Shown here: in pieces, positions 1 to 64,000 of the stretch
How the letters are laid out: every line of letters starts with the position of its first letter
Position numbering within the stretch: position 1 is the stretch's first letter
Source of the DNA: Myroides phaeus
GTDB lineage: Bacteria; Bacteroidota; Bacteroidia; Flavobacteriales; Flavobacteriaceae
DNA length: 64,000 nucleotides
Direction: 5' to 3'
Assembly: GCF_009799805.1 (NCBI RefSeq)
Contig: NZ_CP047050.1
Span: 1 to 64,000 of the forward strand
The notes under the pieces: model-generated
The model's database searches: none
Told to the model about the DNA's origin: nothing
The model's input: only the letters and a program-made list of their open reading frames with translations
Made by a program: the position numbers and the translations under genes

Positions 1-1440
1 ATGCACGAGTATACGATTAAGTCCGCAGAATCTGTATGGAATAATTGTCTTGAGTTCATAAAAGACAATATCCAAGAACAAGCTTATAAGACTTGGTTCA
101 TGCCTATTCAGGCAATTGAGCTTACAGAGAATGCTTTATATATTCAAGTGCCAAGTAAGTTTTTTTACGAGTGGTTGGAAGAACACTATGTAAAAATTCT
201 TAAAGTAGCCTTAACCAGACAACTTGGCCCTGAAGCTAAATTGCTGTATAAAATTCAGATGGAAAATACATCTGGAAAAAAACAACCTTATACAGAACAA
301 TTACCGAGTGCTCAAAGAAGCCCTGTTAAACCACAAGAATTAGACGTACCTGTACAAAATAAGAATCCAGAATTAAAAAACCCTTTTGTAATTCCTGGAA
401 TTCGCAATGTTAAGATTGAGTCACAATTAAATTCAAATTATTCATTTGATAACTTCTTAGAAGGTGATTCAAACCGTTTAGCACGTTCAGCAGGTTTAGC
501 TGTAGCTAACAAACCTGGAGGTACATCATTCAACCCATTATTAATATTCGGAGGAGTAGGTTTAGGAAAAACTCACTTAGCTCACGCTATTGGAGTTGAG
601 ATTAAAGACTTATACCCTGAGAAGACTGTTTTATACATCTCTGCTGAAGTATTTACACAACAATATGTTGACTCTGTACGTAAGCAAACAAGAAATGATT
701 TTATTTATTTCTATCAGTTAATTGATGTATTAATTGTCGATGATATTCAATTCTTATCTGGTAAATCAGGTACGCAAGATGTATTCTTCCATATCTTTAA
801 CCATTTACACCAAAATGGTAAACAAGTTATCTTGACTTCAGATAAGGCACCTGTTGATATGCAAGACATCGAACAACGTTTATTATCTCGTTTTAAATGG
901 GGATTATCTGCTGAAATTCAGCACCCAGATTTTGAAACGCGTGTTAGAATCGTTGAAAGCCTTTTATACCGCGATGGTGTTGAAATGCCGAAAGACATTA
1001 TTCAATACGTTGCTAAAAATGTAAATTCTAACATCCGTGAATTAGAAGGTGCTATTATTTCATTAATTGCACAGTCTTCATTCAACAAACGCGAAGTTAC
1101 AATTGACCTTGCAAGAAGCGTAGTTGAGAAATTCGTTAAAAATGTTAAGAGAGAAATCTCTATCGATTATATTCAAAAAGTGGTATCTGACTATTTCCAA
1201 ATGGATACAGAAACACTTCGTTCTAAAACAAGAAAGAGAAACATTGTACAAGCAAGACAACTTGCTATGTTCTTTGCTAAAAAATACACAAAGTCTTCTT
1301 TAGCAAGTATTGGTTCTCAAATTGGAGATCGTGATCACGCAACTGTATTACACGCTTGTAAAACGATTGACAACCTACTTGAAACAGACAAAGAGTTTAA
1401 AAAATATCACGACGATATTAATCTTAAATTTAGTATGTAA
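1..1440 (+). CDS. dnaA: Chromosomal replication initiator protein DnaA
   Basis: DnaA binds DnaA boxes at oriC, melts the origin and loads the replicative helicase. The 479-residue product has the usual four parts: an N-terminal helicase-interaction domain (about 1-90), a variable linker (about 90-140), an AAA+ ATPase with Walker A GGVGLGKT at 184-191 and Walker B LIVDDIQ at 244-250, and a C-terminal DNA-binding domain with the signature DHATVLHA near 445-452. The start codon is the first base of the window, so no upstream region or oriC can be seen. Its TAA overlaps the ATG of the next gene by one base (TAATG), which suggests translational coupling. Confidence 0.99.
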   Translation: MHEYTIKSAESVWNNCLEFIKDNIQEQAYKTWFMPIQAIELTENALYIQVPSKFFYEWLEEHYVKILKVALTRQLGPEAKLLYKIQMENTSGKKQPYTEQLPSAQRSPVKPQELDVPVQNKNPELKNPFVIPGIRNVKIESQLNSNYSFDNFLEGDSNRLARSAGLAVANKPGGTSFNPLLIFGGVGLGKTHLAHAIGVEIKDLYPEKTVLYISAEVFTQQYVDSVRKQTRNDFIYFYQLIDVLIVDDIQFLSGKSGTQDVFFHIFNHLHQNGKQVILTSDKAPVDMQDIEQRLLSRFKWGLSAEIQHPDFETRVRIVESLLYRDGVEMPKDIIQYVAKNVNSNIRELEGAIISLIAQSSFNKREVTIDLARSVVEKFVKNVKREISIDYIQKVVSDYFQMDTETLRSKTRKRNIVQARQLAMFFAKKYTKSSLASIGSQIGDRDHATVLHACKTIDNLLETDKEFKKYHDDINLKFSM

Positions 1441-1898
1441 TGAAAGCTAAAGTTTTGATGGTTTGCTTAGGTAATATTTGCCGTTCTCCATTAGCAGAGG
1501 GTATCCTACAATCAAAACTTTCGAAAGAAAGTTTTTTTGTTGACTCAGCAGGAACGGGTGCGTGGCATATCGGACAACAACCTGATCCAAGATCTATAGA
1601 AGTTGCTTCGCATTATGACATTGATTTAACTACCCAAAGAGCTCGTCAATTTAGCATAAACGATTTTACTGAGTTTGACAGAATCTACGTTATGGACCAA
1701 TCTAATTATGACAACGTAATTAAATTAGCCCCTAATGAAGAAGCTAAACAAAAGGTAAAACTCATATTAAATGAACTACACCCTGGTTCAAATAAAGAAG
1801 TACCTGATCCGTACTTTGGAGGTCCAGGAGGTTTTTACCACGTCTATAAAATGTTAGACGATGCTTGTAACGTAATAGCCAAAGATTTACAATCTTAG
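1440..1898 (+). CDS. Low-molecular-weight protein-tyrosine phosphatase
   Basis: A 152-residue cytoplasmic phosphatase of the LMW-PTP family. The P-loop CLGNICRS starts at Cys9 (nucleophile) with Arg15, matching CX5R(S/T), and the general-acid loop is visible as VPDPYFGG near residue 120. The start overlaps the dnaA stop by one base, and a hairpin follows, so it is probably cotranscribed with dnaA. The family dephosphorylates phosphotyrosine or phosphoarginine; no kinase partner is nearby, so the substrate is unknown. Confidence 0.95.
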   Translation: MKAKVLMVCLGNICRSPLAEGILQSKLSKESFFVDSAGTGAWHIGQQPDPRSIEVASHYDIDLTTQRARQFSINDFTEFDRIYVMDQSNYDNVIKLAPNEEAKQKVKLILNELHPGSNKEVPDPYFGGPGGFYHVYKMLDDACNVIAKDLQS

Positions 1899-1909
1899 AT
1901 ATATTTAGT

Positions 1910-1938
1910 AAAAGGAAGAAAGTCATTTTCTTCCTTTT
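1910..1938 (+). terminator. Rho-independent terminator after the phosphatase gene
   Basis: AAAAGGAAGAAA (1910-1921) pairs with TTTCTTCCTTTT (1927-1938) around a 5-base loop and is followed by a T-rich tract. It ends the dnaA-phosphatase unit. Confidence 0.75.
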
Positions 1939-1962
1939 CTTTTTTGTACTATTCTTTATCTT

Positions 1963-1970
1963 TACCTTTG
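1963..1970 (+). promoter_or_regulatory. Flavobacterial -7 promoter element
   Basis: TACCTTTG fits the Bacteroidota TAnnTTTG element, 27 bases before the ATG of the RsmI-like gene, with a TTG at 1944-1946 upstream. Confidence 0.6.
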
Positions 1971-1997
1971 TACAACTATTTATAGAATACACTATTC

Positions 1998-2723
1998 ATG
2001 ACAAATCAATCACCTACAGGTACTTTATACCTTATACCAATTACATTAGGAGAAACAACTAATCCTCTTGATGTGTTACCACAAACAGTAAAACGCGCTA
2101 TTGAAATGCTTGATATTTTCATCGTAGAAAATGAAAAGACAGCAAGGCGTTTTATCAAAAGTATTTGTCCTGAAAAGAAACAATCAGAACTTATTTTATT
2201 CCCGTTAAACAAGCACACGACAACAAGTGAATACAAAGATTACATCAAGCCGTTATTAGAAGGTAAAAGCGTTGGTGTAATGAGTGAAGCAGGATGTCCT
2301 GGAGTAGCAGACCCTGGTGCTGTAATCGTTGATTTAGCACATAAGCGCAATATCAAAGTAACACCACTTGTAGGTCCATCTTCTATCCTATTGTCAGTAA
2401 TGGCTTCAGGTATGAATGGTCAGAGTTTTGCTTTCAACGGATACTTGCCAATTGACAAAGCAGAAAAGAAGAATGCGCTAAAAGGCTTGGAAAGATTATC
2501 ACAAGAAAAGAATCAATCTCAATTGTTTATTGAAACGCCGTATAGAAATAACCAATTATTACAAGATATGGCACAAATCTTAAACCCAAACACCTTAGTT
2601 TGCGTGGCTTGTGACATTACATTAGAAACAGAGTTTATCTCGACCAAACCTGCTTCTCAATGGAAGAATACAAAAGTAGATTTACACAAAAGACCGTGTA
2701 TTTTCATTATACATAAAAACTAA
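1998..2723 (+). CDS. SAM-dependent methyltransferase of the tetrapyrrole-methylase fold, RsmI-like
   Basis: A 241-residue protein of the tetrapyrrole (corrin/porphyrin) methylase superfamily, closest in appearance to RsmI, which 2'-O-methylates C1402 of 16S rRNA. Visible family features are the N-terminal GTLYLIPITLGE strand, the MSEAGCPGVADPG loop near residues 95-107, and VTPLVGPSSI near 120-130. Many Flavobacteriaceae carry both a full RsmI and this shorter paralogue, so the exact substrate is an inference. It has its own promoter and terminator. Confidence 0.85.
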   Translation: MTNQSPTGTLYLIPITLGETTNPLDVLPQTVKRAIEMLDIFIVENEKTARRFIKSICPEKKQSELILFPLNKHTTTSEYKDYIKPLLEGKSVGVMSEAGCPGVADPGAVIVDLAHKRNIKVTPLVGPSSILLSVMASGMNGQSFAFNGYLPIDKAEKKNALKGLERLSQEKNQSQLFIETPYRNNQLLQDMAQILNPNTLVCVACDITLETEFISTKPASQWKNTKVDLHKRPCIFIIHKN

Positions 2724-2754
2724 AAAAGAGCAGCTTATAAAAGCTGCTCTTTTT
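2723..2754 (+). terminator. Terminator (RsmI-like gene)
   Basis: AGAGCAGCTT (2727-2736) pairs perfectly with AAGCTGCTCT (2741-2750), with flanking A4 and T tracts; usable in both directions because the next gene is convergent. Confidence 0.85.
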
Positions 2755-2786
2755 GTATATATTCCGTGTGGTTTACAACCAAACAC

Positions 2787-3104
2787 CTATTCTTTCTTCT
2801 CCTTAGGCAATATAAAGCCCATTCCCATACTGCGTAACATTTTCTTTACGAAGTTCCAGAAAAACACGCGTTGTCCAAACAATGTACCAATACACAGCAA
2901 TAAAACCTTGTAAACAGGTAATATCAAAACAATGTATAAAATCCAATAAAGAAACGGATACATCCCATCTCTTTCTATTCCAATATATGATAAAATAGGC
3001 TTAGATATGTAGGCTGATGTTGAACCAGTAATTGCGAAAACAATAAAGATAACTGTCAATTGAAAATTGGATGTTACCCCCCAGCGTTGCTTAAGTTTTT
3101 CCAT
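2787..3104 (-). CDS. DUF6787-type small membrane protein
   Basis: A 105-residue protein of unknown function. It begins MEKLKQRWGV, has two hydrophobic segments (about 16-36 and 48-75) and a basic C-terminus (FVKKMLRSMG...KEKKE), suggesting an inner-membrane protein with cytoplasmic tails. The WGVTSNFQL start and the overall pattern resemble the DUF6787 family of Flavobacteriia. A good TACCTTTG promoter lies just upstream on the minus strand. Confidence 0.75.
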   Translation of the reverse strand: MEKLKQRWGVTSNFQLTVIFIVFAITGSTSAYISKPILSYIGIERDGMYPFLYWILYIVLILPVYKVLLLCIGTLFGQRVFFWNFVKKMLRSMGMGFILPKEKKE

Positions 3105-3123
3105 TATTTAATTTAATTCTAAA

Positions 3124-3131
3124 CAAAGGTA
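3124..3131 (-). promoter_or_regulatory. -7 promoter element for the DUF6787 gene
   Basis: The minus strand reads TACCTTTG, 19 bases before the start codon. Confidence 0.6.
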
Positions 3132-3172
3132 ATTCATTTTGTCTAAGTAAAAAACTAAAATATCTTAAATAA

Positions 3173-3198
3173 AAAAGTCACTCCTTGCGGAATGACTT
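3173..3198 (-). terminator. Terminator of the threonine aldolase gene
   Basis: On the minus strand AAGTCATTCC pairs with GGAGTGACTT (one T-G pair) around GCAA, followed by TTTT. It lies 7 bases past the stop codon. Confidence 0.75.
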
Positions 3199-3204
3199 CT
3201 TATG

Positions 3205-4230
3205 CTATAATTCTAGTTTTGAGAGTGCTTCTAATACATACTCATGCATTACTTCGCGGTAATCTAAATGGGTTACCATTCGAAGCCATCCACCTCCCAT
3301 ATCACTAATAGATATGTTTTTTTGTTTCAACTTGTCTACAAACAACTTGCTTAGAACCGGTTCTTTTAGCTTAAAAACAACGATATTCGTTTGCACAGGC
3401 AAAACCTCACCTATCCAAAGTTTCTTGTTTAAAATCATCTCTATTTGCTTCGCTCTGAAATGATCTCTTTGCAATCTACCTACATTGTTCTTTAAAGCGA
3501 ATAAAGCTGCTGCTGCTAAATATCCCGTTTGACGCATTCCACCTCCCATTAACTTACGGATGCGCAATGCTTTTTGAATATCTGCTTTTGATCCTAACAA
3601 CACAGAACCAATCGGCGCTCCTAATCCTTTTGAAAAACAAACAGAAATAGTATCGAATAAAGCTCCAAACTGACTTGGATGTTGTGATTTTGCTACTAAA
3701 GCATTCCACAATCTTGCCCCATCTAAGTGCAACTTCAATCCTTTATCATCACACACCTCGCGGATGCGTTCTAACTCTTGCATTTCATAACAAGCACCAC
3801 CTCCAAGATTAGTTGTATTCTCTAAACTTACTAATGTTGTTTTTGGCAAGTGAATATTATTAGGTTCATTGTAGTGTTGTAACACTTGGTCTGCCGTAAT
3901 TCTACCGCGAACACCATCTACTAAAGCACAAGTAACCCCACTATGTACAGCAACTCCTCCTCCTTCAAAAAGATTTATATGAGAAGTTTTGTCACAGATT
4001 AACTGGTCTCCAGGCTGTGTATGTAACTTAATTGCAACTTGATTTGCCATTGTACCTGAGGGAAAAAACAGCGCTGCTTCCATACCAAACAACTCTGCTA
4101 CAGCTACTTCCAACTCATTAGTACTACCGTCTTGTTTATAAACATCATCACCTACCCTTGCTTTCATCATGTAGTTTAACATCTCAGGCGTAGGCTTAGT
4201 GATTGTATCACTTACTAAATTAATTTCCAT
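3205..4230 (-). CDS. ltaE: Low-specificity L-threonine aldolase (beta-eliminating lyase family)
   Basis: A 341-residue PLP enzyme of fold type I that cleaves L-threonine or L-allo-threonine to glycine and acetaldehyde. The N-terminus MEINLVSDTITKPTPEM, the FFPSGTMANQVA loop (56-67), the LHLDGARLWNA segment with the PLP-binding Asp (about 168-178) and CFSKGLGAPIGS with the Schiff-base Lys201 are all present. It is divergent from prfB, with only 47 bases between the two starts. Confidence 0.93.
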   Translation of the reverse strand: MEINLVSDTITKPTPEMLNYMMKARVGDDVYKQDGSTNELEVAVAELFGMEAALFFPSGTMANQVAIKLHTQPGDQLICDKTSHINLFEGGGVAVHSGVTCALVDGVRGRITADQVLQHYNEPNNIHLPKTTLVSLENTTNLGGGACYEMQELERIREVCDDKGLKLHLDGARLWNALVAKSQHPSQFGALFDTISVCFSKGLGAPIGSVLLGSKADIQKALRIRKLMGGGMRQTGYLAAAALFALKNNVGRLQRDHFRAKQIEMILNKKLWIGEVLPVQTNIVVFKLKEPVLSKLFVDKLKQKNISISDMGGGWLRMVTHLDYREVMHEYVLEALSKLEL

Positions 4231-4277
4231 AAATTGATAGGAATAAGTATTTTTGTGGTATAAAAGTATTAAAAATT

Positions 4278-5376
4278 ATGGTAACCACAGAACAACAGAA
4301 GGATATTATTGATCGCCTTGGTGCGTTAAGGAGGTATCTTTGACGTCGATAAGAAGTTAATTGAGATCACAAACGAGGAAGAAAAGACCTTTGCTCCTGA
4401 TTTTTGGAACAACCCTAAAGAGGCCGAAGTAATCGTTAAAGCACTGAAATCCAAAAAGAAATGGGTTGAAGGGTATGAAAATGCTAAAGCAAATTTAGAG
4501 GAATTACAGATACTTCTTGAGTTTTATGCTGAAGGAGAATCTACCGAAGAAGAAGTTGTAGCACAATACAATAAAACTCGAGAAATCGTTGAGGAACTTG
4601 AGTTTAAAAATATGCTTTCTGACGAAGGTGACAGTATGAGTGCTGTATTGCAAATCACTGCTGGAGCTGGAGGAACTGAAAGTTGTGATTGGGCTGCTAT
4701 GTTGATGCGTATGTACATCATGTGGGGAGAAAAGAATGGCGTAAAAGTAAAAGAGTTAAACTACCAAGAAGGGGAGGTTGCTGGAGTTAAAACAGTAACT
4801 TTAGAGTTTGACGGAGAATTTGCTTTTGGTTATTTGAAAGGAGAAAATGGTGTTCACCGTTTAGTTCGTATCTCGCCTTTTGACAGTAATGCCAAACGAC
4901 ATACATCTTTCGTCTCTGTTTATGTTTATCCTCTTGCGGATGACACAATCGAGATTGAAATTAGTCCAGCTGACATTTCATGGGAAACAATGCGTTCAAG
5001 TGGTGCTGGAGGTCAGAATGTAAACAAAGTTGAAACAGCTGTTCGTTTACGCCACCACCCTACTGGAATTATCATTGAAAACTCTGAAACGAGATCACAG
5101 TTAGATAACAAGACCAAAGCCATGCAGCTTTTAAAATCGCAACTTTACGAAATTGAGTTGAAGAAAAAACAAGCAATGCGCGATGAGATTGAAGCGAATA
5201 AGAAAAAGATTGAATGGGGTTCACAGATTAGAAACTACGTGATGCATCCATACAAACTTGTAAAAGATGTCCGTACGCAATATGAATCAACAGATGTTGA
5301 CTCTGTGATGAACGGAGAGATTGACGAATTCTTAAAAGCTTATCTAATGATGATGGGACAACGAGAAGAAGAATAA
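4278..5376 (+). CDS. prfB: Peptide chain release factor 2 (programmed +1 frameshift)
   Basis: RF2 terminates translation at UGA and UAA. The reading frame opens at ATG 4278 with 21 codons, meets an in-frame TGA at 4341-4343, and continues in the +1 frame from GAC at 4342 to the stop at 5374-5376, giving 365 residues, the normal RF2 length. The SPF stop-codon-recognition motif ([13 protein letters not shown] at about 199-201) and the GGQ catalytic motif (about 244-246) are intact. A shorter ORF from 4612 is only the C-terminal part. The frameshift makes RF2 synthesis depend on RF2 level. Confidence 0.97.
4329..4344 (+). promoter_or_regulatory. prfB programmed frameshift site
   Basis: AGGAGG (4329-4334), TAT, then the slippery CTT followed by TGA and C. 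This is the canonical RF2 recoding site: internal Shine-Dalgarno-like sequence, CTTTGAC slip. It is notable because ordinary starts here show no Shine-Dalgarno sequence. Confidence 0.95.
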
Positions 5377-5390
5377 GCAAGTACAAATAA

Positions 5391-5427
5391 AAAACGGAGT
5401 AGCCTTTGAAAGACTACTCCGTTTTTT
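5391..5427. terminator. Bidirectional terminator between prfB and the phosphate transporter gene
   Basis: AAAACGGAGTAG (5391-5402) pairs with CTACTCCGTTTT (5414-5425), A-tract on the left and T-tract on the right, between convergent genes. Confidence 0.85.
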
Positions 5428-5449
5428 TATATCTAATATATCCTACCTA

Positions 5450-6547
5450 CTATAAAAATAGCGATATAATATAGTAAACTACCATTGCAATAATTGCAGA
5501 AACAGGAATGGTTAATACCCAAGCCCATAACAAGTTAATCGTTACTCCCCAACGAACTGCTGAGATACGTTTTGTAACCCCAACCCCGATGATAGAACCT
5601 GCAATCGTATGTGTTGTAGAAACAGGAATACCTAAGTGCTCTGTAACATATAAGGCAACTGCCCCTGCTGTTTCAGCTGCTACCCCTTCTAAAGGCGTAA
5701 CCTTAGTAATCTTAGATCCCATTGTTTTTACAATCTTCCATCCTCCTGATAAAGTACCAAGACCAATGAATACGAATGAAGCTAAAGGAACCCACCACCA
5801 GTGTTCTACGAACAATTTGAATGTATCAACACCACTAACCATATAAGCAGGGTCCATATCTACATTAATGTGGTAAAAGATAACCGCAGCACCAATAATA
5901 CCCATTACTTTCTGTGCGTCATTCCCCCCGTGTCCTAATGAGAACAAAGCAGAAGAAACTAACTGAAGACGTTTAAACCACACCTCACATTTATGAGGCG
6001 CTTGTTTTCTACATATCCACAGAATAGCAACTGTGATAAAATAAGCTAAGAACATCCCTAAGAAAGGTGCTCCAAAAATAAACAAGAAAATAGGCACTAC
6101 TTTAGAATAAACGATAACATCTATTCCGTCAACGCTTAATCCACCAGCGTGAGCTACAGCCGCACCGATAAATCCACCTATTAACGTATGTGAAGACGAA
6201 GAAGGGATACCCAACTTCCACGTCATTAAATTCCAAATAATTGCTGCTACCAATCCGGCAAAGATTACTTCTAATGTAATGAAGTTCTCATTAATGGATT
6301 TAGCAATTGTATTACCAATTTTAAACTCCCCTATTATATAAAGAGAAATAAAATAAGCAACGAAGTTAAATGCAGCTGCCCAAATTACAGCTTGAACAGG
6401 CGTTAAAACACGCGTTGTTACAATAGTTGCAATAGAATTGGCTGCATCGTGAAATCCGTTTATGTAATCAAAACCTAATGCTAATACGATAATCGTAATC
6501 AGCATAATACCGCTTTGATTAGTTAGCATTTCATAGAAAAATTCCAT
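5450..6547 (-). CDS. Inorganic phosphate transporter, Pit family
   Basis: A 365-residue polytopic membrane protein. The two inverted family signatures are visible: GFDYINGFHDAANSIAT near residues 24-40 and GIPVSTTHTIAGSIIG near 305-320, with a further GIPSSSSHTLIGG near 112-124 and SLGHGGNDAQKV near 203-214. About ten hydrophobic segments. Pit proteins take up phosphate (as metal-phosphate) using the proton or sodium gradient. The DUF47 gene lies 19 bases upstream on the same strand; this pairing is common and supports a two-gene operon. Confidence 0.95.
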   Translation of the reverse strand: MEFFYEMLTNQSGIMLITIIVLALGFDYINGFHDAANSIATIVTTRVLTPVQAVIWAAAFNFVAYFISLYIIGEFKIGNTIAKSINENFITLEVIFAGLVAAIIWNLMTWKLGIPSSSSHTLIGGFIGAAVAHAGGLSVDGIDVIVYSKVVPIFLFIFGAPFLGMFLAYFITVAILWICRKQAPHKCEVWFKRLQLVSSALFSLGHGGNDAQKVMGIIGAAVIFYHINVDMDPAYMVSGVDTFKLFVEHWWWVPLASFVFIGLGTLSGGWKIVKTMGSKITKVTPLEGVAAETAGAVALYVTEHLGIPVSTTHTIAGSIIGVGVTKRISAVRWGVTINLLWAWVLTIPVSAIIAMVVYYIISLFL

Positions 6548-6566
6548 AAGTAATGGTTATAGTTAA

Positions 6567-7211
6567 TTAAGAATATTTTACCGTGATAGTCTCTAACACG
6601 TTAGCAACGTCTCTACAGCTATCTGTAGCAGTCTCTAACGCAGACATAACTTCTTTATACTTAATAATTTCTATTGCATTACTTTCATTTTCAAAGATAT
6701 CAGCTACTGCTTTGTCAAATACCTTATCAGCTTTACGCTCTAAACGTGAAATATTCTTACAAACCTCAGCCAATGCAGGTAAGTTCTTCATATCTTTTAA
6801 TTCTAAAAGACCACGAGAAACCTCACTACAAGCCTCTAAGTTAGCTTCTGTAAGCTTTCTTAATGGTTTTGTAATTTTATCAATTTGGTACAATCTCATA
6901 CGAGATGCAGCATCTGATAAATGATCGGCTACAGCGTCAACTGCTGTAATTAGGTTGTGAATATCCTCTCTATCAAAAGGAGTAATAAAATTTTTACCTA
7001 ATTCAATTCTCGTCGTTTGAGCAATTGCTTCGATGTCTTGTTTGATAACCTCTACATCTTTTAATAATTTCTCTCTTTCTTTTGCAGGAGCATTTACTGC
7101 CTCGTGCAATGTTTGTGAAAGTGACTTAATCTTAATAGATGCCTTTTCGAATAAAGGATAAAATACTTTATCCTTTGGCACCAAAAACTGAAAAATACTA
7201 TTTAGCGACAT
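6567..7211 (-). CDS. DUF47 / PhoU-like phosphate transport accessory protein
   Basis: A 214-residue, all-helical cytoplasmic protein of the DUF47 (TIGR00153) family, PhoU-like in fold, thought to control the Pit transporter encoded next to it. The start MSLNSIFQFLVPKDKVF is chosen at 7211: the longer frame to 7247 would begin upstream of the promoter -7 element (7237-7244), so it cannot be the usual start. Cotranscribed with the transporter gene. Confidence 0.92.
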   Translation of the reverse strand: MSLNSIFQFLVPKDKVFYPLFEKASIKIKSLSQTLHEAVNAPAKEREKLLKDVEVIKQDIEAIAQTTRIELGKNFITPFDREDIHNLITAVDAVADHLSDAASRMRLYQIDKITKPLRKLTEANLEACSEVSRGLLELKDMKNLPALAEVCKNISRLERKADKVFDKAVADIFENESNAIEIIKYKEVMSALETATDSCRDVANVLETITVKYS

Positions 7212-7236
7212 TATATATAATGATAAAAAACGGAGA

Positions 7237-7244
7237 CAAAAGTA
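7237..7244 (-). promoter_or_regulatory. -7 promoter element of the DUF47-Pit operon
   Basis: The minus strand reads TACTTTTG, 25 bases before ATG 7211. It decides the start of the DUF47 gene. Confidence 0.65.
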
Positions 7245-7328
7245 CATTATTTATACTATTCTATGTGTATCCATCACGTTATTTTTTTGTCAAGACCAAA
7301 AATCATACCTAATGTTTTATATGAACTA

Positions 7329-7336
7329 TAATTTTG
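7329..7336 (+). promoter_or_regulatory. -7 promoter element of the carboxylase gene
   Basis: TAATTTTG, 47 bases before the ATG at 7384. Confidence 0.5.
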
Positions 7337-7383
7337 TATTTTAGCGAAACTGAAAGAAAAGCGTAGAAATAACCGATCAAACT

Positions 7384-9012
7384 ATGGATATAAACTTCAA
7401 TAAAAACGAAGACCACAACAAGCTTTTATTGTCTGATTTGAAACGCAAATTAGTCAAAGTAAAAAAAGGTGGTGGTGACAAAAGAATTGCCAAACTACAC
7501 GAACAAGGAAAGTTAACCGCAAGAGAGCGCATTGATTATCTTTTAGATGACAAAGCGTCGAGTATTGAAATCGGAGCTTTCGTTGGTGAGGATATGTACC
7601 AAGAACACGGTGGATGTCCGTCTGGTGGTGTAGTTGTAAAAATTGGATATATTAAAGGTAAACAATGTATCGTTGTTGCCAATGACGCAACTGTAAAAGC
7701 AGGGGCTTGGTTTCCAATTACAGGTAAGAAAAACTTAAGAGCACAAGAAATTGCCATCGAAAATAAACTTCCGATCATCTATTTAGTAGATAGTGCAGGG
7801 GTTTATTTACCACTACAAGATGAAATTTTCCCAGATAAAGAACACTTCGGACGCATATTTAGAAACAACGCTATTATGAGCAGTATGGGTATTACTCAAA
7901 TTGCCGCTGTAATGGGTAGTTGTGTTGCCGGTGGTGCTTACCTTCCTATTATGAGTGACGAGGCCTTAATCGTTGATAAAACAGGAAGTATCTTTTTAGC
8001 AGGTAGCTATTTGGTGAAAGCTGCAATCGGAGAAAATATTGACAACGAAACATTAGGTGGGGCTACTACGCACTGCGAAATATCTGGTGTTACAGATTAT
8101 AAAGCAGCTGATGATAAAGACGCTCTGGATAAAATCAAAAACATCGTTGATAAAATTGGCGATTTTGACAAAGCAGGATATAGCAGAATCAAACCTAAGA
8201 AACCGGCTTTAGATCCTAAAGATATCTATGGTATCTTGCCTAAAGCACGTACGGAACAGTACGATATGCTTGAAATCATCAAACGATTAGTTGACGATTC
8301 TGAGTTTGAACAATACAAAGAAGGTTACGGACAAACAATCATTACTGGATATGCTCGCATTGACGGTTGGGCTGTAGGTATTGTGGCTAACCAACGTAAA
8401 GTTGTGAAAACGACAAAAGGAGAAATGCAGTTTGGTGGAGTGATTTATTCTGACTCAGCAGACAAGGCTACTCGCTTTATCGCGAACTGTAACCAAAAGA
8501 AAATTCCACTTGTATTCTTACAAGATGTTACTGGATTTATGGTAGGTTCTAAATCTGAACACGGTGGAATTATTAAAGACGGAGCTAAAATGGTAAATGC
8601 CGTTGCTAACTCTGTAGTTCCTAAGTTTACAGTAGTTGTAGGAAACTCTTACGGAGCTGGAAACTACGCTATGTGTGGTAAAGCTTATGACCCACGCTTA
8701 ATCTTTGCTTGGCCAAGTGCTGAATTAGCTGTAATGGGTGGTTCGCAAGCTGCCAAAGTATTATTGCAAATTGAAGCTTCTTCATTAAAAGCAAAAGGCG
8801 AAGAATTAACTCCGGAAAAAGAACAAGAATTATTTGACAAAATTAAAGCGAAATACGACAATCAAGTTTCTCCGTATTATGCGGCAGCGAGATTGTGGAC
8901 AGACGCTATAATTGATCCACTGGATACAAGAACGTGGATCTCAATGGGTATTGAAGCAGCTAATCACGCTCCAATAGAAAAGCCCTTTAATCTTGGAGTA
9001 ATCCAAGTATGA
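7384..9012 (+). CDS. Acyl-CoA carboxylase, carboxyltransferase (beta) subunit
   Basis: A 542-residue biotin-dependent carboxyltransferase of the propionyl/methylcrotonyl-CoA carboxylase beta type. Crotonase-like halves are visible: KLTARERIDYLLD near 40-52, the acyl-CoA oxyanion region MGSCVAGGAYLP near 178-189, and in the second half VVGNSYGAGNYAMCGKAYDP near 418-437. The length fits the family (510-550). No biotin-carboxylase or biotin-carrier gene lies nearby, so the substrate (propionyl-, methylcrotonyl- or acetyl-CoA) cannot be fixed from context. A 7-bp minisatellite lies between its stop and the terminator. Confidence 0.93.
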   Translation: MDINFNKNEDHNKLLLSDLKRKLVKVKKGGGDKRIAKLHEQGKLTARERIDYLLDDKASSIEIGAFVGEDMYQEHGGCPSGGVVVKIGYIKGKQCIVVANDATVKAGAWFPITGKKNLRAQEIAIENKLPIIYLVDSAGVYLPLQDEIFPDKEHFGRIFRNNAIMSSMGITQIAAVMGSCVAGGAYLPIMSDEALIVDKTGSIFLAGSYLVKAAIGENIDNETLGGATTHCEISGVTDYKAADDKDALDKIKNIVDKIGDFDKAGYSRIKPKKPALDPKDIYGILPKARTEQYDMLEIIKRLVDDSEFEQYKEGYGQTIITGYARIDGWAVGIVANQRKVVKTTKGEMQFGGVIYSDSADKATRFIANCNQKKIPLVFLQDVTGFMVGSKSEHGGIIKDGAKMVNAVANSVVPKFTVVVGNSYGAGNYAMCGKAYDPRLIFAWPSAELAVMGGSQAAKVLLQIEASSLKAKGEELTPEKEQELFDKIKAKYDNQVSPYYAAARLWTDAIIDPLDTRTWISMGIEAANHAPIEKPFNLGVIQV

Positions 9013-9092
9013 TGAATAAACCGGAAAAATGGGATACTGCAAAGTATCCTATTTTTTTTATCCCTACACCATCCATATTTAGAGATACTCAT

Positions 9093-9218
9093 CACCTTTC
9101 ACGTTTCAATCATCACACTTCACTCATCACCTTTCACCTTTCACGTATCACCTTTCACACATCACACATCATTCATCACACTTCACCTTTCACGTTTCAC
9201 GTTTCACGCATCACGCAT
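9093..9218 (+). repeat. 7-bp minisatellite, 18 units
   Basis: Eighteen tandem 7-bp units without an indel, of form CACNYWT: for example CACCTTT, CACGTTT, CACACAT, CACACTT, CACGCAT. Position 4 takes all four bases. Two units start CAA or CAT in place of CAC. It lies in the carboxylase 3' region, between the stop codon and the terminator hairpin. An 80-codon frame runs across it but only because the repeat has no stop in that phase. Confidence 0.9.
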
Positions 9219-9231
9219 TCCCCAAAACAAA

Positions 9232-9260
9232 AAGCACCTGTTAGAGTGTAACAAGTGCTT
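9232..9260. terminator. Terminator after the carboxylase gene / yeiH
   Basis: AAGCACCTGTTA (9232-9243) pairs with TAACAAGTGCTT (9249-9260) with one G-T pair and a 5-base loop; T-rich on the right, A-rich on the left. Convergent gene ends on both sides. Confidence 0.75.
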
Positions 9261-9290
9261 TCTTATAATTAAAAGTAATAAACCAACTAC

Positions 9291-10229
9291 TTAGTTTATA
9301 TAAAGTATATACAATAAAGAGGTAATTGATATAAATACCCATAACCCTACTCCTTCTAACAAGGGTTTCATTCCCACTGATTTTACTGTGCGATAAGACA
9401 GAGAAGTACCAATTAAAAACAAAGTCAATGTTAATGCCGCTTTAGAAACCTCTACAATATAAGGTCCTATTTGCTGTACAAACGGAATATAAGAGTTAGC
9501 TAACATCGCTAAAACGAAGAAACCAATGAAATAAGGCAACTTCACTTTTCCTCCTTTATTTTTGAAAAGTACAGTTGACAAGAAAGCAACCGGAATCACC
9601 CATAAAGCACGAGCTAACTTAACCGTAGTAGCTACTTCTAACGCTTCATCTCCATACTTAGCAGCAGCTCCTACAACCGAACTCGTATCGTGAATAGCAA
9701 TCGCAGACCACAATCCAAAGTCAATCTGACTCATTCCAAGATAATGACCTATCGGTGGGAAAATAAGCAAGGCAATAGAGTTTAAGATAAAAACAATTCC
9801 CAAAGCAACAGAAATCTGCTTTTCATCTGCTTTAATCACAGGAGAAACAGCCGCAATAGCACTTCCTCCACAAATAGCAGTACCTGAAGAAATTAAATAA
9901 GAAATCTTCTTGTCAATTTTAAAAGCCTTTCCAAGAATAAACCCAAGACCTAACGTTAAGAAAATAGAAAAAACAGTTAGAATAAACCCATCCTTACCTG
10001 CTGATAATGCACTGTAGATATTCATTCCAAACCCAAGACCTACCACAGCTACCTTTAATAGGAGTCCCGTTGTCTTTTTAGTTTGTTTAGCATACGGATT
10101 TTCAAAAATCTGGGCGTATACAATCCCTAAAATTAAAGCTGTAGCAGAATTTACAAAAGGAAATAAACTTAAAATAGCCAATCCTATTAAAATTACTTTG
10201 CTCAGTGATGTATTTGTGTTTAAAGACAT
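9291..10229 (-). CDS. YeiH-family (UPF0324) putative sulfate exporter
   Basis: A 312-residue polytopic membrane protein with about ten hydrophobic segments. Family marks are VGLGFGMN near 62-69, SSGTAICGGSAIAAVSPVI near 113-131 and AIAIHDTSSVVGAA near 176-189. YeiH proteins are annotated as putative sulfate or sulfonate exporters mainly from genomic context, so the substrate is uncertain. The LysR gene lies 71 bases upstream on the same strand, as YeiE lies beside yeiH in Escherichia coli, and a 7-bp dyad overlaps the probable promoter region. Confidence 0.88.
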   Translation of the reverse strand: MSLNTNTSLSKVILIGLAILSLFPFVNSATALILGIVYAQIFENPYAKQTKKTTGLLLKVAVVGLGFGMNIYSALSAGKDGFILTVFSIFLTLGLGFILGKAFKIDKKISYLISSGTAICGGSAIAAVSPVIKADEKQISVALGIVFILNSIALLIFPPIGHYLGMSQIDFGLWSAIAIHDTSSVVGAAAKYGDEALEVATTVKLARALWVIPVAFLSTVLFKNKGGKVKLPYFIGFFVLAMLANSYIPFVQQIGPYIVEVSKAALTLTLFLIGTSLSYRTVKSVGMKPLLEGVGLWVFISITSLLYILYIN

Positions 10230-10243
10230 TTGTTTCGTTGTTT

Positions 10244-10266
10244 TACAGCCACAAAGGTCGGCTGTA
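10244..10266 (-). promoter_or_regulatory. Operator-like dyad upstream of the yeiH-type gene
   Basis: TACAGCC-N9-GGCTGTA, perfect 7-bp arms, ends 14 bases before the YeiH start codon. The spacer on the minus strand reads GACCTTTGT, close to the TAnnTTTG promoter core, so a bound regulator would sit on the promoter. Confidence 0.5.
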
Positions 10267-10300
10267 CAGCAACCAAAAGAAAATACATAATAGTTATAGG

Positions 10301-11197
10301 CTATAACTTCACGTTATGCGTTGTAACAAATCGCGTAAACAATTCCACCAAGGCACTCTCCTGTCCTTGACGCTGTATAACAGAGAAATTACGCGTTATT
10401 TCCAATCCCTCTACATCAATAACCGTCAGTTCATTATAACGCAATTCCTTCAATATGGCGTGTATTGATAAAAAAGCAACACTATCCGAATGCATTAAAT
10501 ACATTTTAATACTCTCCGTACTTGAAAAATTCATTTCATTATTCAAATCGTTGATGTTGATTCCCACTTCCTTTAACTGAGCGCCCACTACATCTAATGT
10601 ACCCGAACCTGTTTCGCGCAATAAAAACGTCAAATCCTTTAATTCATCCGCTTTAATAACTCCCCTTTTTGCCAAAGGATTAGCGCTACCACACACCAAG
10701 ACAATCTCATCTTTAATAAAATCAATATACTTTATTTGTGGGTTTTTAGAAAAGCCCTCAACAATTCCAACATCAATACTCTTGCTCAACAAAAGATTTT
10801 CAATAGCCGTAGTATTATCGGAAAACAAATCAAGGTGTAAGTCGTTTACCTTTTTTCGAAACTCAGCCAATAAAGGAGGTAACACATATTGAGAAACCGT
10901 CGTACTGGCACCAACACACAAACTACCGTCCATTTTAGCATTCAAAGCGTGAATATCAAACTCTAAATTTCTATAAATAGAGAATATTTCTTCCGCATAA
11001 CCAAACAGCAATTGTCCAGCCTCAGTCAGGCTAATTTTCATCCCATCTCTTAAGAACAATTTTGTCTGATAAGACGACTCAATTTCTTGAATATGTTTCG
11101 TTACAGCAGGTTGAGAAATCAATAATTCCTTAGCAGCTTTTGTAAAACTCCCCCTTTTGGCAACTGTGTAAAAAACTTTTAATCTAAAATCAAACAT
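10301..11197 (-). CDS. LysR-family transcriptional regulator
   Basis: A 298-residue regulator: winged helix-turn-helix at about 1-60 (FYTVAKRGSFTKAAKELLIS, QPAVTKHIQEIE) followed by a LysR substrate-binding domain (about 90-295). It precedes the YeiH-type exporter gene in the same direction and probably controls it; YeiE/CysB-like ligands (sulfite, sulfate or a cysteine precursor) are an inference from the neighbour. Two exact 11-bp direct repeats 21 bp apart lie 38 bases upstream and could be its binding sites. Confidence 0.93.
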   Translation of the reverse strand: MFDFRLKVFYTVAKRGSFTKAAKELLISQPAVTKHIQEIESSYQTKLFLRDGMKISLTEAGQLLFGYAEEIFSIYRNLEFDIHALNAKMDGSLCVGASTTVSQYVLPPLLAEFRKKVNDLHLDLFSDNTTAIENLLLSKSIDVGIVEGFSKNPQIKYIDFIKDEIVLVCGSANPLAKRGVIKADELKDLTFLLRETGSGTLDVVGAQLKEVGININDLNNEMNFSSTESIKMYLMHSDSVAFLSIHAILKELRYNELTVIDVEGLEITRNFSVIQRQGQESALVELFTRFVTTHNVKL

Positions 11198-11234
11198 AAT
11201 TTATATTATTAAGAAAGATAAAAAAGATAAAAAA

Positions 11235-11266
11235 CCACGATTAGTGCAAACAATCCCACGATTAGT
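11235..11266. promoter_or_regulatory. Direct-repeat operator candidate (2 x 11 bp)
   Basis: CCACGATTAGT occurs at 11235-11245 and again at 11256-11266. The 21-bp offset is two DNA helical turns. It lies between the LysR start codon and an oppositely directed TATCTTTG promoter, a usual position for LysR-type sites. Confidence 0.5.
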
Positions 11267-11292
11267 ATAACATAAACACATTAGGCTTACTC

Positions 11293-11300
11293 TATCTTTG
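11293..11300 (+). promoter_or_regulatory. -7 promoter element facing a short transcript
   Basis: TATCTTTG on the plus strand, 26 bases after the repeat pair. No normal gene follows in this direction before 12440; only a mini-ORF at 11359. Confidence 0.4.
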
Positions 11301-11358
11301 TATTACAAAAATAAGCTAACAAGTTAATAAACGGCAAATAATATAGCAAATAATAGGT

Positions 11359-11379
11359 ATGAGCTGTCAAAGTTGTTAG
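11359..11379 (+). other. Mini-ORF MSCQSC (leader peptide or gene remnant)
   Basis: ATG-AGC-TGT-CAA-AGT-TGT-TAG encodes MSCQSC and stops. It lies about 58 bases after a promoter-like element. Two readings fit: a cysteine-containing leader beside a sulfur-related locus, or the decayed 5' end of a RicT/PSP1-type gene, whose flavobacterial products I recall starting with similar Met-Ser-Cys-x-Ser-Cys residues. Skipping bases at the TAG gives a DKGGRIKN-like continuation. Weak evidence. Confidence 0.25.
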
Positions 11380-11556
11380 ACAAAGGTGGAAGGATTAAAA
11401 ATACAAAGAGCTTAGTCAGGCTAATTGTCGTTCCCATAAAAACATTTTAAAATCTCCACAAATCAAATCCCAATAGAACTCGACAAGAGTTATATTCGAT
11501 TTAAGTGATTTACAATAAGATTCCGTTGTAAAACTAAAAGTATCACTTAGAAAAAA

Positions 11557-11584
11557 AGCTGTCTCCGTAAAAAGAGGCAGCTTT
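11557..11584 (-). terminator. Terminator of the hydroxylase gene
   Basis: On the minus strand a 10-bp stem (AAGCTGCCTC with GAGACAGCTT, one mismatch as G-T) is followed by TTTTTT. It lies 7 bases after the stop codon. Confidence 0.75.
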
Positions 11585-11591
11585 AATTCTT

Positions 11592-12218
11592 TTATCTCGT
11601 TTTTAACCATCCTGTGATACTGTATCTCGGATAATTTACCATCTTAACTTCGTGTTCAATATACTTACTATCAAACACAACCAAACGCCCTGGCAAAGGC
11701 TGAACAATCTCTTCTCTTTCTGTTCCATCTTCATTTTGAAGATACAAAGCTAACTCCCCACCATTTGCAGGAGTCCAGTCTTGCTCATTCAAATACAACA
11801 CCACTGAAAGGGTTCTACGTGTATCCGTATGAAAAACATCTAAATGTCTTTTATAAAATGTCCCTTTTGGGTAACAAGCATAATGAAACTCCCCTTCTTG
11901 AATTCCCAAATAGCAGGTGCGATTAATATATTCAATAAAGGTATTAACCTTATCAAAATACATCTTCTCTACTTCATCTGGTTTCTTTTCATCAAGCCAT
12001 AAAATAGAGTCTCCACGGATTTCTTCCACTATTTGCTCTTCTGAAGCTTGCCCAATTGCTGCTTTTTTGAAATTTTCCAAATCTTGTTTCAAAAACAAAT
12101 TTGCCCTAAGCAGATTGATCTCCTCTTCTGAGAAAAAACAATCAATAACTGAGTATTTACGATTTACTAAATCGTCTATAATTAACTCATAAAATGGATT
12201 TACTTCAAAATCACCCAT
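11592..12218 (-). CDS. 2OG-Fe(II) oxygenase (prolyl-hydroxylase-like)
   Basis: A 208-residue non-haem iron dioxygenase. The double-stranded beta-helix carries the iron triad H125-x-D127 (YKRHLDVF) and H189 (YIEHEV), and Arg198 in YPRYSITGW would bind 2-oxoglutarate. The family hydroxylates proline or other residues in proteins; bacterial versions can act on elongation factor Tu or ribosomal proteins, but the target here is not shown. Single gene with its own terminator. Confidence 0.87.
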   Translation of the reverse strand: MGDFEVNPFYELIIDDLVNRKYSVIDCFFSEEEINLLRANLFLKQDLENFKKAAIGQASEEQIVEEIRGDSILWLDEKKPDEVEKMYFDKVNTFIEYINRTCYLGIQEGEFHYACYPKGTFYKRHLDVFHTDTRRTLSVVLYLNEQDWTPANGGELALYLQNEDGTEREEIVQPLPGRLVVFDSKYIEHEVKMVNYPRYSITGWLKTR

Positions 12219-12412
12219 ACATTAATAAATAAAAAGTACGCAAATATATATTACAATAGAAAAAAAATAATACCCAAAATAAGATATTTTTTATTAACAA
12301 AAAGTTAAAAAACATATCCTATTCCCCCCTAAAAACATCCTAATATCTTTGTGACGTCCCACTATTGTTAGATTTTTTTTACAAAAAATCACCAAGTTTT
12401 AAAAAATAGGAC

Positions 12413-12420
12413 TACCTTTG
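12413..12420 (+). promoter_or_regulatory. -7 promoter element of the PepSY operon
   Basis: TACCTTTG, 19 bases before ATG 12440. A second match, TATCTTTG at 12344-12351, lies further upstream. Confidence 0.6.
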
Positions 12421-12439
12421 TTTTTAATTAATCTAAATA

Positions 12440-12775
12440 ATGATGTATACACTATTGTTCGGAATAGCAGCATTAAGTTTTTTTATGCTGTACAACAGCT
12501 CTAAAAAAGTTAAGTTCAACAAACGTTGTCCGTTTACAGATTGGCTAAGAGAAAACAAAATCTTATCTAAGCGTATTGCTTATTCATTATTAGTTATTAC
12601 ACTATTAACAGAAATCGCTTACGAAGGTATTGGTGTAGGATCCCTTACATTTATATTATATCTGATGTTTATCGGTTCTGCTGTTGTAGCTATCTACCCT
12701 ACCATTTCAATGAAATACACGCAAGTACTAAGCTTAATTGGTGTTTGTTTATTATTTGAATTTATACTCTTCTAA
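12440..12775 (+). CDS. Small membrane protein, DUF3325-like
   Basis: A 111-residue protein with four hydrophobic segments (about 3-20, 46-60, 66-86 and 92-111) and a basic loop. It is the first gene of a tight three-gene unit with a DUF3649-like protein and a PepSY membrane protein. In other bacteria DUF3325, DUF3649 and PepSY-TM genes form an iron-uptake-associated operon; the resemblance here is to size, topology and order rather than to a clear motif, so the family call is tentative. Confidence 0.6.
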   Translation: MMYTLLFGIAALSFFMLYNSSKKVKFNKRCPFTDWLRENKILSKRIAYSLLVITLLTEIAYEGIGVGSLTFILYLMFIGSAVVAIYPTISMKYTQVLSLIGVCLLFEFILF

Positions 12776-12779
12776 AATT

Positions 12780-13070
12780 ATGCCAGCAAACAAAAAACAT
12801 TTAGAAACTTCGCCTTGGCAACGATTTTTAAAGTTTACGGCAGGTTGTATTGGTGGATTCTTTTTAACAGTTACCTTTCACATGTTTTTCATGTATTTTT
12901 TAGATGCTAAACCCATATACACTACAATGTTTATAACAGGTTTTGTATTATGGGCAACACTATTTATCCTTGCTTTTATAGCAAAAAGTGGTTATAAAAT
13001 TTGGGCATTATATAGTGGTCTCGCTATTCTTTTTTACCTGCCTTATTTAATACAACCTATCAATATCTAA
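12780..13070 (+). CDS. Small membrane protein, DUF3649-like
   Basis: A 96-residue protein starting MPANKKHLE, 4 bases after the previous stop; a longer frame from 12738 would overlap that gene and is unlikely. Three hydrophobic segments (about 17-38, 42-65, 70-90) with a GGFF turn and a KSGYKIWALY loop recall the DUF3649 'iron transporter' family. Second gene of the PepSY operon; probably inner membrane. Confidence 0.65.
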   Translation: MPANKKHLETSPWQRFLKFTAGCIGGFFLTVTFHMFFMYFLDAKPIYTTMFITGFVLWATLFILAFIAKSGYKIWALYSGLAILFYLPYLIQPINI

Positions 13071-13091
13071 GACAATTACGCCACACCCCAT

Positions 13092-14672
13092 ATGAATATA
13101 AGAAACTACAATAAGTACTTTCACTTACATACCTTAAGTGGAATTATTATTACTGCAGTACTTTTCGTTTTCTTTTTTGCAGGTTCTTTTGCCTTCTTTA
13201 AAAACGAAATAAACAATTGGCAAAACAATACGCCAAAAGGAGCATTTGCTTCAAATACTCTTAACTATAATACTATTGCTGATTCCCTTAATAACCAATA
13301 TGGTTTATACGGAAGAAACGTCAGCTTTAGACTTGGTTATAAAAGTCGCATAATCGGACTTGTAGTTTCTCCTTCAAAAGACACCCTTAATCCAAAAGCA
13401 GCTGAACGTGGGTTCGTAATGTATGATACCCTATCTGATGAAAGTAAAAGCTATGCAGAACAATACTCATTGGGTGAATTTCTATATCGTTTACACTTTT
13501 TAGCGCCTGTTAATAGTTTAGCAAACTTCAGTATACCTTTAGGATACTTAATTGCAGGAATCGTTGCTTTTACCTTTCTTATCGCTCTAATAACAGGAGT
13601 ACTTGTACATTGGCAAAAAATAGTTTCTAATTTTTATGTTTTTAGACCTTGGGAAAAACTAAAAACAGTTTGGACTGATTTACACACAGCTTTAGGTGTA
13701 TTAACTTCTCCATTCTTATTTATTTTTGCTATTTCTGGCTCTTATTTCTTCTTGACTTCTTACTTTTTTGCAAATGCGATAGCCTCGTTAGGATATGGAG
13801 GTGATACCCAAAAACTCCAAGCAGAAGTAGGTGGCAGAAAAGGCCCAAAATTAGAAATGTCTTTCACGAATACTCCCCTAAAACAACACGTTGACATCAA
13901 TAGCTATGTACAAGAAACTTTACAAAAATGGGAAGATGGGATCATCACCTTTGTTGAAGTTAGTAATTATGGCGACCAAAATATGCAGGTTAAATTACTC
14001 GGAAAGGTTTCTGAACATAAACAATTCAACAGTAGAGGTGAAATCATTTATACAGTTGCAACCGGTGAAATAGAAGAAAAAGCTAATCCAAACGATAGCT
14101 CTACTTACAGTGAAGTAGTTTCAAACTTGATGTATGTGTTACACTTTGGTTCATTTGGAGGATATGCAACTCGCATTATTTACTTTTTAATTGGAATAGC
14201 AGGTTGTTTTGTGATTATTTCAGGGGTTTTAATATGGTTAGTAGCCAGAGATAAAAAGAATGTACCTGAGAAAAAGCGCAAGTTCAACTTCTGGTTAACC
14301 AATATATACTTGTCGATTTGCTTATCAATGTACCCCGTAACAGCTTTAGCGTTCATTGCAGTTAAGCTAAACCCAACGGGAGGACAAACTTTTATCTATT
14401 CGTTTTATTTCTACACTTGGCTTGCCTTGACAATTGTATTAGCAGCAAGAAAAAGCTTGTATAAAACAAATAGAGACTGCTTACTAGTAGGAAGTGCAAT
14501 CGGTTTATTGATTCCAATTACAAATGGAATTGTAACAGGTACTTGGTTTTGGACAAATTGGAAAAATCAGTATTACGATATTCTTATCATTGATATCTTT
14601 TGGATTATCATTCCTTGCATCACTTTATACGCTTGGTATTTGGTGCGCAAAAAACAAAATAAAGAAGTTTAA
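13092..14672 (+). CDS. PepSY-associated transmembrane protein
   Basis: A 526-residue membrane protein of the PepSY-TM family. It begins with HLHTLSGIIITAVLFVFFF (first helix), has PepSY-like periplasmic segments, a histidine-bearing helix near TDLHTALGVL (about 202-211), a second periplasmic region, MYVLHFGSFGGYATR (about 347-361), and C-terminal helices. Family members are thought to reduce or release ferric iron from siderophores in the periplasm, often next to TonB receptors. No receptor gene is next to it here. Confidence 0.85.
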   Translation: MNIRNYNKYFHLHTLSGIIITAVLFVFFFAGSFAFFKNEINNWQNNTPKGAFASNTLNYNTIADSLNNQYGLYGRNVSFRLGYKSRIIGLVVSPSKDTLNPKAAERGFVMYDTLSDESKSYAEQYSLGEFLYRLHFLAPVNSLANFSIPLGYLIAGIVAFTFLIALITGVLVHWQKIVSNFYVFRPWEKLKTVWTDLHTALGVLTSPFLFIFAISGSYFFLTSYFFANAIASLGYGGDTQKLQAEVGGRKGPKLEMSFTNTPLKQHVDINSYVQETLQKWEDGIITFVEVSNYGDQNMQVKLLGKVSEHKQFNSRGEIIYTVATGEIEEKANPNDSSTYSEVVSNLMYVLHFGSFGGYATRIIYFLIGIAGCFVIISGVLIWLVARDKKNVPEKKRKFNFWLTNIYLSICLSMYPVTALAFIAVKLNPTGGQTFIYSFYFYTWLALTIVLAARKSLYKTNRDCLLVGSAIGLLIPITNGIVTGTWFWTNWKNQYYDILIIDIFWIIIPCITLYAWYLVRKKQNKEV

Positions 14673-14729
14673 ACAATCAAACTTTCCTATACCATCACTC
14701 CTATATTTGAATAGTGATCGGTCAATAGT

Positions 14730-14768
14730 AAAAAGGGTTATTACGTCAAAAACAGTAATAACCCTTTT
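14730..14768 (+). terminator. Terminator of the PepSY operon
   Basis: Perfect 15-bp stem, AAAAAGGGTTATTAC (14730-14744) with GTAATAACCCTTTTT (14754-14768), 9-base loop, T-rich tail. Confidence 0.9.
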
Positions 14769-15004
14769 TATTTTCACCTTTTTTTATTTCCTAAGAGTAG
14801 TTCGCAATAATTACTACTTTACTTATAATCTTCAAAAACACTTGCGATAAGCGATTTACACCTAAGTGGATTCCCTTAAACCAAAACAAATCGATAAAGA
14901 ATAAAAACACTAAACGCATAGTTGGCCCCTATTTCTCAAAAAGCCTCAATTTGGCTGTAAGTCAGTAACCACGCCACTTTCAATGGTTTCCTATGGGAAT
15001 TAAT

Positions 15005-15110
15005 CGTAAATGAGTCGTAAATAAGTCGTATTTCGTTCGCGAAAAAGGCCTTTAGGTGAGGTATCTACGACTTATCTCCGAGTTATCTTCGACTAATGTA
15101 CATATGAGGT
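15005..15110. repeat. Dispersed 11-bp-periodic palindromic element, copy A
   Basis: Left half: CGTAAATGAGT, CGTAAATAAGT, CGTATTTCGTT (15005-15037). Core AAAAAGGCCTTT at 15042-15053. Right half: ACGACTTATCT, CCGAGTTATCT, TCGACTAATGT, ACATATGAGGT (15067-15110). The halves are inverted copies (ATAAGTCGTA against TACGACTTAT, centred 22-23 bases from the core centre). Every unit is exactly 11 bp. Confidence 0.85.
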
Positions 15111-15180
15111 TATGACAATCCCTTTGTTTATAAGGGATTGCGAACAGTTGAGTGCAAAAGTAGGACAGAGTTAATAGTGC

Positions 15181-15210
15181 ATTTGATGTCATTTGATAGC
15201 AAATGATGTC
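15181..15210. promoter_or_regulatory. Three 10-bp tandem units with an internal dyad
   Basis: ATTTGATGTC, ATTTGATAGC and AAATGATGTC in direct tandem; the centre also forms CATTTG-N4-CAAATG. They lie about 40 bases before a TAATTTTG promoter element and a 67-codon frame, so they look like an operator array. Confidence 0.45.
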
Positions 15211-15283
15211 AAAATAACCACTTTGAAAAAAAGTATTTGCCGTTAGTATTAATTTTGCTTTAGAAACTACAAACACAGGAATT

Positions 15284-15487
15284 ATGATTCAATTTTACAC
15301 AACACACCAAAAAACATTATATGCTCAATCCTCTTATAAACTCCCGATCACTTATACCACAAAAAGCCGTTGTGATTCTATGTTAATCCAGTATATGCAG
15401 GGAATATATTTCTTAGCTAACCTCCCTAACCCGAGTTTAAAAAGAATAACACAACAACGCAATACAAGCGCCCCATTCCTGGTTTAA
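15284..15487 (+). CDS. Doubtful small ORF, 67 residues, unknown
   Basis: Not recognised. The frame starts ATGATTCAATTT 27 bases after a TAATTTTG promoter-like element and behind an operator-like array, which favours a real transcript. The product is polar with many Thr, Tyr and Gln, one Cys, and no membrane segment or clear fold. It lies between copies A and B of the dispersed 11-bp element. It could equally be a remnant of a gene lost between the two copies. Confidence 0.3.
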   Translation: MIQFYTTHQKTLYAQSSYKLPITYTTKSRCDSMLIQYMQGIYFLANLPNPSLKRITQQRNTSAPFLV

Positions 15488-15544
15488 ATACAGTTACAGC
15501 CTACTTTCAGACAATACAACGTCCTATACTGTCCGTAACTGGTT

Positions 15545-15640
15545 CTAAACATAGACCACACAAATTCGACACTCCTTCGGAAAAAAGGCCTTTTTCCGAA
15601 CTTATCCCGAACATATCTCGAAGATGTCCCGAACATGGTC
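15545..15640. repeat. Dispersed 11-bp-periodic palindromic element, copy B
   Basis: The core palindrome TTCGGAAAAAAGG / CCTTTTTCCGAA lies at 15576-15600. Right-hand units ACTTATCCCGA, ACATATCTCGA, AGATGTCCCGA, ACATGGTCCTA follow at exact 11-bp steps; left-hand units (CTAAACATAGA, CCACACAAATT, CGACACTCCTT) keep the same step. The right end AGATGTC-C-CGAACATGGT plus TTAAAACT is shared with copy D 44 kb away. Confidence 0.85.
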
Positions 15641-15716
15641 CTATTAAAACTCCCCTTATTCTACTCTTTAATCCCTATTGACAATCGCCTAATTCAGAGA
15701 AAATCGCCCATAAAAA

Positions 15717-15742
15717 AAGGATATCCTTTTGCGATATCCCTT
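15717..15742 (-). terminator. Terminator of the bestrophin-like gene
   Basis: AAGGATATC (15717-15725) pairs with GATATCCCTT (15733-15742), one base bulged; on the minus strand a T-tract follows. Confidence 0.75.
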
Positions 15743-15766
15743 CCTATTTTATTTAAAAAAACGTTT

Positions 15767-16693
15767 TTATCTAACGATATAATTGTGGTCGTGTGACAAT
15801 AAGATAGGCGTTGGCATATCCGATATTTCACAAATTGAATACTCAATATTCGCGCACATTTGATCTAATGCTAAATCGTTTTCCTCTTCACCAAAAGGTT
15901 CTGCAATTTCAGCCACAACGGCATCTAACGCAATAAAGGTATACGCTACAAACGTTACGAAAAACGGCATTACCCAAATGATTAAATCAATCAATCCAAA
16001 AGGAAGAATAAAGCAGTAGATATACACGGTACGGTGTAGAATAACGAAGTAAACAAACGGAATTTTAGTATGTACAATACGCTCACAAGCCCCAAGTACA
16101 ATAGACATTTGATCTAAATTCTCATCAATTCTTGTCAAAGTAATTGAATCCATACGCCCTTCTCTATGTTGCTTTGCAATCCAAGCAGTCAACTCATTCA
16201 ATAAAAAAGTTGGTTTGAATTTTTTAGTCAACAAAGTATCATAAACCTCTTGCGACAAATATTTTTTTAAGATTTCATAATCCTGCTTTTCTCTCAATTG
16301 CAAGTTTAGCGCATAGCAAAAAGCAAAGATAAGTTTAATTCCCTCCTCCTTGTCTTTTTTGGTAAACTGTTCGTTTTCTTGAATATAGTTTTGAATTTGG
16401 AAAGCTAAGGAACGGGTGTGAATGACTAAGCTCCCCCACTGTTTACGACCTTCCCAAAATCGGTCATAAGCAGCGCTATTACAAAACCCTAAGAATATGG
16501 CTAATGAAATACCCACCAAAGCGAATGCTCCAACATTTAAAGGTATAATTACATCAGGAAATAGATAGTGACAGAAATAAACTAACCAAGAAAAAAGAAA
16601 GATAGCTAACAAAGTAGGGGCAATTTTTTTCAAAACAGACCCCTTCCAGATAAAAAGCATTTGTAAAATATGCTTCTTGTTACGAACGATCAT
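15767..16693 (-). CDS. Bestrophin-like (UPF0187) anion channel
   Basis: A 308-residue membrane protein of the bacterial bestrophin homologue family. It shows hydrophobic helices near 20-42 and 52-72, the motif GFCNSAAYDRFWEGRKQWG (about 69-87) with the conserved arginine/tryptophan box, helices near 210-255, and PFGEEENDLALDQMC (about 268-282), the acidic calcium-clasp-like region. Family members are pentameric chloride or cation channels. Single gene with its own promoter and terminator. Confidence 0.9.
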   Translation of the reverse strand: MIVRNKKHILQMLFIWKGSVLKKIAPTLLAIFLFSWLVYFCHYLFPDVIIPLNVGAFALVGISLAIFLGFCNSAAYDRFWEGRKQWGSLVIHTRSLAFQIQNYIQENEQFTKKDKEEGIKLIFAFCYALNLQLREKQDYEILKKYLSQEVYDTLLTKKFKPTFLLNELTAWIAKQHREGRMDSITLTRIDENLDQMSIVLGACERIVHTKIPFVYFVILHRTVYIYCFILPFGLIDLIIWVMPFFVTFVAYTFIALDAVVAEIAEPFGEEENDLALDQMCANIEYSICEISDMPTPILLSHDHNYIVR

Positions 16694-16716
16694 ATTGTTG
16701 TTTTTTTTAGTTCATA

Positions 16717-16724
16717 CAAAGGTA
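16717..16724 (-). promoter_or_regulatory. -7 promoter element of the bestrophin-like gene
   Basis: Minus strand TACCTTTG, 23 bases before the start codon. Confidence 0.6.
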
Positions 16725-16743
16725 GAGTGAAAACACAAAAAAA

Positions 16744-16768
16744 GCTACTTATTTTGTGGATAAGTAGC
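16744..16768. other. Hairpin containing a DnaA-box sequence
   Basis: GCTACTTAT (16744-16752) pairs perfectly with ATAAGTAGC (16760-16768). The loop and right arm spell TGTGGATAA (16755-16763), the reverse complement of the consensus DnaA box TTATCCACA. On the minus strand a T7 tract follows, so it may simply be a terminator insulating the bestrophin promoter. Confidence 0.5.
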
Positions 16769-17052
16769 CTTTAGATGATGTCCCTCTAAAAACATCAAAA
16801 CAACAATATTTTTATACCTATACGTTAATTTTAAATGACTAAAAAACGTAAAGTAATACTATATAAATTACTTTATAGTATTCAGTAAATATAATAAATA
16901 ATTTGCTTTTTAACAATACTTTTTATTCTCATAAATTTATTTTCTGTAAATTATTTCTTAATAAACTAAATATCAACCTTCTACCCTAAATTATTTTCTA
17001 CTAAAGATTACTATAATCTTTCTTTTTTTATTACATTAATCAATAAAATACG

Positions 17053-17060
17053 TACTTTCG
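17053..17060 (+). promoter_or_regulatory. -7 promoter-like element of nhaC
   Basis: TACTTTCG, one base off TAnnTTTG, 28 bases before the start. Confidence 0.45.
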
Positions 17061-17088
17061 CAAGTAAATATGATTTAATTTTAAATAA

Positions 17089-18540
17089 ATGGAAAAAATT
17101 CACGACAAAGCAGAGAAACCAATCACATTACTTCAATCGCTAATACCTGTAATTATCTTAGTTGCCTTATTAGCTGTTAATGTGTTTGTATTCCGGGATG
17201 ACGCGCTGTCGGGAACAAATCAGTTCATTTTACTTATAGGAGGAGCAATTGCTACAGGTGTTGGTTTATACAACAGAGTGTCTTATGACAAAATTCTGAA
17301 CCAAATTACCAATAACGTTAAAGATACTTCTGGTGCTGTATTCATCTTATTATTAGTAGGTGCATTATCAGGAACGTGGCTATTAAGTGGTATTATCCCT
17401 AATATGATTTATTTCGGACTAAAAATATTACACCCTGCTATTTACTTACCTGCGTGTGTTATCATTACTTCTATCATTTCTATTGCTACAGGTAGTTCTT
17501 GGACTACTTCTGCAACAGTAGGTATTGCGTTAGTTGGAATTGGAAACGCTTTAGGTATGCCTTTAGGGGTTATCGGTGGAGCTGTTATCTCAGGAGCTTA
17601 TTTTGGAGACAAATTATCGCCTCTTTCAGATACAACAAACTTAGCACCAGTAATGGCAGGAACAGATTTGTTTACTCACATTAAATATATGTTGTACACA
17701 ACAGTACCTACTTATGTTGTAACCTTGTTATTATTCATTGGTTTGGGAATTGTTTACGGGACTTCTGGAGATGTAGATACAACAGAAACATTGAAAGCAA
17801 TTTCAGATACTTTCTTAATTACGCCATGGTTATTTGTAGTTCCTGCGTTTGTAATCTTTTTAATTGTAAAAAAGGTACAACCTATTGCTGCCCTATTAAT
17901 CGGTACTTTATTAGGAGGAGTGTTTGCTTTAATCTTCCAACCGTCAATTGTAATTGCAGTTTCAGGTGGAGACGAATTCAACTTCTACAATGCATATAAA
18001 GGAGTAATGCTTGCCTTAACGTCTGACATTAGAATCTTATCACCGCTTGAAAGTCTTAACGGATTATTTGAAGCAGGAGGAATGGCAAGTATGTTGAACA
18101 CGGTTTGGTTGATCTTATGTGCTATGTTTTTTGGTGGTGCAATGGAAGCAATCGGAGCGTTACAGAAAATATCAATGGCCTTATTAAACATTGCCAACAA
18201 TGTATTTGGATTATTTGCAAGTACTGTTGCCAGCTGTTTAGCGATTAACGTGATGACATCTGACCAATACTTGTCAATTGTAGTACCTGGTAAAATGTTT
18301 TCAGAGGCATATAAAGCAAAAGACTTAGCGCCAGAAAACTTAAGTAGAACATTAGAAGATTCAGGAACAGTAACATCAGTTCTTATTCCGTGGAATACTT
18401 GTGGAGCATATCACTCTGGGGTATTGGGAATTCCGACTATGACTTACCTACCATACGCATTCTTTAATTATTTGAGCCCTTTCGTAACGCTACTATACGC
18501 TGCGTTAAATTTCAAAATTAGAAAACTCGCAAAAAAATAA
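17089..18540 (+). CDS. nhaC: Na+/H+ antiporter, NhaC family
   Basis: A 483-residue inner-membrane antiporter with about eleven hydrophobic segments. NhaC-type features include ATGSSWTTSATVGIALVGIG (about 137-156), SGAYFGDKLSPLSDTTNLAP (about 168-187) and, in the second half, VPGKMFSEAYKAKDLAPENL (about 400-419) with EDSGTVTSVLIPWNTCGAY. These match the ion-transporter fold that swaps sodium for protons, or in some members malate/lactate. Single gene. Confidence 0.92.
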   Translation: MEKIHDKAEKPITLLQSLIPVIILVALLAVNVFVFRDDALSGTNQFILLIGGAIATGVGLYNRVSYDKILNQITNNVKDTSGAVFILLLVGALSGTWLLSGIIPNMIYFGLKILHPAIYLPACVIITSIISIATGSSWTTSATVGIALVGIGNALGMPLGVIGGAVISGAYFGDKLSPLSDTTNLAPVMAGTDLFTHIKYMLYTTVPTYVVTLLLFIGLGIVYGTSGDVDTTETLKAISDTFLITPWLFVVPAFVIFLIVKKVQPIAALLIGTLLGGVFALIFQPSIVIAVSGGDEFNFYNAYKGVMLALTSDIRILSPLESLNGLFEAGGMASMLNTVWLILCAMFFGGAMEAIGALQKISMALLNIANNVFGLFASTVASCLAINVMTSDQYLSIVVPGKMFSEAYKAKDLAPENLSRTLEDSGTVTSVLIPWNTCGAYHSGVLGIPTMTYLPYAFFNYLSPFVTLLYAALNFKIRKLAKK

Positions 18541-18557
18541 ATTAGTATTATTATAAC

Positions 18558-18583
18558 AAAGCCAATTTTTTAAATTGGCTTTT
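18558..18583 (+). terminator. Terminator of nhaC
   Basis: AAAGCCAATTT and AAATTGGCTTT form a stem, T-rich tail. Confidence 0.85.
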
Positions 18584-18700
18584 TCTTTATATCTTTCAGA
18601 TGTCTTTTAAGGCTTGGGATAAAAATTTATTAGACAAGGGTAAAAAAAGTAAGTCATAGGTTTTCTTTATATGATTATAAAAAACAATAATCAAAAATAA

Positions 18701-18731
18701 TTGATTACCTCTACTACTCGCCCTACATTTG
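18701..18731 (+). promoter_or_regulatory. Promoter of the peroxiredoxin gene
   Basis: TTG (18701-18703), 20 bases, TACATTTG (18724-18731): a full flavobacterial promoter, 45 bases before ATG 18777. It shows that an alternative upstream ATG at 18729 lies inside the promoter and is not used. Confidence 0.7.
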
Positions 18732-18776
18732 TATCAGAAATCAAAACAAGAAATATTAACTTTAAAAATAAATATT

Positions 18777-19415
18777 ATGTCTTTAGTAGGTAAAAAATTT
18801 CCAAACATTACAGTTGACGCAATGTCAGAAATGGGTGACGATTTAAAAATCAACATTTTTGAAGAAGCTACAAAAAATAACAAAAAAGTATTATTATTCT
18901 GGTATCCAAAAGATTTTACTTTTGTTTGTCCTACAGAATTACACGCTTTCCAAGCTGCTTTACCTGAGTTCGAAAAAAGAAACACAATGGTAATCGGTGC
19001 TTCTTGTGATACTAACGAAGTACACTTTGCTTGGTTAAACACTGCAAAAGATAACGGAGGAATCGAAGGAGTAACTTACCCAATCGTTTCTGACGCTCAA
19101 AGAAACTTATCTTCAGTTTTAGGTATCTTAGATATTGAAAACGAAGTTTATAACGAAGAATTAGATTCAGTTCAAATCGAAGGATCTAACGTAACTTACA
19201 GAGCTACTTACTTAGTAGACGAGTCAGGAAAAATCTTCCACGAATCAGTTAACGATATGCCATTAGGAAGAAACGTACAAGAGTACATCAGATTAATCGA
19301 TGCTTACACTCACGTACAAACTCATGGTGAAGTATGTCCAGCTAACTGGGAAGAAGGTAAACAAGCAATGAACGCTGACAGAAAAGGTGTTGCTGAATAC
19401 TTAAGTAAAAACTAA
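18777..19415 (+). CDS. Typical 2-Cys peroxiredoxin (AhpC/TSA family)
   Basis: A 212-residue thiol peroxidase that reduces H2O2, organic peroxides or peroxynitrite. The peroxidatic cysteine is Cys51 in DFTFVCPTEL, the supporting Thr48 and the catalytic arginine region follow, and the resolving cysteine is Cys187 in THGEVCPANW. A thioredoxin gene begins 41 bases downstream and is the likely reductant, since no AhpF is present. Start MSLVGKKFP chosen from promoter position. Confidence 0.95.
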   Translation: MSLVGKKFPNITVDAMSEMGDDLKINIFEEATKNNKKVLLFWYPKDFTFVCPTELHAFQAALPEFEKRNTMVIGASCDTNEVHFAWLNTAKDNGGIEGVTYPIVSDAQRNLSSVLGILDIENEVYNEELDSVQIEGSNVTYRATYLVDESGKIFHESVNDMPLGRNVQEYIRLIDAYTHVQTHGEVCPANWEEGKQAMNADRKGVAEYLSKN

Positions 19416-19456
19416 GGATAACCTCCTTTTAGTTATTAACGAAAAAAAATAAAAAA

Positions 19457-19765
19457 ATGCTTTTAGAACTAGATAAAGATAATTTACAAGAGATTGTAAA
19501 TTCAAATGAAAAAGTAGTTGTTCAATATGCAGCTTCTTGGTGTGGTAACTGTAGAATCATGAAACCAAAATTCAAAAAATTGGCTAATGAGAAAGAAGGA
19601 ATGACTTTCGTTATTGCGGATGCTGAGAACTTCCCTGAGTCAAGACAATTGGCTGATGTAAGTAACTTACCAACTTTCGCTACATTTGTTAACGGAAAAT
19701 TAGTGAACCAAACTCAGACTAACAAGGCTGAAGTATTGAACGAATTAGTTAACGAAATTGCTTAA
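19457..19765 (+). CDS. Thioredoxin-family protein
   Basis: A 102-residue single-domain thioredoxin with active site WCGNC (Cys29, Cys32), the cis-Pro in SNLPTFATF (about 74-82) and normal length. The CGNC dipeptide differs from the classical CGPC, which should shift its redox potential. It sits between the peroxiredoxin and DUF6952 genes and probably recycles the peroxiredoxin. Confidence 0.93.
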   Translation: MLLELDKDNLQEIVNSNEKVVVQYAASWCGNCRIMKPKFKKLANEKEGMTFVIADAENFPESRQLADVSNLPTFATFVNGKLVNQTQTNKAEVLNELVNEIA

Positions 19766-19784
19766 TTTCATAAAACCATAACCT

Positions 19785-20042
19785 ATGAAATTACCTGTTA
19801 TCAAGCATTTAACTCAATTTATTGAGGAGAATGACCAAGATTATGTAATCGAAACTATTGAGGTATTAGAAAACCTTACTGAAGTTCCTTCTTTGAAAGA
19901 TGAAGAGCTTGACGTAATTGGTGAAATTATCTCTAATATGTACGGAGCACTTGAAGTTCAGAAATTAATGAAAGACGGTGCAACGCAAAAAGAAGCTTTA
20001 AATAGCTTTATGAAAAGAGTTTTAGGATCAATTGATAAATAA
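19785..20042 (+). CDS. DUF6952 family protein
   Basis: An 85-residue soluble, helical, acidic protein of unknown function. It starts MKLPVIKHLTQFIEEND and has a helical C-terminus ending in RVLGSIDK. In Flavobacteriia this family commonly follows the thioredoxin/peroxiredoxin pair, which suggests a role in peroxide defence or redox control; no catalytic residue or cysteine is seen. Last gene before a strong terminator. Confidence 0.8.
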   Translation: MKLPVIKHLTQFIEENDQDYVIETIEVLENLTEVPSLKDEELDVIGEIISNMYGALEVQKLMKDGATQKEALNSFMKRVLGSIDK

Positions 20043-20061
20043 AACATTTCAATATATTTTA

Positions 20062-20090
20062 AAAAGAGACTACGTTTTGTAGTCTCTTTT
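20062..20090 (+). terminator. Terminator of the peroxiredoxin-thioredoxin-DUF6952 operon
   Basis: AAAAGAGACTAC (20062-20073) and GTAGTCTCTTTT (20079-20090), 5-base loop, long T-tract. Confidence 0.9.
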
Positions 20091-20187
20091 TTTTTGCCAT
20101 AACCTAAACTTATACAAATATTCAATTTTTGTGCACTTTGCTAAGATATCTAACAATACAAACATCTATTAATTATCAAATTTTATA

Positions 20188-20195
20188 TATTTTTG
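20188..20195 (+). promoter_or_regulatory. -7 promoter element of tpx
   Basis: TATTTTTG, 22 bases before ATG 20218. An alternative ATG at 20197 is only 2 bases after it and would miss the transcript. Confidence 0.6.
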
Positions 20196-20217
20196 TATGA
20201 CTATAAATAAAAACAAT

Positions 20218-20718
20218 ATGGCAACAGTTACACTAAAAAATACTCCTGTTCAAACAGTTGGTGAATTACCAGCAGTGAACACAATTGCTCCTAATTTTGA
20301 ATTAGTTGGAGCTGGATTAGCAGACAAAAAACTTGCTGATTACGCAGGAAAGAAAGTAATCTTAAACATCTTTCCAAGTGTTGATACAGCTACTTGTGCT
20401 ACATCTGTTAGACATTTTAACCAAGATGCTGCTAAATTAGAAAACACAGTTGTATTGTGTATCTCAAGAGATTTACCATTTGCACAAGGACGTTTCTGTG
20501 GTGCAGAAGGAATTGAAAATGTAGAAATGTTGTCTGACTTTAGAGACGGACAATTTGGAAAAGATTACGGTGTATTGTTCGCAGATGGTCCATTAAAAGG
20601 ATTATTATCGAGATCAATCGTTGTTATCAATGAAGAAGGAAAAGTAATCTATACTGAACAAGTTGCTGAAACAGCAGATGAACCTAATTACGACAAAGCA
20701 TTAACAGCTTTAAAATAA
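20218..20718 (+). CDS. tpx: Thiol peroxidase
   Basis: A 166-residue Tpx-type peroxiredoxin, normal family length. Peroxidatic Cys60 lies in DTATCATSVR and the resolving Cys94 in GRFCGAEG, matching the Cys60/Cys94 spacing of bacterial Tpx. It reduces alkyl peroxides using thioredoxin. It has its own promoter, separate from the peroxiredoxin operon 175 bases upstream, so the two peroxidases can be controlled separately. Confidence 0.96.
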   Translation: MATVTLKNTPVQTVGELPAVNTIAPNFELVGAGLADKKLADYAGKKVILNIFPSVDTATCATSVRHFNQDAAKLENTVVLCISRDLPFAQGRFCGAEGIENVEMLSDFRDGQFGKDYGVLFADGPLKGLLSRSIVVINEEGKVIYTEQVAETADEPNYDKALTALK

Positions 20719-20735
20719 GCCGTTATACTCCTACA

Positions 20736-20790
20736 CTGTTATTAATGTTTATATTGCTAAACGAATTAGTTTACTAAACATTAATAACAG
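20736..20790 (+). terminator. Long perfect inverted repeat after tpx
   Basis: CTGTTATTAATGTTTA (20736-20751) is the exact inverse of TAAACATTAATAACAG (20775-20790); the loop holds a further TAAAC/GTTTA pairing and TTTT follows. A terminator is likely, but the 16-bp perfect arm and A/T-rich content are unlike the other terminators here. Confidence 0.6.
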
Positions 20791-20854
20791 TTTTATATTG
20801 TCAAAGAATTACTTTAGTAAAAACAATACGCCATTATTGTGAATCAAAATTGAA

Positions 20855-23353
20855 ATGGAAAAAGATAATAAAACAAAAAAGAAAACAACTACAACAAAAG
20901 ATCCTGTTAAAAAATATGATACTTCTGTTCTAAGAAACAGTAAGTTCCTTATTACTATCCTATTAATCATTAGTGGAATTGCTTTGTGTTTAAGCTTTAT
21001 CTCATATATAGTAACAGGAATTGAAGATCAAAGCAACCTTGCATTATTAGGTGATAGAGAAGCTGCAGTAGAAAACTGGTTAGGTAAAGTAGGTGCGTAT
21101 TTTGCACATATTTTTATTTTCAAAGGTTTTGGTATTGCCTCTTTCTTCTTTGCTAAAATGTTAGTTCACAGTGGTGTTTATGCTTTCTTTGATATTGCTG
21201 CCAAAAGAATTAAGCGAATGATCTTTTGGGACTTATCTTCTATGTTGTTGTTCTCTGTATTCTTTGGTTTTTTCTGGAATAACAATCCTATTTTAGGAGG
21301 AACTGTTGGTTATGAACTTAATCATTATTTTACGGATTACCTTGGAACGGCAGGAACTGTATTGTTGCTACTATTCTTAGGGTTTTCGTTTATCCTTTTT
21401 CGCTTTAGACTTTCTCCTACTGCAATTAAAGAGAAACTTAGCGCATGGCCTGAAATGTTTAAAAACATTAGAAAAAAGCATTTAGAAGATCCAAAAACAT
21501 TTGACGCTCCTAACACTGCTAAGACAACTGAAAAGGCTACACCTACCCCACAAAAAGTAGCTGAGCCTATTATAAATCAAGAGAAATCGAAGGAAAACTT
21601 TAGCATTCAAACTCCTGTTGAACCACAACAAAGTGTTATTGTTGAGCATAAAAATGTAAAACCAACTATTGAGCATAGTTCTGAACTTAACCTTGATGTT
21701 AAATCATCGACAAAAGAAAAAGACACTTCTTTTGAAGGTATGATTTTAGACACGCCAACAGATGAATTTGTCATTGAAACTCCAATGGAGGAAAGTACGG
21801 TTGAAGAAAACTTAGCAGCAAAATTAGTACGAGATTTTGGAGAGTTTGACCCTACTTTAGACTTATCAAATTATCAATTCCCTTCTATTGACTTATTAAA
21901 AGACTATGGAACAGGTGGTATTACAATCAACCAAGAGGAATTAGAAGAAAATAAAAATAGAATTGTAGATACACTTAAAAACTATAAGATTGACATTGCT
22001 CAAATTAAGGCAACTGTAGGTCCTACTGTAACCTTATATGAAATTGTACCAGAAGCAGGTGTAAGAATTTCAAAAATTAAAAACTTAGAAGATGATATTG
22101 CGCTGTCATTATCAGCTTTAGGTATTCGTATTATTGCTCCTATTCCAGGTAGAGGTACCATTGGTATTGAGGTACCAAACAACAAACCTTCTATAGTATC
22201 AATGAGAAGTGTTATCGCATCTCCAAAATTTCAAAATGCAGAAATGGAATTACCAGTTGCACTTGGTAAAACGATTTCTAACGAAACATTTGTAGTTGAC
22301 TTAGCAAAAATGCCTCACTTACTGATGGCAGGAGCAACAGGACAAGGTAAATCTGTTGGTTTGAATGCCTTACTGACTTCTCTGTTATACAAAAAACACC
22401 CAGCGGAAGTTAAGTTTGTATTGGTTGACCCGAAAAAAGTAGAATTGACGTTATTTAATAAAATTGAACGTCACTATTTAGCTAAACTTCCAGATTCAGA
22501 AGATGCGATCATTACAGATAACACCAAAGTTATCAATACCTTAAATTCGTTGTGTATAGAGATGGATAATCGCTACACATTGTTGAAAGATGCAATGGTT
22601 AGAAACATTAAAGAATACAATGAGAAATTTAAACAACGTAAATTAAATCCTGAAAACGGACACCGCTTTTTACCTTATATCGTATTAGTAGTAGATGAGT
22701 TTGCCGATTTAATTATGACAGCTGGTAAAGAAGTTGAAACGCCAATTGCTCGTTTAGCACAATTAGCACGTGCTATTGGTATTCACTTGATTATTGCTAC
22801 ACAACGTCCGTCTGTAAACGTAATTACAGGTATTATTAAAGCCAATTTCCCTGCAAGGGTTGCTTTCCGTGTAACTTCTAAAATTGACTCACGTACAATT
22901 TTAGATCAACAAGGAGCTGACCAATTAATTGGACGAGGAGATTTACTATACACACAAGGGAACGAATTAGTACGTGTTCAGTGTGCTTTTGTAGATACAC
23001 CAGAAGTAGAGAGATTAACCAATTACATCGGTTCACAAAAAGCATATCCAGACGCATACTTACTGCCAGAATTTGTAGGCGAAGACGGTGGCACAGGTAT
23101 TGATGTAGATATTAGTGAGCGTGACGCATTGTTCAGAGATGCAGCTGAAATTATTGTAACAGCACAACAAGGTTCTGCTTCCCTATTACAACGTAAATTG
23201 AAATTAGGGTATAATAGAGCTGGTCGTATCATTGATCAATTAGAAGCCTCAGGAATTGTAGGCCCGTTTGAAGGAAGCAAAGCAAGAAGCGTACTCATCC
23301 CAGACTTAATCGCTTTAGAGCAGTTTTTTGAAAACGAGCAAAACAGAAACTAA
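20855..23353 (+). CDS. ftsK: DNA translocase FtsK/SpoIIIE
   Basis: An 832-residue septal DNA pump that clears and resolves chromosome dimers at division. The N-terminus has four hydrophobic helices (about 25-195), then an acidic/Pro-rich linker (about 210-330), the RecA-like motor with Walker A GATGQGKS (about 492-499) and Walker B IVLVVDEFADL (about 609-619), and a C-terminal winged-helix gamma domain (about 758-825) that reads KOPS-like sites. It begins a likely operon with lolA and lptF/G, 11 bases downstream. Confidence 0.96.
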   Translation: MEKDNKTKKKTTTTKDPVKKYDTSVLRNSKFLITILLIISGIALCLSFISYIVTGIEDQSNLALLGDREAAVENWLGKVGAYFAHIFIFKGFGIASFFFAKMLVHSGVYAFFDIAAKRIKRMIFWDLSSMLLFSVFFGFFWNNNPILGGTVGYELNHYFTDYLGTAGTVLLLLFLGFSFILFRFRLSPTAIKEKLSAWPEMFKNIRKKHLEDPKTFDAPNTAKTTEKATPTPQKVAEPIINQEKSKENFSIQTPVEPQQSVIVEHKNVKPTIEHSSELNLDVKSSTKEKDTSFEGMILDTPTDEFVIETPMEESTVEENLAAKLVRDFGEFDPTLDLSNYQFPSIDLLKDYGTGGITINQEELEENKNRIVDTLKNYKIDIAQIKATVGPTVTLYEIVPEAGVRISKIKNLEDDIALSLSALGIRIIAPIPGRGTIGIEVPNNKPSIVSMRSVIASPKFQNAEMELPVALGKTISNETFVVDLAKMPHLLMAGATGQGKSVGLNALLTSLLYKKHPAEVKFVLVDPKKVELTLFNKIERHYLAKLPDSEDAIITDNTKVINTLNSLCIEMDNRYTLLKDAMVRNIKEYNEKFKQRKLNPENGHRFLPYIVLVVDEFADLIMTAGKEVETPIARLAQLARAIGIHLIIATQRPSVNVITGIIKANFPARVAFRVTSKIDSRTILDQQGADQLIGRGDLLYTQGNELVRVQCAFVDTPEVERLTNYIGSQKAYPDAYLLPEFVGEDGGTGIDVDISERDALFRDAAEIIVTAQQGSASLLQRKLKLGYNRAGRIIDQLEASGIVGPFEGSKARSVLIPDLIALEQFFENEQNRN

Positions 23354-23364
23354 AACAAACACAA

Positions 23365-24012
23365 ATGAAAAAAATTATTGCCTTTATATGCGTTTCGCTA
23401 ATTACATTTAGCGCATCTGCACAAACAAGCCAAAGAGCAAAAAATTATTTACAAGAAGTAACTAAAAAGTTTAACTCATACAAAAATGTTGTAATTGACT
23501 TCTCTTTCACTTCAAGAAATGACAAGAATGCAAGTAAAAATTACGACAGTAACGGACATATTGACATTCAGAAAGACTTGTACTACTTAGACTTTATGGG
23601 TATGAAGAAATTCTACGACGGTAAAAAAATATACACCGTAAGTCCTGAAGATGAAGAAGTAACTATTTCAAATTATGACCCTGAAAGTACGGAAGGAATT
23701 CTACCATCACATATGTTAACTTTTTTCAATACGGGATATAACTTTCAATGGGATATTCTTCAAAACTTGAAAGGAAGAAAAATCCAATACATCAAATTAA
23801 TACCTACTAACAAAAATTCTGTAATCAAAGAAGTCTTGTTAGGAATAGACGATGAAACGAAAAATGTTTACAACAAAATTCAAGTAAATAAAGATGGTTC
23901 AAAATCAACGATAACGGTTAATTCTTTTAAAACAAATCAACCTATATCAAAAAATCATTTTACCTTTACAGAATCAATGTACCCTAATTACTACATTAAC
24001 AAAATAGATTAG
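23365..24012 (+). CDS. lolA: LolA-family outer-membrane lipoprotein carrier
   Basis: A 215-residue periplasmic protein with a clear signal peptide (MKKIIAFICVSLITFSASAQ; cleavage after about residue 20). The mature part is a LolA/LolB-like half-barrel, with IDIQKDLYYLDFMG and FYDGKKIYTVSPED segments. LolA carries lipoproteins across the periplasm to the outer membrane. The gene sits between ftsK and an LptF/G permease, an arrangement typical of the group. Confidence 0.88.
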   Translation: MKKIIAFICVSLITFSASAQTSQRAKNYLQEVTKKFNSYKNVVIDFSFTSRNDKNASKNYDSNGHIDIQKDLYYLDFMGMKKFYDGKKIYTVSPEDEEVTISNYDPESTEGILPSHMLTFFNTGYNFQWDILQNLKGRKIQYIKLIPTNKNSVIKEVLLGIDDETKNVYNKIQVNKDGSKSTITVNSFKTNQPISKNHFTFTESMYPNYYINKID

Positions 24013-24022
24013 TCGATTTTAA

Positions 24023-25483
24023 GTGAAGATACTTGACCGTTATATTTTAAAGACCTTTATAACAACACTGCTTACAGTGTTTGCTATTTTATATTTTATA
24101 TTCATACTTCAAGGTGTATGGCTATTCATTTCTGAGTTAGCAGGAAAAGATTTGGACATATTAATTATTGTTCAATTCCTTCTATTCTACTCACCCAAGA
24201 TGGTACCTTTAGTGTTACCACTATCTGTACTTTTAGCTTCTATTATGACCTTTGGTAGCTTTGCCGAAAACTACGAGTTTGCTGCAATGAAAGCGTCGGG
24301 TATTTCTCTAAAAAGAGCAATGCGCCCGCTATCTATCTTTATTTTCATTTTAGCAGCTATTTCTTTTTGGTTTGCTAATGATGTTATTCCAAAGGCAGAA
24401 TATAAATTCTTAAACCTGAGAAAAGAAATCATTCAGACTAAACCCGCTATGGCTATTGCTGCAGGACAGTTTAATGACTTAGGACAAGTAAATATCAAAG
24501 TAGATAATAAGTCTGGAAAAAACGGACAATATCTAAAAAATGTAACAATGCACGTTAAATCTAATTCAGGATATGAAAATAAAACTGTTATTAGATCTAT
24601 AGATGGAGAGCTACAAACAGATGAATCGTCTAATATTCTTAAGCTACACTTATTTGATGGGAATTATTATGATGATGTTACAGCAAAAACATACGAACAA
24701 GCTAAAAAGCATCCTTTTGTAAAGACAAAGTTTGAAAAATACACGATGAACATCGATTTGAGTAGTTTTCAAAATGAAGGAAAAGACGACGAAAAAATTA
24801 CAAATACATATGGAATGCTTAATTTGAAAGAATTGAACTATACGATTGATTCATTACAAAAAGCATTAGATATAGAAAAGAATTCAAATACAGACAACAT
24901 TTCTCTGAGAATGACTAACCTATTCACAGAGGCGTCTCCGAAAGAAACTACTATTAAAATAGTAGAAATTGCCCCAGAAAACTTATTAGAAAGTTTTACA
25001 AAAGACAATCAAAGTCGTATTTTACAATCAGCTATAGACTACACTAATAATATTAGTTTTAATGCTGAAAGTAATGACCTTTCTGTATTAAATCAAGTAA
25101 AGAAAATTAATGACCACTGGCTTGCTTTTTATGAGAAATTCGTAATTGCTTTCTCTTGTTTCCTTATGTTTTATATAGGAGCACCATTAGGAGCAATTAT
25201 ACGTAAAGGAGGATTGGGATTACCTATCGTTTTTGCAGTTATAATTTTCATTACTTACCACTTTATTAATACATTTGGTAAAAAGCTCGCACAAGAAGAT
25301 GGTATTACACCGTTCTTAGGAGGTTGGATAGGTTCTTTAGTATTAACTCCGTTAGCAGTGTACTTAACATATAAAGCTACAAAAGATAACGGACAAGTAA
25401 ACTTTAGTGCTACAATAGATCCAATTGTAGATTTCTTTAAAGCATTAACAAAAAAGAAAACACAATCTGAAGCAAGTAGATAA
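24023..25483 (+). CDS. LptF/LptG-family LPS export permease
   Basis: A 486-residue permease of the YjgP/YjgQ family, the membrane partner of LptB that extracts lipopolysaccharide. Three helices at the N-terminus (from MKILDRYILKTFITTLL), a large periplasmic domain (about 130-360), and three C-terminal helices (about 370-455). The start codon is GTG at 24023, 10 bases after the lolA stop; no better ATG lies nearby. Whether it acts as LptF or LptG cannot be told by eye. Confidence 0.9.
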   Translation: MKILDRYILKTFITTLLTVFAILYFIFILQGVWLFISELAGKDLDILIIVQFLLFYSPKMVPLVLPLSVLLASIMTFGSFAENYEFAAMKASGISLKRAMRPLSIFIFILAAISFWFANDVIPKAEYKFLNLRKEIIQTKPAMAIAAGQFNDLGQVNIKVDNKSGKNGQYLKNVTMHVKSNSGYENKTVIRSIDGELQTDESSNILKLHLFDGNYYDDVTAKTYEQAKKHPFVKTKFEKYTMNIDLSSFQNEGKDDEKITNTYGMLNLKELNYTIDSLQKALDIEKNSNTDNISLRMTNLFTEASPKETTIKIVEIAPENLLESFTKDNQSRILQSAIDYTNNISFNAESNDLSVLNQVKKINDHWLAFYEKFVIAFSCFLMFYIGAPLGAIIRKGGLGLPIVFAVIIFITYHFINTFGKKLAQEDGITPFLGGWIGSLVLTPLAVYLTYKATKDNGQVNFSATIDPIVDFFKALTKKKTQSEASR

Positions 25484-25540
25484 TACTTACTTTTAGAACG
25501 TAAATAAAAACAATTTGTAGTAACAACAAAAACAACTATA

Positions 25541-26674
25541 ATGTCACACAATCACATTCAATTAAACACTATTGAGGAAGCAATCGAAGATATCCGTGCA
25601 GGAAAAGTAATCATAGTGGTAGATGATGAGGATCGTGAAAACGAAGGTGATTTTATCGCCGCTGCAGAGAAAGTTACACCAGAAATGATCAATTTCATGG
25701 CAACTCACGGTAGAGGACTTATCTGCGCTCCCCTTACACAATCAAGATGTAAAGAATTGGATTTAAATCCAATGGTTTCAAATAACACAGTTTTACACCA
25801 GACGGCTTTTACAGTATCGATTGACTTAAAAGGAAACGGATGTACAACAGGTATTTCAGTTCACGATAGAGCTAAAACTATTGAATCTTTGGTTAAAGAA
25901 GAGACGAAAGCAGAAGATTTAGGACGTCCTGGACACATTTTTCCATTAATTGCTAAGCAAGGTGGAGTATTAAGAAGAACTGGGCACACAGAGGCTGCAG
26001 TTGACTTAGCACGCTTAGCCGGTTTTAAACCTGCTGGTATTTTAGTAGAAATTTTAAACGAAGATGGTTCTATGGCTCGTTTACCTCAACTTGTTGAAGT
26101 AGCTAAGAAATGGGATCTAAAGATTATATCAATTGAAAACTTAGTTTCTTATAGAATGAAACACGATAGTTTGATTGACAAAAAAGAAGACTTCGAAATT
26201 GATACTCGTTTTGGTAAATTCAGATTAAGAGCATACCAACAAAATACAAATGATCAAGTACACATTGCTTTAACAAAAGGTACTTGGAATGAAGGAGAGC
26301 CTGTATTAACTCGTATTAATTCAATGATTGCTAACAACGATATTTTAGATGCTCTTAGTGGTAAACTAAATAAACGCCTTGAGTCAGCTTTCAACAGAGT
26401 TAATGAAGAAGGAAAAGGAGCTATTTTATTCATTAATCAAGAAGAACAAAGTTCAAGTTTATTGAAAAGATTAGCGGTAATTAAAGAGCAAAAAGCAAGT
26501 TTAGATATGGATACTCCAAAATTAACCGCTGATGAAAAAGACTTCGGTATTGGAGCTCAAATATTACACGACTTAAACATTACTAATATTAACTTAATGA
26601 CTAACTCTGAACAAGCAAAAAGAGTAGGAATGACTGGTTATGGTTTAGAAATTACAGGATATACTAAATATTAA
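25541..26674 (+). CDS. ribB: 3,4-dihydroxy-2-butanone-4-phosphate synthase with a degenerate GTP cyclohydrolase II domain
   Basis: A 377-residue RibBA-type fusion in riboflavin synthesis. The RibB half (about 1-205) has the acid loop [13 protein letters not shown] (27-39), [12 protein letters not shown] and [21 protein letters not shown] in two parts, all intact. The C-terminal half (about 206-377) aligns with RibA but lacks the zinc-binding Cys...CxC motif: where the active form has HSEC and RCDCG, this one reads [18 protein letters not shown]. So only the butanone-phosphate synthase should work, and a separate ribA must exist elsewhere. Confidence 0.93.
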
Positions 26675-26705
26675 TTTGAAGTAATATTCTTATTTTAAAT
26701 AACTT

Positions 26706-26749
26706 AAAAAAAGTGAGGTAAAAAAAGTAATTTTTACTTCACTTTTTTT
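26706..26749 (+). terminator. Terminator of ribB
   Basis: AAAAGTGAGGTAAAAA pairs with TTTTTACTTCACTTTT (one G-T), strong T-tract. Confidence 0.85.
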
Positions 26750-26779
26750 TTGGATAAACAATCTAAAGTTCTATATTTG
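26749..26779 (+). promoter_or_regulatory. tRNA-Ser promoter
   Basis: TTTG (26749-26752), 19 bases, TATATTTG (26772-26779) followed by CACTCG: an exact match to the Bacteroidota consensus. It overlaps the tail of the ribB terminator. Confidence 0.8.
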
Positions 26780-26809
26780 CACTCGCAATACGGAACAATC
26801 CGTTCGACT

Positions 26810-26894
26810 GGAGAAATGGCAGAGTGGTCGAATGCGGCAGTCTTGAAAACTGTTGACTGTAACAGGTCCGGGGGTTCGAATCCCTCTTTCTCCG
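26810..26894 (+). tRNA. tRNA-Ser (anticodon TGA)
   Basis: Acceptor stem GGAGAAA/TTTCTCC, D arm, anticodon loop CTTGAAA with TGA at 26844-26846, long variable arm typical of tRNA-Ser, and T loop GGTTCGAATCC. CCA is not encoded. It has its own promoter and terminator. The flanking frames across it are shadows. Confidence 0.97.
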
Positions 26895-26900
26895 CAAAGA

Positions 26901-26930
26901 AAACCGATAACGAAAGTTATCGGTTTTTTT
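26901..26930 (+). terminator. Terminator of tRNA-Ser
   Basis: AAACCGATAAC (26901-26911), loop GAAA, GTTATCGGTTT (26916-26926), T-tract. Confidence 0.9.
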
Positions 26931-27093
26931 ATTATAAGGAACTTTACAATGGTTTCTTTTGTATTCCCCCTATTAGCGTTAAGTAACCTCATCTTTCCTA
27001 CTTTTATTTTATCTCTCAATATCTATTATAGTATAAAAGACAAAACCTATAAGTATAAACTTATAGGCCTTGCTAATTAACAAATACAAACAC

Positions 27094-27639
27094 TTAATCT
27101 TCGACTTTCCAAAAAGACCATTCCTCTCCATTAAACACACATAACATCTTTGAGATAGTATCATATGCAATAGTACCAGAGGCTGGACTTTTTATATTTA
27201 GATGAGGACTCTTACTCTTTGGTAACACCATTGCTTTATCAGTTGCTTCCAAAATTAAGACCCCTTTAGCTGTTGAAGAATCTTTTCCAATTATTGTAGG
27301 TGAATAATTCTCTGCTAAAGATTCGTGAATACTTAAATCAACAGTACCTGGGTTTATAGATAAATCCACCCAACCTGCTGTATTGCCGGCTCTGTAGTAT
27401 TTCACCTTCTTTTCATTAGAATCATATATCATAGTTCCTCCTACTGGAGAAATAACATCAGAATCTTTATTTACCCAAGATAAAATCATCCCTCTATTAT
27501 CATCTTCCTTAAAGTCTAAAATAACATCTTTTCCTTCCACTTCATTTTTACCTATTGCAGTTTGTGCAAAAAGTGAAGTAAAACTGAAACAACAAAAGAA
27601 AATCATAATAATAGATTGCTTATTAATTTTTTGATACAT
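27094..27639 (-). CDS. Secreted protein of unknown function, partner of the 1492-residue surface protein
   Basis: Not recognised by function. The product is about 181 residues with a signal peptide (MYQKINKQSIIMIFFCCFSF...LFAQ). The mature part has short beta-rich segments and ends with GTIAYDTISKMLCVFNGEEW, which resembles the C-terminal GMLVYDTTVNCIKLYNGKSW of the neighbouring giant protein, so both carry the same terminal module. A longer start at 27669 overlaps the upstream stop as ATGA and is possible; I prefer 27639 because it gives a compact signal peptide. Confidence 0.65.
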   Translation of the reverse strand: MYQKINKQSIIMIFFCCFSFTSLFAQTAIGKNEVEGKDVILDFKEDDNRGMILSWVNKDSDVISPVGGTMIYDSNEKKVKYYRAGNTAGWVDLSINPGTVDLSIHESLAENYSPTIIGKDSSTAKGVLILEATDKAMVLPKSKSPHLNIKSPASGTIAYDTISKMLCVFNGEEWSFWKVED

Positions 27640-27665
27640 AGCTATTCTATTTAAATTTATAAATA

Positions 27666-30600
27666 TCATTCATCAACACAGCCTTGTTCGACACATCCCC
27701 AAGACTTGCCATTATATAACTTGATGCAATTAACAGTAGTATCATATACTAACATTCCTTCTTTTGCTTCCAATTTAGATATCTGATTTGTTGTCAAACG
27801 AGTAATTACCAATCCTTTATTATTAGACTCTAAGACTACAAAAGCATTACCACGTTTATCCATCCAATCCATATTAGGTCTGTTTAAAGTAGTCAATGCC
27901 ATAAACCCATCTGAAGCAAAAATATCCCCATTGTCTCCTATAACAGGTTTGTAATAACAAACCGTACAATACGGCAATTCTATATCTCCGCTTGCAAAAA
28001 GTAATGAAGAGTTTAGACACTCGTCTTCTGATTCACTATTCAATTCAAAACTAAAGCTTGCATTAATAGGTTTTTTAGTGACAATATCCTTATCATAATC
28101 AGTTAAATTACCAGAAGCTACAACTTTATATTTTATCCAACTCTTACCAATAGGTAATGTAAAATCTTCATATTCTAAACTTCCTTCTTCCCCTTGATTA
28201 CTTCCCAATCTTAAACCATTTGATGTTTTTAAACTTCCAGATACTAACTTAAAAGAGTTACTATCATAATCTATCCCTAAGAACATATCTTTTAGTTCAA
28301 TATCATTTGGATTCTCTATTTCAATAGTGAACTCTATTTCCTTTGATAAAGCAAAACAACTTTTATCTGTAGTAAAAGAAGTAACTACCTGTTTTGGTCT
28401 TGGAGAATCAGACACCTTAGTTTCTGTAAAATTATTACCTGTTAGACGATCTTGACTTAATAACTCTACTTTTTTACCTAATCTTTCATAATCCAAAGCA
28501 GCCCTATTTTTATAAATACCAGGATTAGCATTTTCATCAAAAACAGCACTTGCTCTAAGCATATAAGTACTTCCTCCCCCAGGTACTATCAGTCCCGAAA
28601 CAACCAATGTTCTTGTTCCATATCCATACACTTTATCATCACCGACTTCAATATCTCCAGCTGAGAACGAATCATTAAGCCATACCATCCCTTCAGGTAG
28701 AGTATCTGTAAACAGAACCTCTTTTGGTGCACAATTAGTATTTACAACACTAAACTTATAATCCACAACTTCACATAACTTTGCTTCAGTTGGTCCTTGT
28801 TTAACAAAGATCAATCCATCCTCATTAGGTGGTGGAGGTGGTGCAACACAATAAAACTCCATTGGACCAATCCCTATAAAAGAGCTTGAATTAGAAGAAG
28901 CGGTACTTACAGTTTTATAAATGATACGTATCTCTTCAACTGGTTTTTCAAAATCAACAAATACCCTACCTCGAAGATTAGTATACCCAGAACTTCCATT
29001 GCCAGGTACTCCAGGAGATTTAGCTACGGCACCACCAATATTATTTAATGTATAACGACTCAAAGCAGGTTTTTTATAAGTGTAGGTCAACTTTGGATAT
29101 ATTGTTCTTCCATTACAATAACCTATAACTTGAACATCATCAAGTACTTTACCTGAGCGATCAACATCAAATAACTCAAAGGAAGTAGCAGCAGCAGTTT
29201 TTTCTCCTCTATCTGTTTTAAATACGACTTTAGTAGTAACAACTCCACTTCCACTCTTTTTCTCTCTAAGTGATTTTTTAGAAGATGCTCTTGGATATTT
29301 TAGTTTTAAATTATTACTTGGATCCTCAATAGATATATTTACATTAAAATTGTCTCCTAAACTAAAGTTTTTTGGTCCTTTATCCCCTCGTTTCCAATTC
29401 TTTTTTGTGAAATCGATTGACTTTATACCTTGGAAATCACACCCTTCACAAGTACCTATTCCTTTTGCACCAAAAGTAAAATAACTATACTTCTCTTTAA
29501 ATTTATAATTTACTACATGTTTATCATCCACAAAAGTCATTGGTACTATCTGATCCCATTTATTAGCACTTAACTTACTTGCGCTATCTGCAACTAATAA
29601 AAAAACTTGATAGCCAGCTCCATTATAAGGAAATAATTCTCCTGAAGCACTAACCAATATACTTTGGTCAAAATTCTCATTATCTACTAACCAAATTCTT
29701 CCATTTAATCGAGAGTCCATTGCACCACAAACATCTTGATTACCTGCAAAAGAATACTCTGTCATTGGTAAATTATTATGCCCCCAAGTAAGTGCAGATT
29801 TATCGCGAATTATATTTCCTAAATTTGGTTTCATACCTAATTTAGTTCCTACTCCCATATGTACTATACTTCCATATTCAGTAGACTTAGATTGCCTATT
29901 GTATAAACTTGCATTGTCATCTCTCAATACAGAAGTTACATTATTATGATACGATTTATGAATTTGGTCATTCCCAAACCAAATGGGGTCATTATTGGAA
30001 AACACATAATTAAAATTAGTATTAATAGATTCCTTATCTAAATCTATTGTAATTCCATACTTCAATCCTAAATATGAATTAATTTTATTTTTTTCTATTT
30101 GGGTTAATGCCCTTTCGTAGGCAATAATTTCAGGCATTGCCCCATCTAAATAATACGTTTTTGAAGAACTCGCTAACCCAAGCATTCCTTTTTCATTCAT
30201 TGCTACATATTTAGAAGTATGTCGTACAATATCACTATGTGCATCAAACTCAAAGGCTATATTTGTTCCTATAGCCCAGTGATAACTTGCAATAGTTGTT
30301 GATTTAGGTGTAAACAATCTCTTCGTACTATTGGTCAACGCCGTTGAACCTATTCGCCCAAAGCCACTTTCTTTATTTTGATATACACCAAATGATGGTC
30401 TTCTTGCTTTCGAATTTACAACATCAGAACCAAAGCCTATAAAATAAGACCTATCATTTGCAAAACTGTGATTTACGACTGTGTAAATAGCGACATTAGC
30501 AGGAGCTGCTACAGAAAAAGGAGCACGCTCTGTAACTAAATAATCTTGCCATTTTCTAAATAATGCTGTTGGGTGAAAGTTCGTTCTCTCATCTGCTTCA

Positions 30601-32144
30601 ACATATAATGCTGATGATTTATTAGAAATCTTACGTTTATAACTTGTGCCAAAACCTGCATAATCGCTCCAGTTTAAAATTTCTCCAGAACCATTAACTG
30701 TTATTGTATTAGCGATTGAAGCATTTAACCACATTTTTAAACCATCTACAACACCTCCTGGTGCTTTTACGTGGTAAGCAAAACCAATAAAATCTCCATC
30801 ATTAATTTGTATATTTTCAACCTTTCCTCCTTTTATTCTATAAATTCGAGTAGTAGATGGTGTAAACCTTGCATCTTTACTTATTAGTAACCATTCGCCT
30901 AAATTAGGAGCAATATTTACTGTAAAAGATTCCTTTCCACTTACCTTCGCTCTATATTGATACTTATAGATTGAAGAAACCTTCTCTTCTCTAATAACTC
31001 CTGTTACAGGATCTATTACTGTACCGAACTCATAATTTATAAACCTTGTTCCTTGACCAAACTCATATGGTTTAACTCCAATTTCTCCATTACCACCAAA
31101 CATCACAGCAGTCTTATCTTCTAATTCAAATACATTCTCATTATTTGTGTCTTCAAGATTTCCAACATAAACGGTCATATAATGATTATTAGAATTTATT
31201 GATTGTTTTTGATTCAAACCACTTAAATTATCCCTTGCAATACCAAAAATATCTTTATTAAAAGAAGTATAACCACTTGAATCAATATTATAAACTATAA
31301 AATTATTTGATAACATATACATACGTTGTACTCCCGATAATTCTAATGAAATACCGTATTTTATCGCTAAATAACTATTTAATTGTATTAATTCAGTAGA
31401 AGAAAGAGTTGCACCACTTGAACGTGATAAGACAATTACCTCCTGTATCTCTCCAAAAAAAGAATTACTACTTGAATTACCGTCGTCAGAATTACCAAGT
31501 ACACTAACACCCTTTTTATCAGTAGATAATTTTAATTGCTTATCTGCTGTGTTTTTTAAACTACTTAATCCATTAAAATAAAACTCATTCTTCGCTCCAT
31601 TCTTCTTATTAGGAATTATTGAAATTCCAATCCCGTAATCAAGCGCATCATTTTGATGATTAACACTTGTAGCATCTATTTCTTCCCATAAACTACCCTC
31701 CCATCCGAAATTATTACGCCTTGACGCATTTAAAGAAAAAACAGTTGCCTTACCATCACTTAAATCTCTATCTATCTTTGAAACCCAAATTACAAAATAT
31801 GACTTTTTATCATCAACCTTAAAAATAGATTGTGTGACTAATTTTCGTTTTTTATCTTCATCACTACCTTTTTCCTCGTTAATTGAATAAAACTCTACAG
31901 CAGGATGATAGTTCATTCCTGATTTTGTAAATCGCGGTAAAGTTCCTAAAATCCCCCAAAAATCTCTTTTATTACCAGATAAATCTTGCCATAGATGTAC
32001 AGCAGTGCCCTCTTCTTGCTCATTAGAATTTAGAGCATCAGCTTTTAACCAAATCTCAACATCAATATTAGAAATACCTCCTGGACTCTGAGCGGTAATC
32101 CATAATGAACATAAAAAAAATACAAGTGTATAAATGTTTCTCAT
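27666..32144 (-). CDS. Giant secreted surface protein with two LamG-like modules and DUF11-like repeats
   Basis: A 1492-residue exported protein, function unknown. Signal peptide about 1-18 (ending WITAQS). Two copies of a concanavalin/LamG-like module follow: about 24-265 (opening IEIWLKAD-like, closing YLAIKYGISL) and about 470-705 (opening LKMWLNASI, closing YLGLKYGITI). About 1120-1400 holds DUF11-like beta domains (VKQGPTEAKLCEVVDYKFSV). The C-terminus carries the YDTTVNCIKLYNGKSW module shared with the next gene. No canonical T9SS C-terminal domain is evident. Likely adhesin or matrix protein, by inference. Confidence 0.75.
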   Translation of the reverse strand: MRNIYTLVFFLCSLWITAQSPGGISNIDVEIWLKADALNSNEQEEGTAVHLWQDLSGNKRDFWGILGTLPRFTKSGMNYHPAVEFYSINEEKGSDEDKKRKLVTQSIFKVDDKKSYFVIWVSKIDRDLSDGKATVFSLNASRRNNFGWEGSLWEEIDATSVNHQNDALDYGIGISIIPNKKNGAKNEFYFNGLSSLKNTADKQLKLSTDKKGVSVLGNSDDGNSSSNSFFGEIQEVIVLSRSSGATLSSTELIQLNSYLAIKYGISLELSGVQRMYMLSNNFIVYNIDSSGYTSFNKDIFGIARDNLSGLNQKQSINSNNHYMTVYVGNLEDTNNENVFELEDKTAVMFGGNGEIGVKPYEFGQGTRFINYEFGTVIDPVTGVIREEKVSSIYKYQYRAKVSGKESFTVNIAPNLGEWLLISKDARFTPSTTRIYRIKGGKVENIQINDGDFIGFAYHVKAPGGVVDGLKMWLNASIANTITVNGSGEILNWSDYAGFGTSYKRKISNKSSALYVEADERTNFHPTALFRKWQDYLVTERAPFSVAAPANVAIYTVVNHSFANDRSYFIGFGSDVVNSKARRPSFGVYQNKESGFGRIGSTALTNSTKRLFTPKSTTIASYHWAIGTNIAFEFDAHSDIVRHTSKYVAMNEKGMLGLASSSKTYYLDGAMPEIIAYERALTQIEKNKINSYLGLKYGITIDLDKESINTNFNYVFSNNDPIWFGNDQIHKSYHNNVTSVLRDDNASLYNRQSKSTEYGSIVHMGVGTKLGMKPNLGNIIRDKSALTWGHNNLPMTEYSFAGNQDVCGAMDSRLNGRIWLVDNENFDQSILVSASGELFPYNGAGYQVFLLVADSASKLSANKWDQIVPMTFVDDKHVVNYKFKEKYSYFTFGAKGIGTCEGCDFQGIKSIDFTKKNWKRGDKGPKNFSLGDNFNVNISIEDPSNNLKLKYPRASSKKSLREKKSGSGVVTTKVVFKTDRGEKTAAATSFELFDVDRSGKVLDDVQVIGYCNGRTIYPKLTYTYKKPALSRYTLNNIGGAVAKSPGVPGNGSSGYTNLRGRVFVDFEKPVEEIRIIYKTVSTASSNSSSFIGIGPMEFYCVAPPPPPNEDGLIFVKQGPTEAKLCEVVDYKFSVVNTNCAPKEVLFTDTLPEGMVWLNDSFSAGDIEVGDDKVYGYGTRTLVVSGLIVPGGGSTYMLRASAVFDENANPGIYKNRAALDYERLGKKVELLSQDRLTGNNFTETKVSDSPRPKQVVTSFTTDKSCFALSKEIEFTIEIENPNDIELKDMFLGIDYDSNSFKLVSGSLKTSNGLRLGSNQGEEGSLEYEDFTLPIGKSWIKYKVVASGNLTDYDKDIVTKKPINASFSFELNSESEDECLNSSLLFASGDIELPYCTVCYYKPVIGDNGDIFASDGFMALTTLNRPNMDWMDKRGNAFVVLESNNKGLVITRLTTNQISKLEAKEGMLVYDTTVNCIKLYNGKSWGCVEQGCVDE

Positions 32145-32855
32145 AACTAACTGGATTATTTTTTTCTTATTATACCTCCGTTCATATTCTCAACAAACAG
32201 CAACTTCACTAATTACGAATAATAAATATTTACGTCTTTTTAACTAACAGACCTCACTTAAATATAATATCTAATCTCAATATTTTAATAATCCAATTTA
32301 TTTTTACGATATTATCAAAAAATAGTTTAGCCACGTTAATCACAATTATCATTTACACATATTTTTAAACAAAACACTTAATTATTACCATCATTATTTC
32401 ATAAAAAAACACTCACAAACAAACAGAATTACACACGAATATTTAAAAAAACAACAACATATCTCTTATTAACAAAAATAATAACCCATTAAAAAACAAT
32501 TATTTAGATATTACTCAATAAAACAAGTGTTTTAAAAAATCTCATTATTAAAACATTAACACATAAAAAAAGATAATATTCGCAAAACGAACTAAACATT
32601 TACATTGATTTAAAAATGTAAAAACTTTTAAGTGCGACATTGATTATCTATTTATAATCATATTTTAATCCCAATAACTCATACCTCACAACAGTTTACC
32701 AACATTATTCCCTCTAAAAATAGCATAGCCAAAAAAATATAAATACTTTTATACTTTAGTTACAACAAACAAGAGTATTACTTGCCTAAAGCTTCTAAGC
32801 TTGCTATCTAAATCTTGTTTATAATAAGTATAACCGATAAAACAATTTTATTTCA
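32145..32855. other. Long A/T-rich divergent intergenic region
   Basis: About 710 bases between the giant surface-protein gene and the DyP peroxidase. Very rich in A runs, no frame above noise, no clear TAnnTTTG element for either gene; TACTTTAG near 32752 is a weak candidate for the plus strand. Small dyads such as AAAACA-N2-TGTTTT occur. It may hold long regulatory leaders. Confidence 0.5.
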
Positions 32856-33803
32856 ATGGAAAACAAAACGAATAAACCGCAAAGTGTTACTGATTATCCA
32901 AATAAGAACACCATTTTTTCAGTTTGGAAGTTTAAACAAGGTGCTAATATTAAACCTGCTTTTGAAAAACTTTGTGGATTGGTCAATAACTTAAACAATT
33001 CATTTAAAATCCGCATTCCAGATGCTAAAACAAGTTGCATTATGGGAGTTGGTTACAACGCTTGGTTAGACTTAGGTTTACCTACTCCTCTTCCGAAAGA
33101 ATTTAAACCTTTTGAAGAAATCAAAGGCGAGAAACACACTGCTGTTTCTACAGAAGGAGACTTACACTTTCACCTAAGTGCTATTAATCCGGCTATTTGC
33201 TTTGATATGGCAGCTGCCTTAGCGGATATATTAATTCCGATTGCTGATTGTTTAGAAGAAGTACAAGGATTTAGATATTGGGATGGTAGATCTATTATCG
33301 GATTTGTGGATGGTACTGAAAACCCAACTGACGACGATAGAGATTACTTTGGTGTTGTACGCGATAACGACCCTGCTTATAATGGTGGTAGTTATTTATT
33401 TGTTCAAAAGTATATTCACAATATGAATAACTGGAACAAGCTTTCTACAGAAGACCAAGAAAAGGTAATTGGTAGATATAAGGCAACTGACATTGAAATG
33501 GAAGAAGACGTTAAACCTTCTAACTCTCACTCGTCATTAACGGCTATTGAAGATGAAGATGGAAATGAACTAAAAATTGTAAGAGCAAATATGCCGTTTG
33601 CTAACCCTTCTAAAGGTGAAGCAGGTACTTATTTCATTTCTTATGCAAGTACGTTTAGTACAACTAAGAAAATGTTAGAGAATATGTTTATCGGTGATCC
33701 AGTAGGAAACTACGATAGAATATTAGATTTTAGTACAGCTAAAACAGGTACGTTATACTTTGTGCCTTCTCTTGATATGTTAGACGATTATTCTGCTGAA
33801 TAA
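32856..33803 (+). CDS. DyP-type haem peroxidase
   Basis: A 315-residue dye-decolourising peroxidase. GFVDGTENP at 149-157 is the family GXXDG motif with catalytic Asp152; the likely proximal haem ligand is His225 in SNSHSSL and the distal Arg243 in IVRANMPF. No signal peptide or Tat motif is seen, so it is cytoplasmic or an encapsulin cargo; no encapsulin gene is in the window. The family oxidises dyes or porphyrins with H2O2. Confidence 0.94.
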   Translation: MENKTNKPQSVTDYPNKNTIFSVWKFKQGANIKPAFEKLCGLVNNLNNSFKIRIPDAKTSCIMGVGYNAWLDLGLPTPLPKEFKPFEEIKGEKHTAVSTEGDLHFHLSAINPAICFDMAAALADILIPIADCLEEVQGFRYWDGRSIIGFVDGTENPTDDDRDYFGVVRDNDPAYNGGSYLFVQKYIHNMNNWNKLSTEDQEKVIGRYKATDIEMEEDVKPSNSHSSLTAIEDEDGNELKIVRANMPFANPSKGEAGTYFISYASTFSTTKKMLENMFIGDPVGNYDRILDFSTAKTGTLYFVPSLDMLDDYSAE

Positions 33804-33813
33804 TACAGCATAA

Positions 33814-33846
33814 AAAAGCCTCTACTTAAAATTAGTAGAGGCTTTT
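33814..33846. terminator. Bidirectional terminator (DyP / GNAT)
   Basis: AAAAGCCTCTACT (33814-33826) and AGTAGAGGCTTTT (33834-33846), 7-base loop, between convergent genes. Confidence 0.88.
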
Positions 33847-33863
33847 CTTTTATATCTTCAATT

Positions 33864-34574
33864 TTATTGAGCAACTATTTCTAACTGACCAAAGGCTGTT
33901 AATTCCAACGCATCGGTTAAACCAAGAGCTGCCTCATTAGCTATAGGACAACGAAATTGCGGTTCTCCTCCTTCAGAAAGGATAGACTGACTCAACTTTC
34001 GAACAACAGCAGTCGCCATTCCTAACTCCTGATGTGTGTCCAATGTGATTACACGGACATCCGTAAACGGACTTGTACTCCACTTACTTCCACTTGCCAC
34101 ACAGACTAACTCATCATTCTCAAAAGCACCAAATACAAACTCATCTTCAAAACTTACGCCAGATGCATTTAATGTGTCTTTAGAAAGCTTTGCTTTAAAA
34201 TTAGCTATGCAAGTATTCTCATCCATCGTCAATAGCTTTATTTCACCTGAAATAGTTTGTTTCGCTAATCTTGTCTTTTCATTTTCAGAAAAGTAAAATA
34301 CCTCAACAGGGTTATTAATTACTAATCCACTTTCAACTACCAACTGACGGAATATAGCCTGAGAAAACTCGCCAATAGCAAGCAAATCTAACTTTTCAGC
34401 AACTTCAGGAGACACCACAGCTAATGTGTGTTGATTAGGCATTTTTACCATCATAATTCGGTAAGAATCATCTAAACGCGCATTAATTACCAATGTGAAT
34501 AATTCGTCTATATAAACTATTTTTCCGCCCATCATCACAGAACTCCAATAAGCGTGAATTGTATTTGACAACAT
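33864..34574 (-). CDS. GNAT-family N-acetyltransferase
   Basis: A 236-residue protein. The C-terminal half looks like a GNAT/FR47 acetyltransferase: FVFGAFENDELVCVASG (about 148-164), DVRVITLDTHQELGMATAVV (about 172-191, with the acetyl-CoA loop) and IANEAALGLTDAL near the end, where the Asn binds substrate. The N-terminal half is less typical and may set substrate choice. Next gene on the strand is lgt (upstream), 28 bases away. Substrate unknown. Confidence 0.75.
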   Translation of the reverse strand: MLSNTIHAYWSSVMMGGKIVYIDELFTLVINARLDDSYRIMMVKMPNQHTLAVVSPEVAEKLDLLAIGEFSQAIFRQLVVESGLVINNPVEVFYFSENEKTRLAKQTISGEIKLLTMDENTCIANFKAKLSKDTLNASGVSFEDEFVFGAFENDELVCVASGSKWSTSPFTDVRVITLDTHQELGMATAVVRKLSQSILSEGGEPQFRCPIANEAALGLTDALELTAFGQLEIVAQ

Positions 34575-34602
34575 CTTTCTAACTCTTTTAAATTTATAAA
34601 GC

Positions 34603-35460
34603 TTACGCCTCTTTCTCTTGTAAATTTACAGGAGAATAAGCGGTTATCTTAACTAATTGTTTTTGAAACACCAATAGCCATACTCCAAATACAATAAATG
34701 GAACACTTAACCATTGTCCCATATTAAACAACATTCCTTGTTCAAAAGCAACTTGATCTTCCTTAAAGAACTCCAACACAAAACGCGCTGTAAACATCAA
34801 AATAAGAAACAAACTAAAAATAACGCCGTTTGTCTTTAAGTTAACTTTCTTATAAACAAGGTACAAGATTACACAAGTCAATAAATAAGCGAATGCTTCA
34901 TATAGTTGCGTTGGGTGTCTTGGAATCATATCGTCATTAGCAAATATAACTCCCCAGTTGCCATTCGTTGGTTTTCCGTAAATTTCAGAATTCATAAAGT
35001 TTCCAAATCGAATGAAAGCACCTGCCACAGGAACCCCGATAGCAATGCGATCTAACAACCAAAACATTCCAATTTTATACTTTCGACAATACAAATAAAT
35101 TGCCAAAAGAACACCTATCGCTCCACCGTGACTTGCCAAGCCCATAAAACCAACATACTGATAAGCACCTCCTATTTTTTGAAAAGGAATAATTGCTTCT
35201 AAGGGATGCTGTGAATAGTACGCAAAATCGTAAAATAAACAGTGGCCTAATCGGGCACCTACTACGGTACCAACAAGTATATATATAAGTAAAGTATCTA
35301 AATATTGAATAGGAATGCGCTCCTTTTGAAATAAGCGTTTTACAATATTATACCCAAGGATTAACCCTACTGCAAATAAGACTCCGTAATACCTTACTGG
35401 TACACCTGCAATAGAAAATAGTTCAGGATTTGCATCCCATAGCATGATTGCTTGATTCAT
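34603..35460 (-). CDS. lgt: Prolipoprotein diacylglyceryl transferase
   Basis: A 285-residue inner-membrane enzyme that attaches diacylglycerol to the lipobox cysteine of prolipoproteins. Seven hydrophobic segments; key motifs are VVGARLGHCLFYD (about 65-77), GLASHGGAIGV (about 106-116) with the essential His, and FIRFGNFMNSEIYGKP (about 149-164), the Lgt signature. Length matches the family. Confidence 0.95.
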   Translation of the reverse strand: MNQAIMLWDANPELFSIAGVPVRYYGVLFAVGLILGYNIVKRLFQKERIPIQYLDTLLIYILVGTVVGARLGHCLFYDFAYYSQHPLEAIIPFQKIGGAYQYVGFMGLASHGGAIGVLLAIYLYCRKYKIGMFWLLDRIAIGVPVAGAFIRFGNFMNSEIYGKPTNGNWGVIFANDDMIPRHPTQLYEAFAYLLTCVILYLVYKKVNLKTNGVIFSLFLILMFTARFVLEFFKEDQVAFEQGMLFNMGQWLSVPFIVFGVWLLVFQKQLVKITAYSPVNLQEKEA

Positions 35461-35674
35461 TGTCTCCGTTTTTATACTAAAATGGTACGCAAAGTACTAC
35501 ATTTAAAAAAAATGAACTACCTAAATACCCATAAAATATAGTATTCTAACAAGAGAATATCACATTGCTATTTAATATGTAAAAACGAGTGTTAAATTCC
35601 TTAATTTAAGTTAATCACTATACCATTTACTTCTAAACAGGACATTTGTCATATATTATGCTGTATCATTTCCT

Positions 35675-35682
35675 TATATTTG
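35675..35682 (+). promoter_or_regulatory. -7 promoter element of the alcohol dehydrogenase gene
   Basis: TATATTTG; it places the transcript start after the alternative ATG at 35646 and supports ATG 35727. Confidence 0.55.
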
Positions 35683-35726
35683 GATTACATAATAAAAGAA
35701 AAATAAACTTATTAAAAGAAGAATAT

Positions 35727-36791
35727 ATGAGCACTATGAAAGCAGCACGCTGGTATGCAGCCAAAGATATTAGAGTAGAACAAACAGAAGTTCCAACACC
35801 TAAAAAAGGACAAGTAAAGATTGCTGTTCAATATGCTGGAATATGTGGTTCTGACTTACACGAATATGTACACGGACCTCAACTTATCCCTGTAGATCAA
35901 CCTTACCCATTAAACGGACACCAAGGTGTTACAACACTTGGACACGAATTCTCTGGAATCGTAGAAGAGCTTGGTGAAGGTGTACACAATGTAAAAAAAG
36001 GAGATCGCGTAGTGATCGAGCCTATTTATAAAAACTTTGATAGCCCATTTGTAACTTCTGGAGAATACAACTTAGGAGAGCACTTAGGATTTATCGGATT
36101 AGCAGGAAATGGTGGTTTTGCTAAATATGTAGTTGTAGAAGACTATATGATTCACAAAATTCCAGATACAATGTCTTTCGAACAAGGAGCATTAGTAGAA
36201 CCTGCAGCAGTAGCTGTGTATTCAGTATTACAAAGTGGATTAAAAGTAGGTCAATCAGTACTTGTATCAGGTGCAGGACCAATTGGATTATTATGTGCGC
36301 AAGCAGCTTTAGCAGCAGGTGCATCTAATGTAATCGTAACTGACGTTGCTGAAAAACGTTTAGAGAAAGCAAGAGAAATCGGAGCTACTCACGTATTCAA
36401 CGCAATGGACAAAGACCTTCCTGCTAAAATCAAAGAATTAACTGATGGTTTAGGAGTAAACGTATTCTTAGACTGTGCTGGAGTACAAGCTTCTTACAAC
36501 ACTGGTATTGCTTCTACAAGAAATGGTGGTACTGCTGTATTAGTTGCTTTATTTGGTAAACCAGTACAACACGATGCTTTAGACCAAGTATTAAGAGAAA
36601 TTACTGTAAAAGGTGTAATCGCATACAGAAACATCTTCCCTCAAGTTATCTCTTTAATTGACTCAGGTCGTATGGACGTTGAAAAACTTGTAACAAACAA
36701 AATTACTTTAGACGAGATTGTAACTAATGGATTTGAAGCCTTAGTAAATAATCCTTCAGAAGTTAAAATCTTAATTGATATCAATAAATAA
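35727..36791 (+). CDS. Zinc-dependent medium-chain dehydrogenase, 2,3-butanediol dehydrogenase type
   Basis: A 354-residue MDR-family alcohol dehydrogenase. Zinc-site residues appear in GICGSDLHEYVHGP (about 36-49) and GHEFSGIVEELG (about 72-83); the NAD-binding glycine loop is VSGAGPIGLLCAQAAL (about 180-195). The absence of the four-cysteine structural zinc loop and the HEYVHGPQLIP segment fit (R,R)-butanediol dehydrogenases, which interconvert acetoin and 2,3-butanediol. Substrate is inferred. Start at MSTMKAARW; the second Met (35736) is also possible. Confidence 0.88.
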   Translation: MSTMKAARWYAAKDIRVEQTEVPTPKKGQVKIAVQYAGICGSDLHEYVHGPQLIPVDQPYPLNGHQGVTTLGHEFSGIVEELGEGVHNVKKGDRVVIEPIYKNFDSPFVTSGEYNLGEHLGFIGLAGNGGFAKYVVVEDYMIHKIPDTMSFEQGALVEPAAVAVYSVLQSGLKVGQSVLVSGAGPIGLLCAQAALAAGASNVIVTDVAEKRLEKAREIGATHVFNAMDKDLPAKIKELTDGLGVNVFLDCAGVQASYNTGIASTRNGGTAVLVALFGKPVQHDALDQVLREITVKGVIAYRNIFPQVISLIDSGRMDVEKLVTNKITLDEIVTNGFEALVNNPSEVKILIDINK

Positions 36792-36794
36792 TAC

Positions 36795-36827
36795 AAAAGG
36801 GCTAATCCAATTAAGATTAGCCCTTTT
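36795..36827. terminator. Terminator between convergent dehydrogenase and S24 repressor genes
   Basis: AAAAGGGCTAATC (36795-36807) and GATTAGCCCTTTT (36815-36827), T-tract. It abuts the repressor stop codon. Confidence 0.88.
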
Positions 36828-36828
36828 T

Positions 36829-37596
36829 TTATTTTACTTTTTTCATCACCTCACCCAGCATATGTCTTATCTCTTGAAACATAGCTTTGGTATCTGGTTC
36901 TACTAAATCTTCTGGTTTAAACTCCTCCGTTGCTATACTACAAGCATATTCCCAGATTTCAATTACATCATACGCCTTAATTTGATAAGGTTCATAAAAC
37001 GTATTATCTGAATGTAACTCCAGTGTTTCTTCATCTATGCGATATACTCTTTTATATACTACCCCTTCATTAGCGGTAATAATAATATAAGTATGCCCAT
37101 TTCTTATATCTTGTAAACGCTCTACATAACTACCAATGATAAACGAGCCCTCTTGATGTGGAGGCATTGAATCCCCTTCAATTGGAAACGCACGATACTT
37201 TCCTTCTCGTAAAAACGGTAGAGATATCTGCTCTAAGTTTTGAATAAACTCAGGGTCAGCATACCCCGTTAAATACCCTGCTCTTGCTTTATGCGGAATA
37301 ATCTCAATAAAGTTATTCCCCGTTGGATCAACCATAATTGGCAACAAAATACGGTTGTCTTCCAACTTCAATAAATCTTGCATAGGTACTTTGCGCAAGT
37401 CAACTGAAATCATCAAGTCTACACTCACGTGAAAAAAACGAGAAATACGCAATAATACTTCCAAAGGTGGCTCTGAAGCACCCTCTTCATACTTTGAGTA
37501 ACGCGCACGAGTAATCATCAACTCATCAGCTACTTTCTGCTGAGACATTGCTTTCTGCGCTCTTAAATAACGGATATTATCAGATAGTAAAGACAT
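36829..37596 (-). CDS. XRE-S24 repressor (LexA-like, self-cleaving)
   Basis: A 255-residue regulator: an N-terminal XRE helix-turn-helix (about 5-60; SQQKVADELMITRARYSKYE) joined to a LexA/UmuD-type S24 peptidase domain. The self-cleavage machinery is complete: Ala106-Gly107 (KARAGY), nucleophile Ser143 (GDSMPP) and general-base Lys182 (VVYKRVY). It is divergent from dinB and dnaE2 and two matching dyads sit on the promoters, so by inference it represses the cassette and itself until DNA damage triggers cleavage. LexA itself is not in the window. Confidence 0.9.
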   Translation of the reverse strand: MSLLSDNIRYLRAQKAMSQQKVADELMITRARYSKYEEGASEPPLEVLLRISRFFHVSVDLMISVDLRKVPMQDLLKLEDNRILLPIMVDPTGNNFIEIIPHKARAGYLTGYADPEFIQNLEQISLPFLREGKYRAFPIEGDSMPPHQEGSFIIGSYVERLQDIRNGHTYIIITANEGVVYKRVYRIDEETLELHSDNTFYEPYQIKAYDVIEIWEYACSIATEEFKPEDLVEPDTKAMFQEIRHMLGEVMKKVK

Positions 37597-37615
37597 TTGC
37601 TATTATTTATAGCAT
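37597..37615. promoter_or_regulatory. Operator O1 of the S24 repressor
   Basis: TTGCTA-TTATTTA-TAGCAT. It lies directly between the repressor's -7 element (minus-strand TATATTTG, 37616-37623) and its start codon, so binding would block its own transcription. Confidence 0.65.
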
Positions 37616-37623
37616 CAAATATA
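37616..37623 (-). promoter_or_regulatory. -7 promoter element of the S24 repressor gene
   Basis: Minus strand TATATTTG, 19 bases before the ATG. Confidence 0.65.
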
Positions 37624-37630
37624 ATAAACT

Positions 37631-37654
37631 TTGCTAACATATATAGTAATTTCG
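37631..37654 (+). promoter_or_regulatory. Operator O2 overlapping the dinB promoter
   Basis: TTGCTA-ACATATA-TAGTAA (37631-37649), same half-site and 7-base spacer as O1, overlaps TAATTTCG (37647-37654), the likely dinB -7 element 25 bases before its ATG. Confidence 0.65.
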
Positions 37655-37679
37655 TCTTATAATTTTTTAACTAATTGAG

Positions 37680-38837
37680 ATGGAAAGGGCAATTGTACAT
37701 TTAGATTTAGACAGTTTCTTTGTCTCTTGTGAGCGTTTACTAAACTCCTCCCTAAACAATATTCCTATTATCATAGGCGGTGGCGACAGAGGTGTTGTAT
37801 CCAGTTGTTCTTACGAAGCACGTTATTTTGGTGTGCGTTCCGCTATGCCTATTCGAATGGCAATGCGATTATGTCCACAAGCAAAAGTCATCAAAGGAGA
37901 TATGTCGTTGTACTCTAAACTTTCACATACAGTTACAGAAATTATAACCGAAAAAGCCCCTGTGGTAGAAAAAGCAAGTATAGACGAGTTTTACCTTGAC
38001 CTAACGGGAATGGACAAGTTTTTCGGTACCTATCAATGGACAAATGAATTAGCAGACACGATTAAAAAAGAAACTGGCTTACCACTTAGTTACGCTTTAT
38101 CTGTTAATAAAACAGTTTCTAAAATTGGTACAGGAGAGGCGAAACCATTGGGAGCTATTCAAATTCAACCTATAGAGGTACAACCTTTTCTCAATCCGCT
38201 TTCAATTCGCAAAATACCTATGCTGGGAGAAGTTACTTATAACACGCTTTCACGTATTGGTATACGCAATATCAAAACACTTTCAGAAATGCCAATACAG
38301 ATACTACAACAGATGTTAGGCAAAAATGGTGTGGACTTGTGGAAAAAGGCAAATGGGATTGACTACACTATGGTTGAACCTTATAGAGAGCGTAAGTCTA
38401 TCTCTACAGAACACACCTTTGAACAAGATTCTATTGATATTCCCCTACTCAAGTCCTTGCTGTTAGGGATGGTTGAGAAATTAGCTTTTCAACTGCGCTC
38501 TGAAGAATGGCTAACGTCTATTGTTACGGTTAAAATACGCTATGCTAATTTTGATACGGAAACAAAACAAATGAGAATTGCTTATACCTCAGCAGACCAC
38601 ACGCTTAATAAGTACATTATTGACTTGTTTGAAAAAGTATACCAACGAAGAATGCGACTCCGTTTAATTGGTATTCAATTCAGTGGATTAGTACGCGGTA
38701 CCTATCAAATGAACCTGTTTGAAGATACACAAGAATTGATGGCGCTATATCAAGCAATGGACAGAATGAAAAAAAGGTATGGTATAAATGCTGTAACCCG
38801 TTGTACTGGCGCTTTTTTAAAGAAAGAAAGCGAATAG
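37680..38837 (+). CDS. dinB: DNA polymerase IV, Y-family
   Basis: A 385-residue translesion polymerase. The catalytic acids are intact: HLDLDSFF (7-14, first Asp) and the SIDEFYLDLTG box (about 100-110) with Asp-Glu, so it is an active enzyme, not an ImuB-like inactive form. YEARYFGVRSAMP (about 45-57) is the nucleotide-binding loop. The C-terminal QMNLFED (about 342-348) fits the QxxLF beta-clamp motif. It is divergent from the S24 repressor and followed by dnaE2. Confidence 0.95.
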   Translation: MERAIVHLDLDSFFVSCERLLNSSLNNIPIIIGGGDRGVVSSCSYEARYFGVRSAMPIRMAMRLCPQAKVIKGDMSLYSKLSHTVTEIITEKAPVVEKASIDEFYLDLTGMDKFFGTYQWTNELADTIKKETGLPLSYALSVNKTVSKIGTGEAKPLGAIQIQPIEVQPFLNPLSIRKIPMLGEVTYNTLSRIGIRNIKTLSEMPIQILQQMLGKNGVDLWKKANGIDYTMVEPYRERKSISTEHTFEQDSIDIPLLKSLLLGMVEKLAFQLRSEEWLTSIVTVKIRYANFDTETKQMRIAYTSADHTLNKYIIDLFEKVYQRRMRLRLIGIQFSGLVRGTYQMNLFEDTQELMALYQAMDRMKKRYGINAVTRCTGAFLKKESE

Positions 38838-38963
38838 TTTACCTGTGATTAAACAAGCAACTATCTATCGCTTATTAATAGTTTACTGCTTTAAATAACC
38901 CATTTCACCTATTCAATAATTAGCAATTCAACTACCTAATATAAAACACATTTCCCTTAAACA

Positions 38964-41900
38964 ATGTTTCTAAATTGTCATTCCTATTACAGCCTTCGCT
39001 ATGGTACTATTCCCTTAGAGCAATTAGTCTCTTTAGGTAAACAACACCAAGTTTCTTGTTTAACCTTAACAGACATCAATACGTTTAATGGAGTGTACGA
39101 CTTTATTCAGCTATGTAATAAAGCGAACATAAAACCATTGGTAGGTATTGAGTTTAGACAAGACAATGAGTTATGCTATATTGGCATAGCTAAGAATCAA
39201 AGCGGAATGGCTGAAATGAGTGAACTATTAACCACCCATAACGAACTTGCCACTCCCCTTTCTGTTATTGCTCCTGACTTTGAAAACACTATTGTTATAT
39301 ATCCACTATCAGCAGCGTTTACACAACTCAAGGAAAATGAATACATCGGAATAAAAGCCTCTCAACTCAATTTACTTTATCAACCAAAGTGGAGAGAATT
39401 GTTGTCTAAAATGGTAGTCTTACATCCTGTTACCCATCAAAACAATCAAGAATATGGACTCCATCAAATACTACGTGCGATTGATAGAAATACGCTTGTT
39501 TCTAAACTTGAACAACGCGATTGTGCACATCCTGATGAGATGATGATTAACGAACAGGTAGTACTTGATTTATTTAAAGACTACCCTGAAATAATTGCCA
39601 ATACACAACAACTGATAGAACAATGCCAGTTCTCTTTCGAGTTTAGAAAGCCGAGAAATAAACGTTTCTATACTGATAATCAACAAACAGATATGGACTT
39701 ACTGACTCGTTTGGCATATCAAGGAATGGAACGTATTTATGGACAAAATCACCCACAAGCAATGGCGCGGGTAGAAAAAGAACTAAAGGTAATTAATGAT
39801 TTGGCTTTTTCTGGTTACTTCTTAATCACTTGGGATATTATACAGTACAGCAATGCTATGGGATTTATGCACATTGGTCGTGGTAGTGGAGCCAATAGCA
39901 TTGTAGGCTACTGCCTTGGAATTACCAATGTATGTCCGTTAGAATTGGACTTGTACTTTGAGCGTTTTTTAAATGAGAATAGAAAGACACCTCCCGACTT
40001 TGACATTGATTGGTCGTGGAAAGATAGAGATACAATCCTCAAATATATATTCACAAAATATGGCAAAGGACACGTGGCTTTTTGTGGCGCTATGTCAACT
40101 TTTAAATACCGTTCTATAATACGAGAAATAGGTAAAGTTTACGGATTACCCAAAGAAGAATTGGATAGTCTAACCCGCAATTCGATGGAGCAACACGACC
40201 CTAATAGTATCGTTCAACTCATTCATCAATATGGACAAATGTTAGAAGGTTTTCCTAATCAGCGCACTATGCATCCGTGTGGTATCTTGATTTCAGAAGA
40301 ACCTATGACAAACTATACCGCCTTAGATTATCCTCCTAAAGGTTTTCCTGTGGCACAATTTGATATGCACATTGCTGAAGATATTGGCTTTGACAAATTT
40401 GATATTCTTAGTCAACGAGGCATTGGCCATATTGAAGAAGCTGTTCAACTCATTAAAAAGAATAAAAACATTACAGTAGATATCCGGAATATCGCTCTAT
40501 CGAAAGATGAAGTACAAACAAATGAATATTTACAGATAGGTAATACAGTTGGATGCTTTTATATTGAGAGCCCCGCTATGAGAGGTTTATTAAGACGTTT
40601 AAAATGTGACAACTACAAAATATTAGTAGCCGCATCATCTATTATACGTCCCGGTGTAGCCCAAAGTGGTATGATGCAGGAATACATCTTTCGCCATAAC
40701 AATCCCGGACAATTTGAGTACTTCCACCAGGTATTTAAAGAACAATTAGGAGAGACTTACGGCATTATGGTTTACCAAGAAGACGTTATTAAAATAGCAC
40801 TACACTACGGAGGCTTACACCCTGCTGATGGAGATATACTGCGTAGAGCAATGAGTGGAAAAAGCCGTTCTAAAGATGCTTTATCGGCTATCAAACAGCG
40901 TTTTTTTGAACATTGTGATGCAAAAGGACACGCACGTGGCTTAAGTGAGGAAATTTACAGGCAGATTGAATCCTTTGCAGGGTATTCTTTTTGCAAAGCA
41001 CACTCAGCTTCTTATGCTATTGAAAGTTACCAAAGCTTGTATTTAAAAGTGTATTATCCTTTAGAGTTTATTACTGCAGTAATCAATAACCAAGGGGGGT
41101 TTTACAGAACAGAAGTTTATGTACACGAAGCAAAAATGGCTGGTGCTATTGTGCATCCCCCTTGTATCAACCAAAGTAATTGGGAAACTACTTTATACAA
41201 CAATGATCTTTACTTAGGCCTTATGTTTATTCAAGGCGTGAATGCGGATTTAATCAAAGAAATAATAGAAGAGCGTACTGTAAATGGGAATTATATATCG
41301 CTTTCAGACTTTATACAGCGAGTGCCAATAGGGTTAGAAACCTTACAAAACCTAATATTTATAGGTGCATTTCAATGTATGGGAAAACAAAAAAATGAAT
41401 TGTTAATTCAAGCGAGATTACTATTAGTGCGTTACAAACCAGATACCTCACCTACTTTGTTACAAGAGCCAATACAAGAATACACCTTTCCTACTTTAGA
41501 AAGGTCTGCTTTTGAAGATGCCTTTGACGAAATAGAATTACTTGGTTTTCCTGTTTCCTGTACTCCTTTTGACTTGCTAAAAACAAAATTTAGAGGAGAT
41601 GTGATGGTATGTGATTTGCTAAAAAACCACAAACAAACAGTGCGAATGTTAGCTTATCTCATTGCGCGTAAACACGTTCCTACGGCAAGGGGAACAATGT
41701 ATTTTGGAACTTGGATAGATGTTAATGGTCATTATTTTGACACTGTACACTTTCCAGATAGTTTAGAAGCTTATCCTTTTCAAGGAGGAGGCTGTTATTT
41801 GTTATTAGGAACCGTTGAAGTGGAATATCACTTTCCAAATGTACAAATTCAGAAAATAGCGAAGTTGCCTTTTATCGCTGACCCACGTTATCATTATAAT

Positions 41901-42023
41901 GATGATCAAAACAAGACAACACAAAATAAAATCAAAGAAGATGTTAGTTTAACAAATCGCCCACCTTATCCAAAAGCGACTGAAATAAACTTACCTCGTT
42001 ACAGAATGAAGTTTAATAAATAG
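38964..42023 (+). CDS. dnaE2: Error-prone DNA polymerase III alpha subunit (DnaE2-like)
   Basis: A 1019-residue C-family polymerase, shorter than the replicative DnaE (about 1150-1450 residues). An N-terminal PHP domain (about 1-70, NCHSYYSLRYGT) leads to the palm with PDFDIDWSWKDRD (about 344-356), finger motifs, HPCGILIS (about 434-441) and a C-terminal helix-hairpin-helix/OB region. It lies 126 bases after dinB; no promoter is obvious between them, so it is probably cotranscribed. Family members work with ImuB/DinB in damage-induced mutagenesis; no imuA is present. Confidence 0.9.
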   Translation: MFLNCHSYYSLRYGTIPLEQLVSLGKQHQVSCLTLTDINTFNGVYDFIQLCNKANIKPLVGIEFRQDNELCYIGIAKNQSGMAEMSELLTTHNELATPLSVIAPDFENTIVIYPLSAAFTQLKENEYIGIKASQLNLLYQPKWRELLSKMVVLHPVTHQNNQEYGLHQILRAIDRNTLVSKLEQRDCAHPDEMMINEQVVLDLFKDYPEIIANTQQLIEQCQFSFEFRKPRNKRFYTDNQQTDMDLLTRLAYQGMERIYGQNHPQAMARVEKELKVINDLAFSGYFLITWDIIQYSNAMGFMHIGRGSGANSIVGYCLGITNVCPLELDLYFERFLNENRKTPPDFDIDWSWKDRDTILKYIFTKYGKGHVAFCGAMSTFKYRSIIREIGKVYGLPKEELDSLTRNSMEQHDPNSIVQLIHQYGQMLEGFPNQRTMHPCGILISEEPMTNYTALDYPPKGFPVAQFDMHIAEDIGFDKFDILSQRGIGHIEEAVQLIKKNKNITVDIRNIALSKDEVQTNEYLQIGNTVGCFYIESPAMRGLLRRLKCDNYKILVAASSIIRPGVAQSGMMQEYIFRHNNPGQFEYFHQVFKEQLGETYGIMVYQEDVIKIALHYGGLHPADGDILRRAMSGKSRSKDALSAIKQRFFEHCDAKGHARGLSEEIYRQIESFAGYSFCKAHSASYAIESYQSLYLKVYYPLEFITAVINNQGGFYRTEVYVHEAKMAGAIVHPPCINQSNWETTLYNNDLYLGLMFIQGVNADLIKEIIEERTVNGNYISLSDFIQRVPIGLETLQNLIFIGAFQCMGKQKNELLIQARLLLVRYKPDTSPTLLQEPIQEYTFPTLERSAFEDAFDEIELLGFPVSCTPFDLLKTKFRGDVMVCDLLKNHKQTVRMLAYLIARKHVPTARGTMYFGTWIDVNGHYFDTVHFPDSLEAYPFQGGGCYLLLGTVEVEYHFPNVQIQKIAKLPFIADPRYHYNDDQNKTTQNKIKEDVSLTNRPPYPKATEINLPRYRMKFNK

Positions 42024-42092
42024 TATTATACAATTTAATACAGTAGTCTCCTAAAAAATTATATACTTCATTTCATAATCCTTATTATAAAA

Positions 42093-42116
42093 AAAGCACC
42101 TCATCTGAGGTGCTTT
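42093..42116. terminator. Bidirectional terminator after dnaE2
   Basis: AAAGCACCTCA and TGAGGTGCTTT form the stem (loop by opening the top pairs), A- and T-tracts on the two sides. Confidence 0.85.
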
Positions 42117-42122
42117 CTAATA

Positions 42123-42323
42123 TTACGAATTAATTAAACTTAAAGAGTCTTGTAATTCAGGTTTTTCCTGAACATATCCGCTAACCCATTGCTCTAATTG
42201 ATCTAAATCATAAGGCAATAAATGGTTTATAGCTTTTTGAAGTTCTTTGTAAAACAGCTTAGGATCAAAGCTGACATTTTCAAGAACAGTTCTTGCGAAA
42301 TCAAACATTAATCGTGTTTTCAT
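42123..42323 (-). CDS. Small hypothetical protein, 66 residues
   Basis: Not recognised. The product is soluble, helical and acidic at its end (MKTRLMFDFARTVLENVSF...). Its codon use, ATG start and position just upstream of a terminator shared with dnaE2 support a real gene. It has no Cys, signal or membrane segment. It is convergent with dnaE2, so not part of that operon. Confidence 0.65.
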   Translation of the reverse strand: MKTRLMFDFARTVLENVSFDPKLFYKELQKAINHLLPYDLDQLEQWVSGYVQEKPELQDSLSLINS

Positions 42324-42651
42324 ATCTGTAACTTATTTCATATTACTTTAGTAAACATAATGATTTTACATTATAAAAATAGTTTATCCTTTAAATTTTA
42401 ATACAACTTTAGCACTTCAATTTACTCTATTAATTATTCTATAATCAGATACAATAAAGTTTACTATTTAATCGTTTATATTCTTTCGTACCAATCTAAA
42501 CATTTAGAAATAAGCATATTTTTTTTCCTTTCTTATACTCTTAACACCTTTCATAAACGACTATAAATATTGTTAAAATAACTTCATACAATAATTTTAA
42601 ATCCGAATTAATTAGCCGTAATTTGAACTAAACATTAATACGTTTAGTGAT
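42324..42651. other. Divergent intergenic region, A/T-rich
   Basis: About 330 bases between two hypothetical genes. I see no clear promoter consensus, hairpin or frame in it. Confidence 0.5.
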
Positions 42652-43269
42652 ATGAACTTTATGAAAAAAGTAGATTGGGCTCGTTTAGGAATTATTGCCT
42701 GCACGATTATCTTTTTAATTACAGCTGTTACATTTGAAATCTTTGAACTTCATACGTTACCAGCTCAGTTTTTTGGAACATTATTAGGAGTTGTAATAAC
42801 AGCTATTATAACAGTATTGTTATTGCAAGGACAAACAAAAAGTGAAGAAAGACGCGAAAGACATCTAATGGTTTTTGAGAAAAAACAAGAAATCTTCTTT
42901 CAATTCTTAACGCAACTAAACACTATTTTACAGAAAGATAACTTGGCTGTTCACCTTAGCCCAGAAAAAACATTAGCAAAGGAAGTACACAATTTACAGG
43001 ACTTACTATTTGAATTTGGCTTCTTACAAATGCACACATCAGCAGAAACTTTTGATAAAGTTCTTGGCTTAGTAGGGAATTTAATTGAAGAAAGTAACAA
43101 AATAAAAGCATTAGACTTTAAGTCTAAAGAAGCTTTGACACAATACTATTCTGTACTAACTAATGACTTTTTTGCTATAGTTTCTTTACTAAAAAGTGAA
43201 CTTTACAGAGAATTACCTCCTCATATAGATAAACATAAAATAGATAGGATTATTAAATTGTCATTTTAA
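42652..43269 (+). CDS. Membrane-anchored protein of unknown function
   Basis: A 205-residue protein with two adjacent hydrophobic segments (about 12-32 and 40-60) and a long cytoplasmic helical part from QGQTKSEERRERHLMVFEKK onwards. The LLLQGQTKSEE...VFEKKQEIF pattern recurs in many uncharacterised Bacteroidota proteins of similar design. The layout (two helices plus coiled-coil-like tail) suggests a scaffold or sensor, but no catalytic motif is seen. A terminator follows at 43377. Confidence 0.7.
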   Translation: MNFMKKVDWARLGIIACTIIFLITAVTFEIFELHTLPAQFFGTLLGVVITAIITVLLLQGQTKSEERRERHLMVFEKKQEIFFQFLTQLNTILQKDNLAVHLSPEKTLAKEVHNLQDLLFEFGFLQMHTSAETFDKVLGLVGNLIEESNKIKALDFKSKEALTQYYSVLTNDFFAIVSLLKSELYRELPPHIDKHKIDRIIKLSF

Positions 43270-43376
43270 ATCAATATATCTTCCTAAGAAAAAATAATAA
43301 TTGAACCAATGAAAAGTTGGATAGAAAATATTATGTTTTCAAATTGCCTACACAATAAAACACTTCCTCTTTTGAT

Positions 43377-43425
43377 GATTAAAAGGCTATTTTTATAAAA
43401 ATTGTGCTTTTAATCTCCTTTTTTT
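43377..43425 (+). terminator. Terminator of the 205-residue membrane-protein gene
   Basis: GATTAAAAG (43377-43385) pairs with CTTTTAATC (43407-43415), an inner TTTTTATAAAAA adds pairing, and T7 follows. Confidence 0.65.
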
Positions 43426-43605
43426 AGTCATTTTATTTTAAAAAAAGTAAAAAACAATTCATTTTTATTCCTTTAAAAACATAGAATTAAAACAATATAA
43501 ACAATTAATAATCAATAGCTTAATATAAGTAAATATATTTAAACTGGAGATTTCTTGTTTATTTTCAACTTTACTTACCCACAGCATATACAAGGCTTTA
43601 TAAAC

Positions 43606-43702
43606 AATTCTCTGACAATAGTCCGACTATCCTCCGAGAATACTGGCTTGAGAACTATTTTGTCGGACAATAGTCAGAGGACCCTCGAAGGAATCTCACA
43701 CT
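43606..43702. repeat. Dispersed 11-bp-periodic element, copy C (variant centre)
   Basis: Left arm CTCTGACAATAGTCCGAC (43610-43627) and right arm GTCGGACAATAGTCAGAG (43662-43679) pair at 16 of 18 positions as an inverted repeat, and share GACAATAGTC as a direct repeat. 11-bp steps continue on the right (CTCGAAGGAAT, CTCACACTATC). Its centre is CTTGAGAACTATTTT, without the GGCC core of the other copies. Confidence 0.65.
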
Positions 43703-43858
43703 ATCTTCTAAAATTTATACATAAAAATTAAGAAAAAAAAACTCTATTACATCGTTTTAAACTACTCATATTATATTTCAGTTATAGACAAGATAAATTA
43801 GTCTACCCTATTTTTGAATCTATAAAAAACAGTATAAGGAAGCACAATTTTTTATGCT

Positions 43859-43866
43859 TATATTTG
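43859..43866 (+). promoter_or_regulatory. -7 promoter element of the HIBADH-like gene
   Basis: TATATTTG, 42 bases before ATG 43909; it overlaps an alternative TTG start, which is therefore unlikely. Confidence 0.55.
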
Positions 43867-43908
43867 CTCTTAATAAGAATTACGTCTAATCAAAAAGTAT
43901 ATACATTT

Positions 43909-44751
43909 ATGAAAACGACTGGGTGGATAGGATTAGGAAATATGGGAACTCCTATGGCTGCTAACCTTTTAAAGGCAGGATATAAAGTTAATATCTATTT
44001 AAGAGATCCAAGCAAGCGATCTCCTCTCCTTTCTAATGGAGCAAATGGAGTTGATGAGTTAAACAACTTTATTGAACAAACAGACGTTATTTTCTTAACA
44101 TTGCCAAATGATAGTATTACCGAAGATACTTTTGAAAAGATACTTTCAACTAATATCAGCGGAAAAACCTTTATCAATAGCAGTACCATTTCACCAAGCC
44201 TTGCTCAAAAACTACATCATGCTGTCTCAGTAAAAGAAGGAGTTTATATTGATGCTCCTGTTTCTGGAAGTGTAAAACCTGCAATAGACGGTACCCTTTC
44301 TTTCCTTGTTGGTGGAGAGCAACAAGCATATACAGAGAATATTCCTTTTTTCGAAATAATGGGAAAACATCACTATTATTTAGGACAAGCAGGAAGCGGA
44401 AGTAAAGCTAAATTGGCAATTAACTATTATATGTCTGTGGTTGTACAAGGCTTAGCCGAAACAGTATTATTTGCAGAAGAAAATGGTATTTCACGTGAAA
44501 TGATGACGGCTATAGTAAATGATGGTGCTTGTGGTTCTGGAATGAGTAAAATCAAAACAGCTCCTATTTTAAAAGATGAATACCCTGCTGCTTTTCCTTT
44601 GAAATTTATGCTTAAAGACTTGCGCTTAGCTCAAGCAGAAGGTTGGAATACAGACTTAATTAATGCGGCTGAAAAAATGTTTAACAAGGCAAGTGAACAA
44701 GGTCTTGCAGAACAAGATTTAATGGCAGTTATTAAAGCAATAAAAGAATAA
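43909..44751 (+). CDS. NAD(P)-dependent oxidoreductase, 3-hydroxyisobutyrate dehydrogenase family
   Basis: A 280-residue beta-hydroxyacid dehydrogenase. The N-terminal Rossmann loop is WIGLGNMGTPMAANLLKAGY (about 5-24), the substrate loop APVSGSVKPAIDGTLSFLVGG (two parts, about 114-134) and the catalytic Lys lies in GSGSKAKLAINY (about 160-171). Substrates of the family include 3-hydroxyisobutyrate, tartronate semialdehyde and glyoxylate/succinic semialdehyde; which one applies cannot be told. dapD starts 26 bases downstream. Confidence 0.9.
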   Translation: MKTTGWIGLGNMGTPMAANLLKAGYKVNIYLRDPSKRSPLLSNGANGVDELNNFIEQTDVIFLTLPNDSITEDTFEKILSTNISGKTFINSSTISPSLAQKLHHAVSVKEGVYIDAPVSGSVKPAIDGTLSFLVGGEQQAYTENIPFFEIMGKHHYYLGQAGSGSKAKLAINYYMSVVVQGLAETVLFAEENGISREMMTAIVNDGACGSGMSKIKTAPILKDEYPAAFPLKFMLKDLRLAQAEGWNTDLINAAEKMFNKASEQGLAEQDLMAVIKAIKE

Positions 44752-44777
44752 TTAAACTAAATATAATCCTTTAGGAA

Positions 44778-45593
44778 ATGAATAATTTACAAGAAATCAT
44801 AGAAAGAGCGTGGGAAGACCGTTCTTTATTACAAAATACAGATACACAAAATGCTATTCGCGAAGTAGTAGAATTAATCGATTCAGGTAAACTACGTGTA
44901 GCAGAACCAAAAGGTGATGATTGGCAAATCAACGAATGGGTAAAAAAAGCTGTTGTTCTTTATTTCCCTATTCAAAAAATGGAAACATTAGAAGCAGGTA
45001 TTTTTGAATACCACGACAAAATGCCTTTAAAGAAAAACTATGCTGAAAAAGGTATTCGTGTTGTTCCTAACGCTGTTGCACGTCACGGAGCTTATATTTC
45101 TTCGGGTGTTATCTTAATGCCTTCATACGTTAATATCGGAGCTTATGTTGATGCAGGAACAATGGTTGATACTTGGGCAACTGTAGGTTCTTGTGCTCAA
45201 ATTGGTAAAAATGTACACTTATCAGGTGGAGTTGGAATTGGTGGTGTATTAGAACCATTACAAGCAGCACCAGTTATTATTGAAGACAATGCTTTCATTG
45301 GTTCTCGTTGTATCGTAGTTGAAGGAGTACGTGTTGGAAAAGAAGCTGTTTTAGGAGCAAATGTTGTATTAACGGCATCTACTAAAATTATTGATGTAAC
45401 AGGAGAAACTCCAGTTGAAATCAAAGGATATGTTCCTGAAAGATCTGTTGTTATCCCAGGTTCTTATACTAAAAAATTCCCTGCTGGAGAGTTTCAAGTT
45501 CCTTGTGCTTTAATCATTGGACAAAGAAAACCATCAACGGATTTAAAAACATCATTAAACGATGCGTTAAGAGAATATAACGTAGCTGTTTAA
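44778..45593 (+). CDS. dapD: 2,3,4,5-tetrahydropyridine-2,6-dicarboxylate N-succinyltransferase
   Basis: A 271-residue trimeric left-handed beta-helix acyltransferase in the succinylase branch of lysine/meso-diaminopimelate synthesis. Hexapeptide repeats run from about 100 to 230 (for example GAYVDAGTMVDTWATVGSCA, GGVGIGGVLEPLQA), and VPERSVVIPGSYTKKFPAGE near 215-234 is typical. It closes a likely two-gene unit and is followed by a clean terminator. Confidence 0.96.
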   Translation: MNNLQEIIERAWEDRSLLQNTDTQNAIREVVELIDSGKLRVAEPKGDDWQINEWVKKAVVLYFPIQKMETLEAGIFEYHDKMPLKKNYAEKGIRVVPNAVARHGAYISSGVILMPSYVNIGAYVDAGTMVDTWATVGSCAQIGKNVHLSGGVGIGGVLEPLQAAPVIIEDNAFIGSRCIVVEGVRVGKEAVLGANVVLTASTKIIDVTGETPVEIKGYVPERSVVIPGSYTKKFPAGEFQVPCALIIGQRKPSTDLKTSLNDALREYNVAV

Positions 45594-45615
45594 TTTTAAC
45601 TAAAACAATATTTTT

Positions 45616-45643
45616 GAAAACAGAGTATAATTACTCTGTTTTC
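45616..45643 (+). terminator. Terminator of dapD
   Basis: GAAAACAGAGTA (45616-45627) and TACTCTGTTTTC (45632-45643), 4-base loop. Confidence 0.85.
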
Positions 45644-45669
45644 TTTTATTATACACTAATTGTAATTGT

Positions 45670-47532
45670 ATGAATAAGGTTTTATCTCAAAATCTACTTG
45701 TTTTTACTAAAAGATTTTTCTTAATCTTCCTATTTTACCAACTTTGTAGAATAGGTTTCTATTTCTATAACGCACATCTTTTGGATCCTTGGAATTTTAA
45801 AATTTTTATGGGAGGAATTAGATTTGACTTAGCAGCTCTTGGCTTCATCAATATGCCTTTTGCTTTGTTACATTTAATTCCTGGTAAATTTCAAAATAAC
45901 AAAGCCTATCAGAAAATCTTATTTTATGGTTTTTTCTTAGTAAACATATTTATACTATGTTTAAATTTTGTTGACTATGAATATTTTAAATTTATTGGTA
46001 GAAGAAGTTCTTATTCGTTTATAACAGCCTCTGGGATGGAACAGGAACTACCTGGACTATTAAAAAATTTCATTGTTGAATTTTGGTGGATTCCTTTATT
46101 CATACTATTTACAATCCTTTCTTTTTATTTTATTTATAAAAAAATAAAATACCAAGTTCATTATAGTAGCTTTAATGTTATAGGTTTAATCACAGCATTA
46201 GTTGTAACAGGTATTATGCTTGTAATGGGGAGAGGTGGTTTACAACCTAAACCTATTCGCTTAGTTGATGCTTCGCAATATGGAGGATTGAAAAACACAG
46301 CATTGGTACTAAATACCCCTTTTTCTGTTTTAAAAACAATGGGGAAAAGTGAAAACTTAGAGGAAGTAAACTTTTATTCTGAAGAAGAATTAAATAATAT
46401 TTTTAATCCTATTCAAGAATTTAAATATGACAGCATCAACAAAAAGAACGTTGTTTTACTAATTGTAGAAAGTTTTGGTAGAGAAACTATGCATAGAGGA
46501 TTAACTCCTTTTATGGATTCATTAGCTCTTAATAGTCATTTTTTTGAAAATGGTTTTGCTAATGGTAAAGTTTCTATTGACGCTGTACCATCATCTATTT
46601 CAAGCATCCCAAGTTTAATGAATAGAACATTCATTACCTCGAGTTATGCTTTAAATGATGTTCACGCTTTACCAAAAATATTAAATGAACAGGGATACTA
46701 TACAGCATTCTTTCACGGTGCTTTTAATGGTTCTCAAAACTTTGACCAATATGCTAATGTAGCAGGTTTTAAAGATTATTTCGGGAAGAATGAATATGAA
46801 GGTCCTGAAGCATTTGATGGCTCTTGGGGAATATTTGATGAAGAGTTTTTACAGTTTTTTGCTAAAAAACTTGACGGTATTGAACAACCGTTCTTCACAA
46901 CTCTCTTTACTATCTCTTCTCACAATCCTTATACTATTCCAGAAAAATACAAAGGTAAATTTCCTAAAGGTGAAGCTAATATACACGAATCTATTGCTTA
47001 TGCGGATTATTCATTGAAACAATTCTTTGAGACCGCAAAAACAAAAGATTGGTATAACAATACTATTTTCATCATCACTGCAGACCATACATCTTCAGAA
47101 CCACAAGAAGATATTTGGAAAAGTAATGTAGGAATGTTTAGAATTCCTATCCTATTCTTTGCTCCTGGCGATGAAACAATTCCTGTTGAAAAAGTGGAAA
47201 AAAGTTTTCAGCAAATTGATATTCTTCCAAGTTTAATGGACTACTTACAAATCAATACTAAAATAGTTAGTTATGGTAAGTCTTTTAAATCAGACAAGGA
47301 TTTTGTGGTAAACTACTTAAACAATATTTATAACTACGAAAAAGGTGATTATTATTTAGCTTTTGACGGGAAGAAGTCATTAGGTTTATATAATTGGAAA
47401 CTTGATCCTACATTACAAAAGAATCTAATAGACCAGGAACCAGATAAATTAGTTGAGATGGAAACATTTCTTAAAGCCTATATCCAGTCTTTTAATCATA
47501 GGGTTAAAAATAATATGTTAATAATCAAATAA
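45670..47532 (+). CDS. LTA-synthase-like membrane sulfatase/phosphotransferase
   Basis: A 620-residue protein with five N-terminal hydrophobic segments (about 10-190) and an extracytoplasmic sulfatase-fold domain (about 250-590). The metal/nucleophile region reads VVLLIVESFGRETM (about 260-273), NGKVSIDAVPSS (about 298-309, nucleophile Ser or Thr position) and TADHTSSEP (about 471-479). In Firmicutes the family makes lipoteichoic acid; in Gram-negatives it adds phosphoglycerol or phosphoethanolamine to envelope glycans. The glycosyltransferase that follows suggests LPS or glycan decoration. Confidence 0.88.
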   Translation: MNKVLSQNLLVFTKRFFLIFLFYQLCRIGFYFYNAHLLDPWNFKIFMGGIRFDLAALGFINMPFALLHLIPGKFQNNKAYQKILFYGFFLVNIFILCLNFVDYEYFKFIGRRSSYSFITASGMEQELPGLLKNFIVEFWWIPLFILFTILSFYFIYKKIKYQVHYSSFNVIGLITALVVTGIMLVMGRGGLQPKPIRLVDASQYGGLKNTALVLNTPFSVLKTMGKSENLEEVNFYSEEELNNIFNPIQEFKYDSINKKNVVLLIVESFGRETMHRGLTPFMDSLALNSHFFENGFANGKVSIDAVPSSISSIPSLMNRTFITSSYALNDVHALPKILNEQGYYTAFFHGAFNGSQNFDQYANVAGFKDYFGKNEYEGPEAFDGSWGIFDEEFLQFFAKKLDGIEQPFFTTLFTISSHNPYTIPEKYKGKFPKGEANIHESIAYADYSLKQFFETAKTKDWYNNTIFIITADHTSSEPQEDIWKSNVGMFRIPILFFAPGDETIPVEKVEKSFQQIDILPSLMDYLQINTKIVSYGKSFKSDKDFVVNYLNNIYNYEKGDYYLAFDGKKSLGLYNWKLDPTLQKNLIDQEPDKLVEMETFLKAYIQSFNHRVKNNMLIIK

Positions 47533-47678
47533 TCATCCAAGAGTATATATTTTTATTATAAATACCAATCAATTTGGTTACACATAATAAATAAAAAAAG
47601 AACGTTATATAGTTTTTAATATTACTTTTGTTTAACTTTTTATAACAAAATATCTTTTAATACAAATCAGTTTTATAA

Positions 47679-48443
47679 ATGTCTAATAAAATAACGCTAC
47701 TAATACCTACAAAAAATGAAGCTGAGCGCATTAGTAAATGTGTACTCTCTGCTAATAAGTTAGTTGATGAAATCATTGTTGTAGATTCATTTAGTACTGA
47801 TGACACAAAGTCAATAGCAGAATCATTAGGAGCCATAGTAATTCAACGAACTTTTGATAATTATTCCAATCAAAAGAATTGGGCTATTCCTAAAGCGTCA
47901 AATGAATGGATATTACTATTAGATGCGGACGAATATTTAACAGATAAATTATTTGTAGAAATCGAAAATTTAATCAAATCAGATAACTTACAAAAATACC
48001 AAGCATATTGGGCTTTTAGACAGAATCACTTTTTTAACAAACAATTAAACTATAGTGGTTTTCAAAAGGATAAAGTAATTCGTCTGTTCAATAAAAACAA
48101 ATGTAAATATATAAATCAAGTACACGAACAGCTTGTAGTTGATGGTAAAATAGGCTTCTTAAAAAACAAGCTTCATCACAACACATACAAAGGTTTTGAC
48201 TTTCATATTCAAAAACTAAATCACTATGCTACTCTACAAGCTCTTGATTACAATAAAAAAACAACGAACTTAAACTTTTATCACTTTATCCTCAAACCTA
48301 TGTATCGCTTTTTCAAGCACTACGTAATTCAGCAAGGTTTCCGAGATGGAGTTCCAGGTATCATAATGTCTTGTTTAGGAAGTTATGCTGTGTTTTTACG
48401 CTATGTAAAAATATGGATGCTAAGAAATAATATTGACAAATAA
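47679..48443 (+). CDS. Family 2 glycosyltransferase (WaaE/KdtX-like)
   Basis: A 254-residue GT-A-fold enzyme: nucleotide-sugar binding segment LLIPTKNEAERISKCVLSA (about 6-24), VVDSFSTDDTKSIAES (about 36-51) and the metal-binding LLLDADEYL (about 84-92; DAD plus E). It lacks membrane helices. The length and order of motifs fit the WaaE/KdtX group that adds a beta-glucosyl unit to the LPS inner core. It follows the sulfatase-like gene in the same direction after 146 bases. Confidence 0.88.
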   Translation: MSNKITLLIPTKNEAERISKCVLSANKLVDEIIVVDSFSTDDTKSIAESLGAIVIQRTFDNYSNQKNWAIPKASNEWILLLDADEYLTDKLFVEIENLIKSDNLQKYQAYWAFRQNHFFNKQLNYSGFQKDKVIRLFNKNKCKYINQVHEQLVVDGKIGFLKNKLHHNTYKGFDFHIQKLNHYATLQALDYNKKTTNLNFYHFILKPMYRFFKHYVIQQGFRDGVPGIIMSCLGSYAVFLRYVKIWMLRNNIDK

Positions 48444-48478
48444 AATAAGAGCCTTTCACAATGTGAAGGGCTCTTATT
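48444..48478 (+). terminator. Terminator of the glycosyltransferase gene
   Basis: AATAAGAGCCTTTCAC pairs with GTGAAGGGCTCTTATT (one T-G) around AAT; it starts immediately after the stop codon. Confidence 0.85.
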
Positions 48479-48778
48479 GTTTCATATATAATCTTTTAAA
48501 ATAGTGAAGGCTATTTTGCTCGCCTTATATAGCGTTACCAAAGATTATTTAATCCTATGAGCAAGATTATCATTAAAGTAATTAACATAATAAAACTATA
48601 TCACAAACAATAAAGAAACACGTGTTTTACTATAAAATACCTAACTATAAAACAATAAGTTACCATCTATTATAATACAACAAAAAAGCACCTAATTAGG
48701 TAAAAACAATTATTTTTAAATTGACATTTTTTAACCTATTTTTGTGCATCACAACAACAACTAAATATTATTAACGTA
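48479..48778. other. Intergenic region upstream of purL
   Basis: About 300 A/T-rich bases. A TATTTTTG element lies at 48737-48744, 34 bases before purL. I see no purine riboswitch-like fold or other structure. Confidence 0.5.
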
Positions 48779-51700
48779 ATGATTCATTTCTTCGAAAACC
48801 CTTCGAAAATGTTCTATGCTGCACAAGTAGAGAACGATTTATCTAATGAAGATATCCAAAAGTTAAACTGGTTATTTGGCAATGCCAAGCACTTAAACGA
48901 GAAAACAATCAATGCTAAATTTGTAGGTCCACGCGCAACTATGGTTACTCCATGGAGTACTAATGCTGTGGAAATCACTCAAAATATGGGGATCAAAGGT
49001 ATCATCCGTATTGAAGAGTTCTATAGAGCTGACGAATGTGAGTCGTTTGATCCGATGCTGGCACAAGAATACAACGAGTTAAACCAAGATATCTTCGCAA
49101 TTAACATCGCTCCGGAAGCAATCATCTATATTGATGATATCGCTGCTTACAACCAACAAGAGGGATTAGCACTAAACGAAGAAGAGGTTACATATTTAAA
49201 CAACCTTGCTGAAAAATTGGGACGAAAACTAACGGATTCTGAAGTTTTTGGGTTTTCTCAAGTTAACTCTGAACACTGTCGTCACAAAATTTTCAATGGT
49301 ACTTTCGTAATAGATGGAGTTGAACAACCAACTTCTCTATTCAAATTAATTAAGAAAACTTCTGAAACGAATCCTAATGATATCGTTTCAGCTTATAAAG
49401 ATAACGTTGCTTTTGTCAAAGGACCTAAAGTAACGCAGTTTGCTCCTAAATCAGCAGACAAACCTGACTTTTATGCAGAAACAGAATTCGACTCTGTTAT
49501 CTCTTTAAAAGCAGAAACTCACAACTTCCCAACTACTGTTGAACCTTTCAATGGTGCTGCTACTGGTTCTGGTGGAGAAATCCGTGACCGTTTAGCAGGT
49601 GGACAAGGTTCTTTACCGCTTGCGGGAACTGCAATCTATATGACTTCTTATTCAAGATTAGAAGAAAACCGTCCTTGGGAAAAAGCGATGGATGAAAGAG
49701 CTTGGTTATACCAAACACCTATTGATATCTTAATCAAAGCTTCTAATGGTGCTTCTGACTTTGGTAACAAATTTGGACAACCTTTAATTACGGGGTCTAT
49801 CCTTACGTTTGAACACGAAGAAGAGGCTCGTAAACTTGGTTTTGACAAGGTAATTATGCAAGCTGGTGGTATTGGATATGGTAAATTAGACCAAGCTATC
49901 AAACACAAACCTGAAGAAGGTGACCAAATCGTAATCCTTGGTGGTGAGAACTATAGAATTGGTATGGGAGGTGCAGCTGTATCTTCTGCTAATACGGGGG
50001 CTTTTGGTTCTGGTATCGAGCTTAATGCTATTCAACGTTCTAACCCTGAAATGCAAAAAAGAGCGGCTAACGCTATCCGCGGTATGGTTGAAGCTGAACA
50101 CAATCCAATTGTGTCTATTCACGACCACGGTGCAGGTGGACACTTAAACTGTTTGTCTGAACTTGTTGAAGAAACGGGTGGTAATATCAACTTAGATAAA
50201 TTACCTGTTGGTGACCCTACTCTATCTGCTAAAGAAACTATTGGTAACGAGTCTCAAGAAAGAATGGGATTAGTTATTGGTAAAAAAGATATTGATACTT
50301 TAGCGCGTATCGCTGAAAGAGAACGTGCTCCAATGTACACTGTTGGTGAGGTTACAAATGACGACCGTTTTACAATTGAATCTAAAACAACTGGTGCTAA
50401 ACCAATGGATTTTGAACTTAATGATATGTTTGGTAGTTCACCAAAAACAATTATGGAGGACAAAACTATTGAACGCGTTTATGCTGATTTAGATTATTCT
50501 GTTGCTAATGTTGCTCAATACTTAGACCAATTACTACAATTAGAAGCTGTTGGTTCTAAAGATTGGTTAACTAATAAAGTTGACCGTTGTGTTGGTGGCC
50601 GTGTGGCTAAACAACAATGTGTGGGTACATTACAATTGCCATTGAACAACCTTGGTGCTATGGCACTTGACTTCAAAGGAAAAGAAGGTATTGCTACTAC
50701 GGTTGGACACGCTCCTGTTGTGGCTTTAATAAACCCTGCTGCAGGAAGTAGAAATGCTATTGCTGAATCATTGTCTAACATTGTATGGGCACCATTAAAA
50801 GATGGTATCAACAAGATTTCTTTGTCTGCTAACTGGATGTGGGCTTGTAACAATCCTGGTGAAGATGCTCGTTTATACGAAGCTGTAAAAGCTTGTTCTG
50901 ACTTCGCAATTGAGTTAGGTATTAACATCCCTACTGGAAAGGATTCTTTGTCTATGAAACAAAAATATCCTAATGACGAAGTTATTGCTCCGGGTACTGT
51001 TATTATTTCAGCAGCGGCAAACTGTACTGATATTACTAAAATTGTAGAACCTGTTTTAAACAAAAACGCTGGTTCTATCTACTATATCAACTTGTCTAAA
51101 GATAGCTTCAAATTAGGAGGTTCTTCTTTTGCTCAAGTACTAAACAAAATTGGTCAAGACGCTCCTACTATTCAGGATGCTGCTTACTTTAAAAATGCTT
51201 TCAATACAATTCAAGAGTTAATCGTTGATGAACAAATTGCTGCTGGTCACGATATCGGAAGTGGTGGTTTAATTACTTCTTTATTAGAAATGACTTTTGC
51301 TGATGTTAATTTAGGTGCTAAATACGACCTAACTGCATTGAATGAAAAAGACACTGTGAAAGCATTGTTCAACGAAAACATAGCATTAATCGTTCAGGCA
51401 AAAGATGATAAAGCTTTTGAAACTGCAATGAATGCAAAAGGTGTTGAGGCTGTAAAGATTGGTCAGGTTACAACTGATGAAAAAGTTAGCTTTACAAATG
51501 GTGCTGACCACTTCGAATTCAGTGTTCCAACATTGAGAGATACTTGGTTTAAAACATCTTATTTGTTAGACCAAAAACAAACTAAAAACAACAAGGCTAC
51601 GGATCGTTTCAACAACTATAAAGTACAACCTTTACAGTTTAACTTCCCAGCACAGTTCGACGGTAAAAAACCTGTAATAGACGCTTCTAAACCACGTCCT

Positions 51701-52450
51701 AAAGCGGCTATTATCCGTGAAAAAGGAAGTAACTCTGAAAGAGAAGTTGCTAACGCAATGTATTTAGCAGGTTTTGATGTGAAAGACGTTCATATGACAG
51801 ACCTTATCTCTGGTAGAGAAACATTAGAAGATATCCAATTTATTGGTGCTGTTGGTGGTTTCTCTAACTCAGACGTATTAGGTTCTGCAAAAGGATGGGC
51901 TGGTGCTTTTATGTACAACGAAAAAGCAAATACAGCATTAAAGAACTTCTTTGCAAGAAAAGATACAATGTCTGTTGGTATTTGTAATGGTTGTCAGTTG
52001 TTTATGGAATTGGAGTTAATCAATCCTGAACACCCAGTTCACGGTAAGATGAAACACAACGATTCTCAAAAACACGAGAGTAACTTTACTTCTGTTACTA
52101 TTCAAGAAAACAATTCTATTATGCTTTCTACTTTAGCTGGAAGCACATTAGGAGTGTGGATTTCTCACGGTGAAGGTAAATTTAACTTACCAGAAACAGA
52201 GGATAAATACAATATCGTAGGTAAATATGCTTATGAAGCTTATCCTGCTAACCCTAATGGTTCTGACTATAACACAGCCATGATGTGTGATACTACAGGA
52301 CGTCACTTAGTAATGATGCCACATATTGAGCGTTCATTATTCCAATGGCATTGGGCTAATTATCCTGAAGGAAGAAAAGATGAAGTTTCTCCTTGGATGG
52401 AAGCATTTGTTAATGCAAGAAAATGGATTGAAGAAAACAATTCTAACTAA
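48779..52450 (+). CDS. purL: Phosphoribosylformylglycinamidine synthase (single-chain PurL-PurQ)
   Basis: A 1223-residue enzyme for the fourth step of purine synthesis. The FGAM synthetase part spans about 1-970 with GFSQVNSEHCRHKIFNG (about 156-172), AETHNFPTTVEPFNGAATG (two parts, about 246-264) and an internal repeat. The C-terminal part (about 970-1223) is a class I glutaminase with GICNGCQ (about 1068-1075, nucleophile elbow) and HGEGKF near 1132. This long form is the type seen in Gammaproteobacteria and many Bacteroidota, without separate purQ/purS. Confidence 0.97.
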   Translation: MIHFFENPSKMFYAAQVENDLSNEDIQKLNWLFGNAKHLNEKTINAKFVGPRATMVTPWSTNAVEITQNMGIKGIIRIEEFYRADECESFDPMLAQEYNELNQDIFAINIAPEAIIYIDDIAAYNQQEGLALNEEEVTYLNNLAEKLGRKLTDSEVFGFSQVNSEHCRHKIFNGTFVIDGVEQPTSLFKLIKKTSETNPNDIVSAYKDNVAFVKGPKVTQFAPKSADKPDFYAETEFDSVISLKAETHNFPTTVEPFNGAATGSGGEIRDRLAGGQGSLPLAGTAIYMTSYSRLEENRPWEKAMDERAWLYQTPIDILIKASNGASDFGNKFGQPLITGSILTFEHEEEARKLGFDKVIMQAGGIGYGKLDQAIKHKPEEGDQIVILGGENYRIGMGGAAVSSANTGAFGSGIELNAIQRSNPEMQKRAANAIRGMVEAEHNPIVSIHDHGAGGHLNCLSELVEETGGNINLDKLPVGDPTLSAKETIGNESQERMGLVIGKKDIDTLARIAERERAPMYTVGEVTNDDRFTIESKTTGAKPMDFELNDMFGSSPKTIMEDKTIERVYADLDYSVANVAQYLDQLLQLEAVGSKDWLTNKVDRCVGGRVAKQQCVGTLQLPLNNLGAMALDFKGKEGIATTVGHAPVVALINPAAGSRNAIAESLSNIVWAPLKDGINKISLSANWMWACNNPGEDARLYEAVKACSDFAIELGINIPTGKDSLSMKQKYPNDEVIAPGTVIISAAANCTDITKIVEPVLNKNAGSIYYINLSKDSFKLGGSSFAQVLNKIGQDAPTIQDAAYFKNAFNTIQELIVDEQIAAGHDIGSGGLITSLLEMTFADVNLGAKYDLTALNEKDTVKALFNENIALIVQAKDDKAFETAMNAKGVEAVKIGQVTTDEKVSFTNGADHFEFSVPTLRDTWFKTSYLLDQKQTKNNKATDRFNNYKVQPLQFNFPAQFDGKKPVIDASKPRPKAAIIREKGSNSEREVANAMYLAGFDVKDVHMTDLISGRETLEDIQFIGAVGGFSNSDVLGSAKGWAGAFMYNEKANTALKNFFARKDTMSVGICNGCQLFMELELINPEHPVHGKMKHNDSQKHESNFTSVTIQENNSIMLSTLAGSTLGVWISHGEGKFNLPETEDKYNIVGKYAYEAYPANPNGSDYNTAMMCDTTGRHLVMMPHIERSLFQWHWANYPEGRKDEVSPWMEAFVNARKWIEENNSN

Positions 52451-52868
52451 TAGATACTTAAAACGCCTTCTGTTTCAGAAGGCGTTTTTTTTATGCTTAT
52501 TTCATCCTTATGACAAACTTACCCTTTTCAATAAAATAGTTAGAAATACTCTTACACACAGATAATATACTTATGACTGGTTCTGATAGCTTACGGATCT
52601 TCTACCATAAAATTGCTAAAGAATATATGTTCTTCTTATTATCGCAAACTACTCCTTAACGATAGACTTTAAAAACGTTTTAAAGTACCGCAAATGACCA
52701 GATTTTATGCCTTAAACTAAAAGGATAGCCATTATAATTACTCATAAACTACAATTAAACCATAAAATCGAAAGCCTCCTTATCTATTAATTCATAATTA
52801 CATTATCTTTGACAAATCAAATACCGTATGGAAGCTCGGTATAAACTAATAGAATTAATTATTACGCA
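52451..52868. other. Intergenic region upstream of the DUF4265 gene
   Basis: About 420 bases. It holds the purL terminator (52461-52490), a 9-bp-arm palindrome ACTTTAAAA-ACG-TTTTAAAGT (52666-52686), a TATCTTTG promoter element (52804-52811) and a 22-codon upstream frame (52828-52896) overlapping the next start. Confidence 0.55.
52461..52490 (+). terminator. Terminator of purL
   Basis: AAACGCCTTCTG and CAGAAGGCGTTT with a TTT loop, then T-tract. Confidence 0.9.
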
Positions 52869-53342
52869 ATGGAAGATCAATATCAACAAATTTTAGTTAG
52901 ATATTATAGTAATGTCTTAGAAGAAAATACAGTAGAAACTTTTTGGGGTAAAGTAGTAGATGAAAAAGAAGGTTTGTATCAAGTAGACAATATTCCTTTT
53001 TATGGACCAGATTTTTCTTGCGATGATGTAGTATTTGCAGAATACGACGAAACTGAAAAAACATTAACTTACCGCTATGTTGCAAAAGCATCGGGTAATT
53101 CAACGGTACAAGTTATTGTTCAAAATGAAAAATACAACCTTGAAGATTTATATAATGAAATCTTATATGCAGGGACTGAAATTGAAGTACTAAGTGACCA
53201 ATACTTTGTTATTAACGTACCTAATAAAACAGATTACAAAAACGTTGTTGCTATCTTAGCTGAATTAGAAGACGAAACAGTTATTACTTATGCAGAACCT
53301 CTTTTAGCACCTAAACACAGTGCTGATTTAAGATCTAAATAA
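52869..53342 (+). CDS. DUF4265-like protein
   Basis: A 157-residue soluble, acidic protein. TFWGKVVDEKEGLYQVDNIP (about 24-43) and FYGPDFSCDDVVFAEYDE (about 44-61) match the DUF4265 pattern of an aromatic-rich strand followed by 'xDNIPFY...DVV'. Function unknown; members are often found near contact-dependent or immunity loci in other bacteria, but there is no such neighbour here. A short overlapping upstream frame may reduce or couple its translation. Confidence 0.75.
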   Translation: MEDQYQQILVRYYSNVLEENTVETFWGKVVDEKEGLYQVDNIPFYGPDFSCDDVVFAEYDETEKTLTYRYVAKASGNSTVQVIVQNEKYNLEDLYNEILYAGTEIEVLSDQYFVINVPNKTDYKNVVAILAELEDETVITYAEPLLAPKHSADLRSK

Positions 53343-53360
53343 GATTATATACATCATAAA

Positions 53361-53394
53361 AAAATCCCGTTTACAAGAAAGTAAACGGGATTTT
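53361..53394. terminator. Bidirectional terminator (DUF4265 / MBOAT)
   Basis: AAAATCCCGTTTAC (53361-53374) and GTAAACGGGATTTT (53381-53394), between convergent genes. Confidence 0.9.
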
Positions 53395-53412
53395 TTTATA
53401 TAACTCTTTATC

Positions 53413-55074
53413 TTAAAACTGGAAGTAAATAAAAGGTTGTGGACCAGCTGTTGCTGTAGCGTACACTACCCAAAATACTAATCCCAATACAACTGCTTTT
53501 ACAAACATTGGGGCTACGCAAAACATTTGGTTTGGTATAGCCATCCACGATTTTGGAATATAATGCCAGATAAACCCAATGAAGATTAATAAGAAAGCAT
53601 TCTTATATCCCATAATGATTGTTGACCACGCATTCCAATCAAATTCCAATTGACCTATATTATAAATTACATTTAACGCTGCGTCAAATGATGTTGCTCT
53701 AAAGAATATCCAACAAAACGTAACAAAGTGAAATGTAATGAAGATTGAAACTATTTTCCATACAAATGACGGTTCTTTACCTTTTGCACGTGGAAACAAC
53801 TCCATAAACATTTTGTGAACTGCTAATGCTATTCCGTGTAATGCTCCCCATACAATAAAACGCAAACTTGCTCCGTGCCATAATCCACCAAGTAGCATTG
53901 TTGTAAACAAGTTAAAGTTGGTAAACAAACTCTTGTTTTTATCTTTTGACAATACTATCGTTAAAGCAAAAACCACAACTGACGCACCTGCTATAATCAA
54001 TGGTATCGCACTTTGTTCTAAATAATAAACTCCCCACCCTATTATTCCTGCAAAGAATAATCCTGGAAAGAAATACCCTCCAAAACTTCCATTTCTATTA
54101 CCTCCGACAGATATATATAAGAAATCCTTTAACCAAGTAGATAGCGATATATGCCAACGTCTCCAGAATTCTGTAATAGACATTGATTGATATGGAACAT
54201 TAAAGTTCATCGGCAAGCGATATCCCATCAATAAAGCAATACCAATTGCCATATCTGAGTATCCTGAGAAATCACAGTAAATCTGAATAGCATATCCATA
54301 AGAAGCCATTAAGTTTTCAAAAGCTGTGTAACTATTAGGAGCATCAAATACTCGGTCAACAAAATTAATTGAAATGTAATCAGATATCACTGCCTTTTTT
54401 AACACCCCTCCTATAATCAATAACATCCCCTCATTTACGTGATCTCTTGTTACGTGTATATTAGAGTATATCTGAGGAATAAAGTCCTTAGCACGTACAA
54501 TTGGACCTGCTACTAATTGAGGGAAGAACGAAATAAAGAACAAATAGTCTAAAAAGTTCTTCGTTGGCTCTATTTCCTTGCGGTATATCTCTATAATATA
54601 ACTTATCGATTGGAACGTAAAAAACGAAATACCTACAGGTAAGATAATATCATCTAAATGCCACTGTGAATTGGCAATAAAATTAAATCCATCTAAAAAG
54701 AAGTTAGTGTATTTAAAATACCCCAGTAATCCTAAGTTCACAATAATACTAATCGTTAAGAGCAATCGCTTTTTAACCGAATTATCCGTATCATTAATAA
54801 TTTTAGCAAAGTAATAATCCATTAAAGATGACCCCACTAAAATAAGGAAGTACATTCCACTTGACTTATAATAGAAGAAAAGTGAAAAGATTACAACGTA
54901 TAATAAACGCACGTGAAAGGTTTTCCTCATCAAAATATAGAAGAGGTAAAACACGATAAACAAACCTAAAAACAAACCTGAGTTAAACAACAAAGGTTCC
55001 TTTGGGTTAAAAGTAAACCAATTGATTACTTCATCAATGGTAAAACTCGGTATCTCAATATTAAATAGACTCAT
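53413..55074 (-). CDS. MBOAT-family O-acyltransferase (AlgI/PatA-like)
   Basis: A 553-residue membrane acyltransferase with about eleven hydrophobic segments. Family marks are the DFSGYSDMAIGIALLMGY segment (about 265-282), SITEFWRRWHISLSTWLKDF (about 295-314) and the catalytic histidine region GGLWHGASLRF near 390-400. AlgI and PatA move acetyl groups across the membrane for alginate or peptidoglycan O-acetylation. The gene directly follows two SGNH-hydrolase genes, which fit the periplasmic transferase/esterase partners. Confidence 0.93.
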   Translation of the reverse strand: MSLFNIEIPSFTIDEVINWFTFNPKEPLLFNSGLFLGLFIVFYLFYILMRKTFHVRLLYVVIFSLFFYYKSSGMYFLILVGSSLMDYYFAKIINDTDNSVKKRLLLTISIIVNLGLLGYFKYTNFFLDGFNFIANSQWHLDDIILPVGISFFTFQSISYIIEIYRKEIEPTKNFLDYLFFISFFPQLVAGPIVRAKDFIPQIYSNIHVTRDHVNEGMLLIIGGVLKKAVISDYISINFVDRVFDAPNSYTAFENLMASYGYAIQIYCDFSGYSDMAIGIALLMGYRLPMNFNVPYQSMSITEFWRRWHISLSTWLKDFLYISVGGNRNGSFGGYFFPGLFFAGIIGWGVYYLEQSAIPLIIAGASVVVFALTIVLSKDKNKSLFTNFNLFTTMLLGGLWHGASLRFIVWGALHGIALAVHKMFMELFPRAKGKEPSFVWKIVSIFITFHFVTFCWIFFRATSFDAALNVIYNIGQLEFDWNAWSTIIMGYKNAFLLIFIGFIWHYIPKSWMAIPNQMFCVAPMFVKAVVLGLVFWVVYATATAGPQPFIYFQF

Positions 55075-56508
55075 TTACTTTAAAGCACTATTTTGTTTGA
55101 CAAATTGATTGTACGCATCCATCAGGGCTTCATAAAATAAATCCCCTGTATAGTTATATCCTTTTACAGAATAATGAACTAAGTCCTTAGATAATAACCC
55201 TTCATCTCTTAAAGAAGCAAGAGCTAATGATCCTCCTAAATTATAATAAGTATCCCAAACTGCATACTTACCTTTAATACCGCTAATAATAATCTCATTT
55301 GCTAAAGCAGATGCTACTGTATTAGGGGTGTTTTTTGAAAAGTATGACGGTGGCGGTGTAGTTAATAACACACTTGCATTTGGAGCTACCTGTTTCACTT
55401 TTGCAAGAAAAGCATTCACTTGGTCTTGAAAATCTTTTGAATCCATTCTATCGAATGACTCATTCGTTCCCATTGACACAATAATCAAATCAGCCTCTAA
55501 TCCTTTTAACTGCTCGAAGAATAAATTGTATTTTAAATAGTCTGAAAAACGAGCACCATTAACACCAATTGTGTGATACAAAACACCCGACTTATCATTT
55601 TCTAAAACTACTCCATTCAAGTCATACGCTTCTGCTTGTTTATTTGAATAGAAGTAAATACGATCTAACTCTTGTCCTAACTCAAATGTATGAAAAACGT
55701 CTTCTTTCTTTCCAGATAGTTCGTTAAACACACTTTTAGAAACAGATACAGCTTCTCTTTCTTTTGTAGGAATACTCAATTTTTTCCCTGCGTGAATAAC
55801 ATTGTTTTTCATACTATTTGCCTTTTTAATTTCAGGAATAGTAGTATTGTATTTTCTCGCTATACTCGATAAAGACTCACCGCTCTTAATTTGGTGTGAT
55901 ATCTTTTTAGGAGCAGATGATTCTAAAAACACCTTCTCTCGAGTTGTTCCTACCTTCAAGGACTCGTCATTCTTGGGTGTAAATACTTTCATACGGGAAA
56001 ACCCATAACTTGCATCGCGAACACTAAGCTCAATTACAAGGTCTTTGTTTTCTGTTGAAAGGGCAATACCACTCAATCCGACATTAGCACCTTTTACAGG
56101 AAAGATATTTCTATAACTCGACCATTCTGCATTAGAAGAATATCGTACTAAAGAATTTCCGTTTGTCTTGGCTAATTTATAAGGAAAGGCAAACCCCAAT
56201 CCCCCGTTTCCAAATTTATCCTGAAGTAGCGATCTCATACGTCCACTGAAAAAATCAGCTTGAATATGTGAATCCCCAATATGAACTATGTTCACTTTTT
56301 TGTTCTTACTCCCTTTTAACTTTCCAAGTTTAGTGAAAAACGAGTTTAGTTGTTCTGGATAGTAAACCTTGTTTTTGATCATTCCATTATTGCTATCAGA
56401 ATCGACTACCTCACTATTGTCTGTAGAAGTAGGAGCTTGATCCTGTGCAAATAAATTGAACCCACAAAAAAGACTTACTAAAAATATAGCAATTCTATTT
56501 TTACTCAT
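55075..56508 (-). CDS. Secreted SGNH hydrolase with an internal LysM domain
   Basis: A 477-residue exported protein with signal peptide (about 1-21, ending FNLFAQ). The SGNH fold shows block I HIGDSHIQAD (nucleophile Ser80), block III VSMGTNESF (about 338-346) and the C-terminal His in KDLVHYSVKGY (about 445-455). A LysM domain (about 205-248; HQIKSGESLSSIARKYNTT) is inserted between the blocks, which implies glycan or peptidoglycan binding. The stop abuts the MBOAT start, and the upstream SGNH gene overlaps its start by 8 bases. Confidence 0.88.
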   Translation of the reverse strand: MSKNRIAIFLVSLFCGFNLFAQDQAPTSTDNSEVVDSDSNNGMIKNKVYYPEQLNSFFTKLGKLKGSKNKKVNIVHIGDSHIQADFFSGRMRSLLQDKFGNGGLGFAFPYKLAKTNGNSLVRYSSNAEWSSYRNIFPVKGANVGLSGIALSTENKDLVIELSVRDASYGFSRMKVFTPKNDESLKVGTTREKVFLESSAPKKISHQIKSGESLSSIARKYNTTIPEIKKANSMKNNVIHAGKKLSIPTKEREAVSVSKSVFNELSGKKEDVFHTFELGQELDRIYFYSNKQAEAYDLNGVVLENDKSGVLYHTIGVNGARFSDYLKYNLFFEQLKGLEADLIIVSMGTNESFDRMDSKDFQDQVNAFLAKVKQVAPNASVLLTTPPPSYFSKNTPNTVASALANEIIISGIKGKYAVWDTYYNLGGSLALASLRDEGLLSKDLVHYSVKGYNYTGDLFYEALMDAYNQFVKQNSALK

Positions 56509-58003
56509 TTCCTAAGTGCTGTTGCTCTTTATTAGTGTTTTTCTCTACATCACTCCCTTGAGCAGTTTCTGTTTTCACCGGTGATGTAGTTGTTTTATTT
56601 CCGTTTTTCTTCTTGTAATCTTCATAGCCTTCCTCAAGTTGCTTGAAAATCATTTGAGCAATAACTTGAGCTCCTCTATGGTTGAAGTGCGTATAATCTT
56701 TATTTGCTTTTGTTGGCGCTTCCTCTACCCATTTAATCATAGAACCAGAGCCACCCATCGCTTGATATAAGTTAAAGAAACCAGCGTGAGCTTCCATTGC
56801 ATAAGCTCTTTGAGCCTTCATTAATGGAACAACGGCAGAATCCGTTCTCATCTCTGTTTCATACTTAGTTGACTTATCAGCGGTTGAAATAACCAAAATA
56901 TTAGCTTTAGGGAAACTTTGTTTTAAATGCGCCACTACCTTGTTCATCTGTTTTGTGTACCAAGAATAGTTCAGTGAACCGTAGTTTAAAACATTCGCTC
57001 CATAGTGTAAAATAATTAAGCTATAATCTAAATTATTCTGATACTTCTGCATCAAGCTAACTTTAAACAAAGACAAAGGCAAACCAGAGTTACCTCTACT
57101 TGAGAAGTTATCTACTTGCACACCTGAATTTGCACTGAAGTCCATTCCGTAAATAGGAATAGAATCTGCGTGCTTAAACATCAGTTTCACTTGTTTAACA
57201 GAGCCATCTGCAATTTTAAGCTTATTTAATTCTGAATTGATACTCAACTTTTTAGTAATCGTATCCTTACCAATAATAACGAGTACTTCACCTCTCTTAT
57301 TATTAGAAGCTCCATAATATAAAGTAGGACTATTTAACGAGGTCATATTCTTAATATTCCCCGCTTGATAACTTACCCACGTTGGGCGTATGCTATCTTT
57401 CACAAAATATACTTGACCAGACACACCGAATGGTTTCTGTGGTCTTTTCACATTCAAGTACGATTGCATTTTCCAGTTGTTTGAATATCGGTGTATTACA
57501 GACTGACGAGATTGTGCAGATTCTGACATAATCGACACATATCCTACCCCACTACCCCCGTATTTACTTTGATAGTTTTTTCTAAGATCTTGCACAATTA
57601 AATCTCCATCTGTCATCGAATCTCCATAATAAGCAATACGCACTCTCTTTCCTTGTGCTTGCTCTACAGCATATAGTCTTGCAAAGAAAGACTCTAAATA
57701 TGCCATTCCCTTGAATGAATTTGCATCCTCATTACTCAAGATATCATCTTCAGTAACATAGACAACGCTTTCGTCAAATTTAACTACAGAATCCTTCTTC
57801 ACTTTTGAATCAACAATTCCTGTACCTCCTTCAACATTCTGAATAGCCTCAAGCATTAAACTATCCACAACAATATTACTTGTTTTTATAGGTTCTTCAC
57901 TGAATAACTTCTTTGGCAAATTTCCCTTAAAAAACAAAAAAAAGCCACTTGCCATTACTATAATGGCAAGTGACTGAAATATATATGATTTTTCTACTTT
58001 CAC
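56501..58003 (-). CDS. Membrane-anchored SGNH hydrolase
   Basis: A 500-residue protein with one N-terminal helix (about 10-26) as anchor, a low-complexity linker, and an SGNH hydrolase domain from about 118: AYYGDSMTDGD (nucleophile Ser129), LHYGANVLNYG (about 324-334) and the Asp/His pair in DYTHFNHRG (about 452-460). A charged tail follows. With the next SGNH gene and MBOAT it forms an apparent O-acetylation unit. It starts 13 bases after argS. Confidence 0.85.
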   Translation of the reverse strand: MKVEKSYIFQSLAIIVMASGFFLFFKGNLPKKLFSEEPIKTSNIVVDSLMLEAIQNVEGGTGIVDSKVKKDSVVKFDESVVYVTEDDILSNEDANSFKGMAYLESFFARLYAVEQAQGKRVRIAYYGDSMTDGDLIVQDLRKNYQSKYGGSGVGYVSIMSESAQSRQSVIHRYSNNWKMQSYLNVKRPQKPFGVSGQVYFVKDSIRPTWVSYQAGNIKNMTSLNSPTLYYGASNNKRGEVLVIIGKDTITKKLSINSELNKLKIADGSVKQVKLMFKHADSIPIYGMDFSANSGVQVDNFSSRGNSGLPLSLFKVSLMQKYQNNLDYSLIILHYGANVLNYGSLNYSWYTKQMNKVVAHLKQSFPKANILVISTADKSTKYETEMRTDSAVVPLMKAQRAYAMEAHAGFFNLYQAMGGSGSMIKWVEEAPTKANKDYTHFNHRGAQVIAQMIFKQLEEGYEDYKKKNGNKTTTSPVKTETAQGSDVEKNTNKEQQHLGNE

Positions 58004-58016
58004 AGAAACATAAAAA

Positions 58017-59795
58017 TTACATACGCTCAGGTACAGCGATTCCTAACAATGTAAATGCATCGTTAATCACTAAACCTACTTTTTGAGATAACTGAACTCT
58101 AAATACTTTTAAAGTCATATTTTCTTCTCCTAAGATAGAAACCGTCTGATAGAAAGAGTTGTACTCTCTTACTAATTCGTAAACATAGTTTGCAATTAAA
58201 GCTGGGCTATATGTACGCGCTGCATCCTGAATTACCACTGGGAATTCTTCTAACAACTTCAATAATTCTTTTTCTTTTGGATCTAAAACGATATCCGTAA
58301 TCTCTTGTGTACAATCGAAATCTGCTTTACGTAAAATAGATTGGATACGTGCATATGTATATTGGATAAACGGCCCTGTATTCCCTGCAAAATCAACAGA
58401 TTCTTCTGGGTTAAACAAAATACGTTTCTTAGGATCTACTTTTAAAATATAATATTTAAGAGCTCCTAATCCAATTGTATTAAACAATACACTTTTCTCT
58501 TCTTCAGAATAACCATCTAATTTACCTAACTCTTCAGAGATAGTTTTAGCTGTATTCGTCATCTCATCCATCAAATCATCAGCATCTACAACAGTACCTT
58601 CTCTACTCTTCATTTTCCCTGAAGGTAAATCAACCATTCCGTATGATAAGTGATATAAGCTTTCAGCCCAATCAAAACCTAAACGTTTTAAGATTAAGAA
58701 TAATACTTTAAAGTGATAATCTTGTTCATTACCTACAGTATAAACCATACCACCTACATCTCCAAAGTCTTTTACACGTTGGATAGCAGTACCAATATCT
58801 TGCGTCATATAAACAGAAGTACCATCACCTCTTAATACAAGCTTTTCATCTAATCCTTCGTCAGAAAGATCAATCCAAACAGAGTTGTCTTCTTTTTTAT
58901 AGAAAACACCTTGCTCTAATCCTTTCTCTACAACGTCTTTACCTAATAAATAAGTATTACTTTCAAAGTAGTTTTTGTCGAAATCAACACCTAAATTTTT
59001 GTAAGAAACAGCAAATCCATCATAAACCCATTGATTCATCATATTCCATAAATCAATAACTTCAGGTTTATTTGCCTCCCAATCCACAAGCATTTGTTTT
59101 GCTTCTTTGATAATTGGCGCTTCTTTTTTAGCATCATCTTCAGACATACCTTGCTCCATCAATTCCTTGATTTGAGCTTTGTATTCAACGTCAAATTTAA
59201 CGTAGTAATTTCCTACTAATTTATCTCCTTTAAGTCCAGTTGACTCAGGAGTCTCTCCATTACCATATTTTTGCCAAGCCAACATAGACTTACAAATATG
59301 GATTCCTCTATCATTAATAATTTGAGTTTTGAATACTTTCTTACCTGAAGCTTTTAAAATTTCAGCTACAGAGTATCCTAATAAGTTATTTCTAACGTGT
59401 CCTAAGTGCAAAGGTTTGTTTGTATTTGGAGAAGAATACTCTACCAATACTGATTTATCACCTTCTTTTGGTTCAACATATCCAAAGTGTTCTACATTTC
59501 GAATACCGTTAAAAAATGAAATATAGTAACTATCTGAAACGACTAAGTTCAAAAATCCTTTAACTACATTAAACCGTTCAATTACGTTCGTATTCTCTAC
59601 TAAATATTCACCAATTTTAGTACCTATTTCTACTGGATTCCCTTTAATCTGTCTTAAAAAAGGGAAAATAACTACTGTAATATCGCCTTCGAACTCTTTT
59701 CTTGTCGCTTGGTACTCAACTTTTTCAACGGTCGCCCCGTATAATTGTTGAACTGCCTTTTCAATCTGCGGAGTTAAAATCTGATTTAATGTCAT
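58017..59795 (-). CDS. argS: Arginyl-tRNA synthetase
   Basis: A 592-residue class I synthetase. The N-terminal Add-1 domain spans about 1-100, the HIGH-like motif is HLGH in NKPLHLGHVRNN (about 124-135), the KMSKS region reads GKMKSREG (about 391-398), and the anticodon-binding helices end with GIAVPERM. A longer frame to 59858 is rejected because the promoter TATCTTTG (59817-59824, minus strand) lies inside it. Confidence 0.96.
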   Translation of the reverse strand: MTLNQILTPQIEKAVQQLYGATVEKVEYQATRKEFEGDITVVIFPFLRQIKGNPVEIGTKIGEYLVENTNVIERFNVVKGFLNLVVSDSYYISFFNGIRNVEHFGYVEPKEGDKSVLVEYSSPNTNKPLHLGHVRNNLLGYSVAEILKASGKKVFKTQIINDRGIHICKSMLAWQKYGNGETPESTGLKGDKLVGNYYVKFDVEYKAQIKELMEQGMSEDDAKKEAPIIKEAKQMLVDWEANKPEVIDLWNMMNQWVYDGFAVSYKNLGVDFDKNYFESNTYLLGKDVVEKGLEQGVFYKKEDNSVWIDLSDEGLDEKLVLRGDGTSVYMTQDIGTAIQRVKDFGDVGGMVYTVGNEQDYHFKVLFLILKRLGFDWAESLYHLSYGMVDLPSGKMKSREGTVVDADDLMDEMTNTAKTISEELGKLDGYSEEEKSVLFNTIGLGALKYYILKVDPKKRILFNPEESVDFAGNTGPFIQYTYARIQSILRKADFDCTQEITDIVLDPKEKELLKLLEEFPVVIQDAARTYSPALIANYVYELVREYNSFYQTVSILGEENMTLKVFRVQLSQKVGLVINDAFTLLGIAVPERM

Positions 59796-59816
59796 TTTTT
59801 TCAATTTATTAAGAAG

Positions 59817-59824
59817 CAAAGATA
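59817..59824 (-). promoter_or_regulatory. -7 promoter element of argS
   Basis: Minus strand TATCTTTG, 21 bases before ATG 59795. Confidence 0.6.
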
Positions 59825-60039
59825 ATTTATATTTCCACAATTTAGGAACAGAAAGCAAGGAATTTAAGCTCGCAAAAAAGAAATATCTTTAAAATGGTAT
59901 TAAATCAATGACCTACTTTAGTACTATCTATAGAAAATAACCAGACCTGGCTAATAATTGTTATTTAATACTCCTATTAACTAAAAGAACAGCCTTTAAA
60001 GTATTGTCATTACAAGCTTCTTTTATACATATTCCACAC

Positions 60040-60133
60040 AAACACTACACAAGTACCACACATCTTCGAGAAAAAGGCCTTTTTTCCGAGCCTCTGTGGT
60101 ACTTATGTGGTAGATGTCTCGAACATAGTGCGT
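60040..60133. repeat. Dispersed 11-bp-periodic palindromic element, copy D
   Basis: Core TCGAGAAAAAGG / CCTTTTTTCCGAG at 60066-60090. AAGTACCACA (60051-60060) and TGTGGTACTT (60095-60104) are perfect inverses whose centres are each 22 bases from the core centre. Units TGGTACTTATG, TGGTAGATGTC, TCGAACATAGT follow at 11-bp steps. The right end matches copy B (AGATGTC-Y-CGAACATRGT, then TTAAAACT). Confidence 0.85.
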
Positions 60134-60411
60134 TTAAAACTACACTTTGATATGTACATTATCGCAAGTACAAGCCAATGCTTTAAATTTTAAATATTCG
60201 TTTATTTTATTTCTTATAGAACCGTGTTGTTCATATTTAGTTTCTAACGTTTATATTTAAGTTCTTCTTCTTTTTTTGATTAGCTAAACTTTAGACATAA
60301 ACAAAACCTATAGGTTTAATCCTGTAAAGTTGCAAATAGAAATGTATTCGAAAAGACTACTATAATTGAAGCACTTTCAACACTATAAAATGAAAAGTAT
60401 AGATATAAAAA

Positions 60412-60433
60412 AAGCCTTGCGTTTGCAAGGCTT
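60412..60433 (-). terminator. Terminator of the tRNA-Val array
   Basis: AAGCCTTGC (60412-60420) and GCAAGGCTT (60425-60433); on the minus strand T7 follows. Confidence 0.88.
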
Positions 60434-60442
60434 GATAAGTTG

Positions 60443-60517
60443 TGGGCGATGAGGGATTCGAACCCCCGACCCCCTCGGTGTAAACGAGGTGCTCTGAACC
60501 AACTGAGCTAATCGCCC
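60443..60517 (-). tRNA. tRNA-Val (anticodon TAC), copy 6 of array order
   Basis: Minus strand: acceptor GGGCGAT/ATCGCCC, D loop AGCTCAGTTGGTT, anticodon loop TTTACAC with TAC, T arm GGTTCGAACCC, discriminator A. Last in transcription order. CCA not encoded. Confidence 0.97.
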
Positions 60518-60546
60518 AAATTATTGTAAAATAACTTGAGTTATTG

Positions 60547-60621
60547 TGGGCGATGAGGGATTCGAACCCCCGACCCCCTCGGTGTAAACGAGGTGCTCTG
60601 AACCAACTGAGCTAATCGCCC
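60547..60621 (-). tRNA. tRNA-Val (TAC), copy 5
   Basis: Identical in all 75 bases to its neighbours; 29-base spacer on its left. Confidence 0.97.
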
Positions 60622-60651
60622 AAATTATTTATAAAATAATTTGCATTATTG

Positions 60652-60726
60652 TGGGCGATGAGGGATTCGAACCCCCGACCCCCTCGGTGTAAACGAGGTG
60701 CTCTGAACCAACTGAGCTAATCGCCC
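60652..60726 (-). tRNA. tRNA-Val (TAC), copy 4
   Basis: Identical copy; 30-base spacer on its left. Confidence 0.97.
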
Positions 60727-60755
60727 AAATTATTGTAAAATAATTTGTATTATTG

Positions 60756-60830
60756 TGGGCGATGAGGGATTCGAACCCCCGACCCCCTCGGTGTAAACGA
60801 GGTGCTCTGAACCAACTGAGCTAATCGCCC
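60756..60830 (-). tRNA. tRNA-Val (TAC), copy 3
   Basis: Identical copy; 29-base spacer on its left. Confidence 0.97.
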
Positions 60831-60859
60831 AAATTATCGTAAAATAATTTGCATTATTG

Positions 60860-60934
60860 TGGGCGATGAGGGATTCGAACCCCCGACCCCCTCGGTGTAA
60901 ACGAGGTGCTCTGAACCAACTGAGCTAATCGCCC
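60860..60934 (-). tRNA. tRNA-Val (TAC), copy 2
   Basis: Identical copy; 29-base spacer on its left. Confidence 0.97.
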
Positions 60935-60980
60935 AAATTATTTTTTAATTTGGATATTTCAATATGTCAAGAAAAAGTTG

Positions 60981-61055
60981 TGGGCGATGAGGGATTCGAA
61001 CCCCCGACCCCCTCGGTGTAAACGAGGTGCTCTGAACCAACTGAGCTAATCGCCC
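60981..61055 (-). tRNA. tRNA-Val (TAC), copy 1 (promoter-proximal)
   Basis: Identical copy; its spacer to copy 2 is longer (46 bases) and different from the others. First in transcription order. Confidence 0.97.
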
Positions 61056-61097
61056 TTTTTCTTTTATGAACGTGTAATCGTTTGTTGATTACGGGTG

Positions 61098-61128
61098 CAA
61101 ATATACGACCTCATTTTTATTACGCAAG
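61098..61128 (-). promoter_or_regulatory. tRNA-Val array promoter
   Basis: On the minus strand CTTG, 19 bases, TATATTTG followed by CACCCG. The same layout and the same TATATTTGCACYCG block occur at the tRNA-Ser promoter. Confidence 0.8.
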
Positions 61129-61144
61129 TTTTTTATGCAACTTT

Positions 61145-62362
61145 TTATAAAATTTCTGCAACCACAAATGTGCTTCCCCCCACGTAAATCAAGTCTTCAG
61201 ACGTTGCCACAGACTTAGCTTCTGCATAAGCATCTGGTATTGAACCACAAACCTTACCATAAAGTTTAAACTCCCCTGCTTTCGCCGCTAAAACCTCAGC
61301 ATCTAAGCCTCGAGAATTATTTGGCTTTGCAAAAAAATATTTTGCCTCTTTTGGCAATAATGGCAAAATTGAATCTAAATCTTTGTCATTTACTACACCG
61401 AAAACAATGTACAATTGCTCAAACTTCTCTTGTTTTAGCTGATTCATTACAATTGTTAACCCGTGTGAATTGTGTGCAGTGTCTGTAATTATCTTAGGAT
61501 TGCTTCCTAAAACCTGCCAACGACCTTGCAAATTTGTATTCTTTACAACATTTAAAAGTCCTCTTTCAATGTTTTCTTGTGTAATAGTATAGTGTTTTTG
61601 CAACAACTCGATGCTTTGAAGTACAGTTCGAATGTTTGACTTTTGATAATCCCCTTTCAAATCTGAAGTAAGCACATTGTTAGCATACGTTTCTTGTGCA
61701 AAATAAATAGGTGCATTAGATGTAGCAGCCTTTGCCACAAACACTGGTTTTGTTTCCTCTGTATATTCGCCAATTACAACAGGGGTATTTGGTTTTATGA
61801 TCCCCGCCTTTTCTCCCGCAATAGCAGAAAGAGTACTTCCTAAAAATGCCGTGTGATCTTTTCCAATATTCGTAATTACAGAAACAAGGGGTTCTATAAT
61901 ATTGGTAGCATCTAATCTACCTCCCATTCCTACTTCTATTACAGCAATATCTACTTGTTCGTTTTTAAAATACTCGAAAGACATACCAACTGTCATTTCA
62001 AAAAAACTAAGCGATTCTTGCTCAAAAAAAGGTTTGTTTTTTGCTATAAAATCAACAACAAAAGCTTCTGAGATTTCCTCTCCATTAATTTTAATTCGTT
62101 CTCTAAAATCTTTTAAGTGCGGAGAAGTATATAATCCTACTTTATAACCCGCTTCTTGTAAAATTGAAGCAACCATGGAAGAAGTAGATCCCTTTCCATT
62201 AGTACCAGCTATATGTATTGTTTGAATTTCCTTTTGTGGATTACCTAAATGATTTACTAATTTAATCGTATTAGATAAATCTGCTTTGTAAGCTACCGCT
62301 CCCTTTTGTTGATACATTGGAAGCTGAGCATACATCCATTCTAATGTTTCTTGATATGTCAT
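61145..62362 (-). CDS. folC: Folylpolyglutamate synthase / dihydrofolate synthase
   Basis: A 405-residue Mur-ligase-fold enzyme that adds glutamates to folate and, in the bifunctional form, makes dihydrofolate. ATP loop IHIAGTNGKGSTSSMVASIL (about 46-65), GLYTSPHLKDFRERI (about 76-90), VIEVGMGGRLDATNI (about 140-154) and ITDTAHNSHG (about 291-300; the usual DGAHN has become DTAHN) are visible. It lies 20 bases after the tonB-like gene on the same strand. Confidence 0.94.
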   Translation of the reverse strand: MTYQETLEWMYAQLPMYQQKGAVAYKADLSNTIKLVNHLGNPQKEIQTIHIAGTNGKGSTSSMVASILQEAGYKVGLYTSPHLKDFRERIKINGEEISEAFVVDFIAKNKPFFEQESLSFFEMTVGMSFEYFKNEQVDIAVIEVGMGGRLDATNIIEPLVSVITNIGKDHTAFLGSTLSAIAGEKAGIIKPNTPVVIGEYTEETKPVFVAKAATSNAPIYFAQETYANNVLTSDLKGDYQKSNIRTVLQSIELLQKHYTITQENIERGLLNVVKNTNLQGRWQVLGSNPKIITDTAHNSHGLTIVMNQLKQEKFEQLYIVFGVVNDKDLDSILPLLPKEAKYFFAKPNNSRGLDAEVLAAKAGEFKLYGKVCGSIPDAYAEAKSVATSEDLIYVGGSTFVVAEIL

Positions 62363-62382
62363 ATCTACAAAAAAAATAGGAC

Positions 62383-63195
62383 CTAAGATCCTACTTTAAA
62401 ATTAATAACTATAAAACCTATTTGAATATTAGGTGCTTTATCATCTGATTTCCATCTAAATGTTTTAGCTGTTGCAATTGCTGCGTCAGTTAAACATTTA
62501 GCCGAGTTAGTTGTACCACGTGTATGTTGAGCAGAAACCACTTTTCCTGATTTATCTACTCTAATTTCCACCACTACTGTACCAACTTCATTACAATCGG
62601 GTACTACTGATCCACGTGAAGCTAATGATCTTCCGTTTAGTCCCCAACTTGTACCACCTCCAGCACCTTGTCCTTTTCCATTTCCATAAGTAGAATTAGA
62701 GTACATATCTCCATCCAACTTACCTTGGTCTCCGTTTACAGAAGAATCCCCTTGTCCTTGAGATTTCTCTCCCGTACTCTTTGGACCATTAATCAAACTG
62801 GCTAATGCGTCAGTTGTACTTTGACTCGGTTTAGGGTCTGGTTTTTTCACTGGTACCTCAGCTTTTACAACCTCTTTTGGCTTAGGTGTTTCTTCTACTT
62901 TTTTAACCACAGGCACATCAACCTTATTTTGTGTAACTACTGGTTCTACCTTTGGTGTTTCCACTTTAGGAGCAACCTCTGGTTCGGGTTGCATTTCAAT
63001 AGTTTCTTTTGGCTGAACATCACCTTTTCCTTTGTCTGTATTACCAAAGTTAATAGCTATTTCACCCCCTGTCAAAACTGTCTCTTGAACAGGAGTCATT
63101 ATTTTGTAAAAGAAAAACAGCAAAAAAAGAATTACAAAAACAGTAGATGTAACTGCAAAAGCTTTCTTTTCACTATCTGTTTCTAATATCTTCAT
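62383..63195 (-). CDS. Energy transducer TonB-family protein
   Basis: A 270-residue protein with one N-terminal helix (about 14-32), a Pro/Glu/Lys-rich periplasmic spacer (about 60-130), a Gly/Asn/Ser-rich stretch (about 140-190) and a C-terminal TonB/TolA-like domain (about 200-270; VVVEIRVDKSGKVVSAQHTR). With ExbB and ExbD upstream it forms a Ton or Tol-type energy-coupling complex. The Gly-rich insert is longer than in classical TonB. It starts 3 bases after exbD. Confidence 0.88.
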   Translation of the reverse strand: MKILETDSEKKAFAVTSTVFVILFLLFFFYKIMTPVQETVLTGGEIAINFGNTDKGKGDVQPKETIEMQPEPEVAPKVETPKVEPVVTQNKVDVPVVKKVEETPKPKEVVKAEVPVKKPDPKPSQSTTDALASLINGPKSTGEKSQGQGDSSVNGDQGKLDGDMYSNSTYGNGKGQGAGGGTSWGLNGRSLASRGSVVPDCNEVGTVVVEIRVDKSGKVVSAQHTRGTTNSAKCLTDAAIATAKTFRWKSDDKAPNIQIGFIVINFKVGS

Positions 63196-63198
63196 ACC

Positions 63199-63594
63199 TT
63201 ATTTTGGCTCTACAGCCAATACAATTTTATAATTATTTCGATAAGCAATATCCATCACAAATACAGCATCTTCAACAGGTACACCTTTAGCCACGTGCAA
63301 AACCACATTCGGTTCTTCTTGATTAGCTAATTTCTGTTTTAACCCTTCTTCTAATCCTTCTGATGGAAATTGGTCTTGATCTATAAAATAATTAGATTGA
63401 TTATCTATACTAATCGCTACTGTTTCAACTGAATCTGACTTACCATCAGAATTTGGCAATACCAAATCTAAAGCGTTCGTCGTTGTCATCGTTGTAATTG
63501 CTACCATAAAGAAAATAAGTAACAAAAACACAATATCAGTCATCGACGACATATTAAACTCTGCCGAAACTCTATTTCTTCCTCTGATATTCAT
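63199..63594 (-). CDS. exbD: ExbD/TolR-family biopolymer transport protein
   Basis: A 131-residue protein with the family design: short cytoplasmic N-terminus (NIRGRNRVSAEFNMSS), one helix with the proton-carrying Asp (MTDIVFLLLIFFMVAITTM, Asp about 20) and a periplasmic domain ending KIVLAVEPK. The start overlaps the exbB stop by one base (TAATG). Confidence 0.93.
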   Translation of the reverse strand: MNIRGRNRVSAEFNMSSMTDIVFLLLIFFMVAITTMTTTNALDLVLPNSDGKSDSVETVAISIDNQSNYFIDQDQFPSEGLEEGLKQKLANQEEPNVVLHVAKGVPVEDAVFVMDIAYRNNYKIVLAVEPK

Positions 63595-64000
63595 TAGGCA
63601 GGCTCATTTAATAAATCTAAAAACTCAACTGCGTTTGCTTCTAATTGGTGAACAATTTTATCGATTTTACTTACTAAGTGATTGTACCCAACATAAGCAA
63701 TAATACCAACGATTAAACCAAATACTGTAGTCATCATCGCAGTATAAATACCCTCTGCTAATACACTCATATCTATACGAGCTGAACTTGCAGTTGACAT
63801 TTCGTGAAACGCCATAACCATACCTACTACTGTTCCTAAGAAACCTGTCATTGGTCCTGCTCCAGATAAAGTAGCTAATAAGTTAATGTTCTTCTCCATT
63901 TTGTAAACCTCTAATTTACCTGCATTCTCAATAGCAATATTGATGTCTTGTAATGGCTTACCAATTCTTGAAATCCCTTTTCCTACTAATCTTGCAACAG
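63594..64000 (-). CDS. exbB: MotA/TolQ/ExbB proton-channel protein (partial)
   Basis: Only the C-terminal part is in the window; the frame stays open to base 64000, so its start lies outside. An internal Met at 63899 is not the start: the sequence before it (GKGISRIGKPLQDINIAIEN) is family-like and in frame. The helices with LATLSGAGPMTGFLGTVVGM and TAMMTTVFGLIVGIIAYVGY, and the cytoplasmic loop, match ExbB/TolQ. First gene of the exbB-exbD-tonB-folC run. Confidence 0.92.
   Translation of the reverse strand, partial: VARLVGKGISRIGKPLQDINIAIENAGKLEVYKMEKNINLLATLSGAGPMTGFLGTVVGMVMAFHEMSTASSARIDMSVLAEGIYTAMMTTVFGLIVGIIAYVGYNHLVSKIDKIVHQLEANAVEFLDLLNEPA

Follow-up and report, generated by a model that had tools for sequence, protein, structure and literature searches.

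Dispersed arrays of inverted 11-bp units in Myroides phaeus and other Flavobacteriales: conserved spacing, drifting letters and a link to DUF6266 genes

The element in the window and in the Myroides phaeus genome

The window analysed here comprises the first 64 kb of the Myroides phaeus genome (G000), which is a single contig of 3,107,673 bp. Copy A, an A-type array on the forward strand at about 14993-15104, has its core, TTCGCGAAAAAGGCCTTTAGG, at 15036; its left units are TCGTAAATGAG and TCGTAAATAAG and its right units, read on the other strand, TCGGAGATAAG and TCGAAGATAAC, the two halves being inverted. Copy B is a B-type array, also on the forward strand (about 15539-15652, core TTCGGAAAAAAGGCCTTTTTCCGAA at 15576), made up of the units TTCGACACTCC, CTTATCCCGAA, CATATCTCGAA and GATGTCCCGAA. 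Both were recovered by BLAST and by profile at the positions given in the first-pass annotation, which had also correctly described the 11-bp step as running through them without insertions or deletions; matches elsewhere in the genome and profile scores place them beyond chance. Profiles of the copies, which include the window copies themselves, score 93-110 bits on these, while 20 windows shuffled by a Markov-1 model never exceed 7.4 bits. Significance belongs to the element as a whole and not to its bare core: allowing up to two mismatches, AAAARGGCCTTTTT occurs 9 times in the window where 4.5 occurrences are expected, a number equalled or exceeded in 9 of 100 shuffles. Rfam at gathering thresholds returned only tRNAs in the window, in line with the initial impression that no named family matches.

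Of the two related copies announced elsewhere in the window, the one near 60.1 kb is genuine, while the one near 43.6 kb is not a clear member. The former, a B-type array with TACCACACAAG words (60029-60142, forward strand; BLAST and profile), lies beyond the 3' end of a six-gene tRNA-Val array on the reverse strand (60443-61055), whose near-identical tandem genes are about 104 bp apart; arrays of seven tRNA-Gly genes (L045) and four tRNA-His genes (L009) also adjoin copies in this genome. The latter (43614-43689, forward strand) reaches 5.2 bits with the B profile (E 0.59). In the stretch 43609-43690, TCCGA recurs at 11-bp intervals and an imperfect inverted repeat (GACAATAGTCCGAC / GTCGGACAATAGTC) is present, but the core is missing; this is perhaps a decayed or distant relative.

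A clear excess of copies was found across the genome; together with the Rfam result and the lack of RAYT matches in this genome, it upholds the observation against the refuting conditions set in the first-pass annotation. BLAST returned 22 matches for copy A, 39 for copy B and 57 for the 60.1-kb copy, numbers that cover both strands, so that palindromic copies are often counted twice; the copy A query corresponds to 16 distinct places, and the other two queries retrieve overlapping sets. Combining a sequence-only model (R1), pattern matches and BLAST gives at least 48 B-type and at least 16 A-type places, or at least 57 sites when neighbours within 1 kb are merged, all of these being lower bounds. 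The description of the element as dispersed and intergenic is borne out: among 40 B copies checked, 36 lie between ORFs, two overlap an ORF of 100 aa or more and two are at locus edges. The 36 placed copies are found between convergent (14), divergent (6) and codirectional (16) genes, with no preference for sites upstream of genes.

The first-pass annotation missed that A and B of the window form one unit, in which an A copy is followed by a 10-bp array, promoter-like boxes and a B copy. Indeed, A and then B are found in like orientation, about 390-540 bp apart, at seven places in the genome. The 10-bp direct-repeat array, here called the P module (TGATGTCATT / TGATAGCAAA / TGATGTCAAA ATAACC), was located from sequence and by BLAST at 15180-15219 on the forward strand; the end of the module lies 178-194 bp from the A core. 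By BLAST, P is present at 13 places, all adjoining an A copy, five of them upstream of rRNA operons and eight elsewhere; three A copies are without it. Of the five rRNA loci that have an A copy, three (L141, L142 and L144) consist of two operons in tandem, with the A copy, within the stretches inspected, before the first operon only. On the forward strand P is followed, at 15221-15257, by the boxes CTTTG (15221-15225) and TAATTTTG (15250-15257), which we take to resemble the Bacteroidota -33/-7 promoter consensus, making this a putative promoter. Boxes of the form CTTT(G) and TAnnTTTG follow P in 10 of the 11 copies in which P was recognized by a strict regular expression; this expression missed P at L013 and L014, where BLAST detected it.

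Between P and B lies a 67-codon forward-strand ORF (15284-15487; MIQFYTTHQK...), which may be fortuitous. The same stretch is unlike its counterparts in the units at L003, L005 and L007-L010, and the P-to-B stretch is alike solely among four recent duplicates; these four A-P-B units are near-identical and are embedded in unrelated flanks.

Layout of the units and conservation of their spacing

The layout of the element was established on 44 distinct cores from other species. Of their 88 arms, 77 have TTCG at a distance of 11 bp outwards from the core, 58 at 22 bp, 49 at 33 bp and only four at 44 bp; all remaining offsets between 4 and 60, 53 in number, account for 11 occurrences together. Since TTCG falls at 11, 22 and 33 bp and seldom elsewhere, a layout of four plus four 11-bp units is indicated. 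For most of these cores the search pattern itself required a unit at 11 bp but left the positions at 22 and 33 bp free, hence it is the latter two that are informative on phase. The core measures 26 bp in 42 of the 44 cases and 25 bp in the other two. The element, about 92 bp in all, thus has four 11-bp units on either side of a variable centre of about 4 bp, the two sets being inverted (4+4). In the B copies of M. phaeus the words of the left arm are mainly TACC or TTCG and those of the right arm mainly CGAA, GGTA or GGGA. At one locus of another genome (L306, G545 C12) two arrays are found 1.2 kb apart, at 180.4 and 181.6 kb, inside a longer duplicated non-coding stretch.

Comparison with a second genome, G208, allowed the evolution of spacing and of letters to be followed separately. 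Strong matches to G000 loci, flanks included, were found for 38 of the 42 G208 loci, and the remaining four may have orthologues too; the flanks of orthologous copies are mostly 92-98% identical. In the 32 pairs that were aligned (the partial copy L045 and five other pairs were left out), substitutions affect 284 of 2364 array positions (12.0%; 9 to 46 bp from the centre), 1173 of 8953 flank positions (13.1%; 60 to 210 bp) and 37 of 606 core positions. In several orthologues a whole word appears by eye to have been switched at once, by a double change between CGAA and GGTA.

Length changes follow a different rule. The flanks contain 89 indels (9.9 per kb) with sizes from 1 to 65 bp, three of them of 11 bp; at this rate 23.5 indels would be expected in the arrays, where six gap events are seen. 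In four of these the difference is exactly 11 bp, each time in the left arm and with G208 the longer; the other two are a cancelling +4/-4 pair in a single copy, which vanishes with a slightly stiffer gap penalty. Seven A pairs are gap-free, and the cores show four indels of 1 bp each. The Poisson probability of no phase-breaking event is 6e-11 and, when all six events are counted, that of six or fewer is 2e-5. Because the only net changes in array length are of exactly 11 bp, where about 23 indels were expected, spacing is constrained and sequence barely so. Slippage of units could produce the 11-bp differences; it does not account for the missing indels of other sizes. The earlier suggestion that spacing rather than sequence may be under selection is upheld both by the orthologues and by the cross-species phase test.

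The two arms of a copy show no clear covariation, which speaks against a hairpin. Their complementarity within a copy averages 20.7 of 33 positions, against 20.3 for arms shuffled between copies (z 1.6, P 0.07 for 39 copies; z 1.2, P 0.13 for 19 deduplicated copies), the core-proximal unit alone giving a hint of partner matching (z 1.87, P 0.04). RNAalifold yields nearly no consensus structure (6 pairs, -0.26 kcal/mol), from an alignment in which the core is shifted by one base in part of the rows, so that some pairs may be hidden.

Distribution and association with DUF6266 genes

Of 398 genomes in the GTDB genus, 13 contain the strict pattern, one of them (G207) by what looks like a chance match in coding sequence; among 395 genomes from the order it is present in 14, namely our own and 13 of one other family, for a total of five genera counting our own. 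The reversed pattern, used as a control, gave six single matches in the genus set and three in the order set. A profile built on cross-species copies (R2) matched 12 of the 15 genomes searched with it, with the highest numbers, over both strands, of 46 in G311, 35 in G138, 21 in G148 and 17 in G173; G010, G022 and G004 gave no match. In a collection of species representatives, from which records near our own may be left out, the pattern was found in Myroides phaeus DSM 23313 only, in five stretches. The same architecture is present in two families of Flavobacteriales.

A gene matching DUF6266 (PF19781) adjoins several copies, with two short N-terminal stretches scoring below the cut-off. Among 58 genomes, DUF6266 was found in 21 of 26 array-positive and in 6 of 32 array-negative ones (Fisher p 3.5e-6); 25 of the positives were defined by the strict pattern and one (G013) by R2, and the 32 negatives were hand-picked. 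One of the six DUF6266-bearing "negatives", G018, does carry an array upstream of its DUF6266 gene (L333), while five array-positive genomes (G142, G097, G549, G562 and G661) have no DUF6266 match. At 21 of 30 DUF6266 loci an array is found upstream, its centre about 190-410 bp from the DUF6266 match; two of these 21 belonged to the training set of the profile. The profile detected no array at the other nine (L314, L315, L330, L332, L336, L337, L338, L340 and L342); among these, L330 has a weaker array (E 0.002) and at L342 the contig, by eye, seems to stop within the last unit. An array downstream of DUF6266 is found at L325 only, where it is a second copy 1.2 kb away. The two DUF6266 genes found in M. 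phaeus, which lie outside the window at 2,133,485-2,134,057 (reverse strand) and 2,190,831-2,191,412 (forward strand), have an upstream array, the second one being weaker (E 2e-6).

The stretch between array and DUF6266 has a periodicity of its own. The array was located in 21 cases, 14 of which leave a segment of 60 bp or more for this analysis; in these 14 the mean z is 3.8 at a period of 10 bp and 3.0 at 20 bp, and from -0.9 to 0.7 at the others; z exceeds 2.5 at 10 bp in 10 of the 14, revealing 10-bp direct repeats. At L323 about 14 tandem 10-bp units (GGACAAAACT, GGACATTAGT...) can be counted by eye between array and gene. In G018 the stretch upstream of DUF6266 (TCAAATGATATCAAAATAATC) closely resembles the P module of M. 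phaeus, and for this reason P is read as a control region of the DUF6266 type.

The named DUF6266 homologues come from Flavobacterium phycosphaerae, Chryseobacterium and Elizabethkingia. A structural model (pLDDT 89) predicts a glycine-rich N-terminal part with helices and a C-terminal domain resembling fibronectin III. Genes for a DNA methyltransferase, HsdM, SIR2, cas6 and ArdA, picked by eye, lie within about 1.5 kb of DUF6266 genes, and neighbours of defence or restriction type were noted at L333, L343, L321, L325, L328, L319, L070 and L335. A search of a literature library found no paper on DUF6266 or on an element of this kind.

A second gene, coding a small winged-helix protein, is present near 13 of the 30 DUF6266 loci, and none was found within about 1.5 kb of the other 17. 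Seven members were tested and match HTH_17 (PF12728) above the cut-off; a profile built from these seven found the six others, with matches, among 343 loci (many of them overlapping), at DUF6266 loci only. In 10 of the 13 cases the HTH_17 gene is upstream of DUF6266 and codirectional with it. No HTH_17 gene was found in the M. phaeus loci examined nor in the window (best E 0.96).

A possible mode of recognition and its alternatives

Small winged-helix (wHTH) proteins offer a precedent for DNA recognition by spacing. As described in reports on these proteins (PMC5859096, PMC7498355, PMC11963761), BldC and Apl bind cooperatively to repeats about one helical turn apart, and BldC and RdfS form head-to-tail oligomers; a lone Apl site is weak, and for RdfS no consensus motif is evident. 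The exact 11-bp step of the element and the adjoining 10-bp array likewise place repeats about one turn apart, a likeness shared with the sites of BldC, lambda Xis, phage 186 Apl and RdfS according to the same sources; such proteins bind cooperatively head-to-tail, and here a small wHTH gene is found near many of the DUF6266-linked copies as a putative reader.

On this basis we tentatively favour, at somewhat less than even confidence, the reading of the copies as operator arrays for a cooperative filament of BldC/Xis-like wHTH proteins, with HTH_17 as the likely reader. Each copy would be a DNA operator array of 4+4 inverted, weak 11-bp sites around the centre of about 4 bp, and one protomer of a small winged-helix protein would occupy each unit. 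Protomers would touch head-to-tail on one face of the helix, as do those of BldC, lambda Xis and phage 186 Apl, so as to form two short filaments running towards the centre of the array. The binding energy would come mainly from contacts between protomers at fixed spacing, so the letters could drift and words toggle between CGAA and GGTA; an indel would break the filament unless it amounted to a whole unit. Such a mode predicts free letters, fixed spacing and changes by whole units only, as observed. The likely reader would be the HTH_17 protein encoded near many DUF6266 loci, and the array together with the adjoining 10-bp direct array would constitute the control region of DUF6266 genes. In M. 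phaeus modules of this kind precede rRNA operons at five loci and are found at eight further sites, and B-type arrays are scattered over dozens of intergenic positions. Binding of the arrays by HTH_17, the filament and any regulatory effect are what we infer from this set of observations.

Some features count against the filament reading. The M. phaeus loci examined and the window gave no HTH_17 match, five of the 26 array-positive genomes gave none to DUF6266, 17 of the 30 DUF6266 loci have no nearby HTH_17 gene, and the count of HTH_17 genes draws on a profile built from seven of the loci counted. The operators described for such proteins in the reports cited above are direct arrays, unlike the two arrays found here, which are inverted about a fixed centre, typically 4+4, and dispersed by the dozen; the repeats in the BldC crystal, according to the same reports (PMC5859096, PMC7498355, PMC11963761), are of 9 bp, which disfavours a reading of BldC type. 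B-type copies show no preference for the upstream side of genes, and the four 11-bp differences share one arm (the left) and one direction (longer in G208), a pattern that slippage could also produce.

Among the alternatives, the one that survives best, though we consider it unlikely, is that of a miniature mobile element of MITE or REP type that a transposase has spread, perhaps with DUF6266 or one of its neighbours as mobilising partner; the phase would then be inherited structure and the length changes slippage of units. Such an origin agrees with the large number of scattered copies (dozens), whose ends in many cases resemble GTTTTAAAC...GTTTAAAAC (variable, by eye), with the four duplicated A-P-B units in unrelated flanks and with the combination of one gene and many solo copies, which recalls RAYT-REP. 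However, the matching of G208 loci together with their flanks leaves little room for recent movement, so that the small mobile repeat proposed in the first-pass annotation is possible by origin but shows little sign of having moved recently; no clear target-site duplication was seen at the four duplicate units, the array keeps to the upstream side of DUF6266 (apart from the second copy at L325), and slippage fails to explain the lack of other indel sizes. The element shares with REP/RAYT systems, as described in PMC2817692, an extragenic position, a palindromic structure, a high copy number and one linked gene family; it differs in consisting of 92 bp of 11-bp units instead of short palindromes headed by GT(A/G)G, and in its linked gene: DUF6266 carries the array on one side, where RAYT genes are flanked by two inverted REPs, and clearly matches no Pfam family but its own. 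RAYT (PF01797) has no match in G000 or in G173 and eight in the array-free G022. Membership in the REP/RAYT family was rejected on the missing PF01797 match in G000 and G173 and on the lack of a short GT(A/G)G-headed palindrome.

Plasmid parC sites, bound by ParR, consist of sets of 11-bp repeats, and their arrangement on both sides of a centre is like that of the element, whose copies differ in being dispersed and chromosomal. An array for nucleoid organization, segregation or topology, either parC/ParR-like or made of supercoil-absorbing sites near rRNA operons, is nonetheless quite improbable. The merged sites, at least 57, are more evenly spaced than random (CV 0.68 against 0.98, P about 0.001), a result that is provisional because the list of sites is a lower bound, and A copies stand at five rRNA loci; on the other side, the strongest cross-species association found is that with DUF6266, and the strict pattern is missing from most relatives (present in 13 of 398 genomes in the genus). 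Of the three guesses of the first-pass annotation a binding array is the best, though the association found is one with DUF6266 and HTH_17 genes rather than a nucleoid or segregation role.

Its third guess, structured RNA, or a cruciform, in which the arms would make a long hairpin, a terminator or a processing site and 11 bp would be one A-form turn, is very unlikely, since arm complementarity stays near the shuffled level and the consensus fold is minimal, even if every copy is an imperfect palindrome, a few orthologues are by eye more palindromic near the core and the core-proximal unit hints at pairing. ERIC, RU-1 and similar elements are likewise intergenic, dispersed, imperfectly palindromic and about 100-130 bp long, and ERIC of E. 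coli is predicted to form one long stem-loop, according to reports on them (PMC2267715, PMC2759123); here it is the unit step that is kept, in arms without clear covariation. A folding repeat of ERIC type was rejected, as the arm test and RNAalifold gave no shared stem-loop conserved across copies.

Returning to the filament reading, dispersed palindromic repeats and wHTH operator arrays are known kinds of element, but we could match to no known system an inverted 4+4 array of conserved spacing that is combined with a 10-bp array and DUF6266. It is possible, though doubtful, that all this amounts to an undescribed system of Flavobacteriales, in which a spacing-coded 4+4 array and a 10-bp array would be read by an HTH_17 filament and would control DUF6266, a predicted two-part protein with a fibronectin-III-like C-terminal fold, sometimes encoded beside restriction or defence genes; in Myroides the array would have spread to rRNA promoters and intergenic sites as a phase-coded network.

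The element offers an unusually clean natural case in which selection appears to hold spacing while letters drift about as those of the flanks do, at dozens of loci, and two families share the architecture; geometry-coded recognition of DNA thereby becomes directly testable. The architecture of the control region and the linked wHTH gene provide a first handle on DUF6266, and the A copies at rRNA loci raise a testable question on the control of rRNA in Myroides.
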